Assembly: GCA_022841375.1 (NCBI GenBank)
Contig: JALHRQ010000001.1
Location: 734,892-798,891 of the forward strand
Reading direction: 5' to 3'
Length of the DNA: 64,000 bases
From: Burkholderiales bacterium
GTDB lineage: Bacteria > Pseudomonadota > Gammaproteobacteria > Burkholderiales > SG8-41
The notes under the pieces: generated by a model
What the model saw: the letters and a program-made list of their open reading frames with translations, nothing else
Databases searched by the model: none
What the model was told of the DNA's origin: nothing
Shown: in pieces, positions 1 to 64,000 of the stretch
How positions within the stretch are numbered: position 1 is the first letter of the stretch
Layout: each line of letters opens with the position of its first letter
Translations under genes and position numbers: made by a program

Positions 1-376
1 CCGGCGTGAAATCGCGTACCGGGTCATAAGGTAGCTTGCTGAACAGGCTTACGTTGATCGCAAAATTGCCGGAGCCTGCCATGAAAAGCGTGTAACCATC
101 CGCAGGCGATTTTGCAGCCATCTCGGCAGCAATGTTTCCGGCCGCGCCTGGACGGTTATCGACCACCACCTGTTGGCCGAGCACGCCCGACAGCGGTTGC
201 GCGACCAGGCGCGCGAGGATGTCGGTGGGACCGCCCGCCGCCAGCGGAAGGATCATCCGTATCGTTTTCGTCGGATAGCCCGGTGCTGCGGGTTTGGTGG
301 TCTGGGACCACGCCGGCAAAATGCCGGTAAAGCAAAACGTCAATACGACCAGCAATGAACTTTTGGCATATTGCAT
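1..376 (-). CDS. Bug-family tripartite tricarboxylate transporter receptor (3' end outside window)
   Basis: Periplasmic solute-binding protein of the Bug/TctC family, which captures small carboxylates or other metabolites, usually for a TctAB-type permease. About 125 N-terminal residues are visible. There is a signal peptide with a hydrophobic core (SSLLVVLTFCFTGILPAWS), then the family's typical N-terminal segments: YPTKTIRMILP, the glycine-rich AAGGPTD, and VVVDNRPGAAGNIAAE. Start ATG at 376 is preceded by a strong GAGGAGGG ribosome-binding site. It lies just downstream of the TolB-like gene on the same strand (50-bp gap) and is probably cotranscribed with it. No TctA/TctB permease genes are seen in the window, so the transport partner is unknown. 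The ligand cannot be predicted. Truncated only by the window edge. Confidence 0.93.
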   Translation of the reverse strand, partial: MQYAKSSLLVVLTFCFTGILPAWSQTTKPAAPGYPTKTIRMILPLAAGGPTDILARLVAQPLSGVLGQQVVVDNRPGAAGNIAAEMAAKSPADGYTLFMAGSGNFAINVSLFSKLPYDPVRDFTP

Positions 377-425
377 AAACCCTCCTCATCCACTCGTTCT
401 TGATAAACGGTGCACTGGCACCGGC

Positions 426-1502
426 TTAACCCTGCCGACCACCGAGTTTTCGCGCAGCCGCCCGTTCTGCAGGCGTTTCCCACTGCTGCGCGTATTCGCT
501 TTTTTCCCACTCTTCAAGATTGATCAGCCCCAACCCCATACCAAATCCGGGTTCGCTGGTGTAGGTGTTGACCATGAACGCCAGCCATTTGCCGTCCGGA
601 CTCACATTGGAGTTGCTGGCGCGCCATGGTGGACTATCGATCAGGCGCGTCATTCGGACACGCCGACCGCTGCCGTCGAGCTTCAATTTCCACAAATCAA
701 CCGGTGGAAACTGGTTTATCAGATCACACGAAGACTCCAGGCAGATGTGCTCGTTGTCCGGGAAGATCCCTTCGCATTCGTTGTGCGTCAACGCTTCGTC
801 TATATACGTAACTACATCAAGATTTTTCAGGTCGATGCCGCGCGTAACCGTTTTCCAGTCACTCTCCCGAGTACGGCTGCCGAGATACTCCTTAAATATG
901 AGCTCGGTGTCCTTGTGTCGGAAATCCTGAGGTTCAGGCCGGCGCTTCTCGACGCTGCGGTAAACAACCCTGTCGTTGCTGATCCGTGGGTTGCCATCCG
1001 ATCCGTATTCCAGATCGATGACATGACACTCGAAATCATCAATTGAACCTATGCGTGGATCGTGTCCGCCATGCGTGGCAAACGCGAAACGGTTGGCCAG
1101 CGTGGAAATGGCGGCCCCTTCTGCGATCTTGCGCCCGATCGGTTGTGGCGGGCGTTTTGCGTCCTTGTCCATGATCCAGATTTCCGACTCCAGATGCCGG
1201 CTGGTATGGCGGTCCTTGAATGTTTTCGGACCAATCAGGAAGTAGTCACCATTGGGTAAAAACAGCACCCGCAGAAAAGAATGGTGATCGCCGAGACCCT
1301 TCGTCAGATTACGCACTTTGCGGCTGGCAAAATCTATTTCACAGACGTCACCGTAATTTTTCTCGATAAACGCAATACGCTTGCCGTCAGGTGACCAATA
1401 CGGGCGTTCGCCATATTCGAGCAGTTTTTCGTGGTATCGCGGCGGATTATCAAGAATATGCTGGCCTTCGAAGGGCTTGTTGTCTGTTTTGTAGATTGGC
1501 AT
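426..1502 (-). CDS. TolB-like beta-propeller (PD40 repeat) protein
   Basis: 358-residue protein with recurring WD40-like PD40 blades. ERPYWSPDGKRIAFIE near residues 32-47 and NSNVSPDGKWLAFMV in the C-terminal third carry the SPDG core known from TolB and from oligogalacturonate-lyase-type propellers. No signal peptide is visible, so it is probably cytoplasmic, unlike TolB itself. Catalytic activity cannot be assigned: the fold is shared by lyases, peptidase propellers and scaffold proteins. It is the first gene of a likely two-gene operon with a Bug receptor and is divergent from a LysR regulator 148 bp away, which suggests induction by the compound taken up. Start ATG at 1502 has a weak AAAGG about 9 nt upstream. 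Confidence 0.8.
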   Translation of the reverse strand: MPIYKTDNKPFEGQHILDNPPRYHEKLLEYGERPYWSPDGKRIAFIEKNYGDVCEIDFASRKVRNLTKGLGDHHSFLRVLFLPNGDYFLIGPKTFKDRHTSRHLESEIWIMDKDAKRPPQPIGRKIAEGAAISTLANRFAFATHGGHDPRIGSIDDFECHVIDLEYGSDGNPRISNDRVVYRSVEKRRPEPQDFRHKDTELIFKEYLGSRTRESDWKTVTRGIDLKNLDVVTYIDEALTHNECEGIFPDNEHICLESSCDLINQFPPVDLWKLKLDGSGRRVRMTRLIDSPPWRASNSNVSPDGKWLAFMVNTYTSEPGFGMGLGLINLEEWEKSEYAQQWETPAERAAARKLGGRQG

Positions 1503-1610
1503 GGAATTGAGCCTTTGCGTTCAGTCATCAATATCTCAGGGTGGCTGGACTGCCATCCGGAGGTAATGCGGTCATTGATTCTGTTGCCGCCCGATCATTC
1601 TGTAAAATGA

Positions 1611-1626
1611 ATATTTACTCAAATAT
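1611..1626. promoter_or_regulatory. AT-rich dyad ATATTT-N4-AAATAT, candidate LysR operator
   Basis: A perfect 6-4-6 inverted repeat, ATATTTACTCAAATAT, lies 24 bp before the LysR start codon in the intergenic region shared with the divergent TolB-like/Bug operon. LysR proteins typically bind AT-rich dyads with a T-N11-A core in such positions and repress their own gene while activating the divergent one. The palindrome is seen directly; its role as operator is inferred. Confidence 0.45.
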
Positions 1627-1650
1627 CATATTTTTAAAAGAATAGTCTTT

Positions 1651-2619
1651 ATGACCCTCAAACAGCTGCGCTGCCTGCTGGCGCTTACGGACCATGGCCT
1701 AAGCGTTTCACGTGCGGCCGTGGCACTGCATACGTCCCAGCCCGGGGTTAGCAAGATGGTAGGGGCGCTGGAAAAGGAAATTGGACTGAATTTTTTTGTA
1801 CGGACCGGAAACCGGCTGGTCGGCCTCACCGACGCGGGACGCAACGCGGTCGAACTGGCCCGGCGCGTGCTCCGCGACACCGGAACCATCTCAACACTCG
1901 CCGGCAACGTACAAACAGGCTTTACCGGCACATTGCGCGTCGGCACCACGCATGTGCATGCGTGTTATGCGCTGGTGGAAATCGTTCAGCGTTTCCTCAC
2001 GGCCCACCCGGGTGTCGACCTCGTGCTGACCCAGGGCACGCCCATCGAGATCCTCAACTGGGTACGCGAAGGGTCGATCGATATTGGCGTCTCGACACTG
2101 CCAAAACGGTTACCCGACGACATCGTCACCTTCGAAGCCTATTCGGTCGAACGTTGTCTGATCGTCCCACGCGGACATCCATTACTGAAAGCAAGATCAC
2201 TGAGCATCCAGGACATCGCACGTTATCCGCTCATCACCTATGACGAAGCCTTCAATTCAGGATGGGTGGTGCAGCGCGAATTTCAGCGTCGCGGGGTGAC
2301 GCCCCGGGTCGTGATCCGTGCGACTGACGCCAACGTCATCAAATCATATGTGGCCGCCGGCGTCGGCATTGCCATCCTGCAAAAAATGGCTGTTGATCCG
2401 GTGCGTGACACCAATCTCCGCGTCATCCCGTCAGACCACCTGTTCCCCGCTTCAATGTCGATGATCAGCGTGCAACGAGAGCATGTGCTGCGCCAGTTCG
2501 GTCACGACTTCATCAATATGATCACGGCGCAAAACCAGCGAGCGCCGGTACGCGGAGGGCCGCCATCAAAAAGCGCTAGTAATGTCCGCAGGCGCAAGAG
2601 ACCGCGGACAGTGCGCTGA
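1651..2619 (+). CDS. LysR-family transcriptional regulator (CysB-like)
   Basis: 322-residue LysR protein. The N-terminal winged HTH spans about residues 1-60, with recognition region SRAAVALHTSQPGVSKMVGA. It is followed by the periplasmic-binding-like effector domain (about 90-290), with FTGTLRVGTTHVHACYAL opening the first subdomain. The HTH and the effector-domain start resemble the CysB/Cbl branch, whose members sense sulfur or other small anionic metabolites; that assignment is by eye. It is divergent from the TolB-like/Bug operon and is probably its regulator, with an AT-rich dyad in the shared promoter. The C-terminus ends in a basic tail (RRRKRPRTVR), longer than usual for the family. 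ATG at 1651; no strong ribosome-binding site is seen. Confidence 0.93.
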   Translation: MTLKQLRCLLALTDHGLSVSRAAVALHTSQPGVSKMVGALEKEIGLNFFVRTGNRLVGLTDAGRNAVELARRVLRDTGTISTLAGNVQTGFTGTLRVGTTHVHACYALVEIVQRFLTAHPGVDLVLTQGTPIEILNWVREGSIDIGVSTLPKRLPDDIVTFEAYSVERCLIVPRGHPLLKARSLSIQDIARYPLITYDEAFNSGWVVQREFQRRGVTPRVVIRATDANVIKSYVAAGVGIAILQKMAVDPVRDTNLRVIPSDHLFPASMSMISVQREHVLRQFGHDFINMITAQNQRAPVRGGPPSKSASNVRRRKRPRTVR

Positions 2620-2656
2620 GCACGGGAGGAATTCGCGCCGTGTGAAAATATTTAGC

Positions 2657-3610
2657 TCAGTCGGCTTTGGCGCCAGTAGCTTTGACCACCTTGCCCCACT
2701 TCTCGATTTCGCTGCGGATAAAGGCGCCGAACTGCTCGGAGTTCATCACCGTCGGCACGAAATCGTTGGTGTCCATCTTGTCCAGCGTCGCGCGATCCTG
2801 CAGTACGGCAGCACTTTCTTTGTACAGTCGCGCCACAACGTCCGACGGGGTTTTGGCCGGCGCGGCAATGCCATACCAGACACTGGCCTCATAACCCGGT
2901 ACGCCGGATTCTGAAATCGTGGGCAGATCGGGCAGTTTGGGGATGCGCTTGGCGCTGGAAATCGCCAGTGCTTTCAGGCGTCCGGCTTTCACCAGCGGCA
3001 TCGATCCGGGTGTTGACGCAAATGACAGCTGGATGTGACCGGCAACAAGGTCGGTATTGGCCGGCGCTGCGCCCTTGTAAGGCACAAACACCATGTCGAG
3101 TCCGGCTGAGCTCTTGAACAGTTCCGTCGCGAGATGCGCGGCATTGCCCGGCACGGCGCCGAAATTGAGCTGACCCGGTTTCGATTTGATCAGCGCAATC
3201 AACTGCCTGAGGTTGCTGACCGGCAGCGCGGGATGCACCACGACCACAAACGGCGCCGAGGCCGCCAGCACGACCGGCGCAAAATCGCGTGCCGGGTGAT
3301 AACCGATTTTCGAATAAATGCTGACGTTGATCGACATCGGGCCCGAAGTGCCCATGAACAGCGTGTAACCGTCGGGCGGCGACTTGGCGACCATCTCGGC
3401 ACCGATGTTGCCGCCGGCACCGGGACGGTTGTCGACGATGACCTGCTGCCCGAGGCGCTCACCCAGAGGCTGGGCAATCAACCGCGCCAGCAGGTCCGTG
3501 GGACCGCCCGCGACCAGCGGCACCACCAGGCGCACTGTTTTGCTGGGGTAGTTCTGGGCGTGTGCCAGGCCGGTTGCCGCCAGCGTGATGGCAAAAATCA
3601 GTTTCAGCAT
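2657..3610 (-). CDS. Bug-family tripartite tricarboxylate transporter receptor
   Basis: 317-residue periplasmic binding protein, full length for the Bug/TctC family. The signal peptide MLKLIFAITLAATGLAHAQ has a likely cleavage at AHA-QN. Family segments follow: YPSKTVRLVVPLVAGGPTD, VIVDNRPGAGGNIGAEMV, and DGYTLFMGTSG. It starts 3 bp after the glycosidase stop codon, and its ribosome-binding site AAGGAG lies inside the end of that gene, so the two form a tight operon. The likely role is capture of a product or partner of the glycosidase pathway; the ligand is unknown. Its N-terminal half is very close to the Bug gene at the window start, suggesting paralogy. Confidence 0.95.
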   Translation of the reverse strand: MLKLIFAITLAATGLAHAQNYPSKTVRLVVPLVAGGPTDLLARLIAQPLGERLGQQVIVDNRPGAGGNIGAEMVAKSPPDGYTLFMGTSGPMSINVSIYSKIGYHPARDFAPVVLAASAPFVVVVHPALPVSNLRQLIALIKSKPGQLNFGAVPGNAAHLATELFKSSAGLDMVFVPYKGAAPANTDLVAGHIQLSFASTPGSMPLVKAGRLKALAISSAKRIPKLPDLPTISESGVPGYEASVWYGIAAPAKTPSDVVARLYKESAAVLQDRATLDKMDTNDFVPTVMNSEQFGAFIRSEIEKWGKVVKATGAKAD

Positions 3611-3613
3611 CGG

Positions 3614-5740
3614 TTACTCCTTTTCAAATTCAAAGATCACGATTTCATGATCGCTCAATAGCGGTATCGTAACCATGCAGGCGCCATTCTGCATCATTGT
3701 TTCCAACCTGGTTTCATTGGAAGCGAGCCGCACTTCGGCGATGCGCTGCCCGGCCGGTGGACGCAATCGCACCACAATGTCATGGACCGGGACCAAATTG
3801 CGTCCCGGGTGGCGCCAGCCGGTGTTGAGCGGCTTGTCCAGCGGCAGGTTGATCAGGTGCACCAGCGCGCGGCCCTGCTGCCCCATGTGGGTGACATCGA
3901 CATAATCCGGCGCTTCCACTTCCAGCACCGGCGCAACTCCTGCCACCCAGCGCACCGCATTGGCCATCACCTGCGCAAGATCGGGGAAACCGTAGTGGTA
4001 ATACAGCGCTTCCATCGTGTTGGCGAAATACACCACGCGCCCCTTGCCGCAGTTGCCGCGCACCACAACCGGAATATCCGTGGTCGCGCGTATCGCGCTG
4101 TATTCCGGGATGCTGATCGTGGCGCCGGAATGGGCGATCACCGGCGGAATCAGCGTCAGCGGCACCGTCTGTCCGGAACCTGCTTTCACCTCGACCAGCG
4201 CACCTTCATTGGGAATAAGATCGGTATCACCAATGGCAACCAGCAGCGGATCGTTACGGTCTTCGAGTTTTGCATAGGACGACTTGAGCCCTTCACGCCT
4301 TCCGCGGTAGCTGACGCCCAGCGTGCCGGCAAAGGCCGGGGTATCACGCGGCGTGCCATCCAGCGCATAACGCCCCGCGTCGAAGCCGGCAATCAGGCCA
4401 CCACCGGCAAGTGCGTAGGCGTCCACAGCGGCAACCGTCGCATCCGACACGCAGGCCAGATTCGAAATCACCACGGTCTGGTAAGCCTTGAGCCGTTCGG
4501 CAGTGACCAGCTTGTCTGAAATCACATCAAACGGAATATGCGCTTCCTGCAGCGCGCAATACCAGCCGCGAATAAAATCCAGATAACGCGCATGCGGTTT
4601 GTCACGGCCGTAGTTGTCCTGGGTATGGCGTGACAGCACCAGCGCAACACGCGCCTGCGATTTCGCACCATCAAGATAATCCTGCCAGCGCTCCAGCCGC
4701 TGGAACACTTCCTTCATCGGTGCGAGGCCGCGACGGTCAAACAGGTCGGAGTAACCGCCATTGATGTGCAGCCACGGGCTCACGCCGTTGGCGACCTGTT
4801 GGGCGATCCACGGTCGGTTCTCCGCCTCGGGCGCGGCATACAGCCGCCACCACGGATAAAAATAACTGACGGTCATCCAGCGCGGCTTGTCGGGTGCAAG
4901 TGTGGACAGGTATTTGGCCTGTATGCCCGGCCACCACGGCGCGGTATGGCGGCGCTGGCATTCGAAGGTCGGAATGTCCTGATGTTCGAGCCAGTAATCG
5001 ATGTCCCAGCCGCCGGGGCGTATGGTTTCCAGGGATTCCATCAACTGCACCGCGGCGATGAATACGGCGTCGTGCTTTACTGCATGGATCTCGCGGTGCA
5101 TCAGCGCCACCCAGTCGGCAATGCGCCGGTAGCGCCATTCGTTGTACTGTCGCCACACCGGATCGTCCCAGTTTTCGTCGGGGATTGCCTGCCCCGATTC
5201 GGCGCGAAACATCGACTGGCAGGTGTTGCAGTAACAGGCGCCGGTATCCCATGCCGCGAACTTGCCCTGGTTATTCCAGATGCCATCGGCGTCATAACGC
5301 ACCAGCATTTCTCGCACCACCTCAACGATTCGCACACGGTAATAGTCCGCATTGGGACAAGTCACATAATGCTCGCTGACCTCGCAGAAATTGCCGTTGC
5401 GGTCGCGTGCAAACCATTCCGGATGTTCGAGCGCCAGCGATCTGGGTGCGCAACTCGGATCGATGCGAGCCAATACGCGCATGCCCTCGCGATGCGCAAC
5501 CGGAATGATCTCGGCCAGCAGATCGCGGTCGCCAAGACCGTCTGAAATACGGTGGCCGGCGATTTTGGTCTGATAAAAGGCAACGATGCCGCCGCCGCTG
5601 ATGCAAAACGCCGTGGCCCGGTATTCCTTGGCTGCAGCAACCAACGCCTCCGCATCTACTTTGGGTTCATCACCCTCGCGCAGGTTGAGCAGCAGCACAC
5701 GGTGCGGTCCGTGCGCCCATGCCGGGGTCAATGCACTCAC
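3614..5740 (-). CDS. putative GH42-like glycosyl hydrolase with trimerization/GATase-like domain
   Basis: About 708 residues from a GTG start at 5740. The N-terminal half looks like a TIM-barrel glycosidase: a beta strand with EYRATAFCIS, then RIDPSCAP, DADGIWNNQGKF, and a small cysteine cluster CYCNTC at about residues 169-174. The middle holds a glutamine-amidotransferase-like fold as in beta-galactosidase (GH42) trimerization domains. No signal peptide is seen, so it is probably cytoplasmic. Substrate unknown. GTG is chosen because AAGAGA precedes it by 6 nt and residues before it in the longer frame (ATG at 5863) look non-coding. A 16-codon ORF overlaps the start. First gene of an operon with the Bug receptor downstream. 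Confidence 0.75.
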   Translation of the reverse strand: MSALTPAWAHGPHRVLLLNLREGDEPKVDAEALVAAAKEYRATAFCISGGGIVAFYQTKIAGHRISDGLGDRDLLAEIIPVAHREGMRVLARIDPSCAPRSLALEHPEWFARDRNGNFCEVSEHYVTCPNADYYRVRIVEVVREMLVRYDADGIWNNQGKFAAWDTGACYCNTCQSMFRAESGQAIPDENWDDPVWRQYNEWRYRRIADWVALMHREIHAVKHDAVFIAAVQLMESLETIRPGGWDIDYWLEHQDIPTFECQRRHTAPWWPGIQAKYLSTLAPDKPRWMTVSYFYPWWRLYAAPEAENRPWIAQQVANGVSPWLHINGGYSDLFDRRGLAPMKEVFQRLERWQDYLDGAKSQARVALVLSRHTQDNYGRDKPHARYLDFIRGWYCALQEAHIPFDVISDKLVTAERLKAYQTVVISNLACVSDATVAAVDAYALAGGGLIAGFDAGRYALDGTPRDTPAFAGTLGVSYRGRREGLKSSYAKLEDRNDPLLVAIGDTDLIPNEGALVEVKAGSGQTVPLTLIPPVIAHSGATISIPEYSAIRATTDIPVVVRGNCGKGRVVYFANTMEALYYHYGFPDLAQVMANAVRWVAGVAPVLEVEAPDYVDVTHMGQQGRALVHLINLPLDKPLNTGWRHPGRNLVPVHDIVVRLRPPAGQRIAEVRLASNETRLETMMQNGACMVTIPLLSDHEIVIFEFEKE

Positions 5741-5787
5741 AATGTGTCTCTTAATGCAATTTCGAGCATCGAATAAAAGTGGCTCAT
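5737..5787 (-). CDS. possible 16-residue leader peptide ahead of the glycosidase
   Basis: Short frame MSHFYSMLEIALRDTL with a good ribosome-binding site (AGGA, 8 nt before the ATG at 5787). Its TGA stop overlaps the GTG start of the glycosidase (TTGTGAGTG). This suggests translational coupling, or that the real gene begins here and a one-base frameshift separates the first 16 codons from the rest. The peptide is helix-like, as expected for a genuine N-terminus. Sequence supports only the ORF and its ribosome-binding site; the function is inferred. Confidence 0.3.
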   Translation of the reverse strand: MSHFYSMLEIALRDTL

Positions 5788-5970
5788 GACGGTATTCCTG
5801 TAAACATGCGGGAGCACGAATGTGCTGAGGCCGAACAATAATACGCGGCGAAATCGGCCGCATCCCATGGTCCGCATGTTGTGCCGACTCCGCTTGGCAC
5901 GCGCTCGATTTTGCACCTAGAATCCATTTTGCCGGCCGCTTAAACCAACAATAGCCGTGGAGGAGAATTA

Positions 5971-6948
5971 ATGTCGCATTCGCCGTGGAAAGTCATCCCC
6001 TTTACGCTGGCCCTGTGCTTTGCAGCAGCAAGTTCCCAGGCCGCGGAACCCGCCTATCCCACCAAACCGGTGCGCGTGATCGTACCCTATCCGCCTGGCG
6101 GCACCACCGATCCCACGGCTCGGGCCTTCACCGGCTGGTTCTCCGAAAAGATGGGCGCCACCTTTGTCATCGACAACCGCCCCGGTGCCGGTTCGACGCT
6201 GGGCCATGCCCTCGGCGCCAAGGCCACACCCGACGGTTACACGCTCTTGCTCGGCACCTCTGGCGGCCTGGTGGTCAGCGCCGCTTTCGGCAGCAGGCTC
6301 GCTTACGATTCGGTGAAGGATTTCACGCCCATTGGCGTCGGCGTGTATGTGCCTTTCCTGATCGTGGTACATCCGTCGGTGCCTGCAAAAAACGTCCGGG
6401 AACTGGTGGACCTTGCCAAAGCGCAACCCGGCAAGATCAATTTCGCATCGCCCGGCACCGGCACGCCCAATCATCTCGGCGTCGAGCTGCTGACTTCATT
6501 GACTGGCGCAAAATTTACGCATGTTCCGTACAAAGGCGGCGGCGCGGCAACGGTGGATCTGCTCGCCGGCCGCGTGCAGGCGATTTTCGGCGGCGCAGCA
6601 CCATGGCAACCGCATATGACCACGGGCAAGGTGCGTGCCATTGCCATCGGCCATCCGCAACGGCTGCCGCAACTGCCGGACATTCCGGCCATTGCAGAAA
6701 CCTATCCGGGTTTCAACAACACCACGTGGTATGGCTTTCTCGGCCCTGTCGGTACGCCACCTTACGTAGTGAAAAAAATCAATGATGAAATGAAAAAGGC
6801 CGTCACCGACCCCGCGCTGGTCAAACATCTGGAAGGCATCGGCATGGTGCCGACGTGGACCACGCCGAAAGAAATGGGGGAAATGATTCGCACCGAACTC
6901 GCACGATGGAAAAAAGTGGTTGCTGAAGCGGGTATCAAGCCGGAGTAA
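5971..6948 (+). CDS. Bug-family tripartite tricarboxylate transporter receptor
   Basis: 325-residue periplasmic binding protein of the Bug/TctC family. Signal peptide covers about residues 1-25 (hydrophobic FTLALCFAAASS, cleavage near SQA-AE). Family segments are YPTKPVRVIVPYPPGGTTD, FVIDNRPGAGSTLGHALG and DGYTLLLGTSGG. The ATG at 5971 follows a strong GGAGGAGAATTA. It is divergent from the glycosidase/Bug operon, transcribed alone, and followed by an FNR-type regulator about 150 bp later. PPGGTTD differs from the AGGPTD of the other two receptors here, so this copy belongs to another subgroup and probably binds a different ligand. No permease genes are nearby. Confidence 0.95.
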   Translation: MSHSPWKVIPFTLALCFAAASSQAAEPAYPTKPVRVIVPYPPGGTTDPTARAFTGWFSEKMGATFVIDNRPGAGSTLGHALGAKATPDGYTLLLGTSGGLVVSAAFGSRLAYDSVKDFTPIGVGVYVPFLIVVHPSVPAKNVRELVDLAKAQPGKINFASPGTGTPNHLGVELLTSLTGAKFTHVPYKGGGAATVDLLAGRVQAIFGGAAPWQPHMTTGKVRAIAIGHPQRLPQLPDIPAIAETYPGFNNTTWYGFLGPVGTPPYVVKKINDEMKKAVTDPALVKHLEGIGMVPTWTTPKEMGEMIRTELARWKKVVAEAGIKPE

Positions 6949-7101
6949 GCCGGCTCCATTACTTGTGCAGTTTGTAACAAATGGCTTGCATTCAAGCCGG
7001 CAGATGCCTATGGTGGATTGCATCAAGAGATGCTGCTCCACCGCTGCGGGTTGAACACCGGGCGGCGTTCATGACGCCCTGCAGGCACAAAGGAATGCTT
7101 C

Positions 7102-7842
7102 ATGAACAAATTACATGCCGTTACCTCCTCCCCCGCCGCACCGCTATTCCTCGACTGTCCGGATTGCGGCTTCATGGCCTGGGGTCGGCGCGCACGTCTG
7201 TCCGCGCGCGAAACCCGAATGTTCGACGAACGCATTGAACACGGCCGCCTGAAAAAACACCATGAGTTCCTGCATCGCGCCGGTGCGCCGCTGGGCACGC
7301 TGTACATCATCACCAGCGGTTTCCTGAAAACCAGCATCAGCGACAACAACGGGCACGAACAGATCACCGGTTTTTCAATGCCGGGAGACGTGGTCGGCAT
7401 GGAGGCCATCGCAACCGGCAAATATCAGTGCAACACCATTGCGATGGAAGACACCAGCCTGTGCGGTATCGCGTTTGCGGCTCTGGAACAACTCAATCGC
7501 GACATTCCGGCGCTGCAGCAGCATTTTCATCAGACATTAGGCGCGGAAATCACCCGCGATCACGACATGATGCTGGTGCTGGGGGCGATGCGCGCCGAGG
7601 AGCGTGTTGCGGTGTTCCTGCTCAATCTGTCGCGGCGTTTTGCCGCATGCGGCCATTCTGCAACCTGTTTCCACATGCCGATGAACCGGCAGGAAATCGG
7701 CAATTATCTGGGTTTAACGCTGGAAACCGTCAGCCGCGCGTTTTCGCACCTTGCCAGCTCCGGGCTCATCGTCGTCAACAACAAAGAAGTTGAAATTGGA
7801 AACCTTGCCGACCTGCAGCAGCTGGTCCGGCAATCCCGCTAA
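7102..7842 (+). CDS. FNR-type Crp/Fnr regulator with an altered cysteine set
   Basis: 246-residue regulator closely following E. coli FNR: cyclic-nucleotide-binding-like barrel (about 50-140; HEQITGFSMPGDVVGMEAI), dimer helix (LVLGAMRAEERVAVFLLNLSRRFA) and C-terminal HTH. The recognition helix LETVSRAF keeps the E, S and R that read TTGAT half-sites in FNR, so FNR-box binding is likely. FNR ligates its oxygen-sensing 4Fe-4S cluster with Cys20, 23, 29 and 122. Here Cys19, Cys22 and Cys121 match three of them, but the position of Cys29 is Gly28. An extra Cys110 (KYQCNT) lies nearby. The cluster may be absent, or Cys110 may substitute. ATG at 7102 has AAGGAATG upstream. Confidence 0.9.
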   Translation: MNKLHAVTSSPAAPLFLDCPDCGFMAWGRRARLSARETRMFDERIEHGRLKKHHEFLHRAGAPLGTLYIITSGFLKTSISDNNGHEQITGFSMPGDVVGMEAIATGKYQCNTIAMEDTSLCGIAFAALEQLNRDIPALQQHFHQTLGAEITRDHDMMLVLGAMRAEERVAVFLLNLSRRFAACGHSATCFHMPMNRQEIGNYLGLTLETVSRAFSHLASSGLIVVNNKEVEIGNLADLQQLVRQSR

Positions 7843-8026
7843 GCGATCACATCTACCAGCAGAACCATTGCGGCATCTATCGCTCGACCGCACGCTGGGG
7901 ATCAGTACCTCAGAATAAAATCCGGATAATGTCCATGACAGGGATTTCTCAAGAGCTTGCATTCACCGATGACGCACCCATTTTGAGCCTTATCGTTTAT
8001 TCACCCCCCTCCGGAGATTCCCCGTC

Positions 8027-9094
8027 ATGCCCTCGTTACAAAGCCCGATCCAGTTCGGCGCAATCAACGCACCCAATCGCATATTCATGGCGCCGCTGAC
8101 GCGCTGCCGCGCCGATGCCGACCACGTGCCGACCGACATCATGGCCGAGTATTACGCCCAACGCGCCAGCGGCGGGCTGCTGATCGCCGAAGCGACGATG
8201 GCGATGGAAGGCAATTCCTCGTTTTGGATGGAGCCGGGCATTTATTCCGCGGCGCAAGTTGCCGGCTGGAAAAAAGTAACGGATGCAGTACACGCAAAAG
8301 GCGGACGCATATTCCTGCAACTCTGGCACGGCGGCCGTGCCTGCCATCCGCTGCTCAACAACGGCGCGCAGCCGGTGGCGCCGAGCGCAATTCCGATCAC
8401 CGGCGATGAAGTGCACACGCCGGAAGGTAAAAAACCCTATGTCGAACCGCTCGCGCTGCGCGACGATGAACTGCCGGGCATTGTTGCCGGATTCCAAAAA
8501 GCCGCAGAAAACGCCAAGGCCGCCGGGTTCGACGGCGTTGAAGTGCATGGCGCCAACGGTTATCTGCTGGATGAATTCCTGCGCGACGGCGCCAACAAGC
8601 GCAGCGGCGCTTATGGCGGCCCGATCGAAAACCGCGCGCGGCTGTTGTGCGAGGTCATCGAAGCCGTTTGCAAGGTGTGGGGCGGCGACCATGTCGGCGT
8701 GCGCCTGTCGCCGCTGAACAGCTACAACAGCATGATCGACAGCGATCCGGTGGCACTGATCTCGAAAGTCGCGGCGATGCTCAACCGATTCAATCTCGCC
8801 TACCTGCATGTGATGCGCGGCGATTTTTTCCAGCAGCAGAAAGGCGATGTGTTGACGCCGGCTCGCGCCCACTTCAAAGGCACGCTGATCGCCAACATGG
8901 GTTACAGCGCGGAGGAAGCGGAACAGGCGATTGCTGAGGGCAAGGTCGATGCGGTGGCATTCGGCACGCCCTTTCTCGCCAACCCGGACCTGCCGGCGCG
9001 CATCAAAATCAAAGCGCCGCTGAATGCAGCGCAAGCCGCAACGTTTTATACACCGGGCGCCAAGGGTTATACCGACTACCCACCCTTGGCCTGA
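8027..9094 (+). CDS. NADH:flavin oxidoreductase, Old Yellow Enzyme family (NemA/XenB-like)
   Basis: 355-residue FMN-dependent ene-reductase of the Old Yellow Enzyme class, which reduces activated alkenes, nitroesters or N-ethylmaleimide with NAD(P)H. The single TIM barrel begins with FGAINAPNRIFMAPLTRCRA and carries the signature VEVHGANGYLLDEFLRDGAN. His and Asn of HGAN contact the substrate, and the sequence continues into NKRSGAYGG. VAFGTPFLANPDLPARI is the FMN-phosphate region. Length matches NemA-like enzymes. Single gene with about 180 bp upstream, following the FNR-like regulator in the same direction. Physiological substrate unknown. ATG at 8027 has CCGGAGATTCCCCGTC upstream. Confidence 0.95.
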   Translation: MPSLQSPIQFGAINAPNRIFMAPLTRCRADADHVPTDIMAEYYAQRASGGLLIAEATMAMEGNSSFWMEPGIYSAAQVAGWKKVTDAVHAKGGRIFLQLWHGGRACHPLLNNGAQPVAPSAIPITGDEVHTPEGKKPYVEPLALRDDELPGIVAGFQKAAENAKAAGFDGVEVHGANGYLLDEFLRDGANKRSGAYGGPIENRARLLCEVIEAVCKVWGGDHVGVRLSPLNSYNSMIDSDPVALISKVAAMLNRFNLAYLHVMRGDFFQQQKGDVLTPARAHFKGTLIANMGYSAEEAEQAIAEGKVDAVAFGTPFLANPDLPARIKIKAPLNAAQAATFYTPGAKGYTDYPPLA

Positions 9095-9121
9095 TCACAG
9101 GAATCTTTGTAAGTATTTGTT

Positions 9122-9445
9122 TTAATTGATATTTATTAAGCGCTTCGGGGGCGATATAGTTTTTATGCTGCCCCCGCGCAGCTGGCGCACCAGCTGCCAG
9201 CCCATCCAGCCGTACTGCAACCATCGCACGGCGCCACGCGGCCGCCACAGCACCAGCAACACCGCGACTGCAGCGAGCAACAAGGGATGGCGGCCGGCGC
9301 TTCGCACCATGGCCACCCCACGATCCGCGACAGCCAGCCGCGCGCGCCACGGCTGCATTTGATGCGCGAGCGCGACACGCTGCGCTGCGGCCTCGGTAAT
9401 CAGGCGCGTGCGCCGCGCCGCCAGATTTTCGGACGTTGCAGTCAT
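9122..9445 (-). CDS. YqjK-like small protein
   Basis: 107 residues: a basic, arginine-rich N-terminal helix (LAARRTRLITEAAAQRVALA), a short hydrophobic stretch (HPLLLAAVAVLLVLW, about residues 53-67) and a polar tail. This matches the YqjK-like proteins found after YqjD and YqjE in enterobacteria and betaproteobacteria. Start ATGA overlaps the stop of the upstream YqjE-like gene by 4 nt, so the two are translationally coupled. Likely a membrane-associated accessory of the ElaB/YqjD system; no activity is known. Assignment rests on gene order and composition more than on motifs. Confidence 0.75.
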   Translation of the reverse strand: MTATSENLAARRTRLITEAAAQRVALAHQMQPWRARLAVADRGVAMVRSAGRHPLLLAAVAVLLVLWRPRGAVRWLQYGWMGWQLVRQLRGGSIKTISPPKRLININ

Positions 9446-9834
9446 GATCCGGAAGTCAGGTCCTGCCGGTCTTTTGCCAATTCAGAAATGCTGGCGTCAA
9501 ACAAACGCGGCTGATTGCGCGACTTCTGCACCGCCAGCCAGCCGACAGCGGCGCCAGCGCCGAGGAATAAAACAATCATGCCGCCCAAGGCGTACAGGCG
9601 ATGCGATTCCCACAGCGCAATGACGATCAGCAAAGCCAGCAGCAGCACGCCGACGCCCAGGCAGAACAACGCCACCAGCGCCATCACCAGCAAGGTCAGC
9701 AGGCGTTGGCGCTCTTCGGCAACATCCGTCGACAGCAATTCCAGCCGGGTCTGAACGATCGCCAGCAGATTCGAAGACAGCGTCTTCAGCGTCGTGAACA
9801 GCCCGGCTTCCGGCGTGCCGTTGTCTGCAGCCAT
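9442..9834 (-). CDS. YqjE-like phage-holin-family membrane protein
   Basis: 130 residues with an amphipathic N-terminal helix (LFTTLKTLSSNLLAIVQTRLE) and two strong membrane segments at about 45-70 (LLTLLVMALVALFCLGVGVLLLA) and 80-103 (LYALGGMIVLFLGAGAAVGWL), as in the holin-3.6 superfamily protein YqjE. It lies between an ElaB/YqjD-type gene (7-bp gap) and the YqjK-like gene (4-bp overlap), the standard yqjD-yqjE-yqjK order. In E. coli, YqjD anchors ribosomes to the inner membrane in stationary phase; YqjE probably helps in the membrane, but this is inference. ATG at 9834. Confidence 0.85.
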   Translation of the reverse strand: MAADNGTPEAGLFTTLKTLSSNLLAIVQTRLELLSTDVAEERQRLLTLLVMALVALFCLGVGVLLLALLIVIALWESHRLYALGGMIVLFLGAGAAVGWLAVQKSRNQPRLFDASISELAKDRQDLTSGS

Positions 9835-9841
9835 GGCCGGC

Positions 9842-10165
9842 TTAACGCCGACCGATCAGCAGGCCGATCACCAGCCCTACGCCCGCCGCAATACCGACTG
9901 CGTGCCACGGATGTTCATGCACATATTCGTCAGTCGCTGCAGCCGCGGCCTTGGCCTTTTCCAGCGCCAGTTGCTCGGCTTCGGTCACTTTCACTTTCGC
10001 AACCGCCAGCGATTCACCGACCTTGGTGCGCATCGCGGCAATGGTCTCACCGCTTTGCCCCGCCGTCGCTTTCAGCAGCGCCTCGGCATCCGCCACCAGC
10101 ACCTTGAAATCACGGACCAGTTGGTCCTTGGTCACATCAACTGCCGACGCATTGTTATTGCTCAT
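9842..10165 (-). CDS. ElaB/YqjD/DUF883 family membrane-anchored ribosome-binding protein
   Basis: 107 residues from ATG at 10165: a long charged helix with the DUF883 pattern (KDQLVRDFKVLVADAEALLK, ETIAAMRTKVGESL), then EHPWHAVGIAAGVGLVIGLLIGRR, the conserved C-terminal tail anchor ending in a double-arginine GRR. E. coli YqjD and ElaB inhibit and tether ribosomes in stationary phase through this tail. The frame extends further upstream, but AGGAG sits 8 nt before this ATG, which decides the start. First gene of the yqjD-yqjE-yqjK-like unit; stationary-phase or osmotic control is plausible but no promoter was identified. Confidence 0.93.
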   Translation of the reverse strand: MSNNNASAVDVTKDQLVRDFKVLVADAEALLKATAGQSGETIAAMRTKVGESLAVAKVKVTEAEQLALEKAKAAAAATDEYVHEHPWHAVGIAAGVGLVIGLLIGRR

Positions 10166-10274
10166 GATCAAACTCCTTTTACTTACAGTTAGAACGGACA
10201 TCTACAGCCAGCCGGGTTCACACCGACCTTGGAAAAAGCATGATACCAACAGTACTGTGAGAAATTGACCTAAA

Positions 10275-10997
10275 TCAAACGGCGGTGCGGCGCAAATCGG
10301 CAAGCCGGCCCAGACTGAAGTGGGTAAAGGCCAATCCAGCGAGCACCGGCACCATCAGATTGAGCAGCGGCACATACAGCAGCATCGACACCAGGATGCC
10401 GAGCACATACAGGTCACCGCGGTAAAGGCGCACGAACTGTGCGAATTCCTCGCGATCGGCGTGATCCGCCATCGCGTCATATCGGAACAGGCGCTGGTTA
10501 AGATAAGCCGACGTCAGCAGCGGTGCCAGCACCGCGCCGATGCCGGTCAGCCACAGCGGCAGCGTGATAACCCACAGCATCGCAAACACCGCAATTGCGA
10601 GCATGGCGTTGGCAATGCTGCCGGCAACCGACCCGCCGAGCGCATGACCCAGAGCGGGGTAATACCGTTCAGCGACAAAACGTACGATCACCGGCATCGC
10701 CACAATTTCGGTAATGACCAGCGCGGTGACCAGCAGCGCCGGCAGCACCGCAATCAGCACAGCCAGCACCGCGGTGTAATCGATGACCCACATCGCGCTC
10801 CAGCTTTGCAGCCAGCCGGCAACCAGGGTGCTGCCCACTGCGCCCGAAACAAAACCCGTCCAAGCATCCCAGAACACCCAGGTCAGCACCGCCCACAGCA
10901 CGAAGCTGCCGAACACCGGCAAAAGCAGCAGCGCGAGAATGCGCGGCTCGAGCAGATTGCCGCCCGCGCGCATCAACGCCTGGATCACCGCACTCAT
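10275..10997 (-). CDS. EI24-domain (CysZ-like) inner-membrane protein
   Basis: 240 residues with several long hydrophobic segments (ILALLLLPVFGSFVLWAVLT, YTAVLAVLIAVLPALLVTAL, IANAMLAIAVFAMLWVITLP, VLGILVSMLLYVPLLNLMV) and a polar loop with NQRLFRYDAMADHADREEF, the EI24/CysZ pattern (YLNxRLFRYDAL type). CysZ itself is a sulfate channel, but most betaproteobacterial EI24 proteins are uncharacterised, so sulfate transport should not be assumed. Divergent from pgi by 91 bp and downstream-facing to the yqjD-like gene. ATG at 10997. Confidence 0.88.
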   Translation of the reverse strand: MSAVIQALMRAGGNLLEPRILALLLLPVFGSFVLWAVLTWVFWDAWTGFVSGAVGSTLVAGWLQSWSAMWVIDYTAVLAVLIAVLPALLVTALVITEIVAMPVIVRFVAERYYPALGHALGGSVAGSIANAMLAIAVFAMLWVITLPLWLTGIGAVLAPLLTSAYLNQRLFRYDAMADHADREEFAQFVRLYRGDLYVLGILVSMLLYVPLLNLMVPVLAGLAFTHFSLGRLADLRRTAV

Positions 10998-11088
10998 CCC
11001 GGCAGCACCCCTGTCATCAAATTTCTCCGTTTGAATTCAAGCAATTGCAAGGGCCGCCGAGCGTTGACTGGCAAGGTAGAATGCTGGC

Positions 11089-12720
11089 ATGTCCGATGCA
11101 CCCGACCGAAAAACCCGGCCCGCGCTGACGCGTTCCCCGTCGTGGCGCGCACTCGCCGCGCACCGCCGCACCTGGAATGACCGCCATTTGCGCGATTTGT
11201 TCGATGCCGAACCGCGGCGCGCTGAAATTTTTTCGCTCGAAACCTGCGGGCTGCTGGCGGATTACTCTAAAAACCGGATTACCGGCGACACCATGACGCT
11301 GCTGCTGACGCTGGCGCAGGAGCGCGGGGTTCCTGCGCGCATTGCAGCCCTGCTCGAGGGCAAACGCGTCAATGCCACTGAAAAACGCGCCGCATGGCAT
11401 ACCGCATTGCGTGCCGGCAACCGCGCGCCGAAAGACGTGCAACGCAACCTGTCGAAGATGCGTGCTTACGCGCTAGCCCTGCGCGCGGGGGAAATCCGTG
11501 GTGCCACCGGTATGCCGGTGCGCGATGTGGTGAGCATCGGCATCGGCGGCTCGGCGCTGGGCCCGGTGCTGGTCACCGCCGCGATTGCGCCCGATGCCGA
11601 CCAGCCGCGCGTGCACTTCATCTCCACGCCCGGCGCGCCGATGACCCGGCTGCTCAAAAAGCTGGACCCGGCAACCACGCTGATCATTTTGCAGTCGAAG
11701 AGTTTCGGCACCCAGGAAACCATGCTTAACGCCGCTGTGGCGAAGCGCTGGGCGGAGGCAACGTTAGGCGAAAACACCAACGTGCACTTCGCCGCGGTGA
11801 CGGCAAACATCGCGGCCGCAGAAAAATTCGGTATTGACCCAGAACGCATCTTTCCAATGTGGGACTGGGTCGGCGGCCGTTATTCGCTGTGGTCTGCGGT
11901 CGGCCTGCCGGCGATGATCGCGATGGGGCCGCAGGCCTTCGACGAACTGCTGGCGGGCGCCGCGGCAATGGACGCTCATTTCAGCAGCGCCGCGCCTGCA
12001 GCCAATCTGCCGCTGATCCTGGCGCTGCTGGACCTGTGGAATATCAATTTTTTCGATGCGGCTGCAAACGCGGTGATGACTTACGCCGCCGGCCTGGATC
12101 TGCTGCCGGCGTGGCTGCAGCAACTCGAAATGGAAAGTCTGGGCAAAAACGTCACCCTTCGCGGCAAACCCTTGCGTCATGAAAGCGGCGCGGTGCTGTG
12201 GGGCGGCGCCGGTATCGAAGCCCAGCACGCCTGCTTCCAGCAACTGCATCAGGGCACCCGGGCGGTGCCGGTGGACTTCATCACCTGCTGCTGTAATACA
12301 CCGTCGGACGACGGCACGCAGGCGATTCTGCTGGCGAACTGTTTTGCGCAATCCGCAATGCTGATGCGCGGAGTCAGCGCCGCCGAAACCGAACAGGCGT
12401 TACTCGCGGGCGGTGCGTCTGCGCGTGAAGCCGCGCGGCTCGCGCCGCACCAGGCGCTGCCCGGCAATCGGCCCAGCAACACGCTGTTGCTGCAGTCTTT
12501 GACGCCGCACAGCCTCGGCGCACTGCTGGCGCTCTACGAGCACCGCACCTGCGCGCTGGCCGCGTTGTGGGACATCAATGCCTTCGACCAGTACGGCGTC
12601 GAGCACGGCAAAAAACTCGCCGGCAGCCTGGTGCCGGAATTCTCATCGGCCGCAACCGCGACGGCACATGATGCATCGACCAATCGACTGGTCAACTACG
12701 TAAAAACCAAAAAACCTTAA
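11089..12720 (+). CDS. pgi: glucose-6-phosphate isomerase
   Basis: 543 residues, the usual length. Interconverts glucose 6-phosphate and fructose 6-phosphate in the cytoplasm, linking glycolysis/gluconeogenesis and sugar-nucleotide supply. Seen motifs: VVSIGIGGSALGPVLV (phosphate-binding SIS domain), QSKSFGTQETM, the PGI signature region WDWVGGRYSLWSAVGLP, the catalytic Glu region near MESLGKNV, and the C-terminal signature INAFDQYGVEHGKKLA with the catalytic lysine. Single gene; followed by an inverted intergenic repeat that may terminate transcription. ATG at 11089, no strong ribosome-binding site seen. Confidence 0.98.
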   Translation: MSDAPDRKTRPALTRSPSWRALAAHRRTWNDRHLRDLFDAEPRRAEIFSLETCGLLADYSKNRITGDTMTLLLTLAQERGVPARIAALLEGKRVNATEKRAAWHTALRAGNRAPKDVQRNLSKMRAYALALRAGEIRGATGMPVRDVVSIGIGGSALGPVLVTAAIAPDADQPRVHFISTPGAPMTRLLKKLDPATTLIILQSKSFGTQETMLNAAVAKRWAEATLGENTNVHFAAVTANIAAAEKFGIDPERIFPMWDWVGGRYSLWSAVGLPAMIAMGPQAFDELLAGAAAMDAHFSSAAPAANLPLILALLDLWNINFFDAAANAVMTYAAGLDLLPAWLQQLEMESLGKNVTLRGKPLRHESGAVLWGGAGIEAQHACFQQLHQGTRAVPVDFITCCCNTPSDDGTQAILLANCFAQSAMLMRGVSAAETEQALLAGGASAREAARLAPHQALPGNRPSNTLLLQSLTPHSLGALLALYEHRTCALAALWDINAFDQYGVEHGKKLAGSLVPEFSSAATATAHDASTNRLVNYVKTKKP

Positions 12721-12729
12721 ACCCTTGAG

Positions 12730-12803
12730 CCACAGAGGGCACAGAGAAAACCAAAACGGACTTTCTGATTTTGAACTCTCTGTGGCCTCTGTGACCTCTG
12801 TGG
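12730..12803. repeat. imperfect inverted repeat of CACAGAGG/CCTCTGTG units
   Basis: Left arm CCACAGAGGGCACAGAGA (12730-12747) faces CTCTCTGTGGCCTCTGTGACCTCTGTGG (right arm, about 12776-12803). The right arm is itself made of three CCTCTGTG-like units. It sits between pgi and the next gene on the same strand. It can form a long hairpin without a U-run and looks like a dispersed REP-like element, possibly protecting or ending the pgi transcript. Confidence 0.65.
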
Positions 12804-12841
12804 CCAAACGCTTTTGATCTTGATTCCTCAAGGAGCACACC

Positions 12842-13048
12842 ATGAACGACGAAGCCCTGAACATGAGCATCCGCAAGTTTCTGAAAACCGTCGGCGTCAA
12901 TTCGCAGCTCGCCATCGAAAAGGCGGTGCGTAAAGCCATCGAGGACGGCAAGCTGAAAGGCAGCGAGTCGCTGCCGGTGGCGATGACGCTGAAGGTCGGC
13001 GGGCTTGATGTCAGCGTCACCTTCGACGGCGAGCTGAAGCTCGACTAA
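12842..13048 (+). CDS. DUF6494-type small protein
   Basis: 68 residues, no membrane segment. Basic helical N-terminus (MSIRKFLKTVGVNSQLAIEKAVRKAI) and a beta-rich C-terminus (LPVAMTLKVGGLDVSVTFDGELKLD). Small conserved proteins of this shape in proteobacteria are labelled DUF6494; function unknown. ATG at 12842 is preceded by CAAGGAGCACACC, a strong ribosome-binding site, which supports expression. It stands alone between pgi and convergent orn. Confidence 0.82.
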   Translation: MNDEALNMSIRKFLKTVGVNSQLAIEKAVRKAIEDGKLKGSESLPVAMTLKVGGLDVSVTFDGELKLD

Positions 13049-13114
13049 AAAGAAGACCTTGAAGCGGGAGCTCTGACGCGGCGACTGCCGCGACCTCGTT
13101 TCAGAACTTCGTGG

Positions 13115-13660
13115 TCAGATTTTCATGATCTGCGCACGGTAATAACGCAGCTCTTCGATCGATTCGTGGATGTCGGCCAGCGCTTCGTGTTTGCCGTGTT
13201 TGACCATGCCGCCGATAACATCCGGCTTCCACCGCCGCGCCAGCTCCTTCAGCGTGCTGACATCGATCATCCGGTAGTGGAAATAGGCATCGAGCTTGGG
13301 CATGTATTTGACCAGGAAACGCCGGTCCTGATGCACCGAGTTGCCGCAGATCGGCGACGCGCCCGAAGGCACGTATTGGGCGAGGAATTCAACCATGCGG
13401 TTTTCGACATCTGCATCGTTCAGCGTCGACGCCTTGACGCGGTCAATCAGGCCTGATTTTTTATGTGTCGATTTGTTCCAGTTGTCCATCGCGTCCAGCA
13501 CAGCATCGGGCTGATACACCACCAGTGCCGGTGACTCGACGACGGTATTGAGCTGGGAGTCGGTCACCACGATCGCCACTTCAAGCACGCGGTCGGTTTC
13601 GGGGTTAAGCCCGCTCATCTCCATGTCGATCCAGATGAGCGCGTTGGGATCCTGTGCCAT
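13115..13660 (-). CDS. orn: oligoribonuclease
   Basis: 181 residues, standard size. 3'-5' exoribonuclease that finishes RNA decay by hydrolysing 2-5 nt oligos and also the dinucleotide pGpG from c-di-GMP breakdown. DEDDh residues are visible: [21 protein letters not shown] (Asp12 and Glu14 region), [13 protein letters not shown], and the C-terminal [15 protein letters not shown] with the His and last Asp. Convergent with the DUF6494 gene and divergent from the M48 protease. ATG at 13660. Confidence 0.97.
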
Positions 13661-13848
13661 AATGTTTTGGTCGCTTATGCGCTGATTTTTCGTTTATTTT
13701 CCGCTGATAATTGTGCGCGGACGATTTTTTAGTTGATGATTCTTGCTGACGATTAATAGCTGACGATTATTAGCTGATTTTTGCGTTATTTTCGGGAATT
13801 TTCAGACGTGCATTGTGTCACAAGCCCGGACCCCACAAATACCCCCAT

Positions 13849-15096
13849 ATGCATACTTTTGGCCTGATCTTCCTCGCCGCCCTGCTGCTGACCGTGACCC
13901 TGCGGCTGTGGCTGGCCGCCCGCCACGCGGCACACGTCGCCGCCCATCGCAACACGGTGCCCGCTCAGTTTTCATCGGTCATCTCCCTGGACGCGCATCA
14001 GCGCGCGGCCGACTACACCTGCGCCAAAACCCGTTTCGCGATGATCAGCGTGGTGGTCGAAGCCGCAATCGCACTGGCTTTCACCTTCGGCGGCGGCCTG
14101 CAGGCGCTGCATGAACTGACCGCCGGCTGGTTCGAACCGGGCATGACGCGCAGCCTGGCGCTGATCGCCGGGTTCGCGCTGGTGACCACGGTCATCGATA
14201 TTCCCTTCAGCCTGTACCGCACCTTTGTCATCGAAGAAAAATTCGGCTTCAACAAAATCACGCCCAAACTGTTCTGGATAGACTTGCTGAAGGGTTTGCT
14301 GCTCGGCGCCGCGCTGGGACTGCCGCTGACCGCGACCGTGCTGTGGCTGATGGAAAGCATGGGCGAACTGTGGTGGCTTTATGCCTGGCTGACCTGGATG
14401 GTGTTCAACATCGTCATGCTGGCGGTGTATCCGACGTGGATCGCGCCGCTGTTCAACAAATTTTCACCGCTGACCGATGAAGCCATGAAAGAACGCGTCG
14501 AACGTCTGCTCGATCGCTGCGGCTTCAAGGTCAAGGGTCTGATGGTGATGGACGGCTCGCGCCGCTCCAGTCACGGCAACGCCTACTTCACCGGCTTCGG
14601 CAAAACCAAACGCATCGTGTTTTTCGACACCCTGCTGTCGCGGCTGGAGCCGCAGGAAGTCGAAGCCGTGCTCGCGCATGAACTGGGACATTTCAAGCTC
14701 AAACACGTGGTCAAACGCATCGCCTGGATATTCACCGCGAGTCTGGGCTTCCTGTGGCTGCTCGGCGTCGTATTGCATGCGCCGTGGTTCTACACCGGCC
14801 TCGGTGTCGAGACCCAGTCCACGGCAATGGCTCTGGTGCTGTTTTCCATCGTGGTGCCGGTGTTCACCTTCCTGTTCCAGCCGTTCAGCGCGATGTATTC
14901 GCGCAAGCACGAATTCGAAGCCGACGCCTTTGCCGCGCAATACACGCCTGCCTCCGACCTGATTGCGGCGCTGGTCAAGCTCTACAAGGACAACGCATCA
15001 ACGCTGACGCCGGACCCGCTGCATTCCGCCTTTTACGATTCACACCCCCCGGCCACGCTGCGCATCGCGCGACTGCAGGCTGCCGGCGCACATTGA
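13849..15096 (+). CDS. M48 family Ste24-type membrane metalloprotease
   Basis: 415 residues from ATG at 13849. N-terminal membrane helix, then several more in the first half; zinc motif LAHELGHFKLKH (HExxH) at about 276-287 and the third ligand region KHEFEADAFAAQY at about 356-368, as in CAAX/Ste24 proteases. RRSSHGNAYFTGFG is also a family marker. Acts in the inner membrane, probably on misfolded membrane proteins or lipoproteins; bacterial substrates of this subgroup are not established. The frame extends to an upstream TTG at 13813, but MHTFGLIFLAALLLTV is the natural membrane-anchored N-terminus. It precedes phhB by 7 bp and probably shares an operon with phhB and rsgA. Confidence 0.95.
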   Translation: MHTFGLIFLAALLLTVTLRLWLAARHAAHVAAHRNTVPAQFSSVISLDAHQRAADYTCAKTRFAMISVVVEAAIALAFTFGGGLQALHELTAGWFEPGMTRSLALIAGFALVTTVIDIPFSLYRTFVIEEKFGFNKITPKLFWIDLLKGLLLGAALGLPLTATVLWLMESMGELWWLYAWLTWMVFNIVMLAVYPTWIAPLFNKFSPLTDEAMKERVERLLDRCGFKVKGLMVMDGSRRSSHGNAYFTGFGKTKRIVFFDTLLSRLEPQEVEAVLAHELGHFKLKHVVKRIAWIFTASLGFLWLLGVVLHAPWFYTGLGVETQSTAMALVLFSIVVPVFTFLFQPFSAMYSRKHEFEADAFAAQYTPASDLIAALVKLYKDNASTLTPDPLHSAFYDSHPPATLRIARLQAAGAH

Positions 15097-15103
15097 AACC
15101 GTC

Positions 15104-15433
15104 ATGAGTAATCTTGCGCAGAAAAAATGCAAACCCTGTGAAGGCGGCGTCTCACCGCTGACCGGGAATGAGGTGGCGAGCCTGCTCAAGGGACTCAGGG
15201 GCTGGTCGCTGGTCGACGGCAAACTCAGCAAATCTTATGAGTTCCGCAATTATCACGAGACCATGGCCTTCGTGAACGCGACGGCTTGGATTTCACATCG
15301 CGAAGACCATCACCCCGATCTGGTCGTCAGTTACAAGCAATGCCGGGTGGGCTACATCACCCACGCCATCGGCGGCCTGTCAGAGAACGATTTCATCTGT
15401 GCCGCCAAGATCGACGCCCTGCTTGACCTCTGA
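15104..15433 (+). CDS. phhB: pterin-4a-carbinolamine dehydratase
   Basis: 109 residues. Dehydrates 4a-hydroxytetrahydropterin to regenerate the cofactor of phenylalanine hydroxylase; in bacteria without PhhA it may act in molybdopterin or other pterin metabolism. Signature visible: SHREDHHPDLVVSY followed by GYITHAIGGLSENDF, with the paired histidines and the C-terminal Asp/Glu of the active site. No phhA is seen nearby. It lies in the same run as the M48 protease (7-bp gap) and overlaps the start of rsgA. A cysteine-containing N-terminus (KKCKPCEGG) is typical of proteobacterial PhhB. Confidence 0.95.
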   Translation: MSNLAQKKCKPCEGGVSPLTGNEVASLLKGLRGWSLVDGKLSKSYEFRNYHETMAFVNATAWISHREDHHPDLVVSYKQCRVGYITHAIGGLSENDFICAAKIDALLDL

Positions 15434-16322
15434 CGGCATCATTCGCGGCCTGATTGTTGCGGCCTACGGCCGCCGCTTTCTCGTCGAATGCGCAGACGGC
15501 ATCACGCGCGACTGCGTGACCCGCGGCAAACGCAACGACTATGCCTGCGGCGACGATGTTGCCGTTGCGGTGCAGAACGACACCCAGGGCGCGATCAACG
15601 ACTGCGCACCACGCAAAAGCCTGCTCTATCGCTCCGACCAGTGGAAACAGAAACTGATTGCCGCCAATGTCACGCAGGTGGTGATTGTCGTCGCCCCCGT
15701 ACCGTCGTTCGACCTCAACGTGCTTGACTGCTGCCTCGCCGCCGCCGGCGACGCCGACATCAAAGTGCTTATTGTGCTCAACAAAGCTGAACTGGCGGAA
15801 GCGGCAACTTCGGAAGCCGTGCTCGCGCCTTTCGCCGCACTGGGTTATCCGCTGCTGAAACTGGTGGCGCGCGACAACATCAATCCGCTGCGGCCGCTGC
15901 TTGACGGCCACCGCAGCGTACTGGTCGGCGAATCGGGCATGGGCAAATCGACCATCCTCAACCAGCTGCTGCCGGGAGCCGCTGCGCAGACACGCGAAGT
16001 ATCGGCTTCGCTGGGTACCGGCAAACACACCACCACACACGCCAGGCTATACCGCCTTGATGCGCGCAGCGAACTGATCGATACCCCGGGTGTGCAGGCC
16101 TTCGGCGTGCACCACCTCGGCGTAGAGGATCTCGCCGGGGCATTCATCGAGTTCCGGCCGCTGCTCGGGCACTGCCGCTTCCGCGACTGCCGGCATCTTG
16201 CCGAACCCGGCTGCGCCATCGCGGCTGCAGAAACGGCAGGGACGATCAGTGCGCGGCGCCTGGCGTCATTCCGCCGGCTGGCCGAAGAAAATTTGCGGCT
16301 GAAACGGCCTGACTGGGAATAA
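15399..16322 (+). CDS. rsgA: ribosome small-subunit biogenesis GTPase RsgA
   Basis: Circularly permuted GTPase that checks 30S subunit maturation. OB-fold N-terminus, then the permuted order G4 (LNKAEL), G1 (GESGMGKSTILNQLLPGA), G3 (DTPGVQAFG), then the zinc knuckle with HCRFRDCRHLAEPGC. The frame opens with GTG at 15399, giving 307 residues and a 35-nt overlap with phhB. An in-frame TTG at 15423 (MTSDGIIRG) gives a more typical N-terminus and is an equally plausible start. Last gene of the M48-phhB-rsgA run. Confidence 0.96.
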   Translation: MPPRSTPCLTSDGIIRGLIVAAYGRRFLVECADGITRDCVTRGKRNDYACGDDVAVAVQNDTQGAINDCAPRKSLLYRSDQWKQKLIAANVTQVVIVVAPVPSFDLNVLDCCLAAAGDADIKVLIVLNKAELAEAATSEAVLAPFAALGYPLLKLVARDNINPLRPLLDGHRSVLVGESGMGKSTILNQLLPGAAAQTREVSASLGTGKHTTTHARLYRLDARSELIDTPGVQAFGVHHLGVEDLAGAFIEFRPLLGHCRFRDCRHLAEPGCAIAAAETAGTISARRLASFRRLAEENLRLKRPDWE

Positions 16323-16360
16323 AACCCGTGGGAAAGGTGCAGAAAACTGCAGAACTGCGC

Positions 16361-17281
16361 TCAGCCGACGGCTTTGGCGATTGAAACAATAAACAGCAGC
16401 ATCAGCCACAACACCAGCGCGCGCCAGATCAAGCCCACCACGGCGCGCAGATCCTCTACATCGACCTCCTCGCCGATACCCAGTTCGGGGCGCTGGTTGA
16501 GCATGCCTTCTTCACGCAGCACGCCGCCCAGTTTGATACCCAGCGCACCGGCGCCGCTGGCCAGCACCACGCCTTCGGCATTGCGGTTCCATGCCCCGGC
16601 CTGCGTGCGCCAGCAATAAGCCGCGTCTTCGAAATTGCCGGCGATCGCAAAACTCGCCGCGGTCACCCGCGCCGGCAGCCAGTCAATCCAGAAAAATGCG
16701 CGTTCGGCGAACAACGCAAAAATCCGTTTCTCCGGCTCCATCTGTTTGCCCCAGCGTTCCGCCAGCAGATCGGCGGCGCGGTACACCACGGGACCAACGG
16801 GCCCGAGAACGACAAACCAGAATATCGGCCCGAGCACATAACGATGCGCCTGCAGCAGACCCAGCTCGATCGACACCCGCGCGATGTCCGCGGCATGCAA
16901 TTCATCGGCCGGCACGCCGCGCCAGCGGCCGAGCACATCGCGTGCGGTGTTGATGTTCTGTTCGCGCAAGGCCTGCGCGATGTCGGTAAAGCAATGGCTG
17001 AAGCGGCGAAAGCCCATCGCCACGTACAACACGCCGATGCTCCAAGCCAGCGCCAGCAGCATATTGGCCTGACGGAACAAGGCATAGACCACAACGGTCA
17101 GTAGCGCGAGCGGCAGCACCGCCACCAGCCACGCGATCGCGCCGTGACCCGCCTGCAGACCATTGAACTGGCCTTCCAGGTAATCGGCAAAACGCTCGAA
17201 CGCGGCGTAGAGCGGGTTGTTACGCCGCAACGGCCGCGCCTGCTCGATCGCCAGCGCGATGACTAGTGCGAGAAACTTCAT
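16361..17281 (-). CDS. CobD/CbiB-family membrane protein (AmpE-like)
   Basis: 306 residues, N-terminal MKFLALVIALAIEQARPLRRNN and about five hydrophobic segments (AWLVAVLPLALLTVVVYALF, LALAWSIGVLYVAMGF, GPIFWFVVLGPVGPVVYRAA, and a C-terminal ALVLWLMLLFIVSIAKAVG). This is the betaproteobacterial CobD/CbiB-family protein, related to AmpE and to the cobinamide synthase CbiB. With no cobalamin genes in the window, a cobinamide-synthase role is doubtful; AmpE-type signalling or an unknown membrane function fits as well. ampD lies far away (49.4 kb). 48 bp separate it from the upstream Gre-like gene on the same strand. Confidence 0.85.
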   Translation of the reverse strand: MKFLALVIALAIEQARPLRRNNPLYAAFERFADYLEGQFNGLQAGHGAIAWLVAVLPLALLTVVVYALFRQANMLLALAWSIGVLYVAMGFRRFSHCFTDIAQALREQNINTARDVLGRWRGVPADELHAADIARVSIELGLLQAHRYVLGPIFWFVVLGPVGPVVYRAADLLAERWGKQMEPEKRIFALFAERAFFWIDWLPARVTAASFAIAGNFEDAAYCWRTQAGAWNRNAEGVVLASGAGALGIKLGGVLREEGMLNQRPELGIGEEVDVEDLRAVVGLIWRALVLWLMLLFIVSIAKAVG

Positions 17282-17329
17282 ACCGGTGAGTATGAGCCTA
17301 AATAATCAATAAAAACAATAGCTTGTGAT

Positions 17330-17833
17330 TTACCGGTATTCGACCGCGACAACCTCAACATCAGTGTCACCGGCGGGACGCCGCCATTTGACGGTCTCGC
17401 CCACCTTGGCGCCGATCAAGGAATGCGCCAGCGGCGAGCCCCAGCTGATTTTGCCGACCGCAACATCGGCCTCGTCATCCCCAACGATGTGGAAAGTTTC
17501 AACGCGACCATCAGCCTCTTCGACCTTCACAGTGGCGCCGAAACGCACTTCGCCCTTCGGATGTCCGGCGGAGTTCACCAATTCGGCGCGTTCCAGCTGC
17601 GCGTTGAAATAGCGCTGGTCGCGCTCAACCTCGCGCAACTTGCGCTTGGCTTCGGAATCTTCTTTGGCAACCGCCTTCAGCTGCTCGTGCAGCTCGGCGA
17701 GCTCGCGCACGCGCGCGCGCAACTGCTCCATGCCGTGCGGCGTTACGTAATTGGCGTGCGCGGGCACCGGGCGTTCCGGCAATTCCCCTGCGCTGATGTC
17801 ATCGTCACTTTCTTTTACAAAGGCGCGGCTCAT
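17330..17833 (-). CDS. greB: GreA/GreB-family transcription factor with a divergent coiled-coil tip
   Basis: 167 residues from ATG at 17833 (GAGA 6 nt upstream; a GTG 6 nt earlier is also possible). N-terminal coiled coil (about 30-85; QLRARVRELAELHEQLKAVA) and C-terminal FKBP-like domain (FGATVKVEEADGRVETFHIVG, SPLAHSLIGAKVGETVKW) match GreB, which rescues backtracked RNA polymerase by stimulating transcript cleavage. In E. coli GreB the tip reads GDRSENADY with catalytic Asp41 and Glu44. Lining up KLREVERDQRYF here with RLREIDRRVRYL puts Leu and Val at those places, so cleavage activity may be lost. It could be a Gre-fold regulator rather than true GreB; the symbol is tentative. Confidence 0.8.
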   Translation of the reverse strand: MSRAFVKESDDDISAGELPERPVPAHANYVTPHGMEQLRARVRELAELHEQLKAVAKEDSEAKRKLREVERDQRYFNAQLERAELVNSAGHPKGEVRFGATVKVEEADGRVETFHIVGDDEADVAVGKISWGSPLAHSLIGAKVGETVKWRRPAGDTDVEVVAVEYR

Positions 17834-17995
17834 GTTCACTCTCGCTGCTCATACGGAGCATCAACGGTTTACGGTCGAAAGCGGGAGCCGGACGGCTCTC
17901 CCGCGGGCATGCCTGTGCGGCCGCCCGTTCCCCTTTGCTGCTACTGCTTTGCTCTGTTTATACCGGCAGTTACCGCCACTGGCAACCGCCTTTGA

Positions 17996-18598
17996 TCAAA
18001 GATAGTGCCGCCAGATCAGCATACGATTATTGGCTGGCATCGCATGGTCTCCGGTCAGCGACAAACCCTGACATTTTGCCAGTAGATCGACAGCCTGCCA
18101 GTCACGCACGCCGCTCAGCGGATCCCGCTCGCGCAGGAAGGCGTCAAAACGCGCGTTCGACTCCGCCGTATGGCTGCCGTCATCGCAGAACGGCCCGTAA
18201 ACCGCCAGCACGCCGCCCGGCAGCAATACCCGACCGATGCCCTCAAAAAAATGTCCGACCGAATCCCAGGACATGATGTGCAACGTATTTGCCGTGAACA
18301 CCGCATCCACTTCTTTGACCGGCCACTCGGCGGCATCAACATCCAGCGCCAGCGGCGCGCGCAGATTGGGCAAGGCCACGGCGTCACGCCACGCCGCGAT
18401 GCCCGGCAGATGCGCGGCAACATCGGTGGGCTGCCACACCAGATGCGGCAGCAGCCCGGCAAAAAATGCCGCGTGTTCACCGGTGCCGGCACCGACCTCC
18501 AGCACCTGCGTCGATGCGGAGAATGCGTTGCGCAGCACTTCAAGGATGGGCCCGCGGTTGCGCGCGCAGGCTTCGGAATTCTGTCGCAGATCCATCAT
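17996..18598 (-). CDS. DUF938 SAM-dependent methyltransferase-like protein
   Basis: 200 residues with a Rossmann methyltransferase core: motif I VLEVGAGTGEHAAFFAGLLP (about 32-51), motif II LALDVDAAEWP, and FTANTLHIMSWDSVGHFF with LLPGGVLAVYGPF. The opening RQNSEACARNRGPIL is characteristic of DUF938. Substrate unknown; cytoplasmic. Its start overlaps the stop of the upstream patatin gene by 4 nt (ATGA), so translation is coupled. Start MMDL at 18598; the second ATG at 18595 is an alternative. Confidence 0.9.
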   Translation of the reverse strand: MMDLRQNSEACARNRGPILEVLRNAFSASTQVLEVGAGTGEHAAFFAGLLPHLVWQPTDVAAHLPGIAAWRDAVALPNLRAPLALDVDAAEWPVKEVDAVFTANTLHIMSWDSVGHFFEGIGRVLLPGGVLAVYGPFCDDGSHTAESNARFDAFLRERDPLSGVRDWQAVDLLAKCQGLSLTGDHAMPANNRMLIWRHYL

Positions 18599-19755
18599 TG
18601 CGGACCGTGGCCGAGAAAAGCCAGCAGGTCATCGCGCTGCGCCATCGCATCGCCATAACCGAGCCGGATCAGTGCGCGGCAATAGGCTTTTTCGAACAGC
18701 AGGTACGACACCAGGTTGGATCCGGTGCGTTTCATCGCGCCGACGGTGCGCAACAAGCCGCGGATCACCCGCGGCAGATCCTGTGCATACTCCGCGGCGA
18801 TGCGGCTCAGCGGCACGCTGGGGGTGAGCACGCGAAACTCGACCGCGCGCAGCGGATAGCCGTTTTTAGCCAGTGTCTCCGGCGGAATGATCGCCAGCGT
18901 GCGGTTGATGCGCTGCAGTCGCTCCAGGTCCACTTCCAGCGAATCAAGAAAAATGCTGTCCAGCGCGTGACCGGCAATCTGCGCCAGCGACGGATAACCG
19001 TTCGACGGCTGGCGTACGGCAGATTGTTTGGCCTGACGACCAACACCGATCACCAGCAGGCGATCAGCGCCCAGGTGCAACGCCGGACTGACCGGCGCGA
19101 TCTGGCGCATCGAGCCGTCACCGAAATATTCGCGATTGATCAGCACCGGCGGAAAAATGAAGGGCAGCGCACTCGAAGCCATCAGATGCCGCAGGTCGAT
19201 GGGCATCGCCACACCGACACGGCGCGCGCGCTCCCAGTTCTCCAGCTTGGCATTGCCTTCATAAAACGTCACCGACTGGCCCGAGGTATAACCGGAACAG
19301 GTCACCGCGAATGCGCGCAGGTGACCGGCGTTGATGTTGCGGCCGATCGCCGGGAAATCAACGTGGCGCCCGAGCAGGTCGCCCAGCGGCGAGTTGTCGA
19401 GCAACGAAATCGGACCATCGAGACGGCCACCGGACAGCGCTGTCATCAGCCAGCGCGCACTGTTGCCCAATGCACCCCAGGCGTCAGCGCGATACACCTG
19501 ATCCACCTGGAAATTTTTCCAGACCATCATCAGCCGACGTGCGCCCCGATGAAAATTACCGGCATCGGTCGCCAGCACCGCGGCGTTGATGGCGCCGGCT
19601 GAAGTGCCGCAAATGATCGGGAAGGGATTACCCGCATTGCGCGGCAACAGTTCATACAGCGCGCGCATCACCCCGACCTGATAAGCCGCACGTGCGCCGC
19701 CCCCGGTCATGATCAGACCGACAACGGGTTTTGCTGAAGTGGATGCGCTGGACAT
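18595..19755 (-). CDS. patatin-like phospholipase
   Basis: 386-residue Ser/Asp-dyad lipid acyl hydrolase. Oxyanion loop GLIMTGGGARAAYQVGVMRAL (residues 13-33), nucleophile elbow CGTSAGAINA (GxSxG) and the catalytic DG in YFGDGSMRQIAPVSPA. It lacks a signal peptide and resembles RssA-type cytoplasmic patatins with a longer C-terminus. Likely acts on membrane phospholipids; substrate unproven. Coupled by 4-nt overlap to the DUF938 gene downstream. Start ATG 19755; no strong ribosome-binding site is evident. Confidence 0.95.
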   Translation of the reverse strand: MSSASTSAKPVVGLIMTGGGARAAYQVGVMRALYELLPRNAGNPFPIICGTSAGAINAAVLATDAGNFHRGARRLMMVWKNFQVDQVYRADAWGALGNSARWLMTALSGGRLDGPISLLDNSPLGDLLGRHVDFPAIGRNINAGHLRAFAVTCSGYTSGQSVTFYEGNAKLENWERARRVGVAMPIDLRHLMASSALPFIFPPVLINREYFGDGSMRQIAPVSPALHLGADRLLVIGVGRQAKQSAVRQPSNGYPSLAQIAGHALDSIFLDSLEVDLERLQRINRTLAIIPPETLAKNGYPLRAVEFRVLTPSVPLSRIAAEYAQDLPRVIRGLLRTVGAMKRTGSNLVSYLLFEKAYCRALIRLGYGDAMAQRDDLLAFLGHGPQ

Positions 19756-19804
19756 GGCGGGTATCCCTATGCGCCAGTGTGCCTGAATCGCGGCGGGTGT
19801 GGAT

Positions 19805-20293
19805 TCAGGACTCGATCGCCACAGTTACCAGCTCGGGCTGCAGCAAGTCGACCAAAGCCTGCGGCTGCAGGCCCACCAGAAAGCCGCGACTGCCGCCATT
19901 GATGTAGAGGCGCGGCAAATCAAGGATGGTCTGCTGCAGATACACCGGCATTTTACGGCGCGTACCAAAAGGCGAGGTGCCGCCGACACGGTAACCGGTG
20001 TGGCGCTCGGCGACTTCCGGCTTGCACGGTTCAATGCGTTTGACGCCGAGATGCCGCGCCAGCGCCTTGGCCGAGACCTGGCGGTCGCCGTGCATCAGCA
20101 CCACGCAGGGTTTCGCCGCCTCGTCCTGCATGACCAGTGTTTTCACAACAGCATGTTCATCAACGCCGAGTTCGCGCGACGACACCGCGGTGCCGCCGCG
20201 ATCTTGATAGTTGTAAAAATGTGACGTGAACTCGACTTTTGCCGCCCGCAACGCCAGCACCGCCGGCGTCGAGGGCATCTTCGGTGCGCTCAT
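19805..20293 (-). CDS. ybaK: Cys-tRNA(Pro)/Cys-tRNA(Cys) deacylase YbaK
   Basis: 162 residues, standard for YbaK/EbsC. Hydrolyses Cys-tRNA(Pro) misloaded by prolyl-tRNA synthetase; proS is in this window at 63.1 kb. Seen: FTSHFYNYQDRG-like opening (FTSHFYNY), VKTLVMQDEAAKPCVVLMHGDRQV with the catalytic lysine in VVKTL, and GYRVGGTSPFGTRRKMPVYL, the GxxSPFG substrate-loop hallmark. 7 bp downstream of the Nudix gene, so likely cotranscribed with it. Cytoplasmic. Confidence 0.95.
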   Translation of the reverse strand: MSAPKMPSTPAVLALRAAKVEFTSHFYNYQDRGGTAVSSRELGVDEHAVVKTLVMQDEAAKPCVVLMHGDRQVSAKALARHLGVKRIEPCKPEVAERHTGYRVGGTSPFGTRRKMPVYLQQTILDLPRLYINGGSRGFLVGLQPQALVDLLQPELVTVAIES

Positions 20294-20300
20294 GATCCGT

Positions 20301-20924
20301 TCATCTGTCGGTCAGTAACCGGCACAAGCTGTACAACATGCCGGCAGTGGCGCCCCAGATGTAACGGCCTTCGTAAGGAATCGCCAGGTAGTGACGATGA
20401 CGGCCGCGAAAATGGTATTCGCGACGCTGGTAGTTCGCCGGATCGAGAAAATGCGTCAGCGGCGCCTCAAAAATATCCGCCACTTCGAACTCATCGGGCT
20501 TCAGATCAAACGGCGGCTCCACCCAGCCCACCACCGGCACGATGCGAAAGCCCGAGGGAATTTCATAACCGGGCAGGCGCCCGAGCAACGCAATGCGCTC
20601 GCGCGCGAGGCCGATTTCCTCTTCGGTTTCGCGCAGCGCGGTCGCCTCACGGTCCGGGTCGTCCGGCTCGACACGCCCGCCCGGGAAACTGATCTGCCCC
20701 GCGTGATCGCGCAAATGCGCGGTGCGCTGCGTCAGCAACACCTGCACCCCGCCGTCGCGATTGACCAGCGGCACCAGCACCGCGGCCTCCGTGACCTTGG
20801 TGCCCTCGCGCAGCGAAATCATGTGCAGATCATTTTCTTCCGGCGGCGGTGGCGGACGACGCAGGCCGGCGCGGATCTGCTCCAGGGTGAACATTGCGGG
20901 ATTCAGGGGTGGCGACGGCGTCAT
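20301..20924 (-). CDS. CoA pyrophosphatase-type Nudix hydrolase
   Basis: 207 residues. Nudix box visible in GRVEPDDPDREATALRETEEEIGL, preceded by LRDHAGQISFPGG, the UPF0035/NudL marker, which points to CoA or acyl-CoA diphosphatase activity. VLLTQRTAHL is the typical preceding strand. In a run with ybaK (7-bp gap). Function in cofactor turnover is inferred from the subfamily. Start ATG 20924. Confidence 0.93.
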   Translation of the reverse strand: MTPSPPLNPAMFTLEQIRAGLRRPPPPPEENDLHMISLREGTKVTEAAVLVPLVNRDGGVQVLLTQRTAHLRDHAGQISFPGGRVEPDDPDREATALRETEEEIGLARERIALLGRLPGYEIPSGFRIVPVVGWVEPPFDLKPDEFEVADIFEAPLTHFLDPANYQRREYHFRGRHRHYLAIPYEGRYIWGATAGMLYSLCRLLTDR

Positions 20925-21034
20925 GAAGCGGAAATTCTACCCGCAACCGGGACGCCCTTCCGCAGCGCAGACCTTCGTGCCACACTAATCGCGCCACACC
21001 CTCCCCCAACCGCAACTGCCTCAGGAGATCCGCC

Positions 21035-21286
21035 ATGAACAAACTGTTCGCAGCCTGCATCACTGCAACCCTGATCACTTTCAGCAGCGCTGCACTGGCC
21101 TTTCATTGCCCGGCCGACATGAAAAAAATCGACGAAGCGATGTCGAAAAACCCGCAACTGAGCGCCGCACAGATGGCCGACGTCAAGAAATTCCGCGCCG
21201 AAGGCGAAACCCTGCACAAGGCCGGCAAACACCAGGAATCAGTGGACACGCTGGCCAAGGCGATGGCCCTGCTCAACATCAAATAA
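21035..21286 (+). CDS. small secreted protein, helical
   Basis: 83 residues: signal peptide MNKLFAACITATLITFSSAALA (cleavage near ALA-FH), then about 60 residues of predicted helix with FHCPADMKKIDEAM and a TPR-like stretch (VKKFRAEGETLHKAGKHQES). One cysteine in the mature part. Periplasmic; homologous small proteins are usually annotated as hypothetical. ATG follows CAGGAGATCCGCC, a good ribosome-binding site. Its last 8 nt overlap the 3' end of the convergent MOSC gene. Confidence 0.85.
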   Translation: MNKLFAACITATLITFSSAALAFHCPADMKKIDEAMSKNPQLSAAQMADVKKFRAEGETLHKAGKHQESVDTLAKAMALLNIK

Positions 21287-21824
21287 GCCGGCCCTGCCCT
21301 TCAGTCCCCGCCACGCCGGCGGGGATTTTTACGTACGCGACCGCGTCACCGATGGCGATGACGCCGCCGCTCAACACCCGCGCCGTGATTCCGCCGTGTC
21401 CGCGCATCGCGTTGTAACCGCCGCGGCCCAGCACTTCCTCCATCCGCGAACACGGCTCGCAGGGCCCCGTGCCTTCGAACAGCACATCACCGATGCGAAA
21501 GCGTTCATCGCGCAACGCCAGCAGGTTAAGCCCGGACACCACCAGATTGCGCCGCAGCAGCGCCGGATCGATCGCATCACGCCGGAGCAGTTGCGCCACC
21601 GCCGCGAGATGCTCGCGCTGGATCAGCGTGACCTGGCGCTTGCCGCCCGCGCGTTGTGCCTTGTGGTCGCCAACGAGTCCGTGGTCGACAAATACTTCAA
21701 CATGATTCATCGCCAGCAATGGCGCACGCCGGCCCGGGCGCAGGCCTATCCATTCGAGGCGGCCTTCGATGGGGAAGGTTTCCATCAGGGTGCGCAGCGG
21801 GCTGTCGGGGTTTAGTTTGTTCAT
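21279..21824 (-). CDS. MOSC-domain protein
   Basis: 181 residues, a single MOSC domain (as in molybdenum-cofactor sulfurases and YiiM/YcbX). Features are VFVDHGLVGDHKAQRAGGKRQVTLIQREHL, the RRNLVVSGLNLLALRDERFRIG strand pair, and the conserved cysteine in FEGTGPCEPCSRMEEVLG, which in family members carries sulfur or contacts the cofactor. Likely handles sulfur/molybdopterin chemistry or reduces N-hydroxylated compounds; substrate unproven. Convergent with the small secreted protein, 8-nt overlap at the stops. It marks the conserved left edge of the accessory island. Confidence 0.9.
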   Translation of the reverse strand: MNKLNPDSPLRTLMETFPIEGRLEWIGLRPGRRAPLLAMNHVEVFVDHGLVGDHKAQRAGGKRQVTLIQREHLAAVAQLLRRDAIDPALLRRNLVVSGLNLLALRDERFRIGDVLFEGTGPCEPCSRMEEVLGRGGYNAMRGHGGITARVLSGGVIAIGDAVAYVKIPAGVAGTEGQGRLI

Positions 21825-21968
21825 GGGTCGAAAAGCAAAAAATAATTATCCCGAAGAATTTCCATAAATTGTTGATTTAATTGGAGATTATTTCGCGAAT
21901 TACTCTTAACTCTCTCAACCTCCTAAGACTGAGAGGGCGTTTGAGCAAGTTTCGTAACACATCGATTC

Positions 21969-21998
21969 TTTACGAGAAAAAAATTCACAGCCTATGAT
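21969..21998 (+). promoter_or_regulatory. candidate sigma70 promoter of the HEPN-type genes
   Basis: TTTACG (21969-21974) and TATGAT (21993-21998) with an 18-bp spacer, about 60 bp before the first AT-rich gene. The whole 21825-22060 stretch is AT-rich and holds no gene. Matches are partial; assignment is by eye. Confidence 0.4.
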
Positions 21999-22060
21999 GG
22001 GCACTGAATCGGCACAAAACAGCAACAAGAAAGTCGGCTAAACACCACCGGGCTTTGCAA

Positions 22061-22585
22061 ATGAAAATCAAACAGGATTCACTCGGTCAATACGATCTAG
22101 TCTATAGCGACTATATCGACAAGGTGGCCCGAAAATATGAACCAAGAATTGGGCGTCTCTTCATCAAATTTTCCGAATTGGAGCACACACTTGATATCGC
22201 CATCGTTGAACGTCTATTTGATCGATCACACGATTTTGGCTACTTAGTTATTGAGGGCAGCAGTTTGAACAACAAGATCGAATTATTCAGAAAACTATTT
22301 CACGCTTACACAAAAGCCCTTAAGCCGAGCCAATTGAAAAAATTCAAAAACATAGTAAAGCGACTTCATGACGCACGCGTTTTTCGAAACTATGTTGCCC
22401 ATGCGAATTGGCGTACCCTCGATAAATCCGGATATGTCAGAACTCGAGTTAGCGAGAAAGAAGGGGAGGTTGTTTTCAAAAAAGTGCGCATCACGGCTCC
22501 CGCACTGGAGGCCTGGCATCGACGGATAGAGCGCTTAGACGAATTATTGCATGAGTTTGTCTCAGAACCTCAGATGCTCAAATAA
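22061..22585 (+). CDS. hypothetical protein with HEPN-type R-x4-H motif (first of pair)
   Basis: 174 residues from ATG at 22061. All-helical, charged, no membrane segment. FRNYVAHANW (Arg109-x4-His114) is the motif of HEPN domains, whose Arg and His form RNase sites in toxin-antitoxin, CRISPR-associated and antiphage proteins. It lies before the expected last helices (LEAWHRRIERLDELLHEFV). An earlier helix FSELEHTLDIAIVERLF fits the first helix of such folds. Catalysis is not shown; many HEPN proteins are inactive. AT-rich codons compared with neighbours suggest transfer. 93 bp upstream of a second protein with the same motif. No antitoxin-like nucleotidyltransferase (MNT) is adjacent. Confidence 0.75.
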   Translation: MKIKQDSLGQYDLVYSDYIDKVARKYEPRIGRLFIKFSELEHTLDIAIVERLFDRSHDFGYLVIEGSSLNNKIELFRKLFHAYTKALKPSQLKKFKNIVKRLHDARVFRNYVAHANWRTLDKSGYVRTRVSEKEGEVVFKKVRITAPALEAWHRRIERLDELLHEFVSEPQMLK

Positions 22586-22678
22586 CCGATAGCTTAGGCC
22601 TGCCTAGAAACAACATTAGTAAGCACCAAAAATGAGCTCAATCGATTTATCTGATTATCAGGTTTTATTCGAATAGCA

Positions 22679-23128
22679 ATGTCGATTCCAAACGACGGTG
22701 ACATAGTTCGCGGACTTGGGTTCGTGGCACTCTACGCCGCCTACCTGGAAGAGCAAGTCGACAGTCTTTTGCTCCTGCTTCAGCCACTTGAGCCTTACCC
22801 GGAAAAGGAGCAGCGTTGGCCAACAAGCCAAAAGATCACGAAGGCCAAACGACTTATTGCCGAAATCAATTTTGAGCTTCGTGATTCGTTACTCGCTGAT
22901 CTAAATGCGTCACAGCGACTACTCGACTGGCGAAACGAGCTAATTCATGGGCGAATCTACGCAAATTATGATCGCCCAGACAATTTGAAATCGGGGCGCC
23001 CTAACATACCGGACCGCGCAGTCGACTCGACCGAACTATATGCCTTAGCGAATAACCTAGCAGATGCCAGGACTGCGCTTTACCGTCCGATGATTTTTCA
23101 GATTCCTCGCGCAATTCGATACCGATAA
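22679..23128 (+). CDS. hypothetical protein with HEPN-type R-x4-H motif (second of pair)
   Basis: 149 residues, helical. LLDWRNELIHGRIY gives Arg85-x4-His90 with Asn after the Arg, the classical HEPN signature (RNxxxH). The N-terminal helix VALYAAYLEEQVDSLLLLL and the pair ITKAKRLIAEINFELRDSLL agree with the up-down helices of the fold. Not an obvious duplicate of the preceding gene, since only the motif and topology are shared. Same strand, AT-rich, likely same transcript as the genes on either side (17 bp to the next). RNA cleavage is possible but inferred. Start ATG at 22679; ribosome-binding site weak. Confidence 0.72.
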   Translation: MSIPNDGDIVRGLGFVALYAAYLEEQVDSLLLLLQPLEPYPEKEQRWPTSQKITKAKRLIAEINFELRDSLLADLNASQRLLDWRNELIHGRIYANYDRPDNLKSGRPNIPDRAVDSTELYALANNLADARTALYRPMIFQIPRAIRYR

Positions 23129-23145
23129 TATTGGCGCATATATCG

Positions 23146-23520
23146 ATGAACAACTCAGCCATAAAGATGCCAACAAAAGGCGATATCGCAGCGGTAATCG
23201 GATCTGCTGCCATTCCAATTTTTGCCTTGCTATGGGGAATGCAATCGGGAAATCCCTATGGCTACTTCACATTTTTGCGTATCGTGGTTTGCCTAGGCGC
23301 ATTCGTCTTTGCGAGTATCTTTGCTGGTGAAAAACGGGAAGCGCTGGTATTGCTATTCGCGGGAATCGCAATACTGTTCAACCCTTTCTTCCCAATCCAG
23401 CTAACTAGGGACAAGTGGCTGATGATCGACGCACTAACAATTTTCGCATTTTGCATTGGCCTATTTATTTGGATTGCGGGATGGCGAAAACGAAAATCGG
23501 GCCAAGCCTCTAGAACCTAA
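23146..23520 (+). CDS. small four-helix membrane protein next to the HEPN-type genes
   Basis: 124 residues from ATG at 23146 (an upstream TTG at 23131 is less likely). Four hydrophobic stretches: IAAVIGSAAIPIFALLWGM, FLRIVVCLGAFVFASIFA, ALVLLFAGIAILFNPFFPI, IDALTIFAFCIGLFIWIAGW, with YGYFTFLRIVVC and NPFFPIQLTRDKW between them. The latter two resemble small membrane proteins labelled DUF6804; I am unsure of the label. Inner-membrane location. Sits 17 bp after the second HEPN-type gene and ends before an intrinsic terminator, so the three genes look like one unit. Confidence 0.75.
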   Translation: MNNSAIKMPTKGDIAAVIGSAAIPIFALLWGMQSGNPYGYFTFLRIVVCLGAFVFASIFAGEKREALVLLFAGIAILFNPFFPIQLTRDKWLMIDALTIFAFCIGLFIWIAGWRKRKSGQASRT

Positions 23521-23547
23521 CGACCGTATAAACTGTTTATTAAGAAT

Positions 23548-23580
23548 AACGCCCACCGACTCCCGCCGCTGGGCGTTTTT
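23548..23580 (+). terminator. intrinsic terminator after the HEPN-type unit
   Basis: Inverted repeat AACGCCCA ... TGGGCGTT (8-bp stem, 14-nt loop) followed by a T-run on the plus strand. It lies between the plus-strand membrane protein gene and the minus-strand fumC fragment, so it may serve both directions. Confidence 0.85.
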
Positions 23581-23600
23581 TGAACTGCTGAGCCTGAAAC

Positions 23601-23795
23601 TTACATCTTCTTCGCCACCTTGATCTTGATGCCCACCATGCTCTCCGGCTTGACCCACTGGTCGAACTGCGCGGAGGTCAGGTGGCCCAACTGGATCGCG
23701 GATTCCTTCAGCGTCAGGCCCTTCTTGTGCGCGTTCTTGGCGATCGCGGCGGCCTTGGCGTAACCGATATAGGGGTTCAGCGCGGTCGCCAGCAT
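23601..23795 (-). pseudogene. displaced 3'-terminal fragment of fumC
   Basis: 195 bp matching the last 65 codons (with stop) of the intact fumC at 25880-27292, at about 95% nucleotide identity (9 differences counted). The reading ends KIKVAKKM instead of KIKVAKKK, and most other changes are silent. Homology stops abruptly at AGCAT (23795), where a palindromic repeat begins. There is no start codon or N-terminus, so it cannot encode an enzyme. The order (fragment, cassette, intact gene in the same orientation) resembles integration at a gene 3' end that supplies a replacement end; tandem duplication followed by decay is the alternative. Confidence 0.9.
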
Positions 23796-23800
23796 GGGTT

Positions 23801-23856
23801 GCCCGTAATCCGCTGCCACCCAAGGTGACTTCCTTCGGGGCGCACTCCTTACGGGC
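23801..23856. repeat. REP-like palindromic repeat, left copy
   Basis: Begins GCCCGTAATCCGCTGCC and ends CTCCTTACGGGC, so the outer GCCCGTAA/TTACGGGC arms are inverted. The core (about 27 bp, containing GGTGACTTCCTTCGGGG) appears once. The same sequence occurs inverted at 24688-24794. It begins right at the break of the fumC fragment, and its right end supplies the stop codon of the next gene. Confidence 0.85.
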
Positions 23857-24365
23857 TAGGTTTGCTTCGGCTTGCTGTACCCACCGGCTATCCACGCCTC
23901 TGCGCTGACCGCGTTTAATTTGAAGTCTGTCCGCACCATCACCTGCGCCAGTTGTGCGCCATCCGGGTCATGCGCGCTCAGCAGGGCATGCGGCTCGTCT
24001 TCGTCAGGCACTACGTCCAGTGCCACACGGACAGACTGATCGTTCACGATGACGGTGATGGTTTTGTGCAGCAAGGCCTGCAGGTGCTGCTCGTGGCGGA
24101 GTACCACCTCTGAGGCCGTTTTGACCAGCGTATTGAATGCGTTGCCATCGAGCGGCTTCGGATTCTTTTTATCGCGCCCCATGGTCCACGGGCCCACCAG
24201 CGCGGGTTCGGGTTGGCCATCCATAATCATTTCCACGGCCCAACCGTCGTCATCGTTGTTTTTTATGACGCGTGCGGTCCACCCCCTTTGCACCCACAGG
24301 CGCGGTTCGTTGATGACGGGGGCTTCGTCAGACGCAAGGTCCGGGTGGTCGAGGGGTGTTGTCAT
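23856..24365 (-). CDS. hypothetical protein of the repeat-bounded cassette
   Basis: 169 residues, acidic, soluble, no signal peptide or clear domain. WVQRGWTARVIKNNDDDGWAVEM is followed by GPWTMGRDKKNPKPLDGNAFNTL and a predicted helix VLRHEQHLQALLHKTITV. The C-terminal third (VRTDFKLNAVSAEAWIAGGYS) is beta/alpha. The stop codon TAG lies inside the left REP-like repeat. Composition is consistent with a real protein, and the antisense frames are poor. Function unknown. It occupies most of the DNA between the two inverted repeats and could be a cargo gene. Confidence 0.65.
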   Translation of the reverse strand: MTTPLDHPDLASDEAPVINEPRLWVQRGWTARVIKNNDDDGWAVEMIMDGQPEPALVGPWTMGRDKKNPKPLDGNAFNTLVKTASEVVLRHEQHLQALLHKTITVIVNDQSVRVALDVVPDEDEPHALLSAHDPDGAQLAQVMVRTDFKLNAVSAEAWIAGGYSKPKQT

Positions 24366-24472
24366 GGCGGTAGTGTAATGTCACTTGCAACCGATGCCGC
24401 CCACATTCCAGCGCGTGATCGACACATACACTGTATAAGGGTGCCTCACATCACGTTAACGGGAATGCGATT

Positions 24473-24679
24473 TTGACCATTACATTGATCGGCACCAGCT
24501 TTTGGGTAATGGCCCTGCACGATATTGGCGAGAAAATCAAAAAGGGCTTTCACGTCCTGATTGATCCCGATGCGATACCGGGCCTGACGGATTTTGTGCT
24601 GGTTGGCGATAACCTGGAGCACTGGCACGGGCAAGCAGGCTCTCGCGGAGTTGTGGTTTTGGCGGGGGAGGACGTTTAG
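24473..24679 (+). CDS. possible small protein in the cassette
   Basis: 68 residues from a TTG at 24473: MTITLIGTSFWVMALHDIGEKIKKGFHVLIDPDAIPGLTDFVLVGDN and a glycine-rich end. Plausible alpha/beta composition, but no recognised domain and only a weak ribosome-binding site. It is divergent from the larger cassette gene. A minus-strand frame covers the same DNA with less protein-like composition. Low confidence. Confidence 0.35.
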   Translation: MTITLIGTSFWVMALHDIGEKIKKGFHVLIDPDAIPGLTDFVLVGDNLEHWHGQAGSRGVVVLAGEDV

Positions 24680-24687
24680 CAAGCGTA

Positions 24688-24794
24688 GCCCGTAAGTAGC
24701 GCGCCCCGAAGGAAGTCACCTTGGGTGGCGCCCCGAAGGAAGTCACCTTGGGTGGCGCCCCGAAGGAAGTCACCTTGGGTGGCAGCGGATTACG
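24688..24794. repeat. REP-like repeat, right copy, with 27-bp unit in three tandem copies
   Basis: Inverted relative to the copy at 23801. It opens with GCCCGTAAGTAGC; then a 27-bp unit beginning GCGCCCCGAAGGAAGTCACC is present three times with exact period (24701, 24728, 24755), and it closes with GCAGCGGATTACG. The left copy has a single unit. Because 27 is a multiple of 3, the minus strand reads as repeated PPKVTSFGA in an open frame, which I regard as accidental. A further inverted repeat CCTGTAA...TTACAGG follows at 24812-24838. Confidence 0.9.
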
Positions 24795-24936
24795 CGGCAT
24801 TCAACATAAATCCTGTAATACGCTTCGCGCCTTACAGGCTACTCGCTATATACGGAAACGTACAGACATACCGGAGTCCTGACCGGTAACTTTCTTCGCA
24901 CGTCGAACTTGCGGCGGATAAATCAAGGAGTCTTTT

Positions 24937-25440
24937 ATGAAGAAGTCCTTAATCGCGATACTGTCTCTTTTCGTAGTCGCCCTGACACTACCGCTGCAAG
25001 CCGCCTCTCCGAAAACCGAGAAGAGTCTGTATGAACGGCTTGGCGGTGTCTTCGCCATCGCCATGGTCGTTGACCATTTTAGCGACGCAGTGGTGCAGAA
25101 CCCGATCGTAGGAAAAGCTTCGCAAAACCCAGCCCTCAGGGAATGGCACACGAAAAATCTGGGCAGGTTGCCGGGCCTCAAATTCATGCGAACCCTTTGG
25201 GTCTGCGAGGTTTCCGGTGGGCCGTTCAAATTCTCGCCAACAAAGCCGGGCAAAACTCATCTGGGACTTGAGAACGCGCATCGTGACCTCAAGATCTCGC
25301 CTGCAGAATTCGACGAGGTGGCAGCCGAACTGGGCCGCAGCCTTGACTTCGCCAAAGTGCCTGCGCGCGAAAAGGGAGAAGTGCTGGCCGCTTTCGCTGC
25401 GCACAAGAACGAGGTAACGGCTGGCTACAAGACGAAGTGA
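24937..25440 (+). CDS. secreted group 1 truncated haemoglobin
   Basis: 167 residues. Signal peptide MKKSLIAILSLFVVALTLPLQAA (cleavage near QAA-SP) followed by a TrHb1/GlbN-type globin: SLYERLGGVFAIAMVVDHF is the family opening, and THLGLENAHRDLKI carries the likely proximal haem ligand His115, with His108 just before. Such proteins bind oxygen or NO or detoxify NO; here export places it in the periplasm, which is less usual. Good ribosome-binding site CAAGGAG before ATG 24937. Isolated gene between the inverted-repeat cassette and fumC, so part of the accessory island. Ligand and partner reductase unknown. Confidence 0.9.
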   Translation: MKKSLIAILSLFVVALTLPLQAASPKTEKSLYERLGGVFAIAMVVDHFSDAVVQNPIVGKASQNPALREWHTKNLGRLPGLKFMRTLWVCEVSGGPFKFSPTKPGKTHLGLENAHRDLKISPAEFDEVAAELGRSLDFAKVPAREKGEVLAAFAAHKNEVTAGYKTK

Positions 25441-25743
25441 ATTTGATTGGCTTGCGTTTCAGCCCAATACTCATTGTCCGCTCCTCGGCTTAGCAGCCTC
25501 AGGCGAGCTGTCTTCGCGTCTGGGTTGTTCGCGGACCGTGCCCAACGGCGACGTTAGCTGTCTAATTGCCGATGAAAATATGCGAAAACAAGGGACGACT
25601 GTTTATAACCAAGCACATAAAACAACGCATCCAAGGAAACCTTGGAGTTGATTCGATCACAGATGACAAACGGGACTTGTATCCCGACAAAGTAATTTAA
25701 TTCGATACTGTTTGTTAGATATCCGATCACTCAGTACAAAAAG
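25441..25743. other. intergenic stretch with one 42-codon ORF
   Basis: No recognised gene. The only notable frame is 25572-25700 (+), 42 codons beginning MKICENKGRLFITKHIKQRI and ending in TAA, AT-richer than its surroundings and without a good ribosome-binding site. It could be a remnant or a small unknown protein; not strong enough to call. Confidence 0.4.
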
Positions 25744-25780
25744 AAACGCCTGCCGACACTCGCCGGCAGGCGTTTTTTTT
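25744..25780. terminator. bidirectional intrinsic terminator after fumC
   Basis: ACGCCTGCCG ... CGGCAGGCGT, a 10-bp perfect stem with a run of eight T on the plus side and TTTCTTTTT on the minus side. Ends the fumC transcript and any plus-strand transcript from the island. Confidence 0.88.
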
Positions 25781-25785
25781 ATTAT

Positions 25786-25866
25786 CCCTCTCCCTCATTG
25801 CTTTGCTTCAAGTGTTCCCTTGCCTACCGTCAAGCGGCAACGAGGTCCCCGCAAGCGGGGAGAGGG
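25786..25866. repeat. intergenic repeat copy A (CCCTCTCCC / GGGGAGAGGG) downstream of fumC
   Basis: Starts CCCTCTCCC and ends CCCCGCAAGCGGGGAGAGGG, with TTCAAGTGTTCCCTTG in the middle. The same elements appear at 27354-27416 downstream of maeB. The ends are complementary and can pair. Each copy follows the 3' end of a minus-strand gene. Confidence 0.8.
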
Positions 25867-25879
25867 AAATGTGGGTTGC

Positions 25880-27292
25880 TTACTTCTTCTTCGCCACCTT
25901 GATCTTGATGCCCACCATGCTCTCCGGCTTGACCCACTGGTCGAACTGCGCGGAAGTCAGGTGGCCCAACTGGATCGCCGATTCCTTCAGCGTCAGGCCC
26001 TTCTTGTGCGCGTTCTTGGCGATTGCAGCGGCCTTGGCGTAGCCGATGTACGGGTTCAGCGCGGTCACCAGCATCAGCGATTCGCGCATCAGTTGATCGA
26101 TGCGGGCGCGGTTGGGTTCGATGCCGGCGGCGCAATGCTCGTCGAAGTTTTCGCAGGCATGCGTCAGCAGGTGCGCGCTGTGCATGAAGTTGCGGATCAC
26201 CATCGGGCGGAACACGTTGAGTTCGAAGTTGCCCATCGAGCCGCCGACGTTGATCGCGACGTCGTTGCCGAAGACCTGGCAGCAGGCCATGGTCATCGAC
26301 TCGGACTGCGTCGGGTTGACCTTGCCCGGCATGATCGACGAGCCCGGTTCGTTTTCCGGAATGCTCAGTTCGCCGATGCCGCAACGCGGGCCGCTCGACA
26401 GCCAGCGGATGTCGTTGGCGATTTTCATCAGCGAAGTCGCGAGCGTTTTCAGCGCACCGTGGGCACTGACCACACCGTCGCAGGAACCCAGCGCTTCGAA
26501 CTTGTTGGGCGCGGTGACAAAGGGCATGCCGGTGAGTTTTTTCAGCTGCGCGGCAACGTCTTTCGCAAACTTCGGGTGCGCATTCAGCCCGGTGCCGACG
26601 GCGGTGCCGCCGAGTGCCAGTTCACAGAGATGTGGTTTGGCGGCGTCGATGTGTTTCAGCGCGTGATCCAGTTGCGCGACATAACCGGAGAATTCCTGGC
26701 CCAGCGTCAGCGGCGTCGCATCCTGCAGATGGGTGCGGCCGATCTTGACGATGTTCATGAAGGACTTCGCCTTCTTGTCCAGCGTGTTGCGCAGTTTTTT
26801 CACCGCCGGCTTGAGTTCCTTTTCCAGCGCGATCACCGCGGCGACGTGCATCGCCGTGGGGAAGGTGTCGTTCGACGACTGGCCCTTGTTGACGTCGTCG
26901 TTCTCGTGGACCAAGCGCGTGGCGCCGCGTTTGCCGCCGAGAATTTCGGAGGCGCGGTTGGCCAGCACTTCGTTGACGTTCATATTGGTCTGCGTGCCGG
27001 AACCGGTCTGCCACACCACCAGCGGGAAATGATCGTTCCATTGTCCGGTCAGCGCTTCGTCGGCGGCCTTGACGATGGCGCCGCCTTTTTTCTTGTCGAG
27101 CACGCCCAGCGCCATGTTGGTCAGCGCGGCGGCTTTTTTCACCAGCACCTGCGCGTGCACCACCGGCATCGGCATGGTCTCGCCGGGGAAATGGAAGTGA
27201 TGCAGGCTGCGCTGGGTCTGCGCGCCCCACAGCATGTTGTCGGGCACGTCGATCTCGCCCATCGTGTCGTTTTCGATGCGGAATTTGGCCAT
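25880..27292 (-). CDS. fumC: class II fumarate hydratase
   Basis: 470 residues, full length. Iron-independent, homotetrameric; converts fumarate to malate in the citric acid cycle and is oxidation-resistant. Seen: [26 protein letters not shown] opening, [33 protein letters not shown] with the active-site His, and the fumarase/aspartase signature [15 protein letters not shown]. The last 65 codons are duplicated at 23601-23795. maeB lies upstream on the same strand, so C4-acid metabolism genes adjoin. Flanked on both sides by copies of the CCCTCTCCC repeat. ATG at 27292. Confidence 0.98.
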
Positions 27293-27353
27293 GGTCGTCA
27301 GTCTGTAAAAATAGTTAATTAAAACAACTAGTTACAAGCAAGCCGCTGTGCGG

Positions 27354-27416
27354 CCCCTCTCCCTAACCTCTACTTCGTTTCAAGTGTTCCCTTGTCCCCG
27401 CAAGCGGGGAGAGGGG
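27354..27416. repeat. intergenic repeat copy B between maeB and fumC
   Basis: Shorter version of the element at 25786: CCCCTCTCCC, TTTCAAGTGTTCCCTTG, then CCCCGCAAGCGGGGAGAGGGG. Lies 30 bp after the maeB stop. Paired arms could form a hairpin between the two genes. Confidence 0.8.
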
Positions 27417-27445
27417 GAATACTGTGGTGTCGCTGACCAAAGCCA

Positions 27446-29743
27446 TCAAATCAGCGGCTTCTGTTCGCCGCGCTGGGCACCGGCATCAACCACCGACAGC
27501 GCGGTCATGTTGACGATGCGGCGCACGGTCGAGGACGGCGTGATGATGTGCACCGGCTTGGCGGCGCCAAGCAGAATCGGGCCAATGGTGATGCCATCAC
27601 CGGACGAAGTCTTCAGCAGGTTGAACGAAATATTCGCGGCGTCGAGATTGGGCATCACCAGCAGGTTGGCCGCGCCCTTCAAACGATTGTCGGGCAGCGC
27701 GCGCTGGCGGATTTCTTCGGACAACGCCATGTCGCCCTGCATCTCGCCTTCGACCTCAAGGTTCGGATCCATGTGCGTCACCAGTTCCAGCGCGCGGCGC
27801 ATTTTCTGCGCAGTAACGCTGTCGCTGCCGCCGAAACTCGAATGCGACAGCATCGCCGCCCGCGGTATCAAACCAAAGCGGCGGATTTCTTCCGCGGCGA
27901 GGATTGTTGATTCGGCGATCTGCTCGGCGGTGGGATCGAAAGTAACGTAGGTGTCGCAGATGAATACGGTAGCCTTGGACAACAGCAAGGCGTTCATCGC
28001 TGAATACTGGTTTACCCCGGCGCGGCGGCCGATGACCTGGTCGATGGTGCGCAGGTGGCGGCTGTACTGGCCGAAGATGCCGCAGAGCATCGCGTCGGCA
28101 TCGCCCATGTGCACCATCATCGCGCCGATCAGCGTCGGCCGGCGGCGGATGTCTAGCTTGGCGAGTTCAACCGAGACACCCTTGCGTTTGGTAAGGCGGT
28201 GATACTCGGTCCAGTAATCGCGGTAGCGCGGATCGTTGTTGGGATCGACAATCTCGTAATGCTGGTCGCGCACCAGTCGCAGGCCGAGGCGCTCGATGCG
28301 GGTCTTGATGACGTCGGGACGGCCGACCAGGATCGGCCGCGCGATGCCCTCGTCGGCGATCTGCTGCGCGGCGCGCAGGAAACGTTCTTCCTCGCCCTCG
28401 GCGTAGACCACGCGCTTCGGCGCTTTTTTCGCGGCGGTAAACACCGAACGCATGATGTGACCGGACTGGTAGACAAAGCGGTTCAGCCGCTCCTTGTAGG
28501 CATCAAAGTCGGTGATCGGGCGCGTCGCCACACCACTGTCCATCGCCGCCTTGGCGACGGCCGGTGCCACGTGCTCGATCAGGCGCGGATCAAAAGGCCG
28601 CGGAATCAGGTAGTCGGGCCCGAACTTGAGATCCTGCTCACCGTAGGCAGCAGCAACGATGTCCGATTGCTCGGCCTGCGCCAGTGCGGCGATCGCGTTG
28701 ACGGCGGCAATTTCCATGTCGCGGTTGATGGTGGTCGCGCCGACATCCAGCGCGCCGCGGAAAATGAACGGAAAACACAACACGTTGTTGACCTGGTTCG
28801 GGTAATCCGAACGGCCGGTCGCCATCACCGCATCGGGGCGCACTTCTTTCACCAGCTCGGGCAGGATTTCCGGCTCCGGATTGGCCAGCGCGAGAATCAG
28901 CGGGCGGTCCGCCATCAGCTTGACCGATTCCGGCTTGAGGACTTTGCCCGCCGACAATCCCAGGAAAGCATCGGCACCCGCCATCACCTCCGACAGCGTG
29001 CGCGCCTTGGTGTCGATGGCGTAACGCGCCTTGTCGTCATCCATCAGTTCGGTGCGGCCCTTGTAGACCACGCCGACGATGTCGGTGACGGTGATGTTTT
29101 CCTTTTTGAGGCCCAGTGACACCAGCAGGTCGAGGCAGGCCAGCGCTGCGGCGCCGGCGCCGGAGACCACGAGCTTGATTTTGGAAATGTCCTTGCCGAC
29201 GACCTTGAGGCCGTTGGTGAATGCTGCGCTGACGATGATCGCGGTGCCGTGCTGGTCATCGTGGAACACCGGAATCTTGCAGCGCTTGCGCAATTCGCGC
29301 TCGACAATAAAACACTCCGGCGCCTTGATGTCTTCAAGATTGATGCCGCCGAAAGTCGGCTCCAGCGAGGCGATGATGTCGACCAGCTTGTACGGGTCGA
29401 GTTCATTGATTTCGATGTCAAAGACGTCGATGCCGGCAAACTTCTTGAACAGTACCGCCTTGCCTTCCATTACCGGCTTGGAGGCCAGCGGCCCGATGTT
29501 GCCGAGGCCCAGCACTGCGGTGCCGTTGGTAATCACCGCGACCAGATTGCCGCGCGCCGTGTAAAGGCTGGCGTCAGCGGGCTTGTCGGCGATTTCGAGG
29601 CAGACCTTGGCCACGCCGGGGGTGTAGGCCAGCGCGAGATCGCGCTGATTGACCAGACCCTTGGTCGGCGTGACGGCAATCTTGCCCGGCACCGGATAAC
29701 GATGGTATTCGAGGGCTGCTTTGCGCAGTTGTTCTTCAGGCAT
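27446..29743 (-). CDS. maeB: NADP-dependent malic enzyme (MaeB, phosphotransacetylase fusion)
   Basis: 765 residues. The N-terminal malic enzyme domain (about 1-420) decarboxylates malate to pyruvate: [55 protein letters not shown] and the Rossmann motif [15 protein letters not shown]. The C-terminal phosphotransacetylase-like domain (about 430-760) contains [16 protein letters not shown] and [14 protein letters not shown]; in MaeB it has a regulatory role and is thought to bind acetyl-CoA rather than catalyse. Provides pyruvate and NADPH. Upstream of fumC on the same strand. ATG at 29743 with GGAAGG somewhat far upstream. Confidence 0.97.
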
Positions 29744-29960
29744 TGCGGAATCCGCCTTCCGGAAAATTCGAGAACGCGGCCCCAGCCGCGCGGGAGCAGG
29801 ATTATACCGTAGCCCCCCGCCGGGACCTGTCGCAGTGCGGCGCGGAAATGAGGTATGGTGAATCCGTGCAGTTTTGGGCGGGGGTGTTCAGGAAAACCGG
29901 AACCCGGGCGCATTGAACTGCTGGACTGCGGATTCGAAATTGAGAAATTGAGGGGGAGCC

Positions 29961-30326
29961 ATGGAAATCAATATTCCTGATGTGGTCGCGGAAGTGGCCG
30001 CGGCATGCCAACGCTATGAACAGGCGCTGGTCAGCAACAACGTCGCGGTGCTCGACGAACTGTTCTGGCACAGCCCGCACACCGTGCGTTACGGCGCCGG
30101 TGAACTGCTTTACGGGCATGAGGAAATAGCGCGTTTCCGTTCCGCGCGTTCACCTGCCGGACTGGCGCGCACGGTGTCACGCGAAGTCATCACCACTTAC
30201 GGCCGCGACTGTGCCACTTCAAGCCTGCAGTTCGAACGGGGCGGCCGCACCGGACGGCAGATGCAGACCTGGGTGCGCATGCCCGAAGGCTGGCGTGTAG
30301 TAGCCGCCCATGTCAGCATGATGTAG
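29961..30326 (+). CDS. HpxZ/AtzH-like NTF2-fold protein (DUF3225)
   Basis: 121 residues, NTF2/SnoaL-like. [44 protein letters not shown] and the C-terminal [18 protein letters not shown] are characteristic of HpxZ, a protein of oxalurate/urate catabolism clusters, and of AtzH, an amidase in cyanuric acid degradation. Neither context is present, so its substrate here is open. GGGGGAG precedes the ATG. It starts a plus-strand series with pip, an FAH-family gene and a TauD-type gene. Confidence 0.88.
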
Positions 30327-30454
30327 CACCTCTCTCAAAAACGCCTGCGCTTGTCAGGACTGCGCCCGGCAGGTTTTGAGACCGGTTCTAGCCGCGCGTC
30401 CTTTGTGCTAACGTTGCGCAGCTTTTTTGCAGCGTATTCCGTCACCGTAAACCC

Positions 30455-31432
30455 ATGGCACTGTCCTCTTCCGGCTCATTTTCCAACCTAAGGGCCGAAC
30501 TCTTTCCAGAGATCGAACCCTACAACGCCGGCATGCTCGCGCTCGACGGCCGGCATCGCATGTATTTCGAGGAGTCCGGCAATCCGCACGGTGCCCCGGT
30601 GCTGTTCCTTCACGGCGGCCCCGGCGCTGGTGCCGCACCTGCGCACCGCCGGTTTTTTGATCCTGCGCACTACCGCATTGTCATTTTCGATCAGCGCGGC
30701 GCCGGACGCTCAACGCCGCTGGGCGAAATCACCGACAACACCACGCCGCTGCTGGTTGCGGACATAGAACAACTGCGCGAGCACCTGGGCATCAACAACT
30801 GGGTGGTGTTCGGTGGCTCCTGGGGCAGCACGCTGGCGCTGGCTTATGCCGAGGCGCACCCGGAACGCTGCAGCGGGCTGATCCTGCGTGGCATTTTCCT
30901 GTGCCGCAACAGTGAAATCGACTGGTTTCTATACGGCCTGCGCAATCTGTTTCCGGAAGCATGGCGCGCGTTCACCGATCCGATACCCGAAGCGGAACGC
31001 GGCGACCTGCTCACCGCCTATCACCGCCGGCTCACCGATCCCGATCCGGCCGTGCACATGCCGGCGGCACGTGCCTGGGGCACCTACGAAGGTTCATGCT
31101 CGACGCTGCTGCCCAGCCCCGAGACCGTGGCGTACTTTGCCGGCGATGTGGTTTCTCTGGGGCTCGCGCGCATCGAAGCGCATTACTTCAAGCACGACAT
31201 TTTCCTGCCAGACAATTCGCTGCTCGCCAACGTCGATCGCATCCGCAACATCCCGGGCGTGATCGTGCAGGGCCGCTACGATGCGGTGTGCCCGATCGTC
31301 TCGGCCGACGATCTGCACCGGGCGTGGCCCGAGGCGGAATACACCATTGTTTCCGACGCCGGACATTCGGCATGGGAGCCCGGCATCTGCGCAGCGCTGG
31401 TTCGCGCCTGCGAAAAATTCAAGAGTCTTTAA
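30455..31432 (+). CDS. pip: prolyl aminopeptidase (S33 alpha/beta hydrolase)
   Basis: 325 residues, typical size. Releases N-terminal proline from peptides. Oxyanion-hole motif FLHGGPGAG, nucleophile elbow VVFGGSWGSTLALAYAEAHP with catalytic Ser, then a cap domain (YGLRNLFPEAWRAF) and the Asp/His pair in VQGRYDAVCP and VSDAGHSAWEPG. Cytoplasmic. Starts 129 bp after the HpxZ-like gene and 24 bp before the FAH-family gene, so likely cotranscribed with the latter. ATG 30455 lacks a clear ribosome-binding site. Confidence 0.95.
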   Translation: MALSSSGSFSNLRAELFPEIEPYNAGMLALDGRHRMYFEESGNPHGAPVLFLHGGPGAGAAPAHRRFFDPAHYRIVIFDQRGAGRSTPLGEITDNTTPLLVADIEQLREHLGINNWVVFGGSWGSTLALAYAEAHPERCSGLILRGIFLCRNSEIDWFLYGLRNLFPEAWRAFTDPIPEAERGDLLTAYHRRLTDPDPAVHMPAARAWGTYEGSCSTLLPSPETVAYFAGDVVSLGLARIEAHYFKHDIFLPDNSLLANVDRIRNIPGVIVQGRYDAVCPIVSADDLHRAWPEAEYTIVSDAGHSAWEPGICAALVRACEKFKSL

Positions 31433-31456
31433 CACTAATTACCAAGGGAGAATAAA

Positions 31457-32371
31457 ATGAAACTGGTCACTTACTCCGCGAGCAAGCGCGCCCCCGCCGC
31501 CATCGGCGTCATTGCCGCCGACGGCAGCATCATCGATCTCGCAACCGCCGCGAAAAAGGCCCGCGTCAAACTGCCCTTTGCAGCCAACGACATGATCGGC
31601 CTGGTCGCCGCCGGCAAAAGCGGTCTGGCACTGGTCAAAAAAGCCGTGGTCAGCTTGAAAACCGGCCACCACAAAATGAACAAGGTCACGCTGCACGCGC
31701 CGATTCCGCGTCCGCGCAAGAACGTGTTCTGCGTCGGCTGGAACTATGTCGAACATTTTGAGGAAGGCGCCAAGGCGCGTCCCCATGTGACGGAAATGCC
31801 CAAACACCCGGCGTTTTTCACCAAGCAGCCGCTGTCGGTGAACAGCCCTTACGGCGAAGTGCCGTCGCACCCCGGCATCACCGAAAAACTCGACTGGGAA
31901 GTCGAAATGGCCGTGGTCATCGGCAAACCGGGCCGCAACATCAAGGAAGCCGATGCGATGAAACACATTTTCGGCTACATGATCGCCAACGATGTGTCGG
32001 CACGTGAAGTGCAGCGCCAGCACGGCCAGCAATGGTTCAAGGGCAAGAGCCTCGACGGCCATTGCCCGATGGGGCCGTGGCTGACCACCGCCGACGAAGT
32101 CAAGAATCCGCAGAACCTGCACATCACCTGCCGTGTCAACGGCGTAACCAAGCAGGATTCCAACACCAGCTATATGTATTTCAAGATTCCGCGCCTGCTC
32201 GCCGAATTGTCGGCCGGCCTGACACTGGAATCCGGCGACCTGTTCCTCACCGGCACCCCGGCCGGCGTGGGACACGCCCGCAACCCGCCGGAATTCATGA
32301 AGGCCGGCGACATCCTGGAAACCGAGGTCGAAGGCCTGGGTCTGCTGCGCAACAAGATCGGCGCCAAGTAG
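31457..32371 (+). CDS. fumarylacetoacetate hydrolase family protein
   Basis: 304 residues. FAH-fold enzymes bind a divalent metal through acidic residues and cut C-C bonds of beta-diketo or 2-oxo acids, hydrate or decarboxylate. Metal site seen in EKLDWEVEMAVVIGKPGRN and DVSAREVQ, with the C-terminal FLTGTPAGVGHARNPPEFMKAGD loop conserved in the family. The N-terminal domain has an EFAAND-like segment (LPFAANDMIGL). Reaction unknown: the family covers hydrolases, isomerases and oxaloacetate decarboxylases. Good ribosome-binding site GGGAGAATAAA. Precedes a TauD-type dioxygenase by about 96 bp containing a hairpin. Confidence 0.93.
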   Translation: MKLVTYSASKRAPAAIGVIAADGSIIDLATAAKKARVKLPFAANDMIGLVAAGKSGLALVKKAVVSLKTGHHKMNKVTLHAPIPRPRKNVFCVGWNYVEHFEEGAKARPHVTEMPKHPAFFTKQPLSVNSPYGEVPSHPGITEKLDWEVEMAVVIGKPGRNIKEADAMKHIFGYMIANDVSAREVQRQHGQQWFKGKSLDGHCPMGPWLTTADEVKNPQNLHITCRVNGVTKQDSNTSYMYFKIPRLLAELSAGLTLESGDLFLTGTPAGVGHARNPPEFMKAGDILETEVEGLGLLRNKIGAK

Positions 32372-32401
32372 GACTGCAAAAAAGCCCGGCATCCGCAATA
32401 T

Positions 32402-32426
32402 GGCCGCTGCGTTGAGCGCAGCGGCC
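32402..32426. other. perfect GC-rich hairpin between FAH-family and TauD genes
   Basis: GGCCGCTGCG / CGCAGCGGCC arms (10 bp) with a 5-nt loop and no U-run after it. Not an intrinsic terminator; may stabilise the upstream mRNA or be incidental. Confidence 0.5.
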
Positions 32427-32467
32427 GGGCGGCGTAGCATGAACCCCTCAAGCTTGGAGGAGCCCTC

Positions 32468-33364
32468 ATGGATACGCCGCAAAAAAACAATGTCACCGTC
32501 ATCCCCACCGGCGCCGCGCTCGGCGCCGACGTGGTGGGTGTTGACCTGTCGAAACCGCTGTCGAATGAAACGTTCCGGCAAATTGAAGACGCCTGGCACA
32601 CCCATCTGGTGCTGCGCTTCCGCGGCCAGCAACTGGATGATCCGTCGCTGCTCGCCTTCGGCCAGCGCTTCGGCGAACTCGATTCGGCACCGATCCACGC
32701 CGGCAAGGACGTGGTCAATCCCTTCCCGCAGATCACCGTGATGTCGAACATCAAGGTTGACGGCAAACCCATCGGTAACCTCGGCCATTACGAAGCGGTG
32801 TGGCACACCGATATGTCGTACAACGACATGGCACCGATCGGCAGCCTGCTGTATTCACTGGAAATACCGCCCGTTGGCGGCAACACCGGCTTCTCCAACA
32901 TGTACAAGGCCTGGGACACGCTGCCGGCCGCGTTGAAAAAACAGGTTCTCGGCCGTTACTGCCGCCACGACTCCAGCCGCAACAGCGCCGGTGAACTGCG
33001 CAAGGGTTATGCCGATGTCAGCGACCCGCGCGACGCGCCGGGCGCAATGCATCCCCTGGTGCGCACCCATGAAAAAACCCATCGCAACTGCCTGTTCCTC
33101 GGCCGCCGCCACAACGCCTATGTCATCGGCCTGCCACTGGACGAAAGCGAAGACCTGCTCAACCAGTTATGGGCGCATGCCACCAAACCGGAATTCGAGT
33201 GGTACCAGGTATGGCAAGTCGGCGACCTGGTGATGTGGGACAACCGCTGCGCGATGCATCGTCGCGATGCGTTTGATCCGGAGTCACGGCGGTTGATGCA
33301 CCGGACGCAGATCAAGGGCGGCAAGCCGTTCTTTGATCCGAAAACGCTGGATCTGCGGGCTTAA
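32468..33364 (+). CDS. TauD/TfdA-family 2-oxoglutarate dioxygenase
   Basis: 298-residue Fe(II)/2-oxoglutarate-dependent dioxygenase. The jelly-roll opens with GAALGADVVGVDLSKPLSNETF; the iron site HxD is in EAVWHTDMSYNDMAP and the second His in NRCAMHRRDAFD, followed by the 2-oxoglutarate-binding Arg in RRLMHRTQIKG. The substrate is not predictable (taurine, 2,4-D, other small acids). Placed with FAH-family and amidase-like neighbours, it may belong to an aromatic or chloro-acid catabolic unit. Ends before a strong terminator. Good GGAGG ribosome-binding site. Confidence 0.95.
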   Translation: MDTPQKNNVTVIPTGAALGADVVGVDLSKPLSNETFRQIEDAWHTHLVLRFRGQQLDDPSLLAFGQRFGELDSAPIHAGKDVVNPFPQITVMSNIKVDGKPIGNLGHYEAVWHTDMSYNDMAPIGSLLYSLEIPPVGGNTGFSNMYKAWDTLPAALKKQVLGRYCRHDSSRNSAGELRKGYADVSDPRDAPGAMHPLVRTHEKTHRNCLFLGRRHNAYVIGLPLDESEDLLNQLWAHATKPEFEWYQVWQVGDLVMWDNRCAMHRRDAFDPESRRLMHRTQIKGGKPFFDPKTLDLRA

Positions 33365-33379
33365 CTTAGCAGACCCACA

Positions 33380-33407
33380 AACGCCGGTCAGTCCGGCGTT
33401 TTTTTCA
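33380..33407 (+). terminator. intrinsic terminator after the TauD-type gene, overlapping the PhaM 3' end
   Basis: AACGCCGG ... CCGGCGTT stem with 5-nt loop and a seven-T tail on the plus strand. The opposite strand encodes the last residues of the PhaM-like protein (KKTPD), so one sequence serves both uses. Confidence 0.9.
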
Positions 33408-33666
33408 TGCTGTCCGCAGCCGCCTTGCCCGCGGCCTGCAGGCTCTCAAGTCCGGCGCGCTGCATTTCCAGCGTCTTGATGGTCATCTGCACAAAGCCGG
33501 TGTTCATCGTCAGCCAGGTTTCCACGGCCTTGAGTTCGGCGATTTTTTTGTCGAGGTCTTCGACATTCATCGTCGGAGCGATCATGCCGGGGATCGGGAA
33601 ACCCATCGGGTTCCACATCTTCTGCATAAACTCGAAAAAGTCTTTGGGGATTTCCTGATCGGCCAT
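33388..33666 (-). CDS. PhaM-like polyhydroxyalkanoate granule-associated protein
   Basis: 92 residues. FFEFMQKMWNPMGFPIPGMIAPTMNVEDLDKKIAELKAVETWLTMN matches the N-terminal conserved part of PhaM, the phasin-like protein that activates PHB synthase and links granules to the nucleoid in Cupriavidus. Cupriavidus PhaM has a basic C-terminal DNA-binding extension, which is lacking here: the protein stops at AAADSMKKTPD. So it is a short form, probably without DNA binding. No PHA synthase is in the window. ATG at 33666. Confidence 0.88.
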   Translation of the reverse strand: MADQEIPKDFFEFMQKMWNPMGFPIPGMIAPTMNVEDLDKKIAELKAVETWLTMNTGFVQMTIKTLEMQRAGLESLQAAGKAAADSMKKTPD

Positions 33667-33705
33667 GGCGTGCTCCCGGTAGGTGTGCAGGCATTATAGG
33701 GGTCG

Positions 33706-34077
33706 TCAGGCCGCTTCGATGTGAACGGTGTCACCCTCTTTGGCACTGCGCAGCACCGCGGCATCGCCCCTGATGCGGCCCAGCACGCTGCAAGGACTGA
33801 CCAGACGGCACTCGTTGCCCTGTGATGCGGGGGTGCGCCCCCACGGCAGAGCCAGCGCACTGCCATCGACCCAGAAACACACGGTTCCCGGCGCCACGAC
33901 CTGCCGGGCACCGGGTTCCAGCGCAGCATGGATCGGCACAGTGAAGTAGACCTCTTCGCCCCAGGTATTGACGGTGGACTGGCAAGGCAATGCAGCCAGT
34001 AGCCGATCCACCGTGGGGCCGGGATTCAGGTCGGCGATGACCGAGCCCGCAGGCCAGCGGATGTGGATGCCGGCCAT
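33706..34077 (-). CDS. cyclophilin-like-fold protein (DUF3830 type)
   Basis: 123 residues, beta-rich. TVDRLLAALPCQSTVNTWGEEVYFTVP with WVDGSALALPWGRTPAS matches the cyclophilin-like TM1367/DUF3830 fold, where the helix LLAALPCxSxxNxWGEEVYF is the hallmark. Without enzyme precedent the role is unknown. It is downstream of the lytic transglycosylase (12-bp gap) on the same strand, so likely cotranscribed, and followed 39 bp later by phaM-like. Confidence 0.85.
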   Translation of the reverse strand: MAGIHIRWPAGSVIADLNPGPTVDRLLAALPCQSTVNTWGEEVYFTVPIHAALEPGARQVVAPGTVCFWVDGSALALPWGRTPASQGNECRLVSPCSVLGRIRGDAAVLRSAKEGDTVHIEAA

Positions 34078-34089
34078 GCGGAAAACGGA

Positions 34090-34854
34090 TTATTCGCCGA
34101 GCGGGGAGTCGGCCAGCCGTGCGACACGAACGCGCTGCACCAGCCGCGGTGCGGGCGGCGCCCGTTCGGCCAGGTTTGCGACCACCTGCTGCAGACGCTG
34201 CTTTTCACCCAGAACCTTGGTGGTATAGGTGTCGTTATCGTCACCCAGCGCGCCGGCATACATCTGCAACGCGATGCCGACGTTACCGGTACGCGTCAGG
34301 TATTCCTTGAGAATGCGCGTGCCCACACGAATGTTCGATTCGGGATCAAACACTGCTTTTTCCCCGCCGAACTTGGCCAGCTTGTCGCCATGGAACTTGG
34401 GGATGATCTGCATCAGGCCCTTGGCGCCCACCACGCTCTCGGCAATGGGGTTGTAGCGGGACTCGACGGCGATAACGGCCATCACCAGCAGCGGATCAAG
34501 CCCGACCTGGCTGCCCTCGGCATGGGCGATGCGCACGAAATCGAGCGTCAGGTCCTGCGCCACCTTGTAACGCTTGGCCAGATATTCGGCCAGGGCGACA
34601 TGGCGGGCGTCGTCCGGATGCACCACGACATCATCCGGTTGCGGCAGCACGCGGGCGGTAATGGCACTGGCTTCACTTTGCACGGCGGCTACGGCGGATT
34701 CCAGAAACTGGACGCCGTAACGTTCATGCAGCAGCAGGATCAGGGCGGAGATACTGGCCAGGAAAACAACCAGGGTGAGAAACTTGCGGAGCCGGGGCAG
34801 CGCTTCTGCCGTGCGGTCCGTCGGGGGTAGTTCTGAAATCGATTTTGCAAACAC
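34090..34854 (-). CDS. membrane-anchored lytic murein transglycosylase (SLT family)
   Basis: About 254 residues from GTG at 34854. One membrane segment near residues 25-45 (LVVFLASISALILLL), then an SLT/lysozyme-like domain (about 115-225): VMAVIAVESRYNPIAESVVGAKGLMQIIPKFHGDKLA with catalytic Glu in the AVESRYNP motif, followed by LQMYAGA. Cleaves peptidoglycan glycan strands to 1,6-anhydro products. GTG is chosen because AAAGGAGG is 6 nt before it; longer frames include that ribosome-binding site. Upstream is a clear promoter and a roughly 140-nt leader. The downstream cyclophilin-like gene is probably in the same transcript. Confidence 0.92.
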   Translation of the reverse strand: MFAKSISELPPTDRTAEALPRLRKFLTLVVFLASISALILLLHERYGVQFLESAVAAVQSEASAITARVLPQPDDVVVHPDDARHVALAEYLAKRYKVAQDLTLDFVRIAHAEGSQVGLDPLLVMAVIAVESRYNPIAESVVGAKGLMQIIPKFHGDKLAKFGGEKAVFDPESNIRVGTRILKEYLTRTGNVGIALQMYAGALGDDNDTYTTKVLGEKQRLQQVVANLAERAPPAPRLVQRVRVARLADSPLGE

Positions 34855-34992
34855 GCAAAACCTCCTTTCGGGTTTGCGCCGACGCATCGAGCGGGGCGCT
34901 GCTTCTTGTGTTACCTCGCTACGGTAACGGGTGTCTCCTAAAGACAGCGTTCAGCCCATAACCACTACAGGTTGTGGGCTACTCAAAAAAAC
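34855..34992 (-). promoter_or_regulatory. structured 5' leader of the lytic transglycosylase mRNA
   Basis: About 138 nt between the inferred transcription start and the GTG. The sequence has an 11-bp hairpin AGCCCACAACC / GGTTATGGGCT (34953-34980, one G-T wobble) and a second hairpin GTTACC / GGTAAC. It matches no riboswitch class I can recognise, including GEMM and ydaO types that elsewhere control such enzymes. The remaining 240 bp between the promoter and the oxidoreductase-like gene (35028-35268) are AT-rich and hold nothing I can name. Confidence 0.5.
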
Positions 34993-34998
34993 TGGCCA

Positions 34999-35027
34999 AT
35001 TCTAGGTGTTCGAGCCAAGGGCCGCAA
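34999..35027 (-). promoter_or_regulatory. sigma70 promoter of the lytic transglycosylase
   Basis: Minus strand TTGCGG (35022-35027), 17-bp spacer, TAGAAT (34999-35004). Good match to the consensus. Transcription would start about 7-8 nt further down, giving the leader described above. Confidence 0.7.
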
Positions 35028-35268
35028 CCCGAAATCAAGGTTTTAAGCCTTTGTTTGACGCACTGGTTTAGAAAATGGACGCGGAGTTTACCGGTACCGG
35101 TTGCCGCGGCGCAACAAAAAATACAACTTATTGATTTAAATAAACAATTTTAAATTAATAGGTTCTAGATCCAGCCTTTACCTCAAAATGGCAGGGATTT
35201 GAGCTGCATTGCAGCGCGGAGTTCATTTTCGCTCGGGATTAATAAAATAATTTAATTAAAACAATTAC

Positions 35269-35451
35269 TTATAATTCATCTTGCGGGTCAATTTGGGATG
35301 GAATTTGACGGGCTTTCCAGGCTCGGAACACAGCCTCAAAGTCAGTGAGTGCTTGCCAGTATCGGTCATATACACAGGGATCGCAGCCGCTCTGGCAGCA
35401 TTCCCACGGCTCAGGCGCTGACGGCTTTTCCGGCCTCGGATCAGCACTCAT
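35269..35451 (-). CDS. oxidoreductase-like domain protein
   Basis: 60 residues from ATG at 35451. PEKPSAPEPWECCQSGCDPCVYDRYWQALTDF carries the PF09791-type pattern P-x-P-x-CC-x-GC-x2-CV-x-D-x-Y of small oxidoreductase-like proteins; four cysteines in CCQSGCDPC may bind a metal or form a redox pair. Start overlaps the anti-sigma stop by 4 nt (ATGA), so translation is coupled. It is the last gene of the ECF cluster. Other frames here are shadows. Confidence 0.85.
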   Translation of the reverse strand: MSADPRPEKPSAPEPWECCQSGCDPCVYDRYWQALTDFEAVFRAWKARQIPSQIDPQDEL

Positions 35452-36266
35452 CGGACTGCAGCGTCGTCCGGCAAAGGCAGGTCCGGAAACCGACGGCGGC
35501 ATTCTGCGAGCAATAAATTCGCATCCGCAGTCCTTCCGGCGCGCCGCCATTCAGCTATTCGCTGGAGCCATTTCTCCGCCGGCTCGTTGACCAGGTCATG
35601 CCATAACACCCGCCCTTCCACCGGCACCGGCGCGGACATCGCTGCCGTTGCCGCCCCACCGGGCGTCGGACCCGCAGCGGAATCCGCTGCAGCGCCGACC
35701 GGGGCCGAGCGACGCATCGCTCGGAGAGTTTCCTGAGCCGGCGCCACGTTGCGTTCGGCAGAGACTGATTCGTCGCGCAGCGGTGCGCCCGGCGCAGGCG
35801 CCGGCGGTGCAGACGCTGATTTTGCCTTCGCCATCAAGGGCGGAGTGGCGTTAGCTGGCGCCAGGTCCGCCTGCTGGGTGCCGGTGACTGCTGGTGGCAG
35901 TGCCTCCGGTACTGGCGACAGCCGCGACGCCTCCGCCCTGCCCTGCCTGGCCGCTGATTCGACCGCCACCTGCGGTGCGACTGCTTCGGCTGCTGGCGGC
36001 GGCAAGTCCGGGGCAATCCGGTCAACACCCTCTTCGCGCATCATCAGGACCATGGTTACCGACAGCACAACAACGGCCGCCAGCGACAGGGGCATCTGCC
36101 ACGCCGACCCGAACCGCTTGCGGCTCGGTCCGGCGCCCACTTCGCGGCGGGCCGCCGCCCGAAGGCGATCATCAAGGCTGGCCGGCGGCATTTCTGCTGA
36201 GACCCGCCGGTAATCAGCCGCGAGCTGCGGGTCGTGTTCCATATCAGTACCGGGATTCAGCGCCAT
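35448..36266 (-). CDS. putative membrane-bound anti-sigma factor
   Basis: 272 residues. A cytoplasmic N-terminal segment (DPQLAADYRRVSAEMPPASLDDRLRAAARREV) precedes one membrane helix at about 57-76 (PLSLAAVVVLSVTMVLMM), followed by a long proline/alanine-rich linker and a C-terminal periplasmic helical part ending RLPDDAAVR-like. This shape and its 10-nt overlap with the sigma gene mark it as anti-sigma, although no zinc-binding HxxxCxxC motif is present. Cotranscribed with the sigma gene, it likely holds the sigma factor at the membrane. Confidence 0.8.
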   Translation of the reverse strand: MALNPGTDMEHDPQLAADYRRVSAEMPPASLDDRLRAAARREVGAGPSRKRFGSAWQMPLSLAAVVVLSVTMVLMMREEGVDRIAPDLPPPAAEAVAPQVAVESAARQGRAEASRLSPVPEALPPAVTGTQQADLAPANATPPLMAKAKSASAPPAPAPGAPLRDESVSAERNVAPAQETLRAMRRSAPVGAAADSAAGPTPGGAATAAMSAPVPVEGRVLWHDLVNEPAEKWLQRIAEWRRAGRTADANLLLAECRRRFPDLPLPDDAAVR

Positions 36267-36826
36267 GACTGCATGCCCTCCCGCAGTTTGACCAGCGCAT
36301 AACGCAAGCGGCTTTTTGCGGTTTCGCGTGCCACGCCGGTGGCCTCGGCAATCTCTTCGACACTCAAACCGCCTTCCTGCTGCAGAACAAACGCTTCACG
36401 CTGTTCATCGGGGAGTTTTTCGAGCAGCGTCAGCAACTGCGCGGCCTGCGCACGCGATTCGGCACTGATGTCGGGCTGCAGGCCGGCAGGCGCCACAGGC
36501 TCGTCGATCGCTGCGGCACTCTCATCGTCCAGCGATACCGTATGGTTATCGTGGCGGCGGAAATGATCCATCAGCCGGTTGTGGGCAATGCGGTACAGAT
36601 AGGTGGAGAACCTGGCTTGTACGACATAACCGGCGCGGGCGCGGATCAGATTCATCCACACGTCCTGGAATAATTCTTCGGCCAGCGCAGCATTGCGGCA
36701 CTGGCGCAACAGATAGCGGTAAACGCCGCCTTTATGACGAACATAAAGAATATCAAAAGCCGCCGCATCGCCATCGCGATAACCGAGCATCAGCGTTTCA
36801 TCAGTGGCGTCGGGGTCCGTAGGCAT
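36257..36826 (-). CDS. ECF-type sigma70 factor
   Basis: 189 residues from ATG at 36826 (further upstream codons look non-coding). Region 2 LRQCRNAALAEELFQDVWMNLIRARAGY and FSTYLYRIAHNRLMDHFRR, region 4 LEKLPDEQREAFVLQQEGGLSVEEIAEATGV with HTH ARETAKSRLRYALVKLRE. Regulates a small stimulus-specific regulon with its anti-sigma partner encoded downstream (10-nt overlap). The secreted protein gene just upstream is probably one target. Autoregulation is likely, but its promoter was not identified. Confidence 0.93.
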   Translation of the reverse strand: MPTDPDATDETLMLGYRDGDAAAFDILYVRHKGGVYRYLLRQCRNAALAEELFQDVWMNLIRARAGYVVQARFSTYLYRIAHNRLMDHFRRHDNHTVSLDDESAAAIDEPVAPAGLQPDISAESRAQAAQLLTLLEKLPDEQREAFVLQQEGGLSVEEIAEATGVARETAKSRLRYALVKLREGMQSWR

Positions 36827-36896
36827 AACGGGGTGCCAGTATGCAGAAGCCTCTGCATACCGGCAACCGCACCGCAGCACTGTATTCAATGCGGAA

Positions 36897-37736
36897 TTAA
36901 AACGGATCCGGGGCAAAGCGGCCGGGAAAAGGCCGGGGGATGGGATCCCGCCGCACCAGCGACGGCTCGCGGATCACGCCTTGTGCCACCAGATTGCGAT
37001 GGCTGTCGTAATAAATGGTGATGATCTCGGCAGGCGCCGCGGTGGCGCGTTCGAATTCAGTGTACGTCACCACCGAAGTTTCGCTGCGACCGTGGCCGGT
37101 GCCCAGACGCGCGGATTTCTGCGCCGCATGGGCCGGGGCTTCAGCGCGAGAGGCCGCACCGGCGCCACTGGCCGCATCACGCGCCGGGCTGTGATCATCC
37201 GCCATCGCCGAAGGCGCGGGCGCTGCGGATTCCGCGTGGCGTCCCAGCCGCGGCGGGGCGTATTGCACAACGGGTTCCGGTTTTTTGCGGAACACCGCAA
37301 CACCGATCACGCCGACATGATCCGGTCGCCCGGTGCGTGCAGCGTATGAGTCGGGCAGCGCCGTGAAATAAAACGCGGCCGTGCGCTCCAGGCTTTTGCG
37401 CCAGCCCTTGACGCCAAAACCCTGTTGCGGGCCCAGCACATAACCGCTGTGCTGCCAATCAGCGGTGTCCCCGGTCACCACATCGACGCCATCCACCGAA
37501 ACCACAGTCAGGATGTCTGCCGGCTGCCGGTTGCGCAGGCGGATTTCATACTCATTGCCGGGTTGGCCGACGACATAATGACGTCCTTCGTGGACAAACA
37601 CCGGCAGCGTGCGGTTCTGCACACGGTCGTAAATGACGATATCGGCGATATTTCCCACCGCCGAGGCGGGCAGTGACAGGCTGCAGGCGGCCAGCGCGGC
37701 CATAATAGTCATCAGGCATTTGGACAGGCGTTTCAT
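36897..37736 (-). CDS. secreted protein of unknown function in the ECF sigma cluster
   Basis: 279 residues from ATG at 37736 (ATG at 37739 also possible; AAGGAG precedes both). Signal peptide with MTIMAALAACSLSLPASA (cleavage near ASA-VG). Mature N-terminal domain, about 120 residues, is beta-rich: IADIVIYDRVQNRTLPVFVHEGRHYVVGQPGNEYEIRLRN, VVSVDGVDVVTGDTADWQHSGYVL, and FYFTALPDSYAARTGRPDHVGVIGVAVF. The last 120 residues are Ala/Pro/Glu-rich with a basic end. Similar proteins sit beside ECF sigma/anti-sigma pairs in other proteobacteria; I do not know a function. Periplasmic or outer surface. Confidence 0.85.
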   Translation of the reverse strand: MKRLSKCLMTIMAALAACSLSLPASAVGNIADIVIYDRVQNRTLPVFVHEGRHYVVGQPGNEYEIRLRNRQPADILTVVSVDGVDVVTGDTADWQHSGYVLGPQQGFGVKGWRKSLERTAAFYFTALPDSYAARTGRPDHVGVIGVAVFRKKPEPVVQYAPPRLGRHAESAAPAPSAMADDHSPARDAASGAGAASRAEAPAHAAQKSARLGTGHGRSETSVVTYTEFERATAAPAEIITIYYDSHRNLVAQGVIREPSLVRRDPIPRPFPGRFAPDPF

Positions 37737-38062
37737 CATTACTCCTTGAGGCAAAAGCGCGGAAAACCCGCGACCCTGCTATGAACGCCGGTCGAAGCTG
37801 ATCGGGGTTAAACCCCGCGACATATTTTGTCCCGCCTTTTATTTCCCGCCACAATTGCCTGCATTGCCACCGCTTTCCCCGTTATTAACTCCTTGCACCC
37901 GCTTATGTGTGCAAACGTACAGACGTTTTCGGGAAGAACCCTGAATACTGATGAGCCACCAAAAATGTCTTTATTGATAACTTTGCCACGCCGCAATGCC
38001 CTGCAGATGAACCGACAAATGCGGTCAGCCTTCCAACGTCGGGTTTTTCACGGAATTCAGTC
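37737..38062. other. intergenic region between divergent genes
   Basis: 326 bp separating the secreted ECF-cluster gene (minus) from the hybrid kinase (plus). No gene. Contains probable promoters in both directions, but none matches the consensus well enough to place. Confidence 0.5.
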
Positions 38063-39766
38063 ATGACTCCAGCAGGAAGCGGCACCGTTGCCGGTGAAAC
38101 CGACAAGACTGATGGCAGCGTCGAGGCGTTACGCCAGAGCGCCCTGCTCAAAGCGGGGGCGCTGCAGAACGCAATTCTGACCAGCGCCAATTTCTCGATC
38201 ATCGCCACCGACGAAAAAGGCATCATCCAGCTGTTTAATACCGGCGCCGAACTCATGCTCGGTTACCCGGCCGCTGAAGTGGTAAACAGGATCAGCCCCA
38301 GCGATATCCATGATCCGCAGGAAGTGATGGCACGCGCCCACGCCTTGAGTCTCGAGTTGGGCACCCTGATTACGCCGGGTTTTCAAGCTCTGGCCTTCAA
38401 GGCTTCCCGCGGGATTGAAGACCAGTATGAATTGACCTATATCTGCAAGGATGGCAGCCGTTTCCCGGCTATCGTGTCGATCACTGCGCTGCGCGACAAT
38501 GATGGCGCGATCATCGGTTATCTGCTGATCGGCACCGACAACTCCGCGCGCAAAACGGCGGAGTCGAAGCTCAATGATGCGATGGCTGCAGCCGAAAGCG
38601 CCAACCGCGCGAAAACCGATTTCCTGTCCAGCATGAGCCATGAATTGCGCACGCCGTTGAATGCGATTCTCGGTTTCGCCCAGCTCATGGAAACAGGAAC
38701 GCCGCCCCCCACCGTCACCCAGAAGCGCAATCTTGATCAGATTCTCAAAGCGGGCTGGTATCTGCTGGAACTGATCAACGAAATCCTTGATCTCGCACTG
38801 ATTGAATCGGGCCGAGTCACCTTGTCCCGGGAACCGGTTTCGCTGGCCGAAGTGATGCTTGAATGCCGGACCATGATCGAGCCGCAGGCGCAAAAACGCG
38901 GCATCGTCATGACATTCCCGCAATTTGAAACACCGTTGTTCCTCAATGCCGACCGGACCCGTCTGAAGCAGGTGCTGATCAACCTGCTGTATAACGCGAT
39001 CAAGTACAACAAGCAGGGTGGTACGGTGACGGTGGACTGCAAACCAGGCGCTGACGACAAGGTACGCATCAGCATCATTGATACCGGCGCGGGACTGGCA
39101 CCGGAACAACTGGCGCATTTGTTCCAGCCCTTCAACCGCCTCGGCAGGCAGACAGGGCCGGAGGAAGGCACCGGCATCGGCCTGGTGGTTACCAAACGCC
39201 TGGTGGAGCTGATGGGTGGTGCCATCGGCGTGGACAGCGCAGCCGGCGCAGGCAGCACGTTCTGGGTTGAATTGCTGCACGTCGATGCGCCGCGGCTGGT
39301 CTTCCGGGCGGCCGACAGTGCCGTTTCGGCACGCACCGTGATCCCGGGTTCTCACCGGCGCACCGTGCTCTACGTGGAAGACAACCCGGCCAATCTGGAA
39401 CTGGTGGAGCAACTGATTTCGCGGCACCCCGATCTGCATTTGCTGAGTGCCGCGGACGGCAATCTGGGCGTCGAGTTTGCCCGCGCCTACCTGCCGGATG
39501 TGATCCTGATGGATATCAATCTGCCGGGCATCAGCGGGATTGAAGCCATGGAAATCCTTGCTGCAGACCCTGCCACCGCGCATATTCCCATCATCGCGCT
39601 CAGTGCCAACGCAGTAACGCGTGACATCGAAAAAGCGCTTGAGGCGGGATTCTTCAACTATCTGACCAAACCGATCAAGGTCAACGAGTTCATGGAAGCA
39701 CTGCATCTGGCTCTGGAATACTCCAAAAAAGCATCAGCCCGTGCTGCAGGGAAGGAAAAAACTTAA
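38063..39766 (+). CDS. PAS hybrid sensor histidine kinase/response regulator
   Basis: 567 residues, no membrane segment, so cytoplasmic. PAS domain about 35-165, HisKA with phosphoacceptor His193 in SSMSHELRTPLNAILGF, HATPase with N-box (INLLYNAIKYN, 306-317), G1 DTGAG (340-344) and G2 GTGIGLVVTKRL (369-380), then a receiver domain (about 434-555) with VLYVEDN and phosphoacceptor Asp484 in VILMDINLPG. The next gene begins in its stop codon (TAATG), so the two are coupled. Signal unknown; PAS may sense redox or a ligand. Confidence 0.96.
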   Translation: MTPAGSGTVAGETDKTDGSVEALRQSALLKAGALQNAILTSANFSIIATDEKGIIQLFNTGAELMLGYPAAEVVNRISPSDIHDPQEVMARAHALSLELGTLITPGFQALAFKASRGIEDQYELTYICKDGSRFPAIVSITALRDNDGAIIGYLLIGTDNSARKTAESKLNDAMAAAESANRAKTDFLSSMSHELRTPLNAILGFAQLMETGTPPPTVTQKRNLDQILKAGWYLLELINEILDLALIESGRVTLSREPVSLAEVMLECRTMIEPQAQKRGIVMTFPQFETPLFLNADRTRLKQVLINLLYNAIKYNKQGGTVTVDCKPGADDKVRISIIDTGAGLAPEQLAHLFQPFNRLGRQTGPEEGTGIGLVVTKRLVELMGGAIGVDSAAGAGSTFWVELLHVDAPRLVFRAADSAVSARTVIPGSHRRTVLYVEDNPANLELVEQLISRHPDLHLLSAADGNLGVEFARAYLPDVILMDINLPGISGIEAMEILAADPATAHIPIIALSANAVTRDIEKALEAGFFNYLTKPIKVNEFMEALHLALEYSKKASARAAGKEKT

Positions 39767-40587
39767 TGGTTACAGAAGCCGACTTTCTTAACGCCAGCAT
39801 CCTGATTGTTGACGATCAGGAGGCCAATGTAAGCCTGCTCGATCAATTGTTGCGCGAAGCCGGCTACACCAGCGTTTTTTCGACCATGAATCCGCAGGAA
39901 GTCTGCGCGCTACATCGTAAAAACCACTACGACCTGATCCTGCTCGACCTGCAAATGCCGGTGATGGATGGATTCCAGGTGATCGAGGCCCTGAAGACCA
40001 ATGATGCAGACAGCTACCTGCCGGTGCTCGTACTCACTGCCCAGCCCGGCCACAAACTGCGCGCGCTGCAGGCGGGAGTCAGGGATTTCATCAGCAAACC
40101 GTTCGACCTGATCGAGGTCAAAACGCGCATCCGCAACATGCTGGAAGTGCGGCTCCTCTACAAGCAACTTGAGGAGCACAACAATAAGCTGGAACAGAAA
40201 GTACGGGAACGAACCGCAGAGCTGCGAGAGAGCGAAGCCCGTTTTCGCAGCCTGACCCAACTGGCCTCCGATTGGTATTGGGAACAGGACGAACACGGCG
40301 GCTTCACCAAAGTTTCAGGCCCTGTACTGGAGATGCTCGGTATCCGGGTCAGCCCCATATCAGGAAACGGCAGCATCACACCGGACATCGGCTGGAACGA
40401 AGATGAACGCCAATGGCTGCAGTCAACCATTGCCGCACGGCAGCCGTTCCTTGATTTTATTTTCAGCCGCACCAATAGCGATGGCACGCAACAGAAATTC
40501 CGGGTCAGCGGGGAGCCGATGTTCAACCAGGACTGCCGCTTCATCGGTTACCGCGGCGTCGGCGTAGAAATAACCCCACCGAATTGA
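39766..40587 (+). CDS. response regulator with PAS domain, no output domain
   Basis: 273 residues: receiver (1-125) with acidic DD (residues 16-17), phosphoacceptor Asp61 in LILLDLQMPVMDG and Lys in FISKPFDL, a coiled coil (LLYKQLEEHNNKLEQKVRERTAELRESEARF), then a PAS domain (about 165-270). There is no DNA-binding, GGDEF, EAL or phosphatase domain. It may shuttle phosphate or bind a partner. Overlaps the kinase stop codon (TAATG) and must form a phosphorelay with it. The next gene, a Crp-type regulator, could be the output. Confidence 0.93.
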   Translation: MVTEADFLNASILIVDDQEANVSLLDQLLREAGYTSVFSTMNPQEVCALHRKNHYDLILLDLQMPVMDGFQVIEALKTNDADSYLPVLVLTAQPGHKLRALQAGVRDFISKPFDLIEVKTRIRNMLEVRLLYKQLEEHNNKLEQKVRERTAELRESEARFRSLTQLASDWYWEQDEHGGFTKVSGPVLEMLGIRVSPISGNGSITPDIGWNEDERQWLQSTIAARQPFLDFIFSRTNSDGTQQKFRVSGEPMFNQDCRFIGYRGVGVEITPPN

Positions 40588-40674
40588 ACACCCCTGAATC
40601 ATGAAAAAAATTGCCCCTGTCGAGGCTGTGGTGTTCTTGGGAATACTCAATAAATCTATTGATGTCGCCGTTCG

Positions 40675-41415
40675 ATGACTTCATCCCTTCATAATCCGCT
40701 GCAGAACCATCTGCTTGCCGGCCTGCCCGCGCCGGATTTCGAGCGCATGGTTGCGCATCTGGAACTGGTACCAATGATGCTCGGCGACGTGCTCTACGAA
40801 CCCGGCGAACAGCTTCAGCACGCCTATTTCCCAACCACCGCCATCGTGTCGCTGCACTATGTCACGGAGTCCGGCGCATCGGCCGAAACTGCAGGTGTTG
40901 GTAAGGAGGGTGTTGTCGGCGTTTCGCTGTTCACGGGTGGAAATACCATGCCCAGCTCGGCTGTGGTTCTGACCGCGGGCCACGCCTACCGGATGGATCG
41001 CCACCTGCTGAAAAAGGAATTCGACTCAGCCGGCCCGATGCAGAACCTGATGCTGCGTTACACCCAGGCGCTGCTGACACAAATGATGCAGACCGCCGCG
41101 TGTTACCGGCACCATTCGCTGGAGCAGCAGTTGTGCCGCTGGTTATTGCTGACCCTGGACCGGCTCCCTTCGCATGATCTGGTCATGACGCAGGAATTGA
41201 TTGCCGGCATGCTCGGCGTGCGCCGGGAGGGCATTACCGAAGCTGCCGGCAACCTGCAGCGCGCGGGCCTCATTCGTTACCGACGTGGCCATATCACGGT
41301 GCTTGAACGACCCGGGCTGGAATCCCGTGCCTGTGAGTGTTACGCCGTGGTCAAGAAGGAACTGGACCGCCTGCTGCAGACGGCGCAAATCAAGCACAGA
41401 GCCGTGGCTACCTGA
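40675..41415 (+). CDS. Crp/Fnr-family transcriptional regulator
   Basis: 246 residues. cNMP-binding-like barrel (about 15-125; MMLGDVLYEPGEQLQHAYFPTTAIVSL) and a C-terminal HTH (LELIAGMLGVRREGITEAAGNLQRAGLIRYRRGHI, about 170-205). FNR-type cysteines are missing, and the barrel lacks the cAMP-binding GELAL/RS signature, so its effector is unclear. Regulators of this shape often follow PAS kinases in betaproteobacteria. 87 bp after the output-less response regulator on the same strand; probably its partner or target. Confidence 0.92.
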   Translation: MTSSLHNPLQNHLLAGLPAPDFERMVAHLELVPMMLGDVLYEPGEQLQHAYFPTTAIVSLHYVTESGASAETAGVGKEGVVGVSLFTGGNTMPSSAVVLTAGHAYRMDRHLLKKEFDSAGPMQNLMLRYTQALLTQMMQTAACYRHHSLEQQLCRWLLLTLDRLPSHDLVMTQELIAGMLGVRREGITEAAGNLQRAGLIRYRRGHITVLERPGLESRACECYAVVKKELDRLLQTAQIKHRAVAT

Positions 41416-41457
41416 TCACCGGCGCGGGCCCGGCCGCGGCTGTGATAAATTGAAGTG

Positions 41458-42063
41458 ATGGATGAACTTGTACTCCGTGGCATGGCCAAGTGGCCCAATG
41501 TACCCGCGGTCTTCGGCTGGTTGTCACTGGACTGCCGCGGCCACTGGCTGTTGAAAGGCGAGCGCATCGCCAATCCGGGCATCGCCGCTTTTTTCGGCCG
41601 CAACTACAGCCGTGATGACCAGGGCCGCTGGTTTTTGCAGAACGGGCCGCAGCGCGTTTATGTGGCGCTGGATTACACGCCGCACATTTACCGTATTACT
41701 CCCTCACCCGGCGGCACAATGGCACTGGCTTCGCACAGCGGTGCGGCGGTCGACACCGTTCACGCAGCCTATATCGATGACAGGGGCCAGTTGCTGCTCG
41801 ATACCGAACTCGGCATCGGCCTGGTGCATGATGCCGATCTGGACATGCTGGTGCCCCGCTTCAGTGGTCCCGGCGGTCTCAGCGGCGATGCGGCTCTGAT
41901 GGCTACGCTGGATGCCTTGCAGGCGGGCAAGGATGCCGCTTTGGAATTGACGCTGGGCGACTCCCGGATACCCGTCAAACCGGTACGCGTTGCCGAGGTA
42001 CCGGAGCGCTTCGCTTTTGTCGCGCGCCCACTGCAACCCGCGGGACAGGAAGAGTGTTACTAG
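41458..42063 (+). CDS. conserved hypothetical protein (DUF2946-like label uncertain)
   Basis: 201 residues from ATG at 41458. Soluble. GMAKWPNVPAVFGWLSLDCRGHWLLKGERI opening and NYSRDDQGRWFLQNGPQRVYVALDYTPHIYRI are conserved features of a betaproteobacterial protein that I recall being labelled DUF2946, but I cannot confirm the label. The C-terminal half looks like a beta-rich domain. No catalytic motif. It lies between the Crp-type gene and threonine aldolase (16-bp gap to the latter), probably one transcript. Confidence 0.75.
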   Translation: MDELVLRGMAKWPNVPAVFGWLSLDCRGHWLLKGERIANPGIAAFFGRNYSRDDQGRWFLQNGPQRVYVALDYTPHIYRITPSPGGTMALASHSGAAVDTVHAAYIDDRGQLLLDTELGIGLVHDADLDMLVPRFSGPGGLSGDAALMATLDALQAGKDAALELTLGDSRIPVKPVRVAEVPERFAFVARPLQPAGQEECY

Positions 42064-42078
42064 AACCTGACAAAGACA

Positions 42079-43122
42079 ATGACCAACATGATGATCGATT
42101 TACGCACTGACACTGTCACCCAGCCAACCGCGACCATGATGGCAGCGATGCAGCAAGCCACTCAGGGTGACGACTCCCGCGACGGCGACCCGACCGTAAT
42201 CAAACTCGAAGCGCTTGCAGCCGCGCGCACCGGCAAGGAAGCCGGGCTCTACATGCCCAGCGGCACGATGACCAACCTGGTAGCCGTGCTTGCACATACC
42301 TCGCGCGCCGGTGAAATTCTGCTGGAACGTGGCGCGCATATGCTCAATACCGAACTTGGCGGGCTCGCTGCGGTGGCCGGCGTGTTCTACAAAGCCATTC
42401 CGGGGACGCGCGGCGCGATGGACGAGACGGCGCTGCGTGAAGCGATACGGCCGATGACCCGCAACAACTTCGGAACCGCGCTGATCTGCATGGAAAACAC
42501 CCATAACGGTGCCGGCGGCGCGGTACTGCCGCTGGCGCACATGCAGATGGTGCATGAACTCGCGCACCGCCACGGCATTCCCGTACACACCGACGGCGCG
42601 CGACTGTTCAACGCAGCAGTGGCGCTCGGCGTGCCCGCATCCGAAATCGCACGGCATACCGACTCGGTGTGTTTCTGCGTGTCCAAGGGGCTGTCGGCGC
42701 CGGTCGGTTCGCTGCTCTGCGGCAGCCGCGATTTCATTGAACGTGCACGACCGTTCCGGCGCATGGTCGGCGGCAATATGCGTCAGGCCGGTTCGATTGC
42801 CGCCGCCGGAATCGTCGCCCTCGAAACCATGGCCGAGCGACTGAAGGATGATCACGCGACGGCGAAGCGTCTGGCCACAGGCCTCCATGGCATCAATGCC
42901 ACTCTGGTCAATCCGGCAGATGTCGAAACCAATATCGTCCGCGTCAGCGTTCGCGCCAGCGGCCGCAATGCCAGTCAATGGGTTGAGGAGTTTGCAGCAC
43001 GCGGTATCGCTGTCAGTCCTGCAGATTCAGGATCACTGCGTTTTGTCACCCATCGCCATATCGGCAATGACGACGTTGGTGCCGCAATCGCCGCCTGCGC
43101 GGAAATCTGGCGCAAACGCTAG
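42079..43122 (+). CDS. ltaE: low-specificity L-threonine aldolase
   Basis: 347 residues, PLP fold type I. Cleaves L-threonine and L-allo-threonine to glycine and acetaldehyde. IDLRTDTVTQPTATMMAAM and MPSGTMTNLVAVLAHT match the family N-terminus; VHTDGARLFNAAVALGV includes the PLP-contact Asp and Arg, and VCFCVSKGLSAPVGSLLCG the PLP Schiff-base lysine. Cytoplasmic. ATG at 42079; alternative starts at 42088 and 42091 are possible. Confidence 0.97.
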   Translation: MTNMMIDLRTDTVTQPTATMMAAMQQATQGDDSRDGDPTVIKLEALAAARTGKEAGLYMPSGTMTNLVAVLAHTSRAGEILLERGAHMLNTELGGLAAVAGVFYKAIPGTRGAMDETALREAIRPMTRNNFGTALICMENTHNGAGGAVLPLAHMQMVHELAHRHGIPVHTDGARLFNAAVALGVPASEIARHTDSVCFCVSKGLSAPVGSLLCGSRDFIERARPFRRMVGGNMRQAGSIAAAGIVALETMAERLKDDHATAKRLATGLHGINATLVNPADVETNIVRVSVRASGRNASQWVEEFAARGIAVSPADSGSLRFVTHRHIGNDDVGAAIAACAEIWRKR

Positions 43123-43151
43123 CGTTCTTTGATTTGGGCGTAACCAGCGGT

Positions 43152-43622
43152 TTATTTAATCGCTTCGCCAACCACCTCGACCAGTAATTTCTCCACTGCG
43201 CGCAGGGCGCGGATGGATTGCCCGGAGCCCTGCGCAACCGGCACCCGATACGACAGATACACCGTGCCCGGCGTCTGCGGCAGCGTATACACCGCGATCG
43301 AATACGGGCAAAAAACAATGTTGCGCGTATCAGCTTCCATGGTGTCGCGCGACAGTGCCGCGCTGCAGAACTCCAATACTTCCGCATTGTTGTAAATTTT
43401 GCGTTCGCGCCCCAAGTCGCGGCCCGTGCGCTCGAGCATGTCGCCGACTTTCGCGGTGTAATTGATGACCAGTCCGCGGTTTTCCAGCGCCATCACTACA
43501 CGATCCCTGACATCGGTGAATTCACCTTTGACAGAACGCAAGTGCACACCGGGTGAAGCTGCTTGAACCGCGACTGCGAACATCAGCCACCCCGCGCAGA
43601 ACACCAAGCTCAGTCGTTTCAT
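43152..43622 (-). CDS. secreted DUF302-family protein
   Basis: 156 residues from ATG at 43622. Signal peptide MKRLSLVFCAGWLMFAVAVQAA (cleavage near VQA-AS). Mature protein is DUF302-like: a short helix-strand fold with RDRVVMALENRGLVINYTAKVGDMLERT and VFCPYSIAVYTLPQTPGTVYLSYR. Family members are small and often in sulfur or metal contexts, but function is not known. The longer frame to 43742 is not used: its first 40 codons are low-complexity arginine-rich. Confidence 0.85.
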   Translation of the reverse strand: MKRLSLVFCAGWLMFAVAVQAASPGVHLRSVKGEFTDVRDRVVMALENRGLVINYTAKVGDMLERTGRDLGRERKIYNNAEVLEFCSAALSRDTMEADTRNIVFCPYSIAVYTLPQTPGTVYLSYRVPVAQGSGQSIRALRAVEKLLVEVVGEAIK

Positions 43623-43958
43623 GCATACCCGCGAAGTAATGATCAAATTTGAGTGTAAACGCCGGCGCAGCGAAATGGGCAGATTGCGCAAAATCGGGGC
43701 CCCGTCAGGGGCCCTTTCCGGGGGATAGCGAGGTCCAGGCACCCTGCCGGAAAAAAAATTTAATAAGATAACTTATTGTTTATTAATATATTTTTTGACC
43801 GACTTGGTAGCAAGGGGTCTGACCGCGCCTTGCCCCGGGGGAGCGGATTGGGTATCTTTACTGCCCTGCTGTTCGCGGTTGCGACCGCCCTCCGCGACGG
43901 ACACCGGACTTCTCCCGAGACCGGTTCCGCCGCACGGCGCAGATGTCAGGCTTTTTCG
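43623..43958. other. intergenic region upstream of DUF302 and downstream of the histone H1-like gene
   Basis: 336 bp. Contains a GGGCCCC hairpin (43696-43713) and an AT-rich zone with a dyad AATAAG-ATAA-CTTATT (43762-43777), which may be promoter or operator for the DUF302 gene. No coding region. Confidence 0.5.
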
Positions 43959-44333
43959 TTACGGCTTGTTTCCCATCGGAAACGGCCAGGCACCTGGAAT
44001 CGCAATCGGACGGGGCGCGATCGGCGCCGGTGTCGCAACTTTTGTCACCGGTTTCACCGCAACCGCCTGCTTCATGACCGCAGGTTTCTTCTTGACTGCT
44101 TTTTTCTCAGCCGGCTTTCGAGCCGGCTTTTTTTTGCCCGGCTTTTTTGCCAATTTCTTTTTGGCCGGTTTTTGCGCCGTCTTTTTTTTGCCTGCCTTGC
44201 GGCTGGCACTTTTGGCGGCGGCCTTGCGAACGACTTTCTTTTTTGCGACTTTTTCCTTCGCGACTTTCTTGTTCTGGGCCGTTTTCTTTTTCGTCGTTTT
44301 TTTCTTTGTTGCCTTCTTCTTAGCTTTCGCCAT
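43959..44333 (-). CDS. histone H1-like lysine/alanine-rich protein
   Basis: 124 residues from ATG at 44333 (GGAGG 5 nt upstream decides the start). More than a third lysine: repeats of KKxAKK, PAKKK, GKKK. A hydrophobic-proline end (APIAPRPIAIPGAWPFPMGN) closes it. Such proteins (AlgP, BpH1) bind DNA non-specifically and influence nucleoid structure in betaproteobacteria and pseudomonads. Low complexity makes homology assessment weak, but composition leaves little doubt. Repeat tracts are liable to length change by replication slippage. Confidence 0.88.
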   Translation of the reverse strand: MAKAKKKATKKKTTKKKTAQNKKVAKEKVAKKKVVRKAAAKSASRKAGKKKTAQKPAKKKLAKKPGKKKPARKPAEKKAVKKKPAVMKQAVAVKPVTKVATPAPIAPRPIAIPGAWPFPMGNKP

Positions 44334-44404
44334 GGGAACCTCCTTCAAGGTCAACTTACGGCACGCATTGCCCCAACGGGAACAACGCGCCTTTCGCTGC
44401 TCTG

Positions 44405-44710
44405 TTAGTGCAACACCGCCCCTGCCTTATGGGCCAGATTGCGGTACAGCATGTCGGGGTCAATCCGCACCCCACCGCTCCAGGTCAGCAGATTCGACAC
44501 GGGGTCGAACGCAACACGACGGAACAGCGCGGCATCGGATAACACGGCCAGCGCGGTCTCCTCCACCAGGTCGCCCAGATAGACATGCCCCTCAAGACCA
44601 TCATCAAAACGCAGCCAGAGCGTGCAGTTGTCTTCCGCGCGCAGTTCGGTAACCGTGTGCAGATGAGGCCTGCGACTGCGGTAACGCCGGAACTTCAGAC
44701 TGAGTGCCAA
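44405..44710 (-). CDS. DUF2442-domain protein
   Basis: 101 residues. LRFDDGLEGHVYLGDLVEETALAVLSDAALFRRVAFDPVSNLLTW and GVRIDPDMLYRNLA show the DUF2442 core, a small all-beta domain seen as a partner of toxin or transcription-associated proteins. N-terminus is basic (KFRRYRSRRPHLH). No DUF4160 partner next to it. Between histone H1-like and nrdB genes on the same strand; the 195 bp before nrdB hold nothing. Confidence 0.85.
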   Translation of the reverse strand: MALSLKFRRYRSRRPHLHTVTELRAEDNCTLWLRFDDGLEGHVYLGDLVEETALAVLSDAALFRRVAFDPVSNLLTWSGGVRIDPDMLYRNLAHKAGAVLH

Positions 44711-44905
44711 GGGATGGATCCTCCGTCGTGGTGTTGATCAAAACCCGAAAAAAATCCGGCGGCGACACCCCGCGGTTTGCACCGCAGGGTGATACTCTGC
44801 CGGCTGCCTTGCTGGGTCAGCACACCATCCCGCCTTGCGGTGGGATGCACGCGTTCAATCGCATGTTCCGTGTTGGTCTCCGTCCTGTGTTTCGATCGCC
44901 CGGGA

Positions 44906-46027
44906 TCACTCCCAGGACAACGCGCCCCCGGTCTGATACTCGATGACCCGGGTTTCAAAAAAGTTGCGCTCTTTTTTCAGATCAATCATTTCCGACATCC
45001 ACGGGAAGGGATTGCTGACGCCCTCGAACAGCGTCTCCAGCCCGATCTGCTGTGCCCGGCGGTTGGCGATGTAGCGCAGGTATTCCTTGAACATCGCTGC
45101 ATTTAGACCGAGCACGCCGCGCGGCATGGTGTCTTCTGCGTAGCGGAATTCGAGTTCCACACCCTTGTGGAACAACACCTTGAGCTCTTCACGGAACTCC
45201 GGGGTCCACAGGTGCGGGTTCTCCATCTTGATGGTATTGATCAGGTCAATGCCGAAATTGCAGTGCATCGACTCGTCGCGCAGGATGTACTGGTATTGCT
45301 CGGCAGCGCCCGTCATCTTGTTCTGGCGGCCCAACGCAAGGATCTGTGCAAAACCGACATAGAAGAACAGGCCTTCCATCAGGCAGGCAAACACGATCAG
45401 GCTTTTCAGCAGTTTCTGGTCGGCTTCCGGAGTGCCGGTTTTAAACGACGGGTCGGTCAGCACGTCGATGAACGGGATCAGGAATTCATCCTTGGCGCGG
45501 ATCGATGACACCTCGTGATAGGCGTTGAAAATCTCGCCTTCGTCGAGCCCCAGGCTTTCAACGATGTACTGGTAGGCGTGGGTATGAATCGCCTCCTCGA
45601 ATGCCTGGCGCAGCAGGTACTGCCGGCATTCCGGCGCGGTGATGTGGCGGTAGGTGCCGAGCACAATGTTGTTGGCGGCAAGCGAGTCGGCGGTCACAAA
45701 AAAACCGAGATTGCGTTTGACGATGCGACGCTCGTCTTCGGTCAGACCGTTCGGGTCTTTCCACATCGCAATGTCGCGGCTCATCTGGATTTCCTGCGGC
45801 ATCCAGTGATTTGCACAGGCAGAGAGGTACTTGTCCCAGGCCCATTTATATTTGAACGGCACCAGCTGGTTGACGTCAGTACTGCCGTTGATCACCCGCT
45901 TGTCGGCGACATTGACCCGGCGCAGTTCTGCTTCAACTGCTGGGTTCTGTGCCGTGGCGTGATCGGCCTCGACGGGTTGCCGGACTGCCCCGATTGCGGC
46001 AGCCGAGGTCTCTTCAAATTGCAGCAT
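44906..46027 (-). CDS. nrdB: class Ia ribonucleotide reductase, beta subunit
   Basis: 373 residues. Houses the diferric-tyrosyl radical used by NrdA to reduce ribonucleotides aerobically. Iron ligands and radical Tyr are visible: [17 protein letters not shown] (Tyr at the place of E. coli Tyr122), [13 protein letters not shown], and [16 protein letters not shown] with the second Glu and His. C-terminal SWE lacks the very acidic end of E. coli NrdB. 161 bp after nrdA, GGAG precedes ATG 46027. Cotranscribed with nrdA. Confidence 0.97.
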
Positions 46028-46187
46028 CTTCAGTCTCCTTTATTAGCATTGTCGGTGGACACTTTCCACGGCCGGCGACAGTTTCTTCTTGTTTGTTTTT
46101 AAAGGTGAATCCGTCGCATCGCCCGCAAAGCAATCTCCAACTGCATTTACGTACCGCCGTCCCTGATTCCGCCCCGCACTTTCACTG

Positions 46188-49049
46188 TTACTGGCAAGCC
46201 TCGCACTCGGGATCCAGTATCGAGCACACCTTGGGTTGCTCCTCCGTTGACGCACCGTCTGCCGACACGGCATTCAGCTGCCCCGCGCGACCCGTCGATT
46301 TCTCCGCAGATGTCGCCCCCAGCGTACGCAGGTAATAGGTGGTCTTCAGACCGCGCACCCAGGCCAGCTTGTAGGTGTCATCCAGTTTCTTGCCCGAAGC
46401 GCCGGCCATGTAGATGTTCAGCGACTGCGACTGGTCGATCCACTTCTGGCGGCGTGCCGCGCACTCCACCAGCCAGCTCGCATCGACTTCAAACGCGGTG
46501 GCATACAGTGCGCGAACGTCGGGTGGAACCCGGTCGATCTTTGCCAGCGAACCGTCAAAGTATTTGAGATCCGCAACCATCACCTCATCCCACAGGTTGA
46601 GTTTCTTCAGGTCGCGGACGAGGAATTCGTTGACCACCGTAAACTCGCCCGACAGGTTCGATTTGACGTAGAGGTTCTGGTAGGTCGGCTCGATGCACTG
46701 CGACAGGCCGGTGATGTTGGCGATGGTCGCCGTCGGCGCAATGGCGATGCAGTTCGAATTACGGATGCCGACGCGCTGGATACGGCTGCGCAGAGCAGCC
46801 CAGTCCAGTTTGGTGGACATATCGCACTCGACATAACCGCCGCGCTCATCGGCCAGCACCTTCAGTGAATCCAGCGGCAGAATGCCGCGATCCCACAGCG
46901 AGCCCTTGAACGTCGAATACGGGCCGCGTTCCTCCGCCAGGTCGGATGACGCCGAGTAGGCGGTGTAAGTCACTTGTTCCATCGAGCGATCGGCAAACTC
47001 CACAGCAGCCGGCGAACCGTAGGGGATACGCAGCTTGTGCAGGCAGTCCTGGAAGCCCATGATGCCGAGGCCGACCGGACGGTGCTTGAAGTTGGAATTG
47101 CGCGCCTTGTTGACGTTGTAGAAATTCAGGTCGATCACGTTGTCGAGCATGCGCATGCCGGTGCCGACCGTGCGCTTCAATTTCTCCATGTCCAGCAGGC
47201 CGGTGGACAGGTCCAGGTGCGCCGGCATGTTGACCGACGCCAGATTGCACACGGCGATTTCATCGGGGCCGGTGTTCAGCGTGATCTCGGTGCACAGATT
47301 GGAGCTGTGCACGACGCCGACGTGCTGCTGCGGCGAGCGCAGGTTGCACGGATCCTTGAAAGTGATCCACGGGTGACCGGTCTCGAACAGCATGGTCAGC
47401 ATCTTGCGCCAAAGCTGCAGCGCGGGAACTTTCTTGAACAGCTTCATTTCACCGCGGGCGCACATCGCCTCGTATTCGACATAGGCCTTCTCGAAAGCCT
47501 TGCCGAATTTTTCGTGAAGATCCGGCACATCCGACGGCGAGAACAGGGTCCAATCGCCTGCTTCCATCACGCGCTTCATGAACAGATCCGGGATCCAGTT
47601 CGAAGTGTTCATGTCATGGGTGCGGCGGCGATCATCGCCGGTGTTCTTGCGCAGTTCGAGGAACTCTTCGATGTCGAGATGCCATGTCTCCAGATAAGAA
47701 CACACCGCACCCTTGCGCTTGCCGCCCTGGTTCACTGCCACCGCGGTGTCATTGACCACCTTCAGGAACGGCACCACGCCCTGCGATTTGCCATTGGTGC
47801 CCTTGATGTAGGCGCCGAGCGCGCGCACCGGCGTCCAGTCGTTGCCGATGCCGCCGGCATACTTCTGCAGCATCGCGTTTTCCTTGATGGCTTCATAGAT
47901 GCCGTCGAGGTCGTCGGAAACCGTGGTCAGGTAGCAGCTGGCGAGTTGCGAACGGCGCGTGCCGGAATTGAACAGCGTCGGCGTCGAACTCATCAGATCG
48001 AAGCTTGAGAGAACGTTGTAGAACTCGATCGCGCGCTCTTCGCGCTGGCTTTCCGGCTCGTTCAGCGCGAGGCCCATCGCCACGCGCATGAAAAACACCT
48101 GCGGCAGCTCGATGCGCTGACCTTCAATGTGCAGAAAATAACGGTCGTAGAGGATTTGCAGGCCGAGATAAGTGAACTTGAGGTCGCGCTGTGCGTCGAG
48201 CGCGGCGCCCAGCGCCTTCATGTCGTAATCGCCGAGTCGTTCGTCGAGCAGTTCGGCCTTGATGCCCTTCTGGATGAATTCCGGAAGATAGGCTGCGTAA
48301 CGCGCCGTCATTTCCTCATGCGTTACTTCTTCACCCAGTGTTTCCAGTCGCATCGTGTGCATCAGCAGACGGGCGGTCACATAACTGAAGCCCGGGTCCC
48401 GCTCGATCTGGCCGCGGGCGGCGAGAACCAGCGACTTGCGCACTTCGTCGATGGGCACGCCGTCATAGAGGTCGCGCTGCATCGCGTCGAGAATCGGTTG
48501 CGCACTGACGTCGCCGCCCAGGCCGGCGCAGGCGCTTTCAACCAGCGCGGTGATGCGATTGACGTCGAGCGGGCGGGACACGCCGCCGTCGAGAACGTTG
48601 ATGACATGAGTCTTCTGCGCCACTGCGGCGGGTTGCGCTTCGCGCTGGCGGGCGCGCTCCTTTGAGCGTTCTTCGCGGTACAACACATAGGCGCGGGCGA
48701 CATGGTGCTCGCCGTTGCGCATCATCGCCAACTCAACCTGGTCCTGGATGTCTTCGATGTGGAAGGTGCCGCCCGAGGGCTGCCGGCGCATCAGGGCATT
48801 GACCACGCCTTCGGTCAGAGCCGCAACCTGCTCGCGCACACGCGCCGAAGCGGCACCCTGGCCGCCGTTGACGGCAATAAACGCCTTGGTCATGGCGATG
48901 GCGATTTTCGACGGCTCAAAGCCGACAACGGCGCCGTTACGGCGAATGATCCTGTATTGCGCGTACACCGCCTCCCGGGCCGCGTCTTCGGTAGCGTCAG
49001 AAACTTGGGGATTACCGCGGAACTGGGTGGAATCGACGGTGACTTGCAT
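46188..49049 (-). CDS. nrdA: class Ia ribonucleotide reductase, alpha subunit with two ATP cones
   Basis: 953 residues from ATG at 49049 (ATG at 49055 is only 2 nt from the AAGGAG, so less likely). N-terminal ATP cone (about 15-105; FEPSKIAIAMTKAFIAVNGG) and a second, partial cone near 130-225 (VSRPLDVNRITALVESACAG), as in Pseudomonas NrdA. Catalytic domain has LFNSGTRRSQLASCYL, CNLASVN, and a redox-active cysteine pair at the C-terminus, KVCSILDPECEACQ. Makes dNDPs for DNA replication; ATP/dATP cone sets activity. Two NrdR boxes lie over its promoter. Confidence 0.97.
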   Translation of the reverse strand: MQVTVDSTQFRGNPQVSDATEDAAREAVYAQYRIIRRNGAVVGFEPSKIAIAMTKAFIAVNGGQGAASARVREQVAALTEGVVNALMRRQPSGGTFHIEDIQDQVELAMMRNGEHHVARAYVLYREERSKERARQREAQPAAVAQKTHVINVLDGGVSRPLDVNRITALVESACAGLGGDVSAQPILDAMQRDLYDGVPIDEVRKSLVLAARGQIERDPGFSYVTARLLMHTMRLETLGEEVTHEEMTARYAAYLPEFIQKGIKAELLDERLGDYDMKALGAALDAQRDLKFTYLGLQILYDRYFLHIEGQRIELPQVFFMRVAMGLALNEPESQREERAIEFYNVLSSFDLMSSTPTLFNSGTRRSQLASCYLTTVSDDLDGIYEAIKENAMLQKYAGGIGNDWTPVRALGAYIKGTNGKSQGVVPFLKVVNDTAVAVNQGGKRKGAVCSYLETWHLDIEEFLELRKNTGDDRRRTHDMNTSNWIPDLFMKRVMEAGDWTLFSPSDVPDLHEKFGKAFEKAYVEYEAMCARGEMKLFKKVPALQLWRKMLTMLFETGHPWITFKDPCNLRSPQQHVGVVHSSNLCTEITLNTGPDEIAVCNLASVNMPAHLDLSTGLLDMEKLKRTVGTGMRMLDNVIDLNFYNVNKARNSNFKHRPVGLGIMGFQDCLHKLRIPYGSPAAVEFADRSMEQVTYTAYSASSDLAEERGPYSTFKGSLWDRGILPLDSLKVLADERGGYVECDMSTKLDWAALRSRIQRVGIRNSNCIAIAPTATIANITGLSQCIEPTYQNLYVKSNLSGEFTVVNEFLVRDLKKLNLWDEVMVADLKYFDGSLAKIDRVPPDVRALYATAFEVDASWLVECAARRQKWIDQSQSLNIYMAGASGKKLDDTYKLAWVRGLKTTYYLRTLGATSAEKSTGRAGQLNAVSADGASTEEQPKVCSILDPECEACQ

Positions 49050-49140
49050 GTCCATTACTCCTTGATCTTTTTAGAATTTTTAACTACTTGAGCTAGGAGG
49101 CATTTAATTAGGCTTGCAAATAGGCTTCCCGGCTCACCAA

Positions 49141-49187
49141 CCACAACATGTAGTGGTCAACACGCTATTTTCCACGAATTCTAGTGG
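49141..49187. promoter_or_regulatory. two NrdR-type operators 31 bp apart
   Basis: Box 1 CCACAACATGTAGTGG (49141-49156) and box 2 CCACGAATTCTAGTGG (49172-49187). Both fit the NrdR dyad, whose consensus is roughly ACAC-N8-GTGT. The 31-bp centre distance (three helical turns) is the usual tandem spacing. Box 2 covers the -10 element of the promoter. NrdR represses nrd genes when dATP is high. Assignment by motif and position; nrdR is not in the window. Confidence 0.75.
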
Positions 49188-49206
49188 CCCAGTTTTGAAT
49201 TCGCAA
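49178..49206 (-). promoter_or_regulatory. sigma70 promoter of nrdAB
   Basis: Minus strand TTGCGA (49201-49206), 17-bp spacer, TAGAAT (49178-49183), with the -10 inside NrdR box 2. The untranslated leader to 49049 is about 120 nt. The rest of the 364-bp intergenic gap (to 49419) has no gene. Confidence 0.7.
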
Positions 49207-49419
49207 TAGGTTTTGACGCTTTTTTTAAAAGTTATTGAGAAACAGCAGGAAGCGCCGATAAGCACCGGATTTGTTGCACAAAAATTGGGCAGCCCAAACC
49301 AACCCCTCGACCGTTTCAGCGGTCTTGGGTCAGGCGGGTCGGAATAGTCGGGCGCAAGGCCTGGACGCCGGGCGGCGTCAGCAACTACTTTTTGCAACCC
49401 TTTGTTTTATTTATTATTT

Positions 49420-49959
49420 TTATTTTTCCAGGGCGCTGAAATAGCGTGGCCAGGAAAAATGGGGGCCGGGATCGGTCTTCCGCCCCGGTGCGATATCGGA
49501 ATGCCCGACGCTGGCTTTGATCGGGTATCGGGCATACAAGGCCCGCGCCAACACGGTCAGGCACTCATACTGTGCATCGCTGAAAGCAAGGTCGTCGGTG
49601 CCTTCCAGTTCGATACCGACCGAAAAATCGTTGCAACGGTCGCGGCCCCACCATTGCGATTGCCCGGCATGCCAGGCCCGTTTCGCGCAAGGCACAAACT
49701 GCAGCAACGCGCCGTCGCGGCGAATCAGGAAATGTGACGACACGCGAAGCGCGGCGATGCCTTCGTAATAAGGGTGCACCTGCGGATCAAGCCTGTTCAG
49801 AAACAGATCAATCACCGCATCGCCGCCAAATTCGCCCGGCGGCAGGCTGATGTTGTGGATGACCAGCAGTTCGACCGCGGTGTCCGGCGGACGCTCATCA
49901 AAGTTGGGCGAAGGCAGATAACACGCGTCTGCAACGCATCCGTCTGCATCCAGCCTCAT
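49420..49959 (-). CDS. ampD: 1,6-anhydro-N-acetylmuramyl-L-alanine amidase
   Basis: 179 residues, cytoplasmic, amidase_2 type. Cleaves the anhydromuropeptide recycled from cell-wall turnover and so controls AmpR-type beta-lactamase induction. Zinc ligands are seen: VIHNISLPPG (first His), VGHSDIAPGRKTDPGPHF with the second His and Asp; SSHFLIRRDGALLQFVPCAKRAWHAGQSQWWGRDRCNDFSVGIELEG is the standard core. The lytic transglycosylase at 34.1 kb makes its substrate type. 15 bp downstream of pilR. Confidence 0.97.
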   Translation of the reverse strand: MRLDADGCVADACYLPSPNFDERPPDTAVELLVIHNISLPPGEFGGDAVIDLFLNRLDPQVHPYYEGIAALRVSSHFLIRRDGALLQFVPCAKRAWHAGQSQWWGRDRCNDFSVGIELEGTDDLAFSDAQYECLTVLARALYARYPIKASVGHSDIAPGRKTDPGPHFSWPRYFSALEK

Positions 49960-49974
49960 GCCGGCTGCAGCGCC

Positions 49975-51345
49975 TTACGGTTTTGCATCGAGTTCCTGCT
50001 TGATGCCGAGCCGCTGGATCCGGTAGCGCAGCGCGCGAAACGAAATCCCCAAAACTTTCGCCGCAGCGGTCTGGTTGTAACGGGTGCGCTCGAGCGCATC
50101 GAGGATCGCCTTGCGCTCGATGGACTCCAGCCGCTCGGGCAGCGGCAGCCCCTCGACATCGGCATCCAGCTCCGGCGCGCGCTCATCGGTCAATTGCAGA
50201 TCGTCGACAGCAATCTCGTTGCCGCTGACCAGCGCCACTGCGCGTTCCAGAATATTTTCAAGTTCGCGCACGTTGCCGGGAAAATGATAAGCCTGCAGCA
50301 CCAGCTCGGCGGGCGGCGAAAGATGCAGCGACCTGCCGTCTGCAGCATGCCGGGCGAGAATCGCCTCGGCCAGCCGCGGAATGTCGTCGCGCAGCTCGCG
50401 CAATGACGGCATGCGCAGTTCGATCACATTGAGCCGATAGTAAAGATCCTGCCTGAAAGCGCCGCTTTTGACTTCGTCGGCAAGATGCCGATGCGTTGCG
50501 CTGATGATGCGCACATCAACAGGCTCCTCGCCGGTCGAACCGACTTTGCGCACGCGCTTTTCCTGGATCGCACGCAACAACTTGACCTGCATGGCCAGCG
50601 GCAGATCGCCCACCTCGTCGAGAAACAGCGTACCCCCGTTCGCGGCCTGGAAAAACCCGTCGTGATCGGCAACGGCGCCGGTGAAAGCCCCTTTGCGATG
50701 ACCGAAAAATTCAGATTCCATCAGGTTTTCCGGAATCGCGCCGCAGTTCACCGCGACAAACGGGCCGTCACGACGCGAACCGTTGATGTGAATCAGACGG
50801 GCAGCCAGTTCTTTGCCGGAGCCGGACTCGCCGCGGATCTGCACCGGCGCCTGGCTGCGCGCCAGCTTGTCGATCATCTGCCTGGCCTGAATGAGCGGCG
50901 GTGCATCGCCGATGAGACAGGGGGCGTCGGGCGAGCCCGGCGCTTCGGCGTCGGCACCACGACGATCCGAACCGGGGCGCGGCAATTTGAGAGCGGAACG
51001 AACCAGCGCGCGGAGCTGGTCCAGCGAAACGGGTTTGCCCAGATAATCGAAGGCGCCGGCTTTGAGCGCGGCAACCGCATTCTCGGCGCTGCCGTGTGCG
51101 GTGATCACCGCCACGGGCAGACTGGGATGGCTTTTGGTGATGTGTTCGACAATCGACAGTCCGTCGCCGTCCCCCAGACGCATATCCGTCAGGCAGAGCT
51201 CGAAGGTTTTGTGGCCGAGTAGTTCCATGGCTTCAGCCACACTGCCCGCGCAGTGCGGCTCCAGCCCCATCCGGATCAGCGTCATGCCGAGCAGCTCCCG
51301 GATATCGGCCTCATCATCCACCACCAGTACCTGACCGATTGCCAA
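49975..51345 (-). CDS. pilR: sigma54-dependent response regulator PilR
   Basis: 456 residues: receiver (1-120) with LCLTDMRLGDGDG (phosphoacceptor Asp), AAA+ domain (about 145-375) with Walker A GESGSGKE, ESEFFGHRKGAFTGAVADHDG containing the sigma54-contact GAFTGA, GGTLFLDEVGDL Walker B, and a C-terminal Fis-type HTH (YNQTAAAKVLGISFRALRYRIQRLG). In pseudomonads PilS-PilR activates pilin transcription with sigma54. Adjacent pilS (12-bp gap) makes the pair clear. No pilA is in the window. ATG at 51345. Confidence 0.95.
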   Translation of the reverse strand: MAIGQVLVVDDEADIRELLGMTLIRMGLEPHCAGSVAEAMELLGHKTFELCLTDMRLGDGDGLSIVEHITKSHPSLPVAVITAHGSAENAVAALKAGAFDYLGKPVSLDQLRALVRSALKLPRPGSDRRGADAEAPGSPDAPCLIGDAPPLIQARQMIDKLARSQAPVQIRGESGSGKELAARLIHINGSRRDGPFVAVNCGAIPENLMESEFFGHRKGAFTGAVADHDGFFQAANGGTLFLDEVGDLPLAMQVKLLRAIQEKRVRKVGSTGEEPVDVRIISATHRHLADEVKSGAFRQDLYYRLNVIELRMPSLRELRDDIPRLAEAILARHAADGRSLHLSPPAELVLQAYHFPGNVRELENILERAVALVSGNEIAVDDLQLTDERAPELDADVEGLPLPERLESIERKAILDALERTRYNQTAAAKVLGISFRALRYRIQRLGIKQELDAKP

Positions 51346-51357
51346 CGCTTTCCCCCT

Positions 51358-52968
51358 TCAACCCGCCGCGCAGGTCACGGCGAACCGCGCGCCGCCAGCC
51401 GCCTCGATATATTCAAGCATCGCGCCATTGGCTTCGCAAATTTCACGGGCCAGATGCAGCCCCAATCCGGTGCCGCCGGGATCTGTCGTAAAAAACGGCT
51501 CAAACAGTTTGGAGCGGGATTCGGACGGCACGCCGGCGCCATCATCAACCACATCCAATCTTACCGCATTGCTTCGCGCGGCACGGGCCACCTGCAAACG
51601 GATGCAACCCGGCCGGCGCGTCGAATGCCGCAATGCATTACGGCACAGATTCCACAGCACCTGGTTCAAATGATCGCGGTCGAACATGACATAGGGATCA
51701 ATCATCAGTTCCAGCTCGATCTCATTGCCCTCCAGCCGCTCGGTGGCGACGAATTGGGCAACGAACGCCTGCAGATAAGGCGCGAGCTTGAAGCGCTCGC
51801 GTTCAGCCCTCTCGCCCCTGTTCAAGGTCTGCACATCGTTGATCATGCGGTCCAGCCGCCGCGTGTTGTCGCGGATGATGGTGGTCAGCCTTTTGGCGCC
51901 GGCAGACACTTCCGGCTCCTCCTGCAGCAGTTCGGCGGCATGGCTGATGGCGCCCAGCGGATTGCGGATTTCGTGGGCGATATTCGCGGTCAATCGCCCG
52001 AGTGCGGCGAGCTTCATCTGCCGCGCCTCGGCCTGAATACGCGCCAGATCCTCGAGAAAAATCACCGCGCCGGCGCCGCGCCGCGCCGCAACCGGCACTA
52101 ACCTCGCTCGCAGGTTGGCGCCGATCTCGAAAACATCTGACTTATCAACGCCTTGCGAGTCGCGCAGCCATTTTTCAAACCGCTGGTGCAGCGCGGGCAG
52201 ATGATCCTTCAGGGCAATCACGCCTTCACCGCGCAGCCCTTCAATCATGCGATCAGCCGCTGAATTTGCCTGCCGCACGATACCCTCTCCGTCGACCACG
52301 ATCACGCCGTGCTCCATGTCCTGGATCACCAGCTGGTTGACCTGCGCCAGATTAGCCAGGTCAATTTCGCGCTGCGCCGCGAGTTGTTCACTGACCAGCG
52401 AACGCTTGGCGAGGGTATGTGCCAGCCAGGCCGTGGCAAAGTAGGCGATCGACAGCAGCCCGGCTTGCACATATTGCGCGCCGCTCTCGGAAAACCGCAG
52501 CACCTCATACGTATGTTCGAGCAGAATGCCGATCGTCGCGATCGCCGCGAAAAACAGCGTCAGCTGTCCGCGTGTGACGAGGCCTGCGGCGGCGAGTGAA
52601 GTCAGCAGCAACAGACCCAGGCCGCTTGCCAAGCCGCCGCTTGCATACATCAGCATGACGATAAAAGCGATGTCGCCGCCCACCTGGACCGCGAGCTGCA
52701 GGGTGAACTGTTGACGGGTGCTGATCAGCGCAAACATGGCCCCGCCGAATCCGGCGTAGGCGGCGGCTCCGATCAGGAACAAGTGCATGTCCCTGGAGCC
52801 GAACTGGAGCAATTCACCCCAGTAGGCCGCCGTGAGCAATAGCAGCAAAGCTGCGGCGGTACGATAGGCGTTGAACAGCTGCAGCGACTGCCAATAGGCG
52901 TCGGGAGTCGGCCTTGTATCCGGCGCGCCCGGCGCGTCGGGCATCACGGCTTTGACCTCAGTCCCCAT
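51358..52968 (-). CDS. pilS: sensor histidine kinase PilS
   Basis: 536 residues. Six membrane segments occupy residues about 35-195, then a PAS-like region (MEHGVIVVDGEGIVRQANSAADRMI), HisKA with TANIAHEIRNPLGAISHAAELL (phosphoacceptor His), and HATPase (VLWNLCRNALRHSTR, DVVDDGAGVP, DPGGTGLGLHLAREI). Senses the pilin pool or membrane signals in known systems. Upstream of pilR by 12 bp, downstream of the PP0621-like gene by 8 bp, one operon. Confidence 0.95.
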   Translation of the reverse strand: MGTEVKAVMPDAPGAPDTRPTPDAYWQSLQLFNAYRTAAALLLLLTAAYWGELLQFGSRDMHLFLIGAAAYAGFGGAMFALISTRQQFTLQLAVQVGGDIAFIVMLMYASGGLASGLGLLLLTSLAAAGLVTRGQLTLFFAAIATIGILLEHTYEVLRFSESGAQYVQAGLLSIAYFATAWLAHTLAKRSLVSEQLAAQREIDLANLAQVNQLVIQDMEHGVIVVDGEGIVRQANSAADRMIEGLRGEGVIALKDHLPALHQRFEKWLRDSQGVDKSDVFEIGANLRARLVPVAARRGAGAVIFLEDLARIQAEARQMKLAALGRLTANIAHEIRNPLGAISHAAELLQEEPEVSAGAKRLTTIIRDNTRRLDRMINDVQTLNRGERAERERFKLAPYLQAFVAQFVATERLEGNEIELELMIDPYVMFDRDHLNQVLWNLCRNALRHSTRRPGCIRLQVARAARSNAVRLDVVDDGAGVPSESRSKLFEPFFTTDPGGTGLGLHLAREICEANGAMLEYIEAAGGARFAVTCAAG

Positions 52969-52976
52969 GCAGTCTC

Positions 52977-53207
52977 TCAGCGAGGCTGGCGAAAATCGCG
53001 CTGATGCTGGTCCGAACAGAAATACTGTTGTTCGGACATCACGCTTTCACCCCGCGGCAGGTGCACGCCGCAATGCTTGCAACGCACCATATCTTCGGCA
53101 CCCGGCGGGGCCGGCGTCGCATCTTTGTCGTTGGAACGCTTGCGCACGCCGCGCACCAGCCAGAGTACGGCGGCAAACACAATGACGAGCAGCACAATCT
53201 TGGACAT
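52977..53207 (-). CDS. PP0621-family small membrane/zinc-ribbon protein
   Basis: 76 residues: N-terminal membrane helix MSKIVLLVIVFAAVLWLVRGV, then a short linker and MVRCKHCGVHLPRGESVMSEQQYFCSDQHQRDF with four metal-ligand-like residues (CxxC ... C ... H). Matches the PP0621 family found just before pilS in this position in betaproteobacteria. Function unknown; orientation suggests a cytoplasmic zinc ribbon. Confidence 0.9.
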   Translation of the reverse strand: MSKIVLLVIVFAAVLWLVRGVRKRSNDKDATPAPPGAEDMVRCKHCGVHLPRGESVMSEQQYFCSDQHQRDFRQPR

Positions 53208-53579
53208 TCAGACTCCCACGCAGAATCAGCCCGTAGCGCGGGTCGTCCCCGTAATTTTTCAGGTATGAGCCTGCTCCGGGGTCGACGGCCAACGCTACAA
53301 GAAACCGCGAAACCAGATTGTAGCCGTCTATAGTCGCCGACAACTCGACGATTTAGCGTTTGTTGAAGTGCCCATGCAAGGTATCAAAACGGCATTGGGC
53401 ACATGAACTTCCCGGCGCATTAAATCAGTGGGATCCAGCGCCGTACGCTGTGCCCGGTCAGCGCGGGCGAGTTAAAACGAGCCATCTCGTTTCTTCGCCG
53501 ATGAATGTAGGTTACGTTACATCTGAAGGGGGCGTGGGCCGTCACGGTCGGTACCTTGGCAACGGCATACAGAAAATCC
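53208..53579. other. intergenic region with one hairpin
   Basis: 372 bp between the PP0621-like gene and tRNA-Pro. Contains an inverted repeat GTGCCCATGC ... GCATTGGGCAC (53368-53402) without a U-run. No gene seen. Confidence 0.5.
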
Positions 53580-53656
<77 letters not shown>

Positions 53657-53698
53657 AATGGCACAAACACGAAGGGCACGTTGCGCGTGCCCTTGAGT

Positions 53699-54667
53699 TC
53701 AATGCGATCGCGTTACCGCGAACGAGGTCAATTGTATCAAAGAATCACGATACTGCGTGGCCGGAATCACCTCCAGCGCCGCGCGCGCCGCACCCGCCTC
53801 GATTTCGGCCTGCTGGCGGGTGTAATCCAGCGCTCCGGAACGGTGTATCGCCGCGAGCACACCTTTCAGTTCGGCCAACCCCCCGGATGACACCGCATGA
53901 CGCACCAGCGCAGCCTCCGCCGCAGTGCCATTGCGCATGACGTAAATCAGAGGCAATGTCGACTTGCCCTCGGCCAAGTCATCACCGATGTTTTTGCCGA
54001 TTACGCCGGCCTCGCCTGAATAATCGAGCGCGTCGTCAATCAACTGGAAGGCGGTCCCCAGATGACTGCCGTAAGCGGCCATCGCCTGTTCGACTTCGGG
54101 TGCGGCGCCGGCCAGAATCGCGCCGAGCCGCCCTGCGGCCTCGAACAACTTGGCCGTTTTATAGCGTATGACCTGCAGGTAGCTCTCTTCATCGATATCG
54201 GCATTGCGACAGTTCATCAACTGCAGCACCTCCCCCTCGGCGATAATGTTGGTGGCATCTGCCAGCACCTGCAGCACGCGCATGTCGCCGACGTTCACCA
54301 TCATCTGGAACGCCCGCGAATAGACAAAGTCGCCAACCAGCACCGACGCGGCGTTTCCGAACAGGGTGTTGGCGGTGGGCTGACCGCGGCGCAGCGCCGA
54401 TTCATCAACAACATCATCATGCAGCAGCGTTGCGGTATGGATGAATTCGACCACGGCGGCCAGGGTATGGTGGGCGGTTCCGCGATAGCCAAGGGCGCCC
54501 GCCGAGAGCAATACCAGCGCCGGACGCAGCCGTTTGCCGCCGCCGCCGATGATGTACTCGGCAACCTGGCGGATCAGCACCACATCGGAATGCAATTGGT
54601 CGCGGATTACCCGGTCCACCGCCTGCATGTCGGCGGCGAGCAGTTTTTGAAGTTGGTCTAGGGCCAC
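53699..54667 (-). CDS. ispB: octaprenyl-diphosphate synthase
   Basis: 322 residues, all-helical trans-prenyltransferase. First Asp-rich motif LLHDDVVDESALRRGQPT and second QLIDDALDYSG, with GGGGKRLRPALVLLSAGALGY upstream. Makes the C40 side chain of ubiquinone or menaquinone from IPP and FPP; the chain length of eight is assumed from homology. Divergent from rplU with about 200 bp between. Confidence 0.96.
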   Translation of the reverse strand: MALDQLQKLLAADMQAVDRVIRDQLHSDVVLIRQVAEYIIGGGGKRLRPALVLLSAGALGYRGTAHHTLAAVVEFIHTATLLHDDVVDESALRRGQPTANTLFGNAASVLVGDFVYSRAFQMMVNVGDMRVLQVLADATNIIAEGEVLQLMNCRNADIDEESYLQVIRYKTAKLFEAAGRLGAILAGAAPEVEQAMAAYGSHLGTAFQLIDDALDYSGEAGVIGKNIGDDLAEGKSTLPLIYVMRNGTAAEAALVRHAVSSGGLAELKGVLAAIHRSGALDYTRQQAEIEAGAARAALEVIPATQYRDSLIQLTSFAVTRSH

Positions 54668-54802
54668 TGGAGGGGGAAAAAGCGGGATGATAACAATAAC
54701 GCGGGTGGCCAGCGCGTTGACCCGAACCCGGCCACACCCGCCATTATCGCCAACTATCTGATTTTTAGGCAGTATCCACCTTGGCCTGGGTGTAGAGATA
54801 TT

Positions 54803-54831
54803 TTGACTGGACCCTTGGAGGCTTGTATAAT
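54803..54831 (+). promoter_or_regulatory. sigma70 promoter of rplU-rpmA
   Basis: TTGACT (54803-54808), 17-bp spacer, TATAAT (54826-54831): a near-consensus strong promoter 37 bp before the rplU start, as expected for a ribosomal protein operon. Confidence 0.9.
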
Positions 54832-54867
54832 TCGCGGTTTTCCGTGGTTCGAGTTGAGGGGTTTCCC

Positions 54868-55179
54868 ATGTATGCGGTAGTCAAGACCGGCGGCAAACAG
54901 TATCGCGTGAGCGCTGGCACCAAAATCAAAGTCGAGCAACTAACGGCCGATGTCGGGTCCGAAGTCACCCTGGATCAGGTCCTGATGATTGCCGAGGACG
55001 GCAACGTCAAACTGGGTGCACCGCTGGTGGCGGGTGCAGCCGTCAAGGCCAAGGTTCTGTCGCAGGGTCGTGGCGACAAGGTGCGCATTTACAAAATGCG
55101 CCGGCGTAAACACTATCGCAAGTCCCAGGGGCATCGGCAGAATTTCACCGAGCTCGAAATCACGGGCATTGCAGGTTAA
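54868..55179 (+). CDS. rplU: 50S ribosomal protein L21
   Basis: 103 residues from ATG at 54868 (GAGGGG just upstream; the frame to 54823 would contain the promoter). Opens [25 protein letters not shown], and [24 protein letters not shown] is the rRNA-binding C-terminal signature. Binds 23S rRNA. In operon with rpmA (14-bp gap). Confidence 0.99.
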
Positions 55180-55193
55180 GGAGAGCACATCTC

Positions 55194-55451
55194 ATGGCAC
55201 ATAAAAAAGCAGGCGGCAGCTCCCGCAACGGCCGCGATTCGGAATCCAAGCGACTGGGCGTCAAACGCTTCGGTGGCGAACTGATCCCCGCCGGCAGCAT
55301 TATCATCCGTCAGCGCGGCACCCGCGTGCACCCCGGTGAAAACGTCGGTATGGGCCGCGATCACACGCTGTTCGCCAAAGTGGACGGACGCGTGCAATTT
55401 GCGACCAAGGGCCCGCAGCAGCGCCATACGGTGAGTGTCGTTCCCGCCTGA
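55194..55451 (+). CDS. rpmA: 50S ribosomal protein L27
   Basis: 85 residues: [29 protein letters not shown], the family opening without an N-terminal cleavage extension. Its N-terminus reaches the peptidyl-transferase centre. GGAGAGCACATCTC precedes ATG. Followed by an intrinsic terminator before obgE. Confidence 0.99.
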
Positions 55452-55469
55452 TTGGATAGCACGCTGTAG

Positions 55470-55502
55470 AAAAGGCCCTGTTGAACGACAGGGCCTTTTT
55501 CA
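55470..55502 (+). terminator. intrinsic terminator after rpmA
   Basis: AAAGGCCCTG ... CAGGGCCTTT (10-bp stem, 8-nt loop TTGAACGA) with TTTTTC after it. Probably attenuates read-through from the ribosomal operon into obgE, whose start is 12 bp further. Confidence 0.9.
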
Positions 55503-55514
55503 TTTGAGGAAGCC

Positions 55515-56576
55515 ATGAAATTCATCGACGAAGCACGAATTGAAGTGCACGCCGGCAAAGGCGGCGACGGCGTTGCAAGTTTCCGTCGTGAAAAATTCGT
55601 GCCGCGCGGCGGCCCGGATGGGGGCGACGGCGGCCGCGGTGGCACCATCTTTGCGATCGCCGACCGCAACATCAACACCCTGATCGATTACCGTTACGCA
55701 CGCATCCACCGCGCAAAAAACGGCCAGAAAGGCATGGGGTCCGACTGCTACGGCCGCGCCGCAGCTGACATCGAATTGCGCATGCCGGTCGGCACCGTGG
55801 TCAGCGACGCCGAAACCGGCGAAATCCTGTTTGACCTGGCGCATGACGGGGAGCGGGTCACCCTGGCGCAGGGTGGACAAGGCGGATTGGGCAACCTGCA
55901 CTTCAAATCCAGCACCAACCGCGCGCCGCGACAATTCACGGTCGGTGAGCCCGGCGTTTCGCGGTATCTGCAACTTGAACTCAAAGTGCTTGCTGACGTC
56001 GGGCTGCTGGGCATGCCCAACGCCGGCAAATCAACGCTGATCCGCGCGATATCGGCTGCACGGCCGAAAGTCGCCGACTATCCGTTTACGACGCTGCAGC
56101 CCAACCTCGGCGTGGTTCGCGCCGACGAAAACCGCAGCTTTGTCGTCGCCGACATACCGGGACTGATCGAAGGTGCCGCGGAAGGCGCAGGACTGGGACA
56201 CCAGTTCCTGCGCCATCTGGCGCGCACCAAGCTGCTGCTGCACGTGATTGATGTCGCGCCGCCCGACCCGGATGCCGATATCGTGGGTGACGCCAAGGCG
56301 CTGGTGAGCGAATTGCGCAAGTATGATGAAACCCTGTACCGCAAGCCGCGCTGGCTGGTGTTCAACAAGCTCGACCTGGTTCCCGAAAACGAACGCGAAA
56401 AACTGGTGCAATCGCTGCTGAAAAAACTGGGCGCCAAACGCAGACACTTTGCGATCGCCGCAATCAACGGCGACGGTTGCAAACCCCTGGTCTTTGCCGC
56501 GATGGAACATCTGGAGCAGGCTCAGAAAGAGCCGCAAAAGACGGCGCGGAAAAAAGCGGTCAAGGCGGAAGCATGA
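55515..56576 (+). CDS. obgE: Obg family GTPase ObgE
   Basis: 353 residues. The glycine-rich Obg fold (1-158; [38 protein letters not shown]) is followed by the G domain: G1 [18 protein letters not shown]3 [24 protein letters not shown]4 NKLDLV. C-terminal tail is lysine-rich and short; no separate OCT domain. Acts in 50S assembly and stress/ppGpp response. Overlaps proB by 4 nt. Start ATG 55515 with TTGAGGAAGCC. Confidence 0.98.
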
Positions 56577-57703
56577 ACGGCTCTGCCCAATCGGTGATTC
56601 ACAAGGCCAGGCGGCTGGTGGTCAAGGTCGGCAGCGCACTGGTCACCAACTCCGGGCTGGGGCTCGACCATGCCGCGCTCACCGGCTGGGCGGAGCAGAT
56701 CGCCCACCTGCGCCACGACGGTCGTGAAGTCGTGCTGGTTTCCAGCGGCGCCATCGCTGAGGGCATGCAGCGGCTGGGTTGGTCGCAGCGCCCGAATGCG
56801 CTGCATGAACTGCAGGCAGCCGCTGCAGTTGGCCAGATGGGCATGGTGCAGGTCTATGAATCCTGTTTCCGCAGTCACGGCCTTCTGGCATCGCAGATCC
56901 TGCTGACCCATGAGGACCTCGCCGACCGCAAACGTTATCTCAATGCGCGCTCGACGCTGCGCACCCTTCTTGATCTCGGCGTGATCCCGGTGATCAATGA
57001 AAATGACACCGTGGCGATCGATGAGATCCGATTTGGCGACAACGACACGCTTGGCGCGCTGGTCACCAATCTGATCGAGGCTGATGCACTGATCATCCTC
57101 ACCGACCAGCAAGGCCTGTACAGCGCGGATCCGCGCAAGGACCCGGCCGCAACACTCGTCGCCGAGGGCGTGGCCGGCGATCCTTTCCTCGAAACCATCG
57201 CCGGCTCCACCGGCAGCGCGCTTGCCCGCGGCGGCATGCTGACCAAGATCCTTGCGGCAAAACGCGCGGCACGCAGCGGCGCGCACACAGTCATCGCTTC
57301 CGGTCACGAAAAAAACGTGCTGCTGCGCCTCGCCAGTGGCGAACGCGTCGGCACCCAGTTGCTGGCCGGCCAGGCCACGGTCGCCGCGCGCAAACAATGG
57401 CTGGCCGATCACCTGCAGGTGCGCGGTCGGGTCACGCTGGACGCTGGCGCGGTCAGAGCATTACTGATCGATGGCAAAAGCCTGCTGCCGGTCGGGGTCT
57501 GTGACGCCTCCGGTGATTTTGAACGCGGTGAAGTGGTCAGTTGCATGGATGACAGTGGGCGCGAGATTGCCCGCGGGCTCATAAACTACAGTTTTGCCGA
57601 TACCACGCGCATCTTGCGCACACCGTCAAACCAGATCGAAGCCAAGCTCGGGTATGTCGATGAACCGGAGTTGATACACCGCGACAATCTGGTGCTGCTG
57701 TAG
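56573..57703 (+). CDS. proB: glutamate 5-kinase
   Basis: 376 residues from ATG at 56573, which overlaps the obgE stop (ATGA). First enzyme of proline synthesis. AAK kinase domain (1-260; [57 protein letters not shown], and [14 protein letters not shown]-like [17 protein letters not shown]) and a C-terminal PUA domain ([27 protein letters not shown]) as in full-length ProB. The longer frame from 56477 lies inside obgE. Feedback-inhibited by proline in known enzymes. Confidence 0.97.
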
Positions 57704-57718
57704 CCCGACAACAGGCGC

Positions 57719-58261
57719 TCAGTCGCTGACCACAGCCTTCTGGGGCCCTGCGCGCAAAGCGCGTACGATCTGCTCCGCCGACTCAACCATGATTTTTCCG
57801 CGACACATGAATTCACGGTAAAGCGTGATGTGGTGGGCCGTGGATTCCTTGAAATCAATGGGGCGCCACTGCGCATTGCGGGCGCGGACCCAGGACTTGT
57901 CACCGCGACCTATGGCGTAATACTTCTGCTCGCGCGACTCGCAGCGCATGCCTTCGAAAGAGATATTGGTGGCCCCGCCCGAAGCCTTGATGATCATCGT
58001 GTAACGAACCACGCCGTCACCCCCGGTTGAAACGGACTTGCCGTCAACAAAATAGCGGTGCGCAGATACCGCACCGACGTTCAGGGGTATCAGGTTTTCA
58101 TCAGCGGGATAAGGCGGGAGCTGGGCCTGCATTTCGGACCACGGGGTGATCTCGCGGTCATAGGTATAGTCCCATCCTTCCCACTGCGTTTGCGCGATGG
58201 CTGCCGCACAAAACAGCGAAAACGCCGCGCCGGCAAACCATTGAATGAGTCTTCCTTGCAT
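57719..58261 (-). CDS. CNP1-like secreted protein
   Basis: 180 residues from ATG at 58261 with signal peptide (RLIQWFAGAAFSLFCAAAIAQ, cleavage after AQ or AIA). CNP1-like family: DYTYDREITPWSEMQAQLPPYP, SFEGMRCESREQKYYAIGRGD, and YREFMCRGKIM with two likely disulfide cysteines (CESR and MCRG). Periplasmic; function unknown. Named from a meningococcal/cryptic neisserial protein. Convergent with proB, 15 bp between stops. Confidence 0.92.
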   Translation of the reverse strand: MQGRLIQWFAGAAFSLFCAAAIAQTQWEGWDYTYDREITPWSEMQAQLPPYPADENLIPLNVGAVSAHRYFVDGKSVSTGGDGVVRYTMIIKASGGATNISFEGMRCESREQKYYAIGRGDKSWVRARNAQWRPIDFKESTAHHITLYREFMCRGKIMVESAEQIVRALRAGPQKAVVSD

Positions 58262-58328
58262 GCCGCCGATTCTACCCTCTATGCAGACCGCGGCGCGACT
58301 GCCGCGGCCAGCTGCCGGTGTGCGCAAA

Positions 58329-58913
58329 TCAGGCGAGATCGGCCATCAATGAGGCGCGCATGGCGTCGTCAACCTGCGGCACCTCTGCGGAATAATTGGC
58401 GTGATCGACGCCCATTGCCAAAGCTGCTCCGCTGCGCAGTGCCGAGACCATGGGCGCGGACAGTTCGAAACGCAGGAAATGCACCGAAGAGGTTTTCTGC
58501 TCGTTCTCGCGCTCAAGATCCTCGTCAGCAATCGCATGGACACGATCGCATCCGGCCACCTGCACCCAGACCCTGTCTTCGACACCGATCAACTGAGACA
58601 GCTTGCTGCGCCGCTCGATCTCATCGGGATATTCGATCAACATCGTCGCCTTCCAGTTGCTGCCGTCAGGCACCAGCGGATTGTAGGCGCCGAGTTCGTC
58701 GAGAATGCCTTCTTGCTCGAATATCCGCTCCACCCGCAGCATCTCTTGCACCTGGTAACGGATAGTCAACTCATCTTCAAAAATCAGCGTAATGTTGGCG
58801 CCCAGCGGCTGCGTGCGGTTCTTCTTGTGCGCGATGACTTTTGCGCGGAAATCGGGCCGCGTCTTGGCATAGACTTCGAGCGGCATCAGGGTATCGGGGG
58901 ATATTTGCGGCAT
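58329..58913 (-). CDS. DUF3501-family protein
   Basis: 194 residues from ATG at 58913. ISPDTLMPLEVYAKTRPDFRAKVIAHKKNRTQPLGANITLIFEDELTIRYQVQEMLRVERIFE is the DUF3501 signature; WKATMLIEYPDEIERRSKLSQLIGVEDRVWVQV follows. Soluble, no cysteine-rich motif. Regularly next to rubrerythrin and a heterodisulfide-reductase-like gene. A GTG at 58925 overlaps the stop of the Fe-S gene by 3-4 nt and is an alternative start. Confidence 0.92.
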   Translation of the reverse strand: MPQISPDTLMPLEVYAKTRPDFRAKVIAHKKNRTQPLGANITLIFEDELTIRYQVQEMLRVERIFEQEGILDELGAYNPLVPDGSNWKATMLIEYPDEIERRSKLSQLIGVEDRVWVQVAGCDRVHAIADEDLERENEQKTSSVHFLRFELSAPMVSALRSGAALAMGVDHANYSAEVPQVDDAMRASLMADLA

Positions 58914-58921
58914 GGTCGTTC

Positions 58922-60292
58922 TCACAGTCCGTAAGCAATGCGTATCAGGGTAATGGGGTGTTGTTTCTGCGCGCTGCGGCCCGCTTCACTTTTACCTGTT
59001 TCACTGTCACCCGCTTTACTTTCAACAATACCCTGCTGAATATGGCGTCCGGCAATCGCACAGTCGGAGCTGATGTAATCGGGCTCGGCGTCAGCCATCA
59101 GGCGAAACACCGGGCGTCCGATTTTCATCGATTGTTCGAAATACTCGCTTTTCACGCCCCAGGTGCCGTCGTGCCCGGCGCAGCGCTCGACGGTGGTGAC
59201 CTTGGTGTCAGGCACCATCTCCAATAGTTCGCGGGTCTTCTGCCCCATGTTCTGCACGCGCAGATGGCAGGGAATGTGGTACGACACCTTGCCCAGCGGC
59301 TGTTTGAATTCCTTTTTCAGCAAGCCGTCCTTGTGCCGCAGCACCAGATATTCAAACGGATCGTACATGGCTGCAGCGACAGCTTTGACATCGGCGTCCT
59401 CCGGGAACATCAGTGGCAGTTCCTGCTTGAACATCAGCGTGCACGACGGAACGGCGCTGAGGATCGCGTAGCCTTCACGTGCCAGCTTCGCCAGCACCCG
59501 AAAGTTGAGCTCCTTGTTGCGCTGGACGGCTTCAAGATCACCAAGCTCCAGTTTGGGCATGCCGCAGCAGGCCTCCTTCTCGACGACGACCGACGGCACT
59601 TCGTTGTGGGCGAGGATCTTCAGCAGATCGTGGCCGATGCCCGGCTCGTTGTAGTTCACATAACAGGTTGAGAAAATCGCGACCTTGCCCGGCGTCTGCT
59701 GACCGTCCCTGACCGGAAATGAAGCGTCCGGTTTAGCGGTCGAACGGAATTTTGCGCTGTCGTACTCGGGCAGAACGCGGTCCTGATGAATACCCAACAT
59801 GCTGTCCATGACCTTGCGCACCGGCGCGGTCTTGTTGGCGGCATTCACCATCTGCACTACCACCGGAATCGAAGCCAGCTTGCCCAGCGCATCGGTACTA
59901 GAGAGCAGCTTGTCGCGGAAGCTGACTTCGCCCTTGCGGAACTTCACCGCCTTGGCGCGCAGCATCAGGTGCGGGAAATCGAGATTCCATTCGTGCGGCG
60001 GCACGTACGGACATTTGGTCATGTAACACATGTCGCAGAGATAGCAGCGATCAATGACTTCCCAGTAGTCTTTCTTGGGAATGCCGTCGACTTCCAGCGT
60101 CGGGCTCTCGTCGACCAGGTCAAACAGCTTGGGAAATGCCGTGCACAGGTTTACGCAACGACGACAGCCGTGGCAAATGTCGAAAACGCGCTCGAGCTCG
60201 TGGTTGAGCTTGTCTTCGTTGTAGAAATCCGCGGATTTCCAGTCCAGCGGATGTCGGGTCGGAGCCTCGAGGCTACCTTCGCGTGCAGTCAT
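58922..60292 (-). CDS. heterodisulfide reductase-like Fe-S protein (GlpC/HdrD type)
   Basis: 456 residues. Two 4Fe-4S clusters: Cys40, 43, 46, 50 ([11 protein letters not shown]) and Cys83, 86, 89, 94 ([12 protein letters not shown]). The C-terminal part has two CCG-type domains ([61 protein letters not shown]). Such proteins pass electrons between a quinone or ferredoxin and a thiol or flavin partner. Middle gene of the rubrerythrin operon (83 bp upstream, DUF3501 downstream). Cytoplasmic. Function in peroxide defence is inferred. Confidence 0.94.
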
Positions 60293-60375
60293 TGTCGGAT
60301 GTCATGCTTAAAGAGGTGTACGGAAAAGAAAGAGGCGCCGATGCGCCCCTTTCTCCACTGGATCCTGGATACGGA

Positions 60376-60795
60376 TCAGTCTGTCAATGCGTCCAGGGCT
60401 TTCTGGAAGCGGTTGGCATGCGAACGCTCGGCCTTCGCCAGGGTCTCGAACCAGTCAGCGATTTCGCCGAAACCTTCGTCGCGCGCGGTTTTCGCCATGC
60501 CCGGGTACATGTCGGTGTACTCGTGGGTCTCGCCGGCAATCGACGCCTTCAGGTTGTCGCGGGTGCGGCCGATCGGCAGATCGGTGGCGGGGTCGCCACA
60601 GGCTTCCATATACTCAAGGTGGCCGTGTGCGTGACCGGTTTCGCCTTCAGCGGTGGAACGGAAAACAGCAGCCACATCGTTCTGCCCTTCCACATCGGCT
60701 TTAGCTGCGAAGTACAGGTAACGACGATTGGCCTGCGATTCGCCTGCAAATGCGGCTTTCAGGTTGCCATGAGTCTTCGAATTCTTGAGTTGCAT
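60376..60795 (-). CDS. rubrerythrin (rubredoxin-domain-less)
   Basis: 139 residues from ATG at 60795 (GGAG 6 nt upstream). Diiron ferritin-like domain: [74 protein letters not shown], and [19 protein letters not shown] with the Glu and His ligands ExxH. The rubredoxin domain is absent, so another electron donor is needed, possibly the Fe-S protein next door. Reduces peroxide. First gene of the operon; a dyad lies over the likely promoter. Confidence 0.96.
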
Positions 60796-60877
60796 TAAAA
60801 ACTCCTTTAATAACAATTATTTATTTTAATACTTCGCACGGTATTCCGTGTTTTGGAACAACCCAGCACACAGTTAT

Positions 60878-60892
60878 TTAGACTAGATCTAA
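60878..60892. promoter_or_regulatory. dyad TTAGA-N5-TCTAA upstream of the rubrerythrin operon
   Basis: TTAGACTAGATCTAA, a near-perfect 15-bp palindrome, about 85 bp before the rubrerythrin start, near a TTTACA that could be -35 (60895-60900). Rrf2- or Fur-like redox/iron regulators bind similar dyads. Regulator unknown; role is inferred. Confidence 0.4.
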
Positions 60893-60974
60893 TGTGTAAA
60901 TGAAGTGTAAATCGAACCTCGGATTTGAGTCAATTATTAAACCCGGCGGATCAACAACGTGTGCGACGCCGCGT

Positions 60975-61568
60975 TCAGTGGCCGAGACTGGCCTCTATGT
61001 CCGCGAAAGTGCGGGCCACCGTTTCGGTGGTGATAACCACGCCCAGCAAACGCGCAATCTGCGTCGCCGAAAACATGCCGCGAACGCGCTGCCGCCCTTT
61101 CGCATCCTGATCCACCACCAGCGTGTGCTGGCGACCGGCCGCTTTCAGCGTGGCGACGATGTGCCCGACGGTTGCCGCCTGGACTTCCCGGATATCCAGC
61201 GCTTCGAGCGCCGCTCGCGGCGTCATGATGTCGCGGATCTGAACCTCGCTGCGGTGCACACCTTGGTGCACGGCGGTCTGCACCGGTTTTTCACCGAGGA
61301 CATCGTTGGCGGTGACGATGCCATGCACGCGGCGATCGGTGTCAACTACCAGCAGCAGCCGTACGCCGCGCTGGATCATGCGGCGATGGGCTTCGTCCAC
61401 CGTATCACCGGGAAGAATGATCACCGCAGTAACTTTGGTGAGATCAGTCATTACATCGATCGCGGGACTGTCAATACGCACACGGTCCATCACCGCCTGC
61501 GTCGGCTGCGCGTAGCCGCTGTCGGCCTGCAAGGTGACGGGCTTTATTGCCGGGTAGTCGCGTACCAT
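60975..61568 (-). CDS. CBS-domain protein
   Basis: 197 residues with two tandem CBS domains: about 20-75 (DRVRIDSPAIDVMTDLTKVTAVIILPGDTVDEAHRRM) and 105-165 (DIMTPRAALEALDIREV..GHIVATLKAAGRQHTLVVD). CBS pairs bind adenosyl ligands and can sense energy state. No catalytic domain attached, so likely a regulatory partner of another protein. 75 bp after rppH on the same strand. Confidence 0.92.
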   Translation of the reverse strand: MVRDYPAIKPVTLQADSGYAQPTQAVMDRVRIDSPAIDVMTDLTKVTAVIILPGDTVDEAHRRMIQRGVRLLLVVDTDRRVHGIVTANDVLGEKPVQTAVHQGVHRSEVQIRDIMTPRAALEALDIREVQAATVGHIVATLKAAGRQHTLVVDQDAKGRQRVRGMFSATQIARLLGVVITTETVARTFADIEASLGH

Positions 61569-61642
61569 ATGCGTCCCCTGTCGTTGCTGTTAATAAAACA
61601 CTGAGTGCAATCGGACTAGCCCGCACCGACGGGGACTATGAA

Positions 61643-62167
61643 CTAGACGCCCACCAAAGGCGCGCGCTGACGTTTGCGCTGATCCTGCCGTTTGACCAGA
61701 AACCGCGACAACTCGTTCAGCGCCTGTTCGTAGACCGTGCGTTTGAATTCAATGACATCCTGCGTCGGCGCCCAATAATCGTGCCAGCGCCAGGCGTCGA
61801 ACTCCGGCTTTTCCGATGCGCGCAGGCAGACATCGCAATCGCGTCCGACCAGCCGCAGCAAAAACCAGATCTGCTTCTGGCCACGGTAGTTGCCGCGCCA
61901 CTCACGGCGCAGCCAGCGCTCAGGCACCTCGTAACGCAACCAGTCCCGCGTGCGCCCCAGCACTTCCACGTGCTCGGGTTTCAGCCCAACTTCTTCGTGC
62001 AATTCGCGGTACATCGCTGCCTCAGGACGCTCTCCGCCTTTGATCCCGCCCTGCGGAAATTGCCACGAATGCTCGCGTACCCGCTTACCCCAGAAAACCT
62101 CGTTTTTCCAATTGCACAAAACGATCCCGACGTTGGGGCGATAGCCATCTCTGTCGATCATGGTCAT
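61643..62167 (-). CDS. rppH: RNA pyrophosphohydrolase
   Basis: 174 residues. Removes pyrophosphate from 5' triphosphate mRNA and starts its decay. Nudix box [23 protein letters not shown] with [21 protein letters not shown] and QFPQGGI before it. C-terminal tail is basic ([17 protein letters not shown]). Divergent from neither neighbour: next to the spermidine-synthase-like gene by about 80 bp. ATG at 62167. Confidence 0.97.
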
Positions 62168-62244
62168 CCCCGAATGCGTTTAACATATGGACCCGATTTT
62201 TTCACAAATCCTCCGCCATTGATAGCCCGGAAAATGATTTGTAT

Positions 62245-63036
62245 TCAGGGATAAAGCCGTTCTTCATCGTGCCGGTTCATGGCATGCAGCCCGGCCACGA
62301 ACTGGGGAAACTCAAGGCCGCCGTAGCGTGGCTCCAGATCGGCCGCGCGCTGGCGCAAATCGGCCCAGCTTTGGGGCCCCGGAGCATCGCGAAAACCAAA
62401 AGCGATGACATTGCCCAGTTTGCGTGCCGGCAGACACAGCGTGCCGTCCGGGAAAGCCTCTTCGATGCGCTTGAGCACATCGTTGAACTCACGGTCGCCG
62501 CCCCACAGATTGACCACCAGCATGCCGCCCTGCCTCAGCCGGTCACGGCAGTCGGTGTAAAACTCCCGGGTAGCCAGCGCCTCAACATGAGACTCCGCGT
62601 CATAGCCGTCCACCATGATGACATCGGCCTCGATGTCATCACGTGCCATGTACTCGGCACCATCGCCGATGATCACTTCAAACCGTTGTTCATCCGCAGG
62701 CACCAGGAAACACTGTCGGGCGATGGCCACCACCTGGGGATCGATCTCCAGCACCCGCACCCGCGCCGCGGAAATGTAGTGGCGCACGAACTTCGCCACT
62801 GATCCACCGCCCAGCCCGACCATCAGCACATCCCTGGGCTCGGACTGGAACAACAGGAACGCCATCATTGATCGGGTATAGGACAGTTCGAGATCGTTGG
62901 GGCGCGCAATGCGCATCGAGCTCTGTACCGTGTCGCTGCCGATATGCAGCGAACGCACGCCATATTTTTCGCTGACGTAAACAGTCTTGGCGTCCTCTGC
63001 GGGTTTACGCAGGCGCCATTTCGGTACAAAACGCAT
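62245..63036 (-). CDS. spermidine synthase-like protein (polyamine aminopropyltransferase fold)
   Basis: 263 residues from ATG at 63036; the longer frame to 63471 is antisense to proS. Rossmann core: VLMVGLGGGSVAKFVRHYISAARVRVLEIDPQVVAIARQCF with dcSAM-binding GGGS and the Asp pair, then EVIIGDGAEYMARDD and VIMVDGYDAESHVEAL. These are close to spermidine synthase but the N-terminal beta hairpin is shorter than SpeE. May transfer aminopropyl groups or be a SAM-binding relative; the substrate is unclear. Divergent from proS (67 bp). Confidence 0.85.
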   Translation of the reverse strand: MRFVPKWRLRKPAEDAKTVYVSEKYGVRSLHIGSDTVQSSMRIARPNDLELSYTRSMMAFLLFQSEPRDVLMVGLGGGSVAKFVRHYISAARVRVLEIDPQVVAIARQCFLVPADEQRFEVIIGDGAEYMARDDIEADVIMVDGYDAESHVEALATREFYTDCRDRLRQGGMLVVNLWGGDREFNDVLKRIEEAFPDGTLCLPARKLGNVIAFGFRDAPGPQSWADLRQRAADLEPRYGGLEFPQFVAGLHAMNRHDEERLYP

Positions 63037-63103
63037 GGTGTTTCCGGGGAAAGGTTGCTCTAGTGTCCTGTAGAATAAGGCCTTTTCCCGATCTGGAACA
63101 GGC

Positions 63104-64000
63104 ATGCGCGTCACCCAATTTCTAATATCCACTTTGAAGGAAGCCCCTTCCGAAGCCGAAGTCGTCAGCCACAAGCTCATGCTGCGGGCCGGCCTGATCA
63201 AACGCCTGACCAGCGGCGTATACACCTGGATGCCGCTCGGCCTGCGCGTGTTGCGCAAAGTTGAAATGATCATCCGCGAGGAAATGAACCGCGGCGGCGC
63301 CATCGAGCTGCTGATGCCGGCGGTGCAGCCGGCGGAGTTGTGGCAGGAATCGACGCGCTGGGAGCAGTACGGCCCCGAACTGCTGCGCATCAAGGACCGC
63401 CACCAGCGCGATTTCTGCTTCGGCCCCACGCACGAGGAAGTGGTGTGCGACGTCGCCCGCCGCGAAATCAAGAGCTACCGGCAGTTGCCGCTGAACCTGT
63501 ACCAGATCCAGACCAAATTCCGCGACGAGATCCGCCCGCGTTTCGGCGTGATGCGCGGTCGCGAGTTTCTGATGAAGGACGCCTATTCCTTCCACGTAAA
63601 TTACGACGACCTGGTCCGCGAATACCGCAATATGCATGACACTTACAGCCGCATTTTCACGCGGCTCGGGCTGAAGTTCCGTGCCGTCGCCGCGGATACC
63701 GGCTCGATCGGCGGCACCGGCTCGCATGAATTTCATGTGCTGGCCGACTCCGGTGAAGACGCCATCGCCTATTGCCCGCAGTCCGACTACGCGGCCAACG
63801 TTGAACTCGCCGAAGCCGTTGCTCCAGCCACACCGCGCCCGACCCCTGCACAAACCATGCAGAAAGTGCATACACCGGGTGTCAAGACCATCGCTGAGCT
63901 CAGTGCTTTTCTGAAGCTGCCGGCAGCGCTTACCGTCAAAGCGGTGGTCGTTGACGGCGCTGACGGCAAACCGGTGCTGCTGCTGGTACGCGGCGATCAT
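63104..64000 (+). CDS. proS: prolyl-tRNA synthetase, N-terminal part (3' end outside window)
   Basis: 299 codons visible, in frame to the window end. Class II aa[28 protein letters not shown], motif 2 region [32 protein letters not shown] ([23 protein letters not shown]), and the start of the YbaK-like INS editing insertion ([27 protein letters not shown]). Charges tRNA-Pro; the editing insert deacylates Ala-tRNA(Pro), complemented by ybaK at 19.8 kb. ATG at 63104. Truncated only by the window. Confidence 0.97.

Follow-up and report, generated by a model that had tools for sequence, protein, structure and literature searches.

The interval between a MOSC-domain gene and fumC is probably a gene-turnover hot spot, and the duplicated 3' end of fumC found within it the seam of two alternative versions of that spot. 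One version (A) would consist of fumC, a terminator, a globin gene, orf68 and orf169, and the other (B) of a fumC tail, a terminator, a DUF6804 gene, ORFs of 149 and 176 aa and the MOSC gene. The window, the whole stretch of 64,000 nucleotides that was analysed, lies within an 828-kb contig of a 4.08-Mb genome assembled in 66 contigs. On the + strand, the left part of the locus reads MOSC, 176-aa ORF, 149-aa ORF, DUF6804, terminator, fumC fragment and a dispersed repeat. The right part continues with orf169, orf68, the same repeat inverted (three 27-bp units), globin, terminator, a second palindrome, fumC and a gene which we take to encode malic enzyme (malE).

The two copies of the fumC end, at 23600-23795 and 25879-26074, were aligned over 196 nt without gaps at 95% identity (nine differences), in the same orientation and with a spacing of 2279, which in our judgement is not a chance match. 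This bore out the second copy claimed in a preliminary description, as did the 2083 bp (23796-25878) measured between the copies for its figure of about 2.08 kb. The intact fumC (25880-27292, minus strand, 470 aa) contributes its last 195 nt (25880-26074), from codon 407 (ATG) through the stop codon, plus one base. The second copy, possibly displaced and also on the minus strand, retains a 64-codon open frame starting at the ATG, and the ORF at 23601-23819 matched Pfam FumaraseC_C with an E-value of 2.5e-25. Seven of the nine differences are synonymous; the other two alter amino acids (V to A, and the last K to M), and in both the unusual state sits in the fragment, not in the intact gene. A freestanding C-terminal mini-protein was considered on account of the in-frame ATG at the start of the fragment and was set aside: of its four private changes two are non-synonymous, and nothing supports such a protein.

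The repeat ends could be mapped to this 195 nt plus one base, but the similarity does not cease at the stop codon. A terminator-like hairpin follows each copy, and the one after the fragment (23548-23581) resembles that after intact fumC (25745-25778) at 79% and matches the stretch after fumC in relatives. The stretch ~23548-23795 was aligned as one piece with the relatives' own fumC end and terminator in several genomes (e.g. G013, 92%). Beyond the terminator, different genes lie after each of the two tails. After the intact gene, a second palindromic repeat (~25785-25868) is placed between the stop codon and the hairpin; a palindromic repeat at 27394-27415, between fumC and malE, recurs at 25845-25866. 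The Rfam search gave one sub-threshold match, a threonine leader at 25705-25780.

The DNA between the copies had been called foreign-looking. Accessory genes do lie there, but the most foreign-looking DNA was found to the left of the fragment, at 21880-23520, where GC is 45.5% compared to 59.4% for the window. Between the copies, GC is 58.8% at 23796-24797 and 51.5% at 24798-25740. The genes here are orf169 (23856-24365, minus strand, no known family), its divergent partner orf68 (24473-24679, plus strand) and a truncated-haemoglobin-like gene (24937-25440, plus strand; Pfam Bac_globin, E 4.9e-6) with an N-terminus that by eye is signal-peptide-like. The low-GC block holds, all on the plus strand, a 176-aa ORF (22055-22585) with a sub-threshold DUF4145 hint (E 0.058), a 149-aa ORF (22679-23128) with no Pfam, PADLOC or NCBIfam match, and a DUF6804 gene (23131-23520; Pfam E 5.5e-19). 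Searches of orf169, orf68 and other ORFs against PADLOC and NCBIfam gave only weak matches, with E 0.01 or worse. No nucleotide match to the block (E up to 0.001) was present in the 20 other genomes of the genus. Of the 73 other genomes of the family, one has a homologue of DUF6804 (E up to 1e-8). A plasmid origin was considered and not retained: matches came from 29 plasmid records, and the best 8 of 29 match the globin region only, two of these eight being annotated as group 1 truncated hemoglobin. None of the candidate occurrences of orf169 on viral contigs was confirmed.

To the left, the MOSC-domain gene (21279-21824, minus strand) forms the conserved opposite border of the spot. Both MOSC and fumC were found on one contig in 13 of 20 genus relatives, 52-3,488 bp apart (tblastn ends) and with a single fumC in each, and the contents of the interval differ among these 13; conserved flanks thus enclose changing contents. 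The uninterrupted junction that the preliminary description proposed to look for in relatives was approached most closely in G017, which at 52 bp is a near-empty site. For the remaining seven relatives, the genes were on separate contigs in G005, G008 and G012, only MOSC was found in G006 and G010, only fumC in G011, and neither in G009. Pfam matches among ten chosen interval ORFs included FRG, HNH, ParE, helix-turn-helix, AbiJ N-terminal, UDG, AAA domain and Rce1-like peptidase, and Y1 transposases were found by Pfam inside the interval of G007 and G014. These Y1 (IS200-like) transposase genes, possibly REP-associated, were located at L076:2837-3367 (G007) and L078:804-1334 (G014).

Of the 20 genus relatives, 17 yielded a complete fumC of this type (G006, G009 and G010 did not), and a second tail was found in none of these 17. 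At the family level, fumC was matched in 62 of 74 genomes and, besides the genome under study (G000), a second close tail was seen in G072 alone. Considered as a parallel case, with a parallel nudix neighbour, this tail was set aside because it runs into a contig end. In eight other family genomes, the second fumC match is a paralogue of 40-43% identity. G013 (L094) carries, away from its fumC, a 68%-identical fragment of the fumC middle (residues 296-366) with a stop codon.

Among the matches listed, orf169 homologues at 92-95% amino-acid identity were present in five other genomes of the genus. In G012, G013 and G016, orf169/orf68 lie directly beyond the terminator of an unduplicated fumC; in G006, the contig runs a short way beyond this terminator and stops without reaching a fumC. 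At loci other than fumC, the pair was found in G001 and L100, and so seems to be mobile itself. As an ~825-bp block (23856-24679), it adjoins fumC in three relatives and probably in a fourth, and its nucleotide identity is 92-95% in five genus genomes (among the matches listed), though G001 is distant in malE. Loci of this genus are also present in the metagenome records L100 and L102, whose Bordetella parapertussis titles look like misnomers.

At 23795/23802 the two stretches meet, each headed by a fumC end and a terminator, and the join shows no visible homology. Incoming DNA, probably from a close relative, would have recombined by homology at one conserved border, while a non-homologous join would have linked its other end to a fumC copy, either within the copy or at its end, next to a REP-like repeat. 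Such a join at this place would leave both versions in the chromosome. The route would be homology-facilitated illegitimate recombination, in which the repeat may have had a role; this process has been described for naturally competent species and for conjugation (PMC3240628). To this extent part of the earlier suggestion was retained, in that incoming DNA may have entered at the place marked by the second tail; as the main reading, an attachment site is not supported.

The dispersed, REP-like palindromic repeat lies ~6 nt from the fragment edge (23801-23857, plus strand) and recurs in inverse orientation at 24687-24797 (minus strand), where 24701-24783 consists of three perfect tandem 27-bp units of this genus-wide repeat. 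Longer arrays of the 27-bp unit were seen in other genomes, e.g. on contigs C3, C37 and C41 of G018. Allowing one mismatch or fewer, the core was matched 27 times in this genome and was present in 19 of 21 genus genomes; the reversed control gave no match in any of the 21. As a single strand, the right copy folds better than shuffled sequences (z -3.7), and the left copy less so (z -1.7). The left copy is matched at 91-93% over 56 nt next to fumC in both G012 and G005. A transposase tied to the repeat was sought and rejected: two Y1_Tnp matches were found, on contig C12, and neither locus held a repeat copy (7 or fewer mismatches). A composite transposon flanked by the repeat was likewise rejected, as among the pair copies of G001, G006, G012, G013 and G016 the repeat (6 or fewer mismatches) was present only in G012, on one side of the pair, the other side spanning just ~100 bp.

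Exchange of DNA next door is suggested by the trees. The fumC sequence groups with G008, G012 and G013 (SH-aLRT 97), whereas malE groups with G011 and G015 (98), in single-gene trees from a short search without a whole-genome tree. The MOSC, nudix and ybaK genes fall with the G008/G012/G013 clade plus G006 (95-96), with forks open. The conflict between fumC and malE would place a recombination break near 27293-27446, between the two genes.

To compare the two tails, private states were scored at sites where G008, G012 and G013 agree, with gaps set aside. Across 175 tail sites, the intact tail has six private states and the fragment five, of which by subtraction one is common to both. In the rest of fumC (positions 1-1176, without the tail overlap), 22 private states were counted in 1042 sites. 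The private changes of the intact tail are not clearly denser than these and hence do not mark it as foreign. The fragment's own share is four of the nine differences, compared to ~82% expected had it been non-coding since the split (p 0.014). So few changes fit a recent meeting of two tails from separate lineages, each of which had until then evolved as a functional gene end, although few sites were counted and the copies could also have been kept alike by gene conversion. The outer low-GC block with its 195-nt tail was slightly preferred over the version A side as the newcomer, based on the fumC neighbours in relatives and on the low-GC block itself. That the intact copy departs from G008, G012 and G013 at five of the nine differing sites would rather speak for the intact tail as newcomer. 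Against the seam as a whole, a possible donor, in which version B adjoins a complete fumC, was found neither among the 20 other genus genomes (by nucleotide) nor among the 73 other family genomes (by DUF6804).

The order of the differing sites is less readily accommodated. The intact copy agrees with G008/G012/G013 at sites 8, 24 and 27; at sites 33, 48, 51, 96 and 120, the fragment agrees with them and the intact copy departs; and at site 191 the intact copy is native again, breaking the two-block pattern. Nine of the 126 possible orders are equally clustered, and the identical stretch at the putative crossover, between sites 27 and 33, is only 5 bases long. This weak mosaic hints that a crossover took place within the tail. 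A simple join at another place would not predict one, and the hint thus counts against the seam of two versions.

Such an order is what one crossover between sites 27 and 33 would give if an element had entered the tail and supplied a new fumC 3' end of its own, as e14 does in icd of Escherichia coli, leaving the fragment as the displaced original, with the integrase of the element lost or acting in trans. This was considered an unlikely origin, even though direct repeats running from inside the gene to its stop codon, with both ends open, flank the segment. The e14 repeat is given as 165 bp with 12 exchanges and two amino-acid changes (PMC11148124), to which the 195 nt, nine exchanges and two changes found here come near. 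As in that account, a short 3' gene end appears displaced with mostly silent exchanges; unlike there, where the copies enclose a prophage that encodes an integrase, the segment here is 2.08 kb, no recombinase was found in it and the pair is similarly placed in relatives. No recombinase family was detected in the scanned ORFs, and none of the genome's 13 matches to the tyrosine integrase family PF00589 falls in the window, in agreement with the earlier statement that no integrase is left. The order of sites itself is as weak as stated above, with site 191 off the pattern and 5 bases of identity at the crossover. The orf169/orf68 pair, inside the supposed island, adjoins a normal fumC in three relatives, and second tails are missing from all 17 genus relatives with this fumC, the only other one in the family (G072) lying at a contig end. 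The proposal that the fumC 3' end served as an attachment site is not favoured as the main reading.

Among 50,697 phage records, a single match was found (117 bp, 73.5%), on the fumC tail, and a phage origin was rejected. In that record, Pseudomonas phage Tom33 (L124, 27459-28768), the match to FumC covers 83% of the protein at 38% identity and is split into three pieces, where the annotation shows four hypothetical proteins. The match therefore represents a broken-up whole fumarase-like gene and not a lone tail or attachment site, which also tells against the e14-like integration. An integron gene cassette was rejected, as attC-like motifs near 25500-25560 were not clearly better folded than shuffles in four folds (z -1.53 to 0.10).

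Two further explanations were both judged improbable. In the first, the assembly would have wrongly joined hot-spot versions of two co-occurring strains. All six named genus-level records in which a close homologue of orf169 was found derive from metagenomes, the dispersed repeat lies near the seam and the G008 fumC contig ends inside the tail, all of which would suit a chimera; the join between fumC and the repeat, however, does not fall within the repeat, and the contig extends over 828 kb. In the second, equally improbable, the fumC end was duplicated in tandem in this lineage, then decayed and was separated by insertions. A terminator does follow both copies, and the one private state deduced from the counts to be common to both tails, unlike G008, G012 and G013, fits a duplication. 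Against it, each copy is followed past its terminator by different genes, the fragment has changed little for a copy that old and orf169/orf68 adjoin fumC in relatives without any duplication. The earlier duplication that decayed, raised in the preliminary description, is accordingly a poor fit to sequences that differ in this way and to so few changes in a long-dead copy. Very unlikely is a compact recombinase-less element (REP-orf169-orf68-REP plus globin) that was moved in trans into the fumC tail and restored the gene end with a crossover between sites 27 and 33.

The seam of two hot-spot versions has counterparts in known systems. Hot spots of horizontal transfer without mobile elements, with recombination at the flanking core genes, are described by Oliveira et al. 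(2017, PMC5635113), where integrase-free spots are given as common. The present locus resembles them, as there described, in its conserved borders, changing contents, lack of an integrase here and phylogenetic conflict in an adjoining core gene (malE against fumC, in single-gene trees). It differs in being one locus in one genus with a retained scar, whereas that analysis was statistical, covered 80 species and used its own threshold, and also in that G007 and G014 carry a Y1 transposase gene in the spot. For stacked arrays of immunity genes at Vibrio type VI secretion (T6SS) loci, homology-facilitated illegitimate recombination has been proposed (PMC5361080). In that proposal too, DNA is anchored by homology on one side and the old downstream end, including the 3' end of the effector gene, is shifted back; here a housekeeping gene is duplicated, a single stacking was found and no selection was seen.

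The locus is thus probably a variable spot at which gene exchange left an ordinary scar, and an attachment site is not favoured. The fumC gene itself has been used for strain typing (PMC4619438). The locus would exemplify a hot spot in which two versions are retained one after the other. No integrase need plausibly be invoked for the duplication of a 3' gene end, and not every such repeat should be taken for an attachment site.
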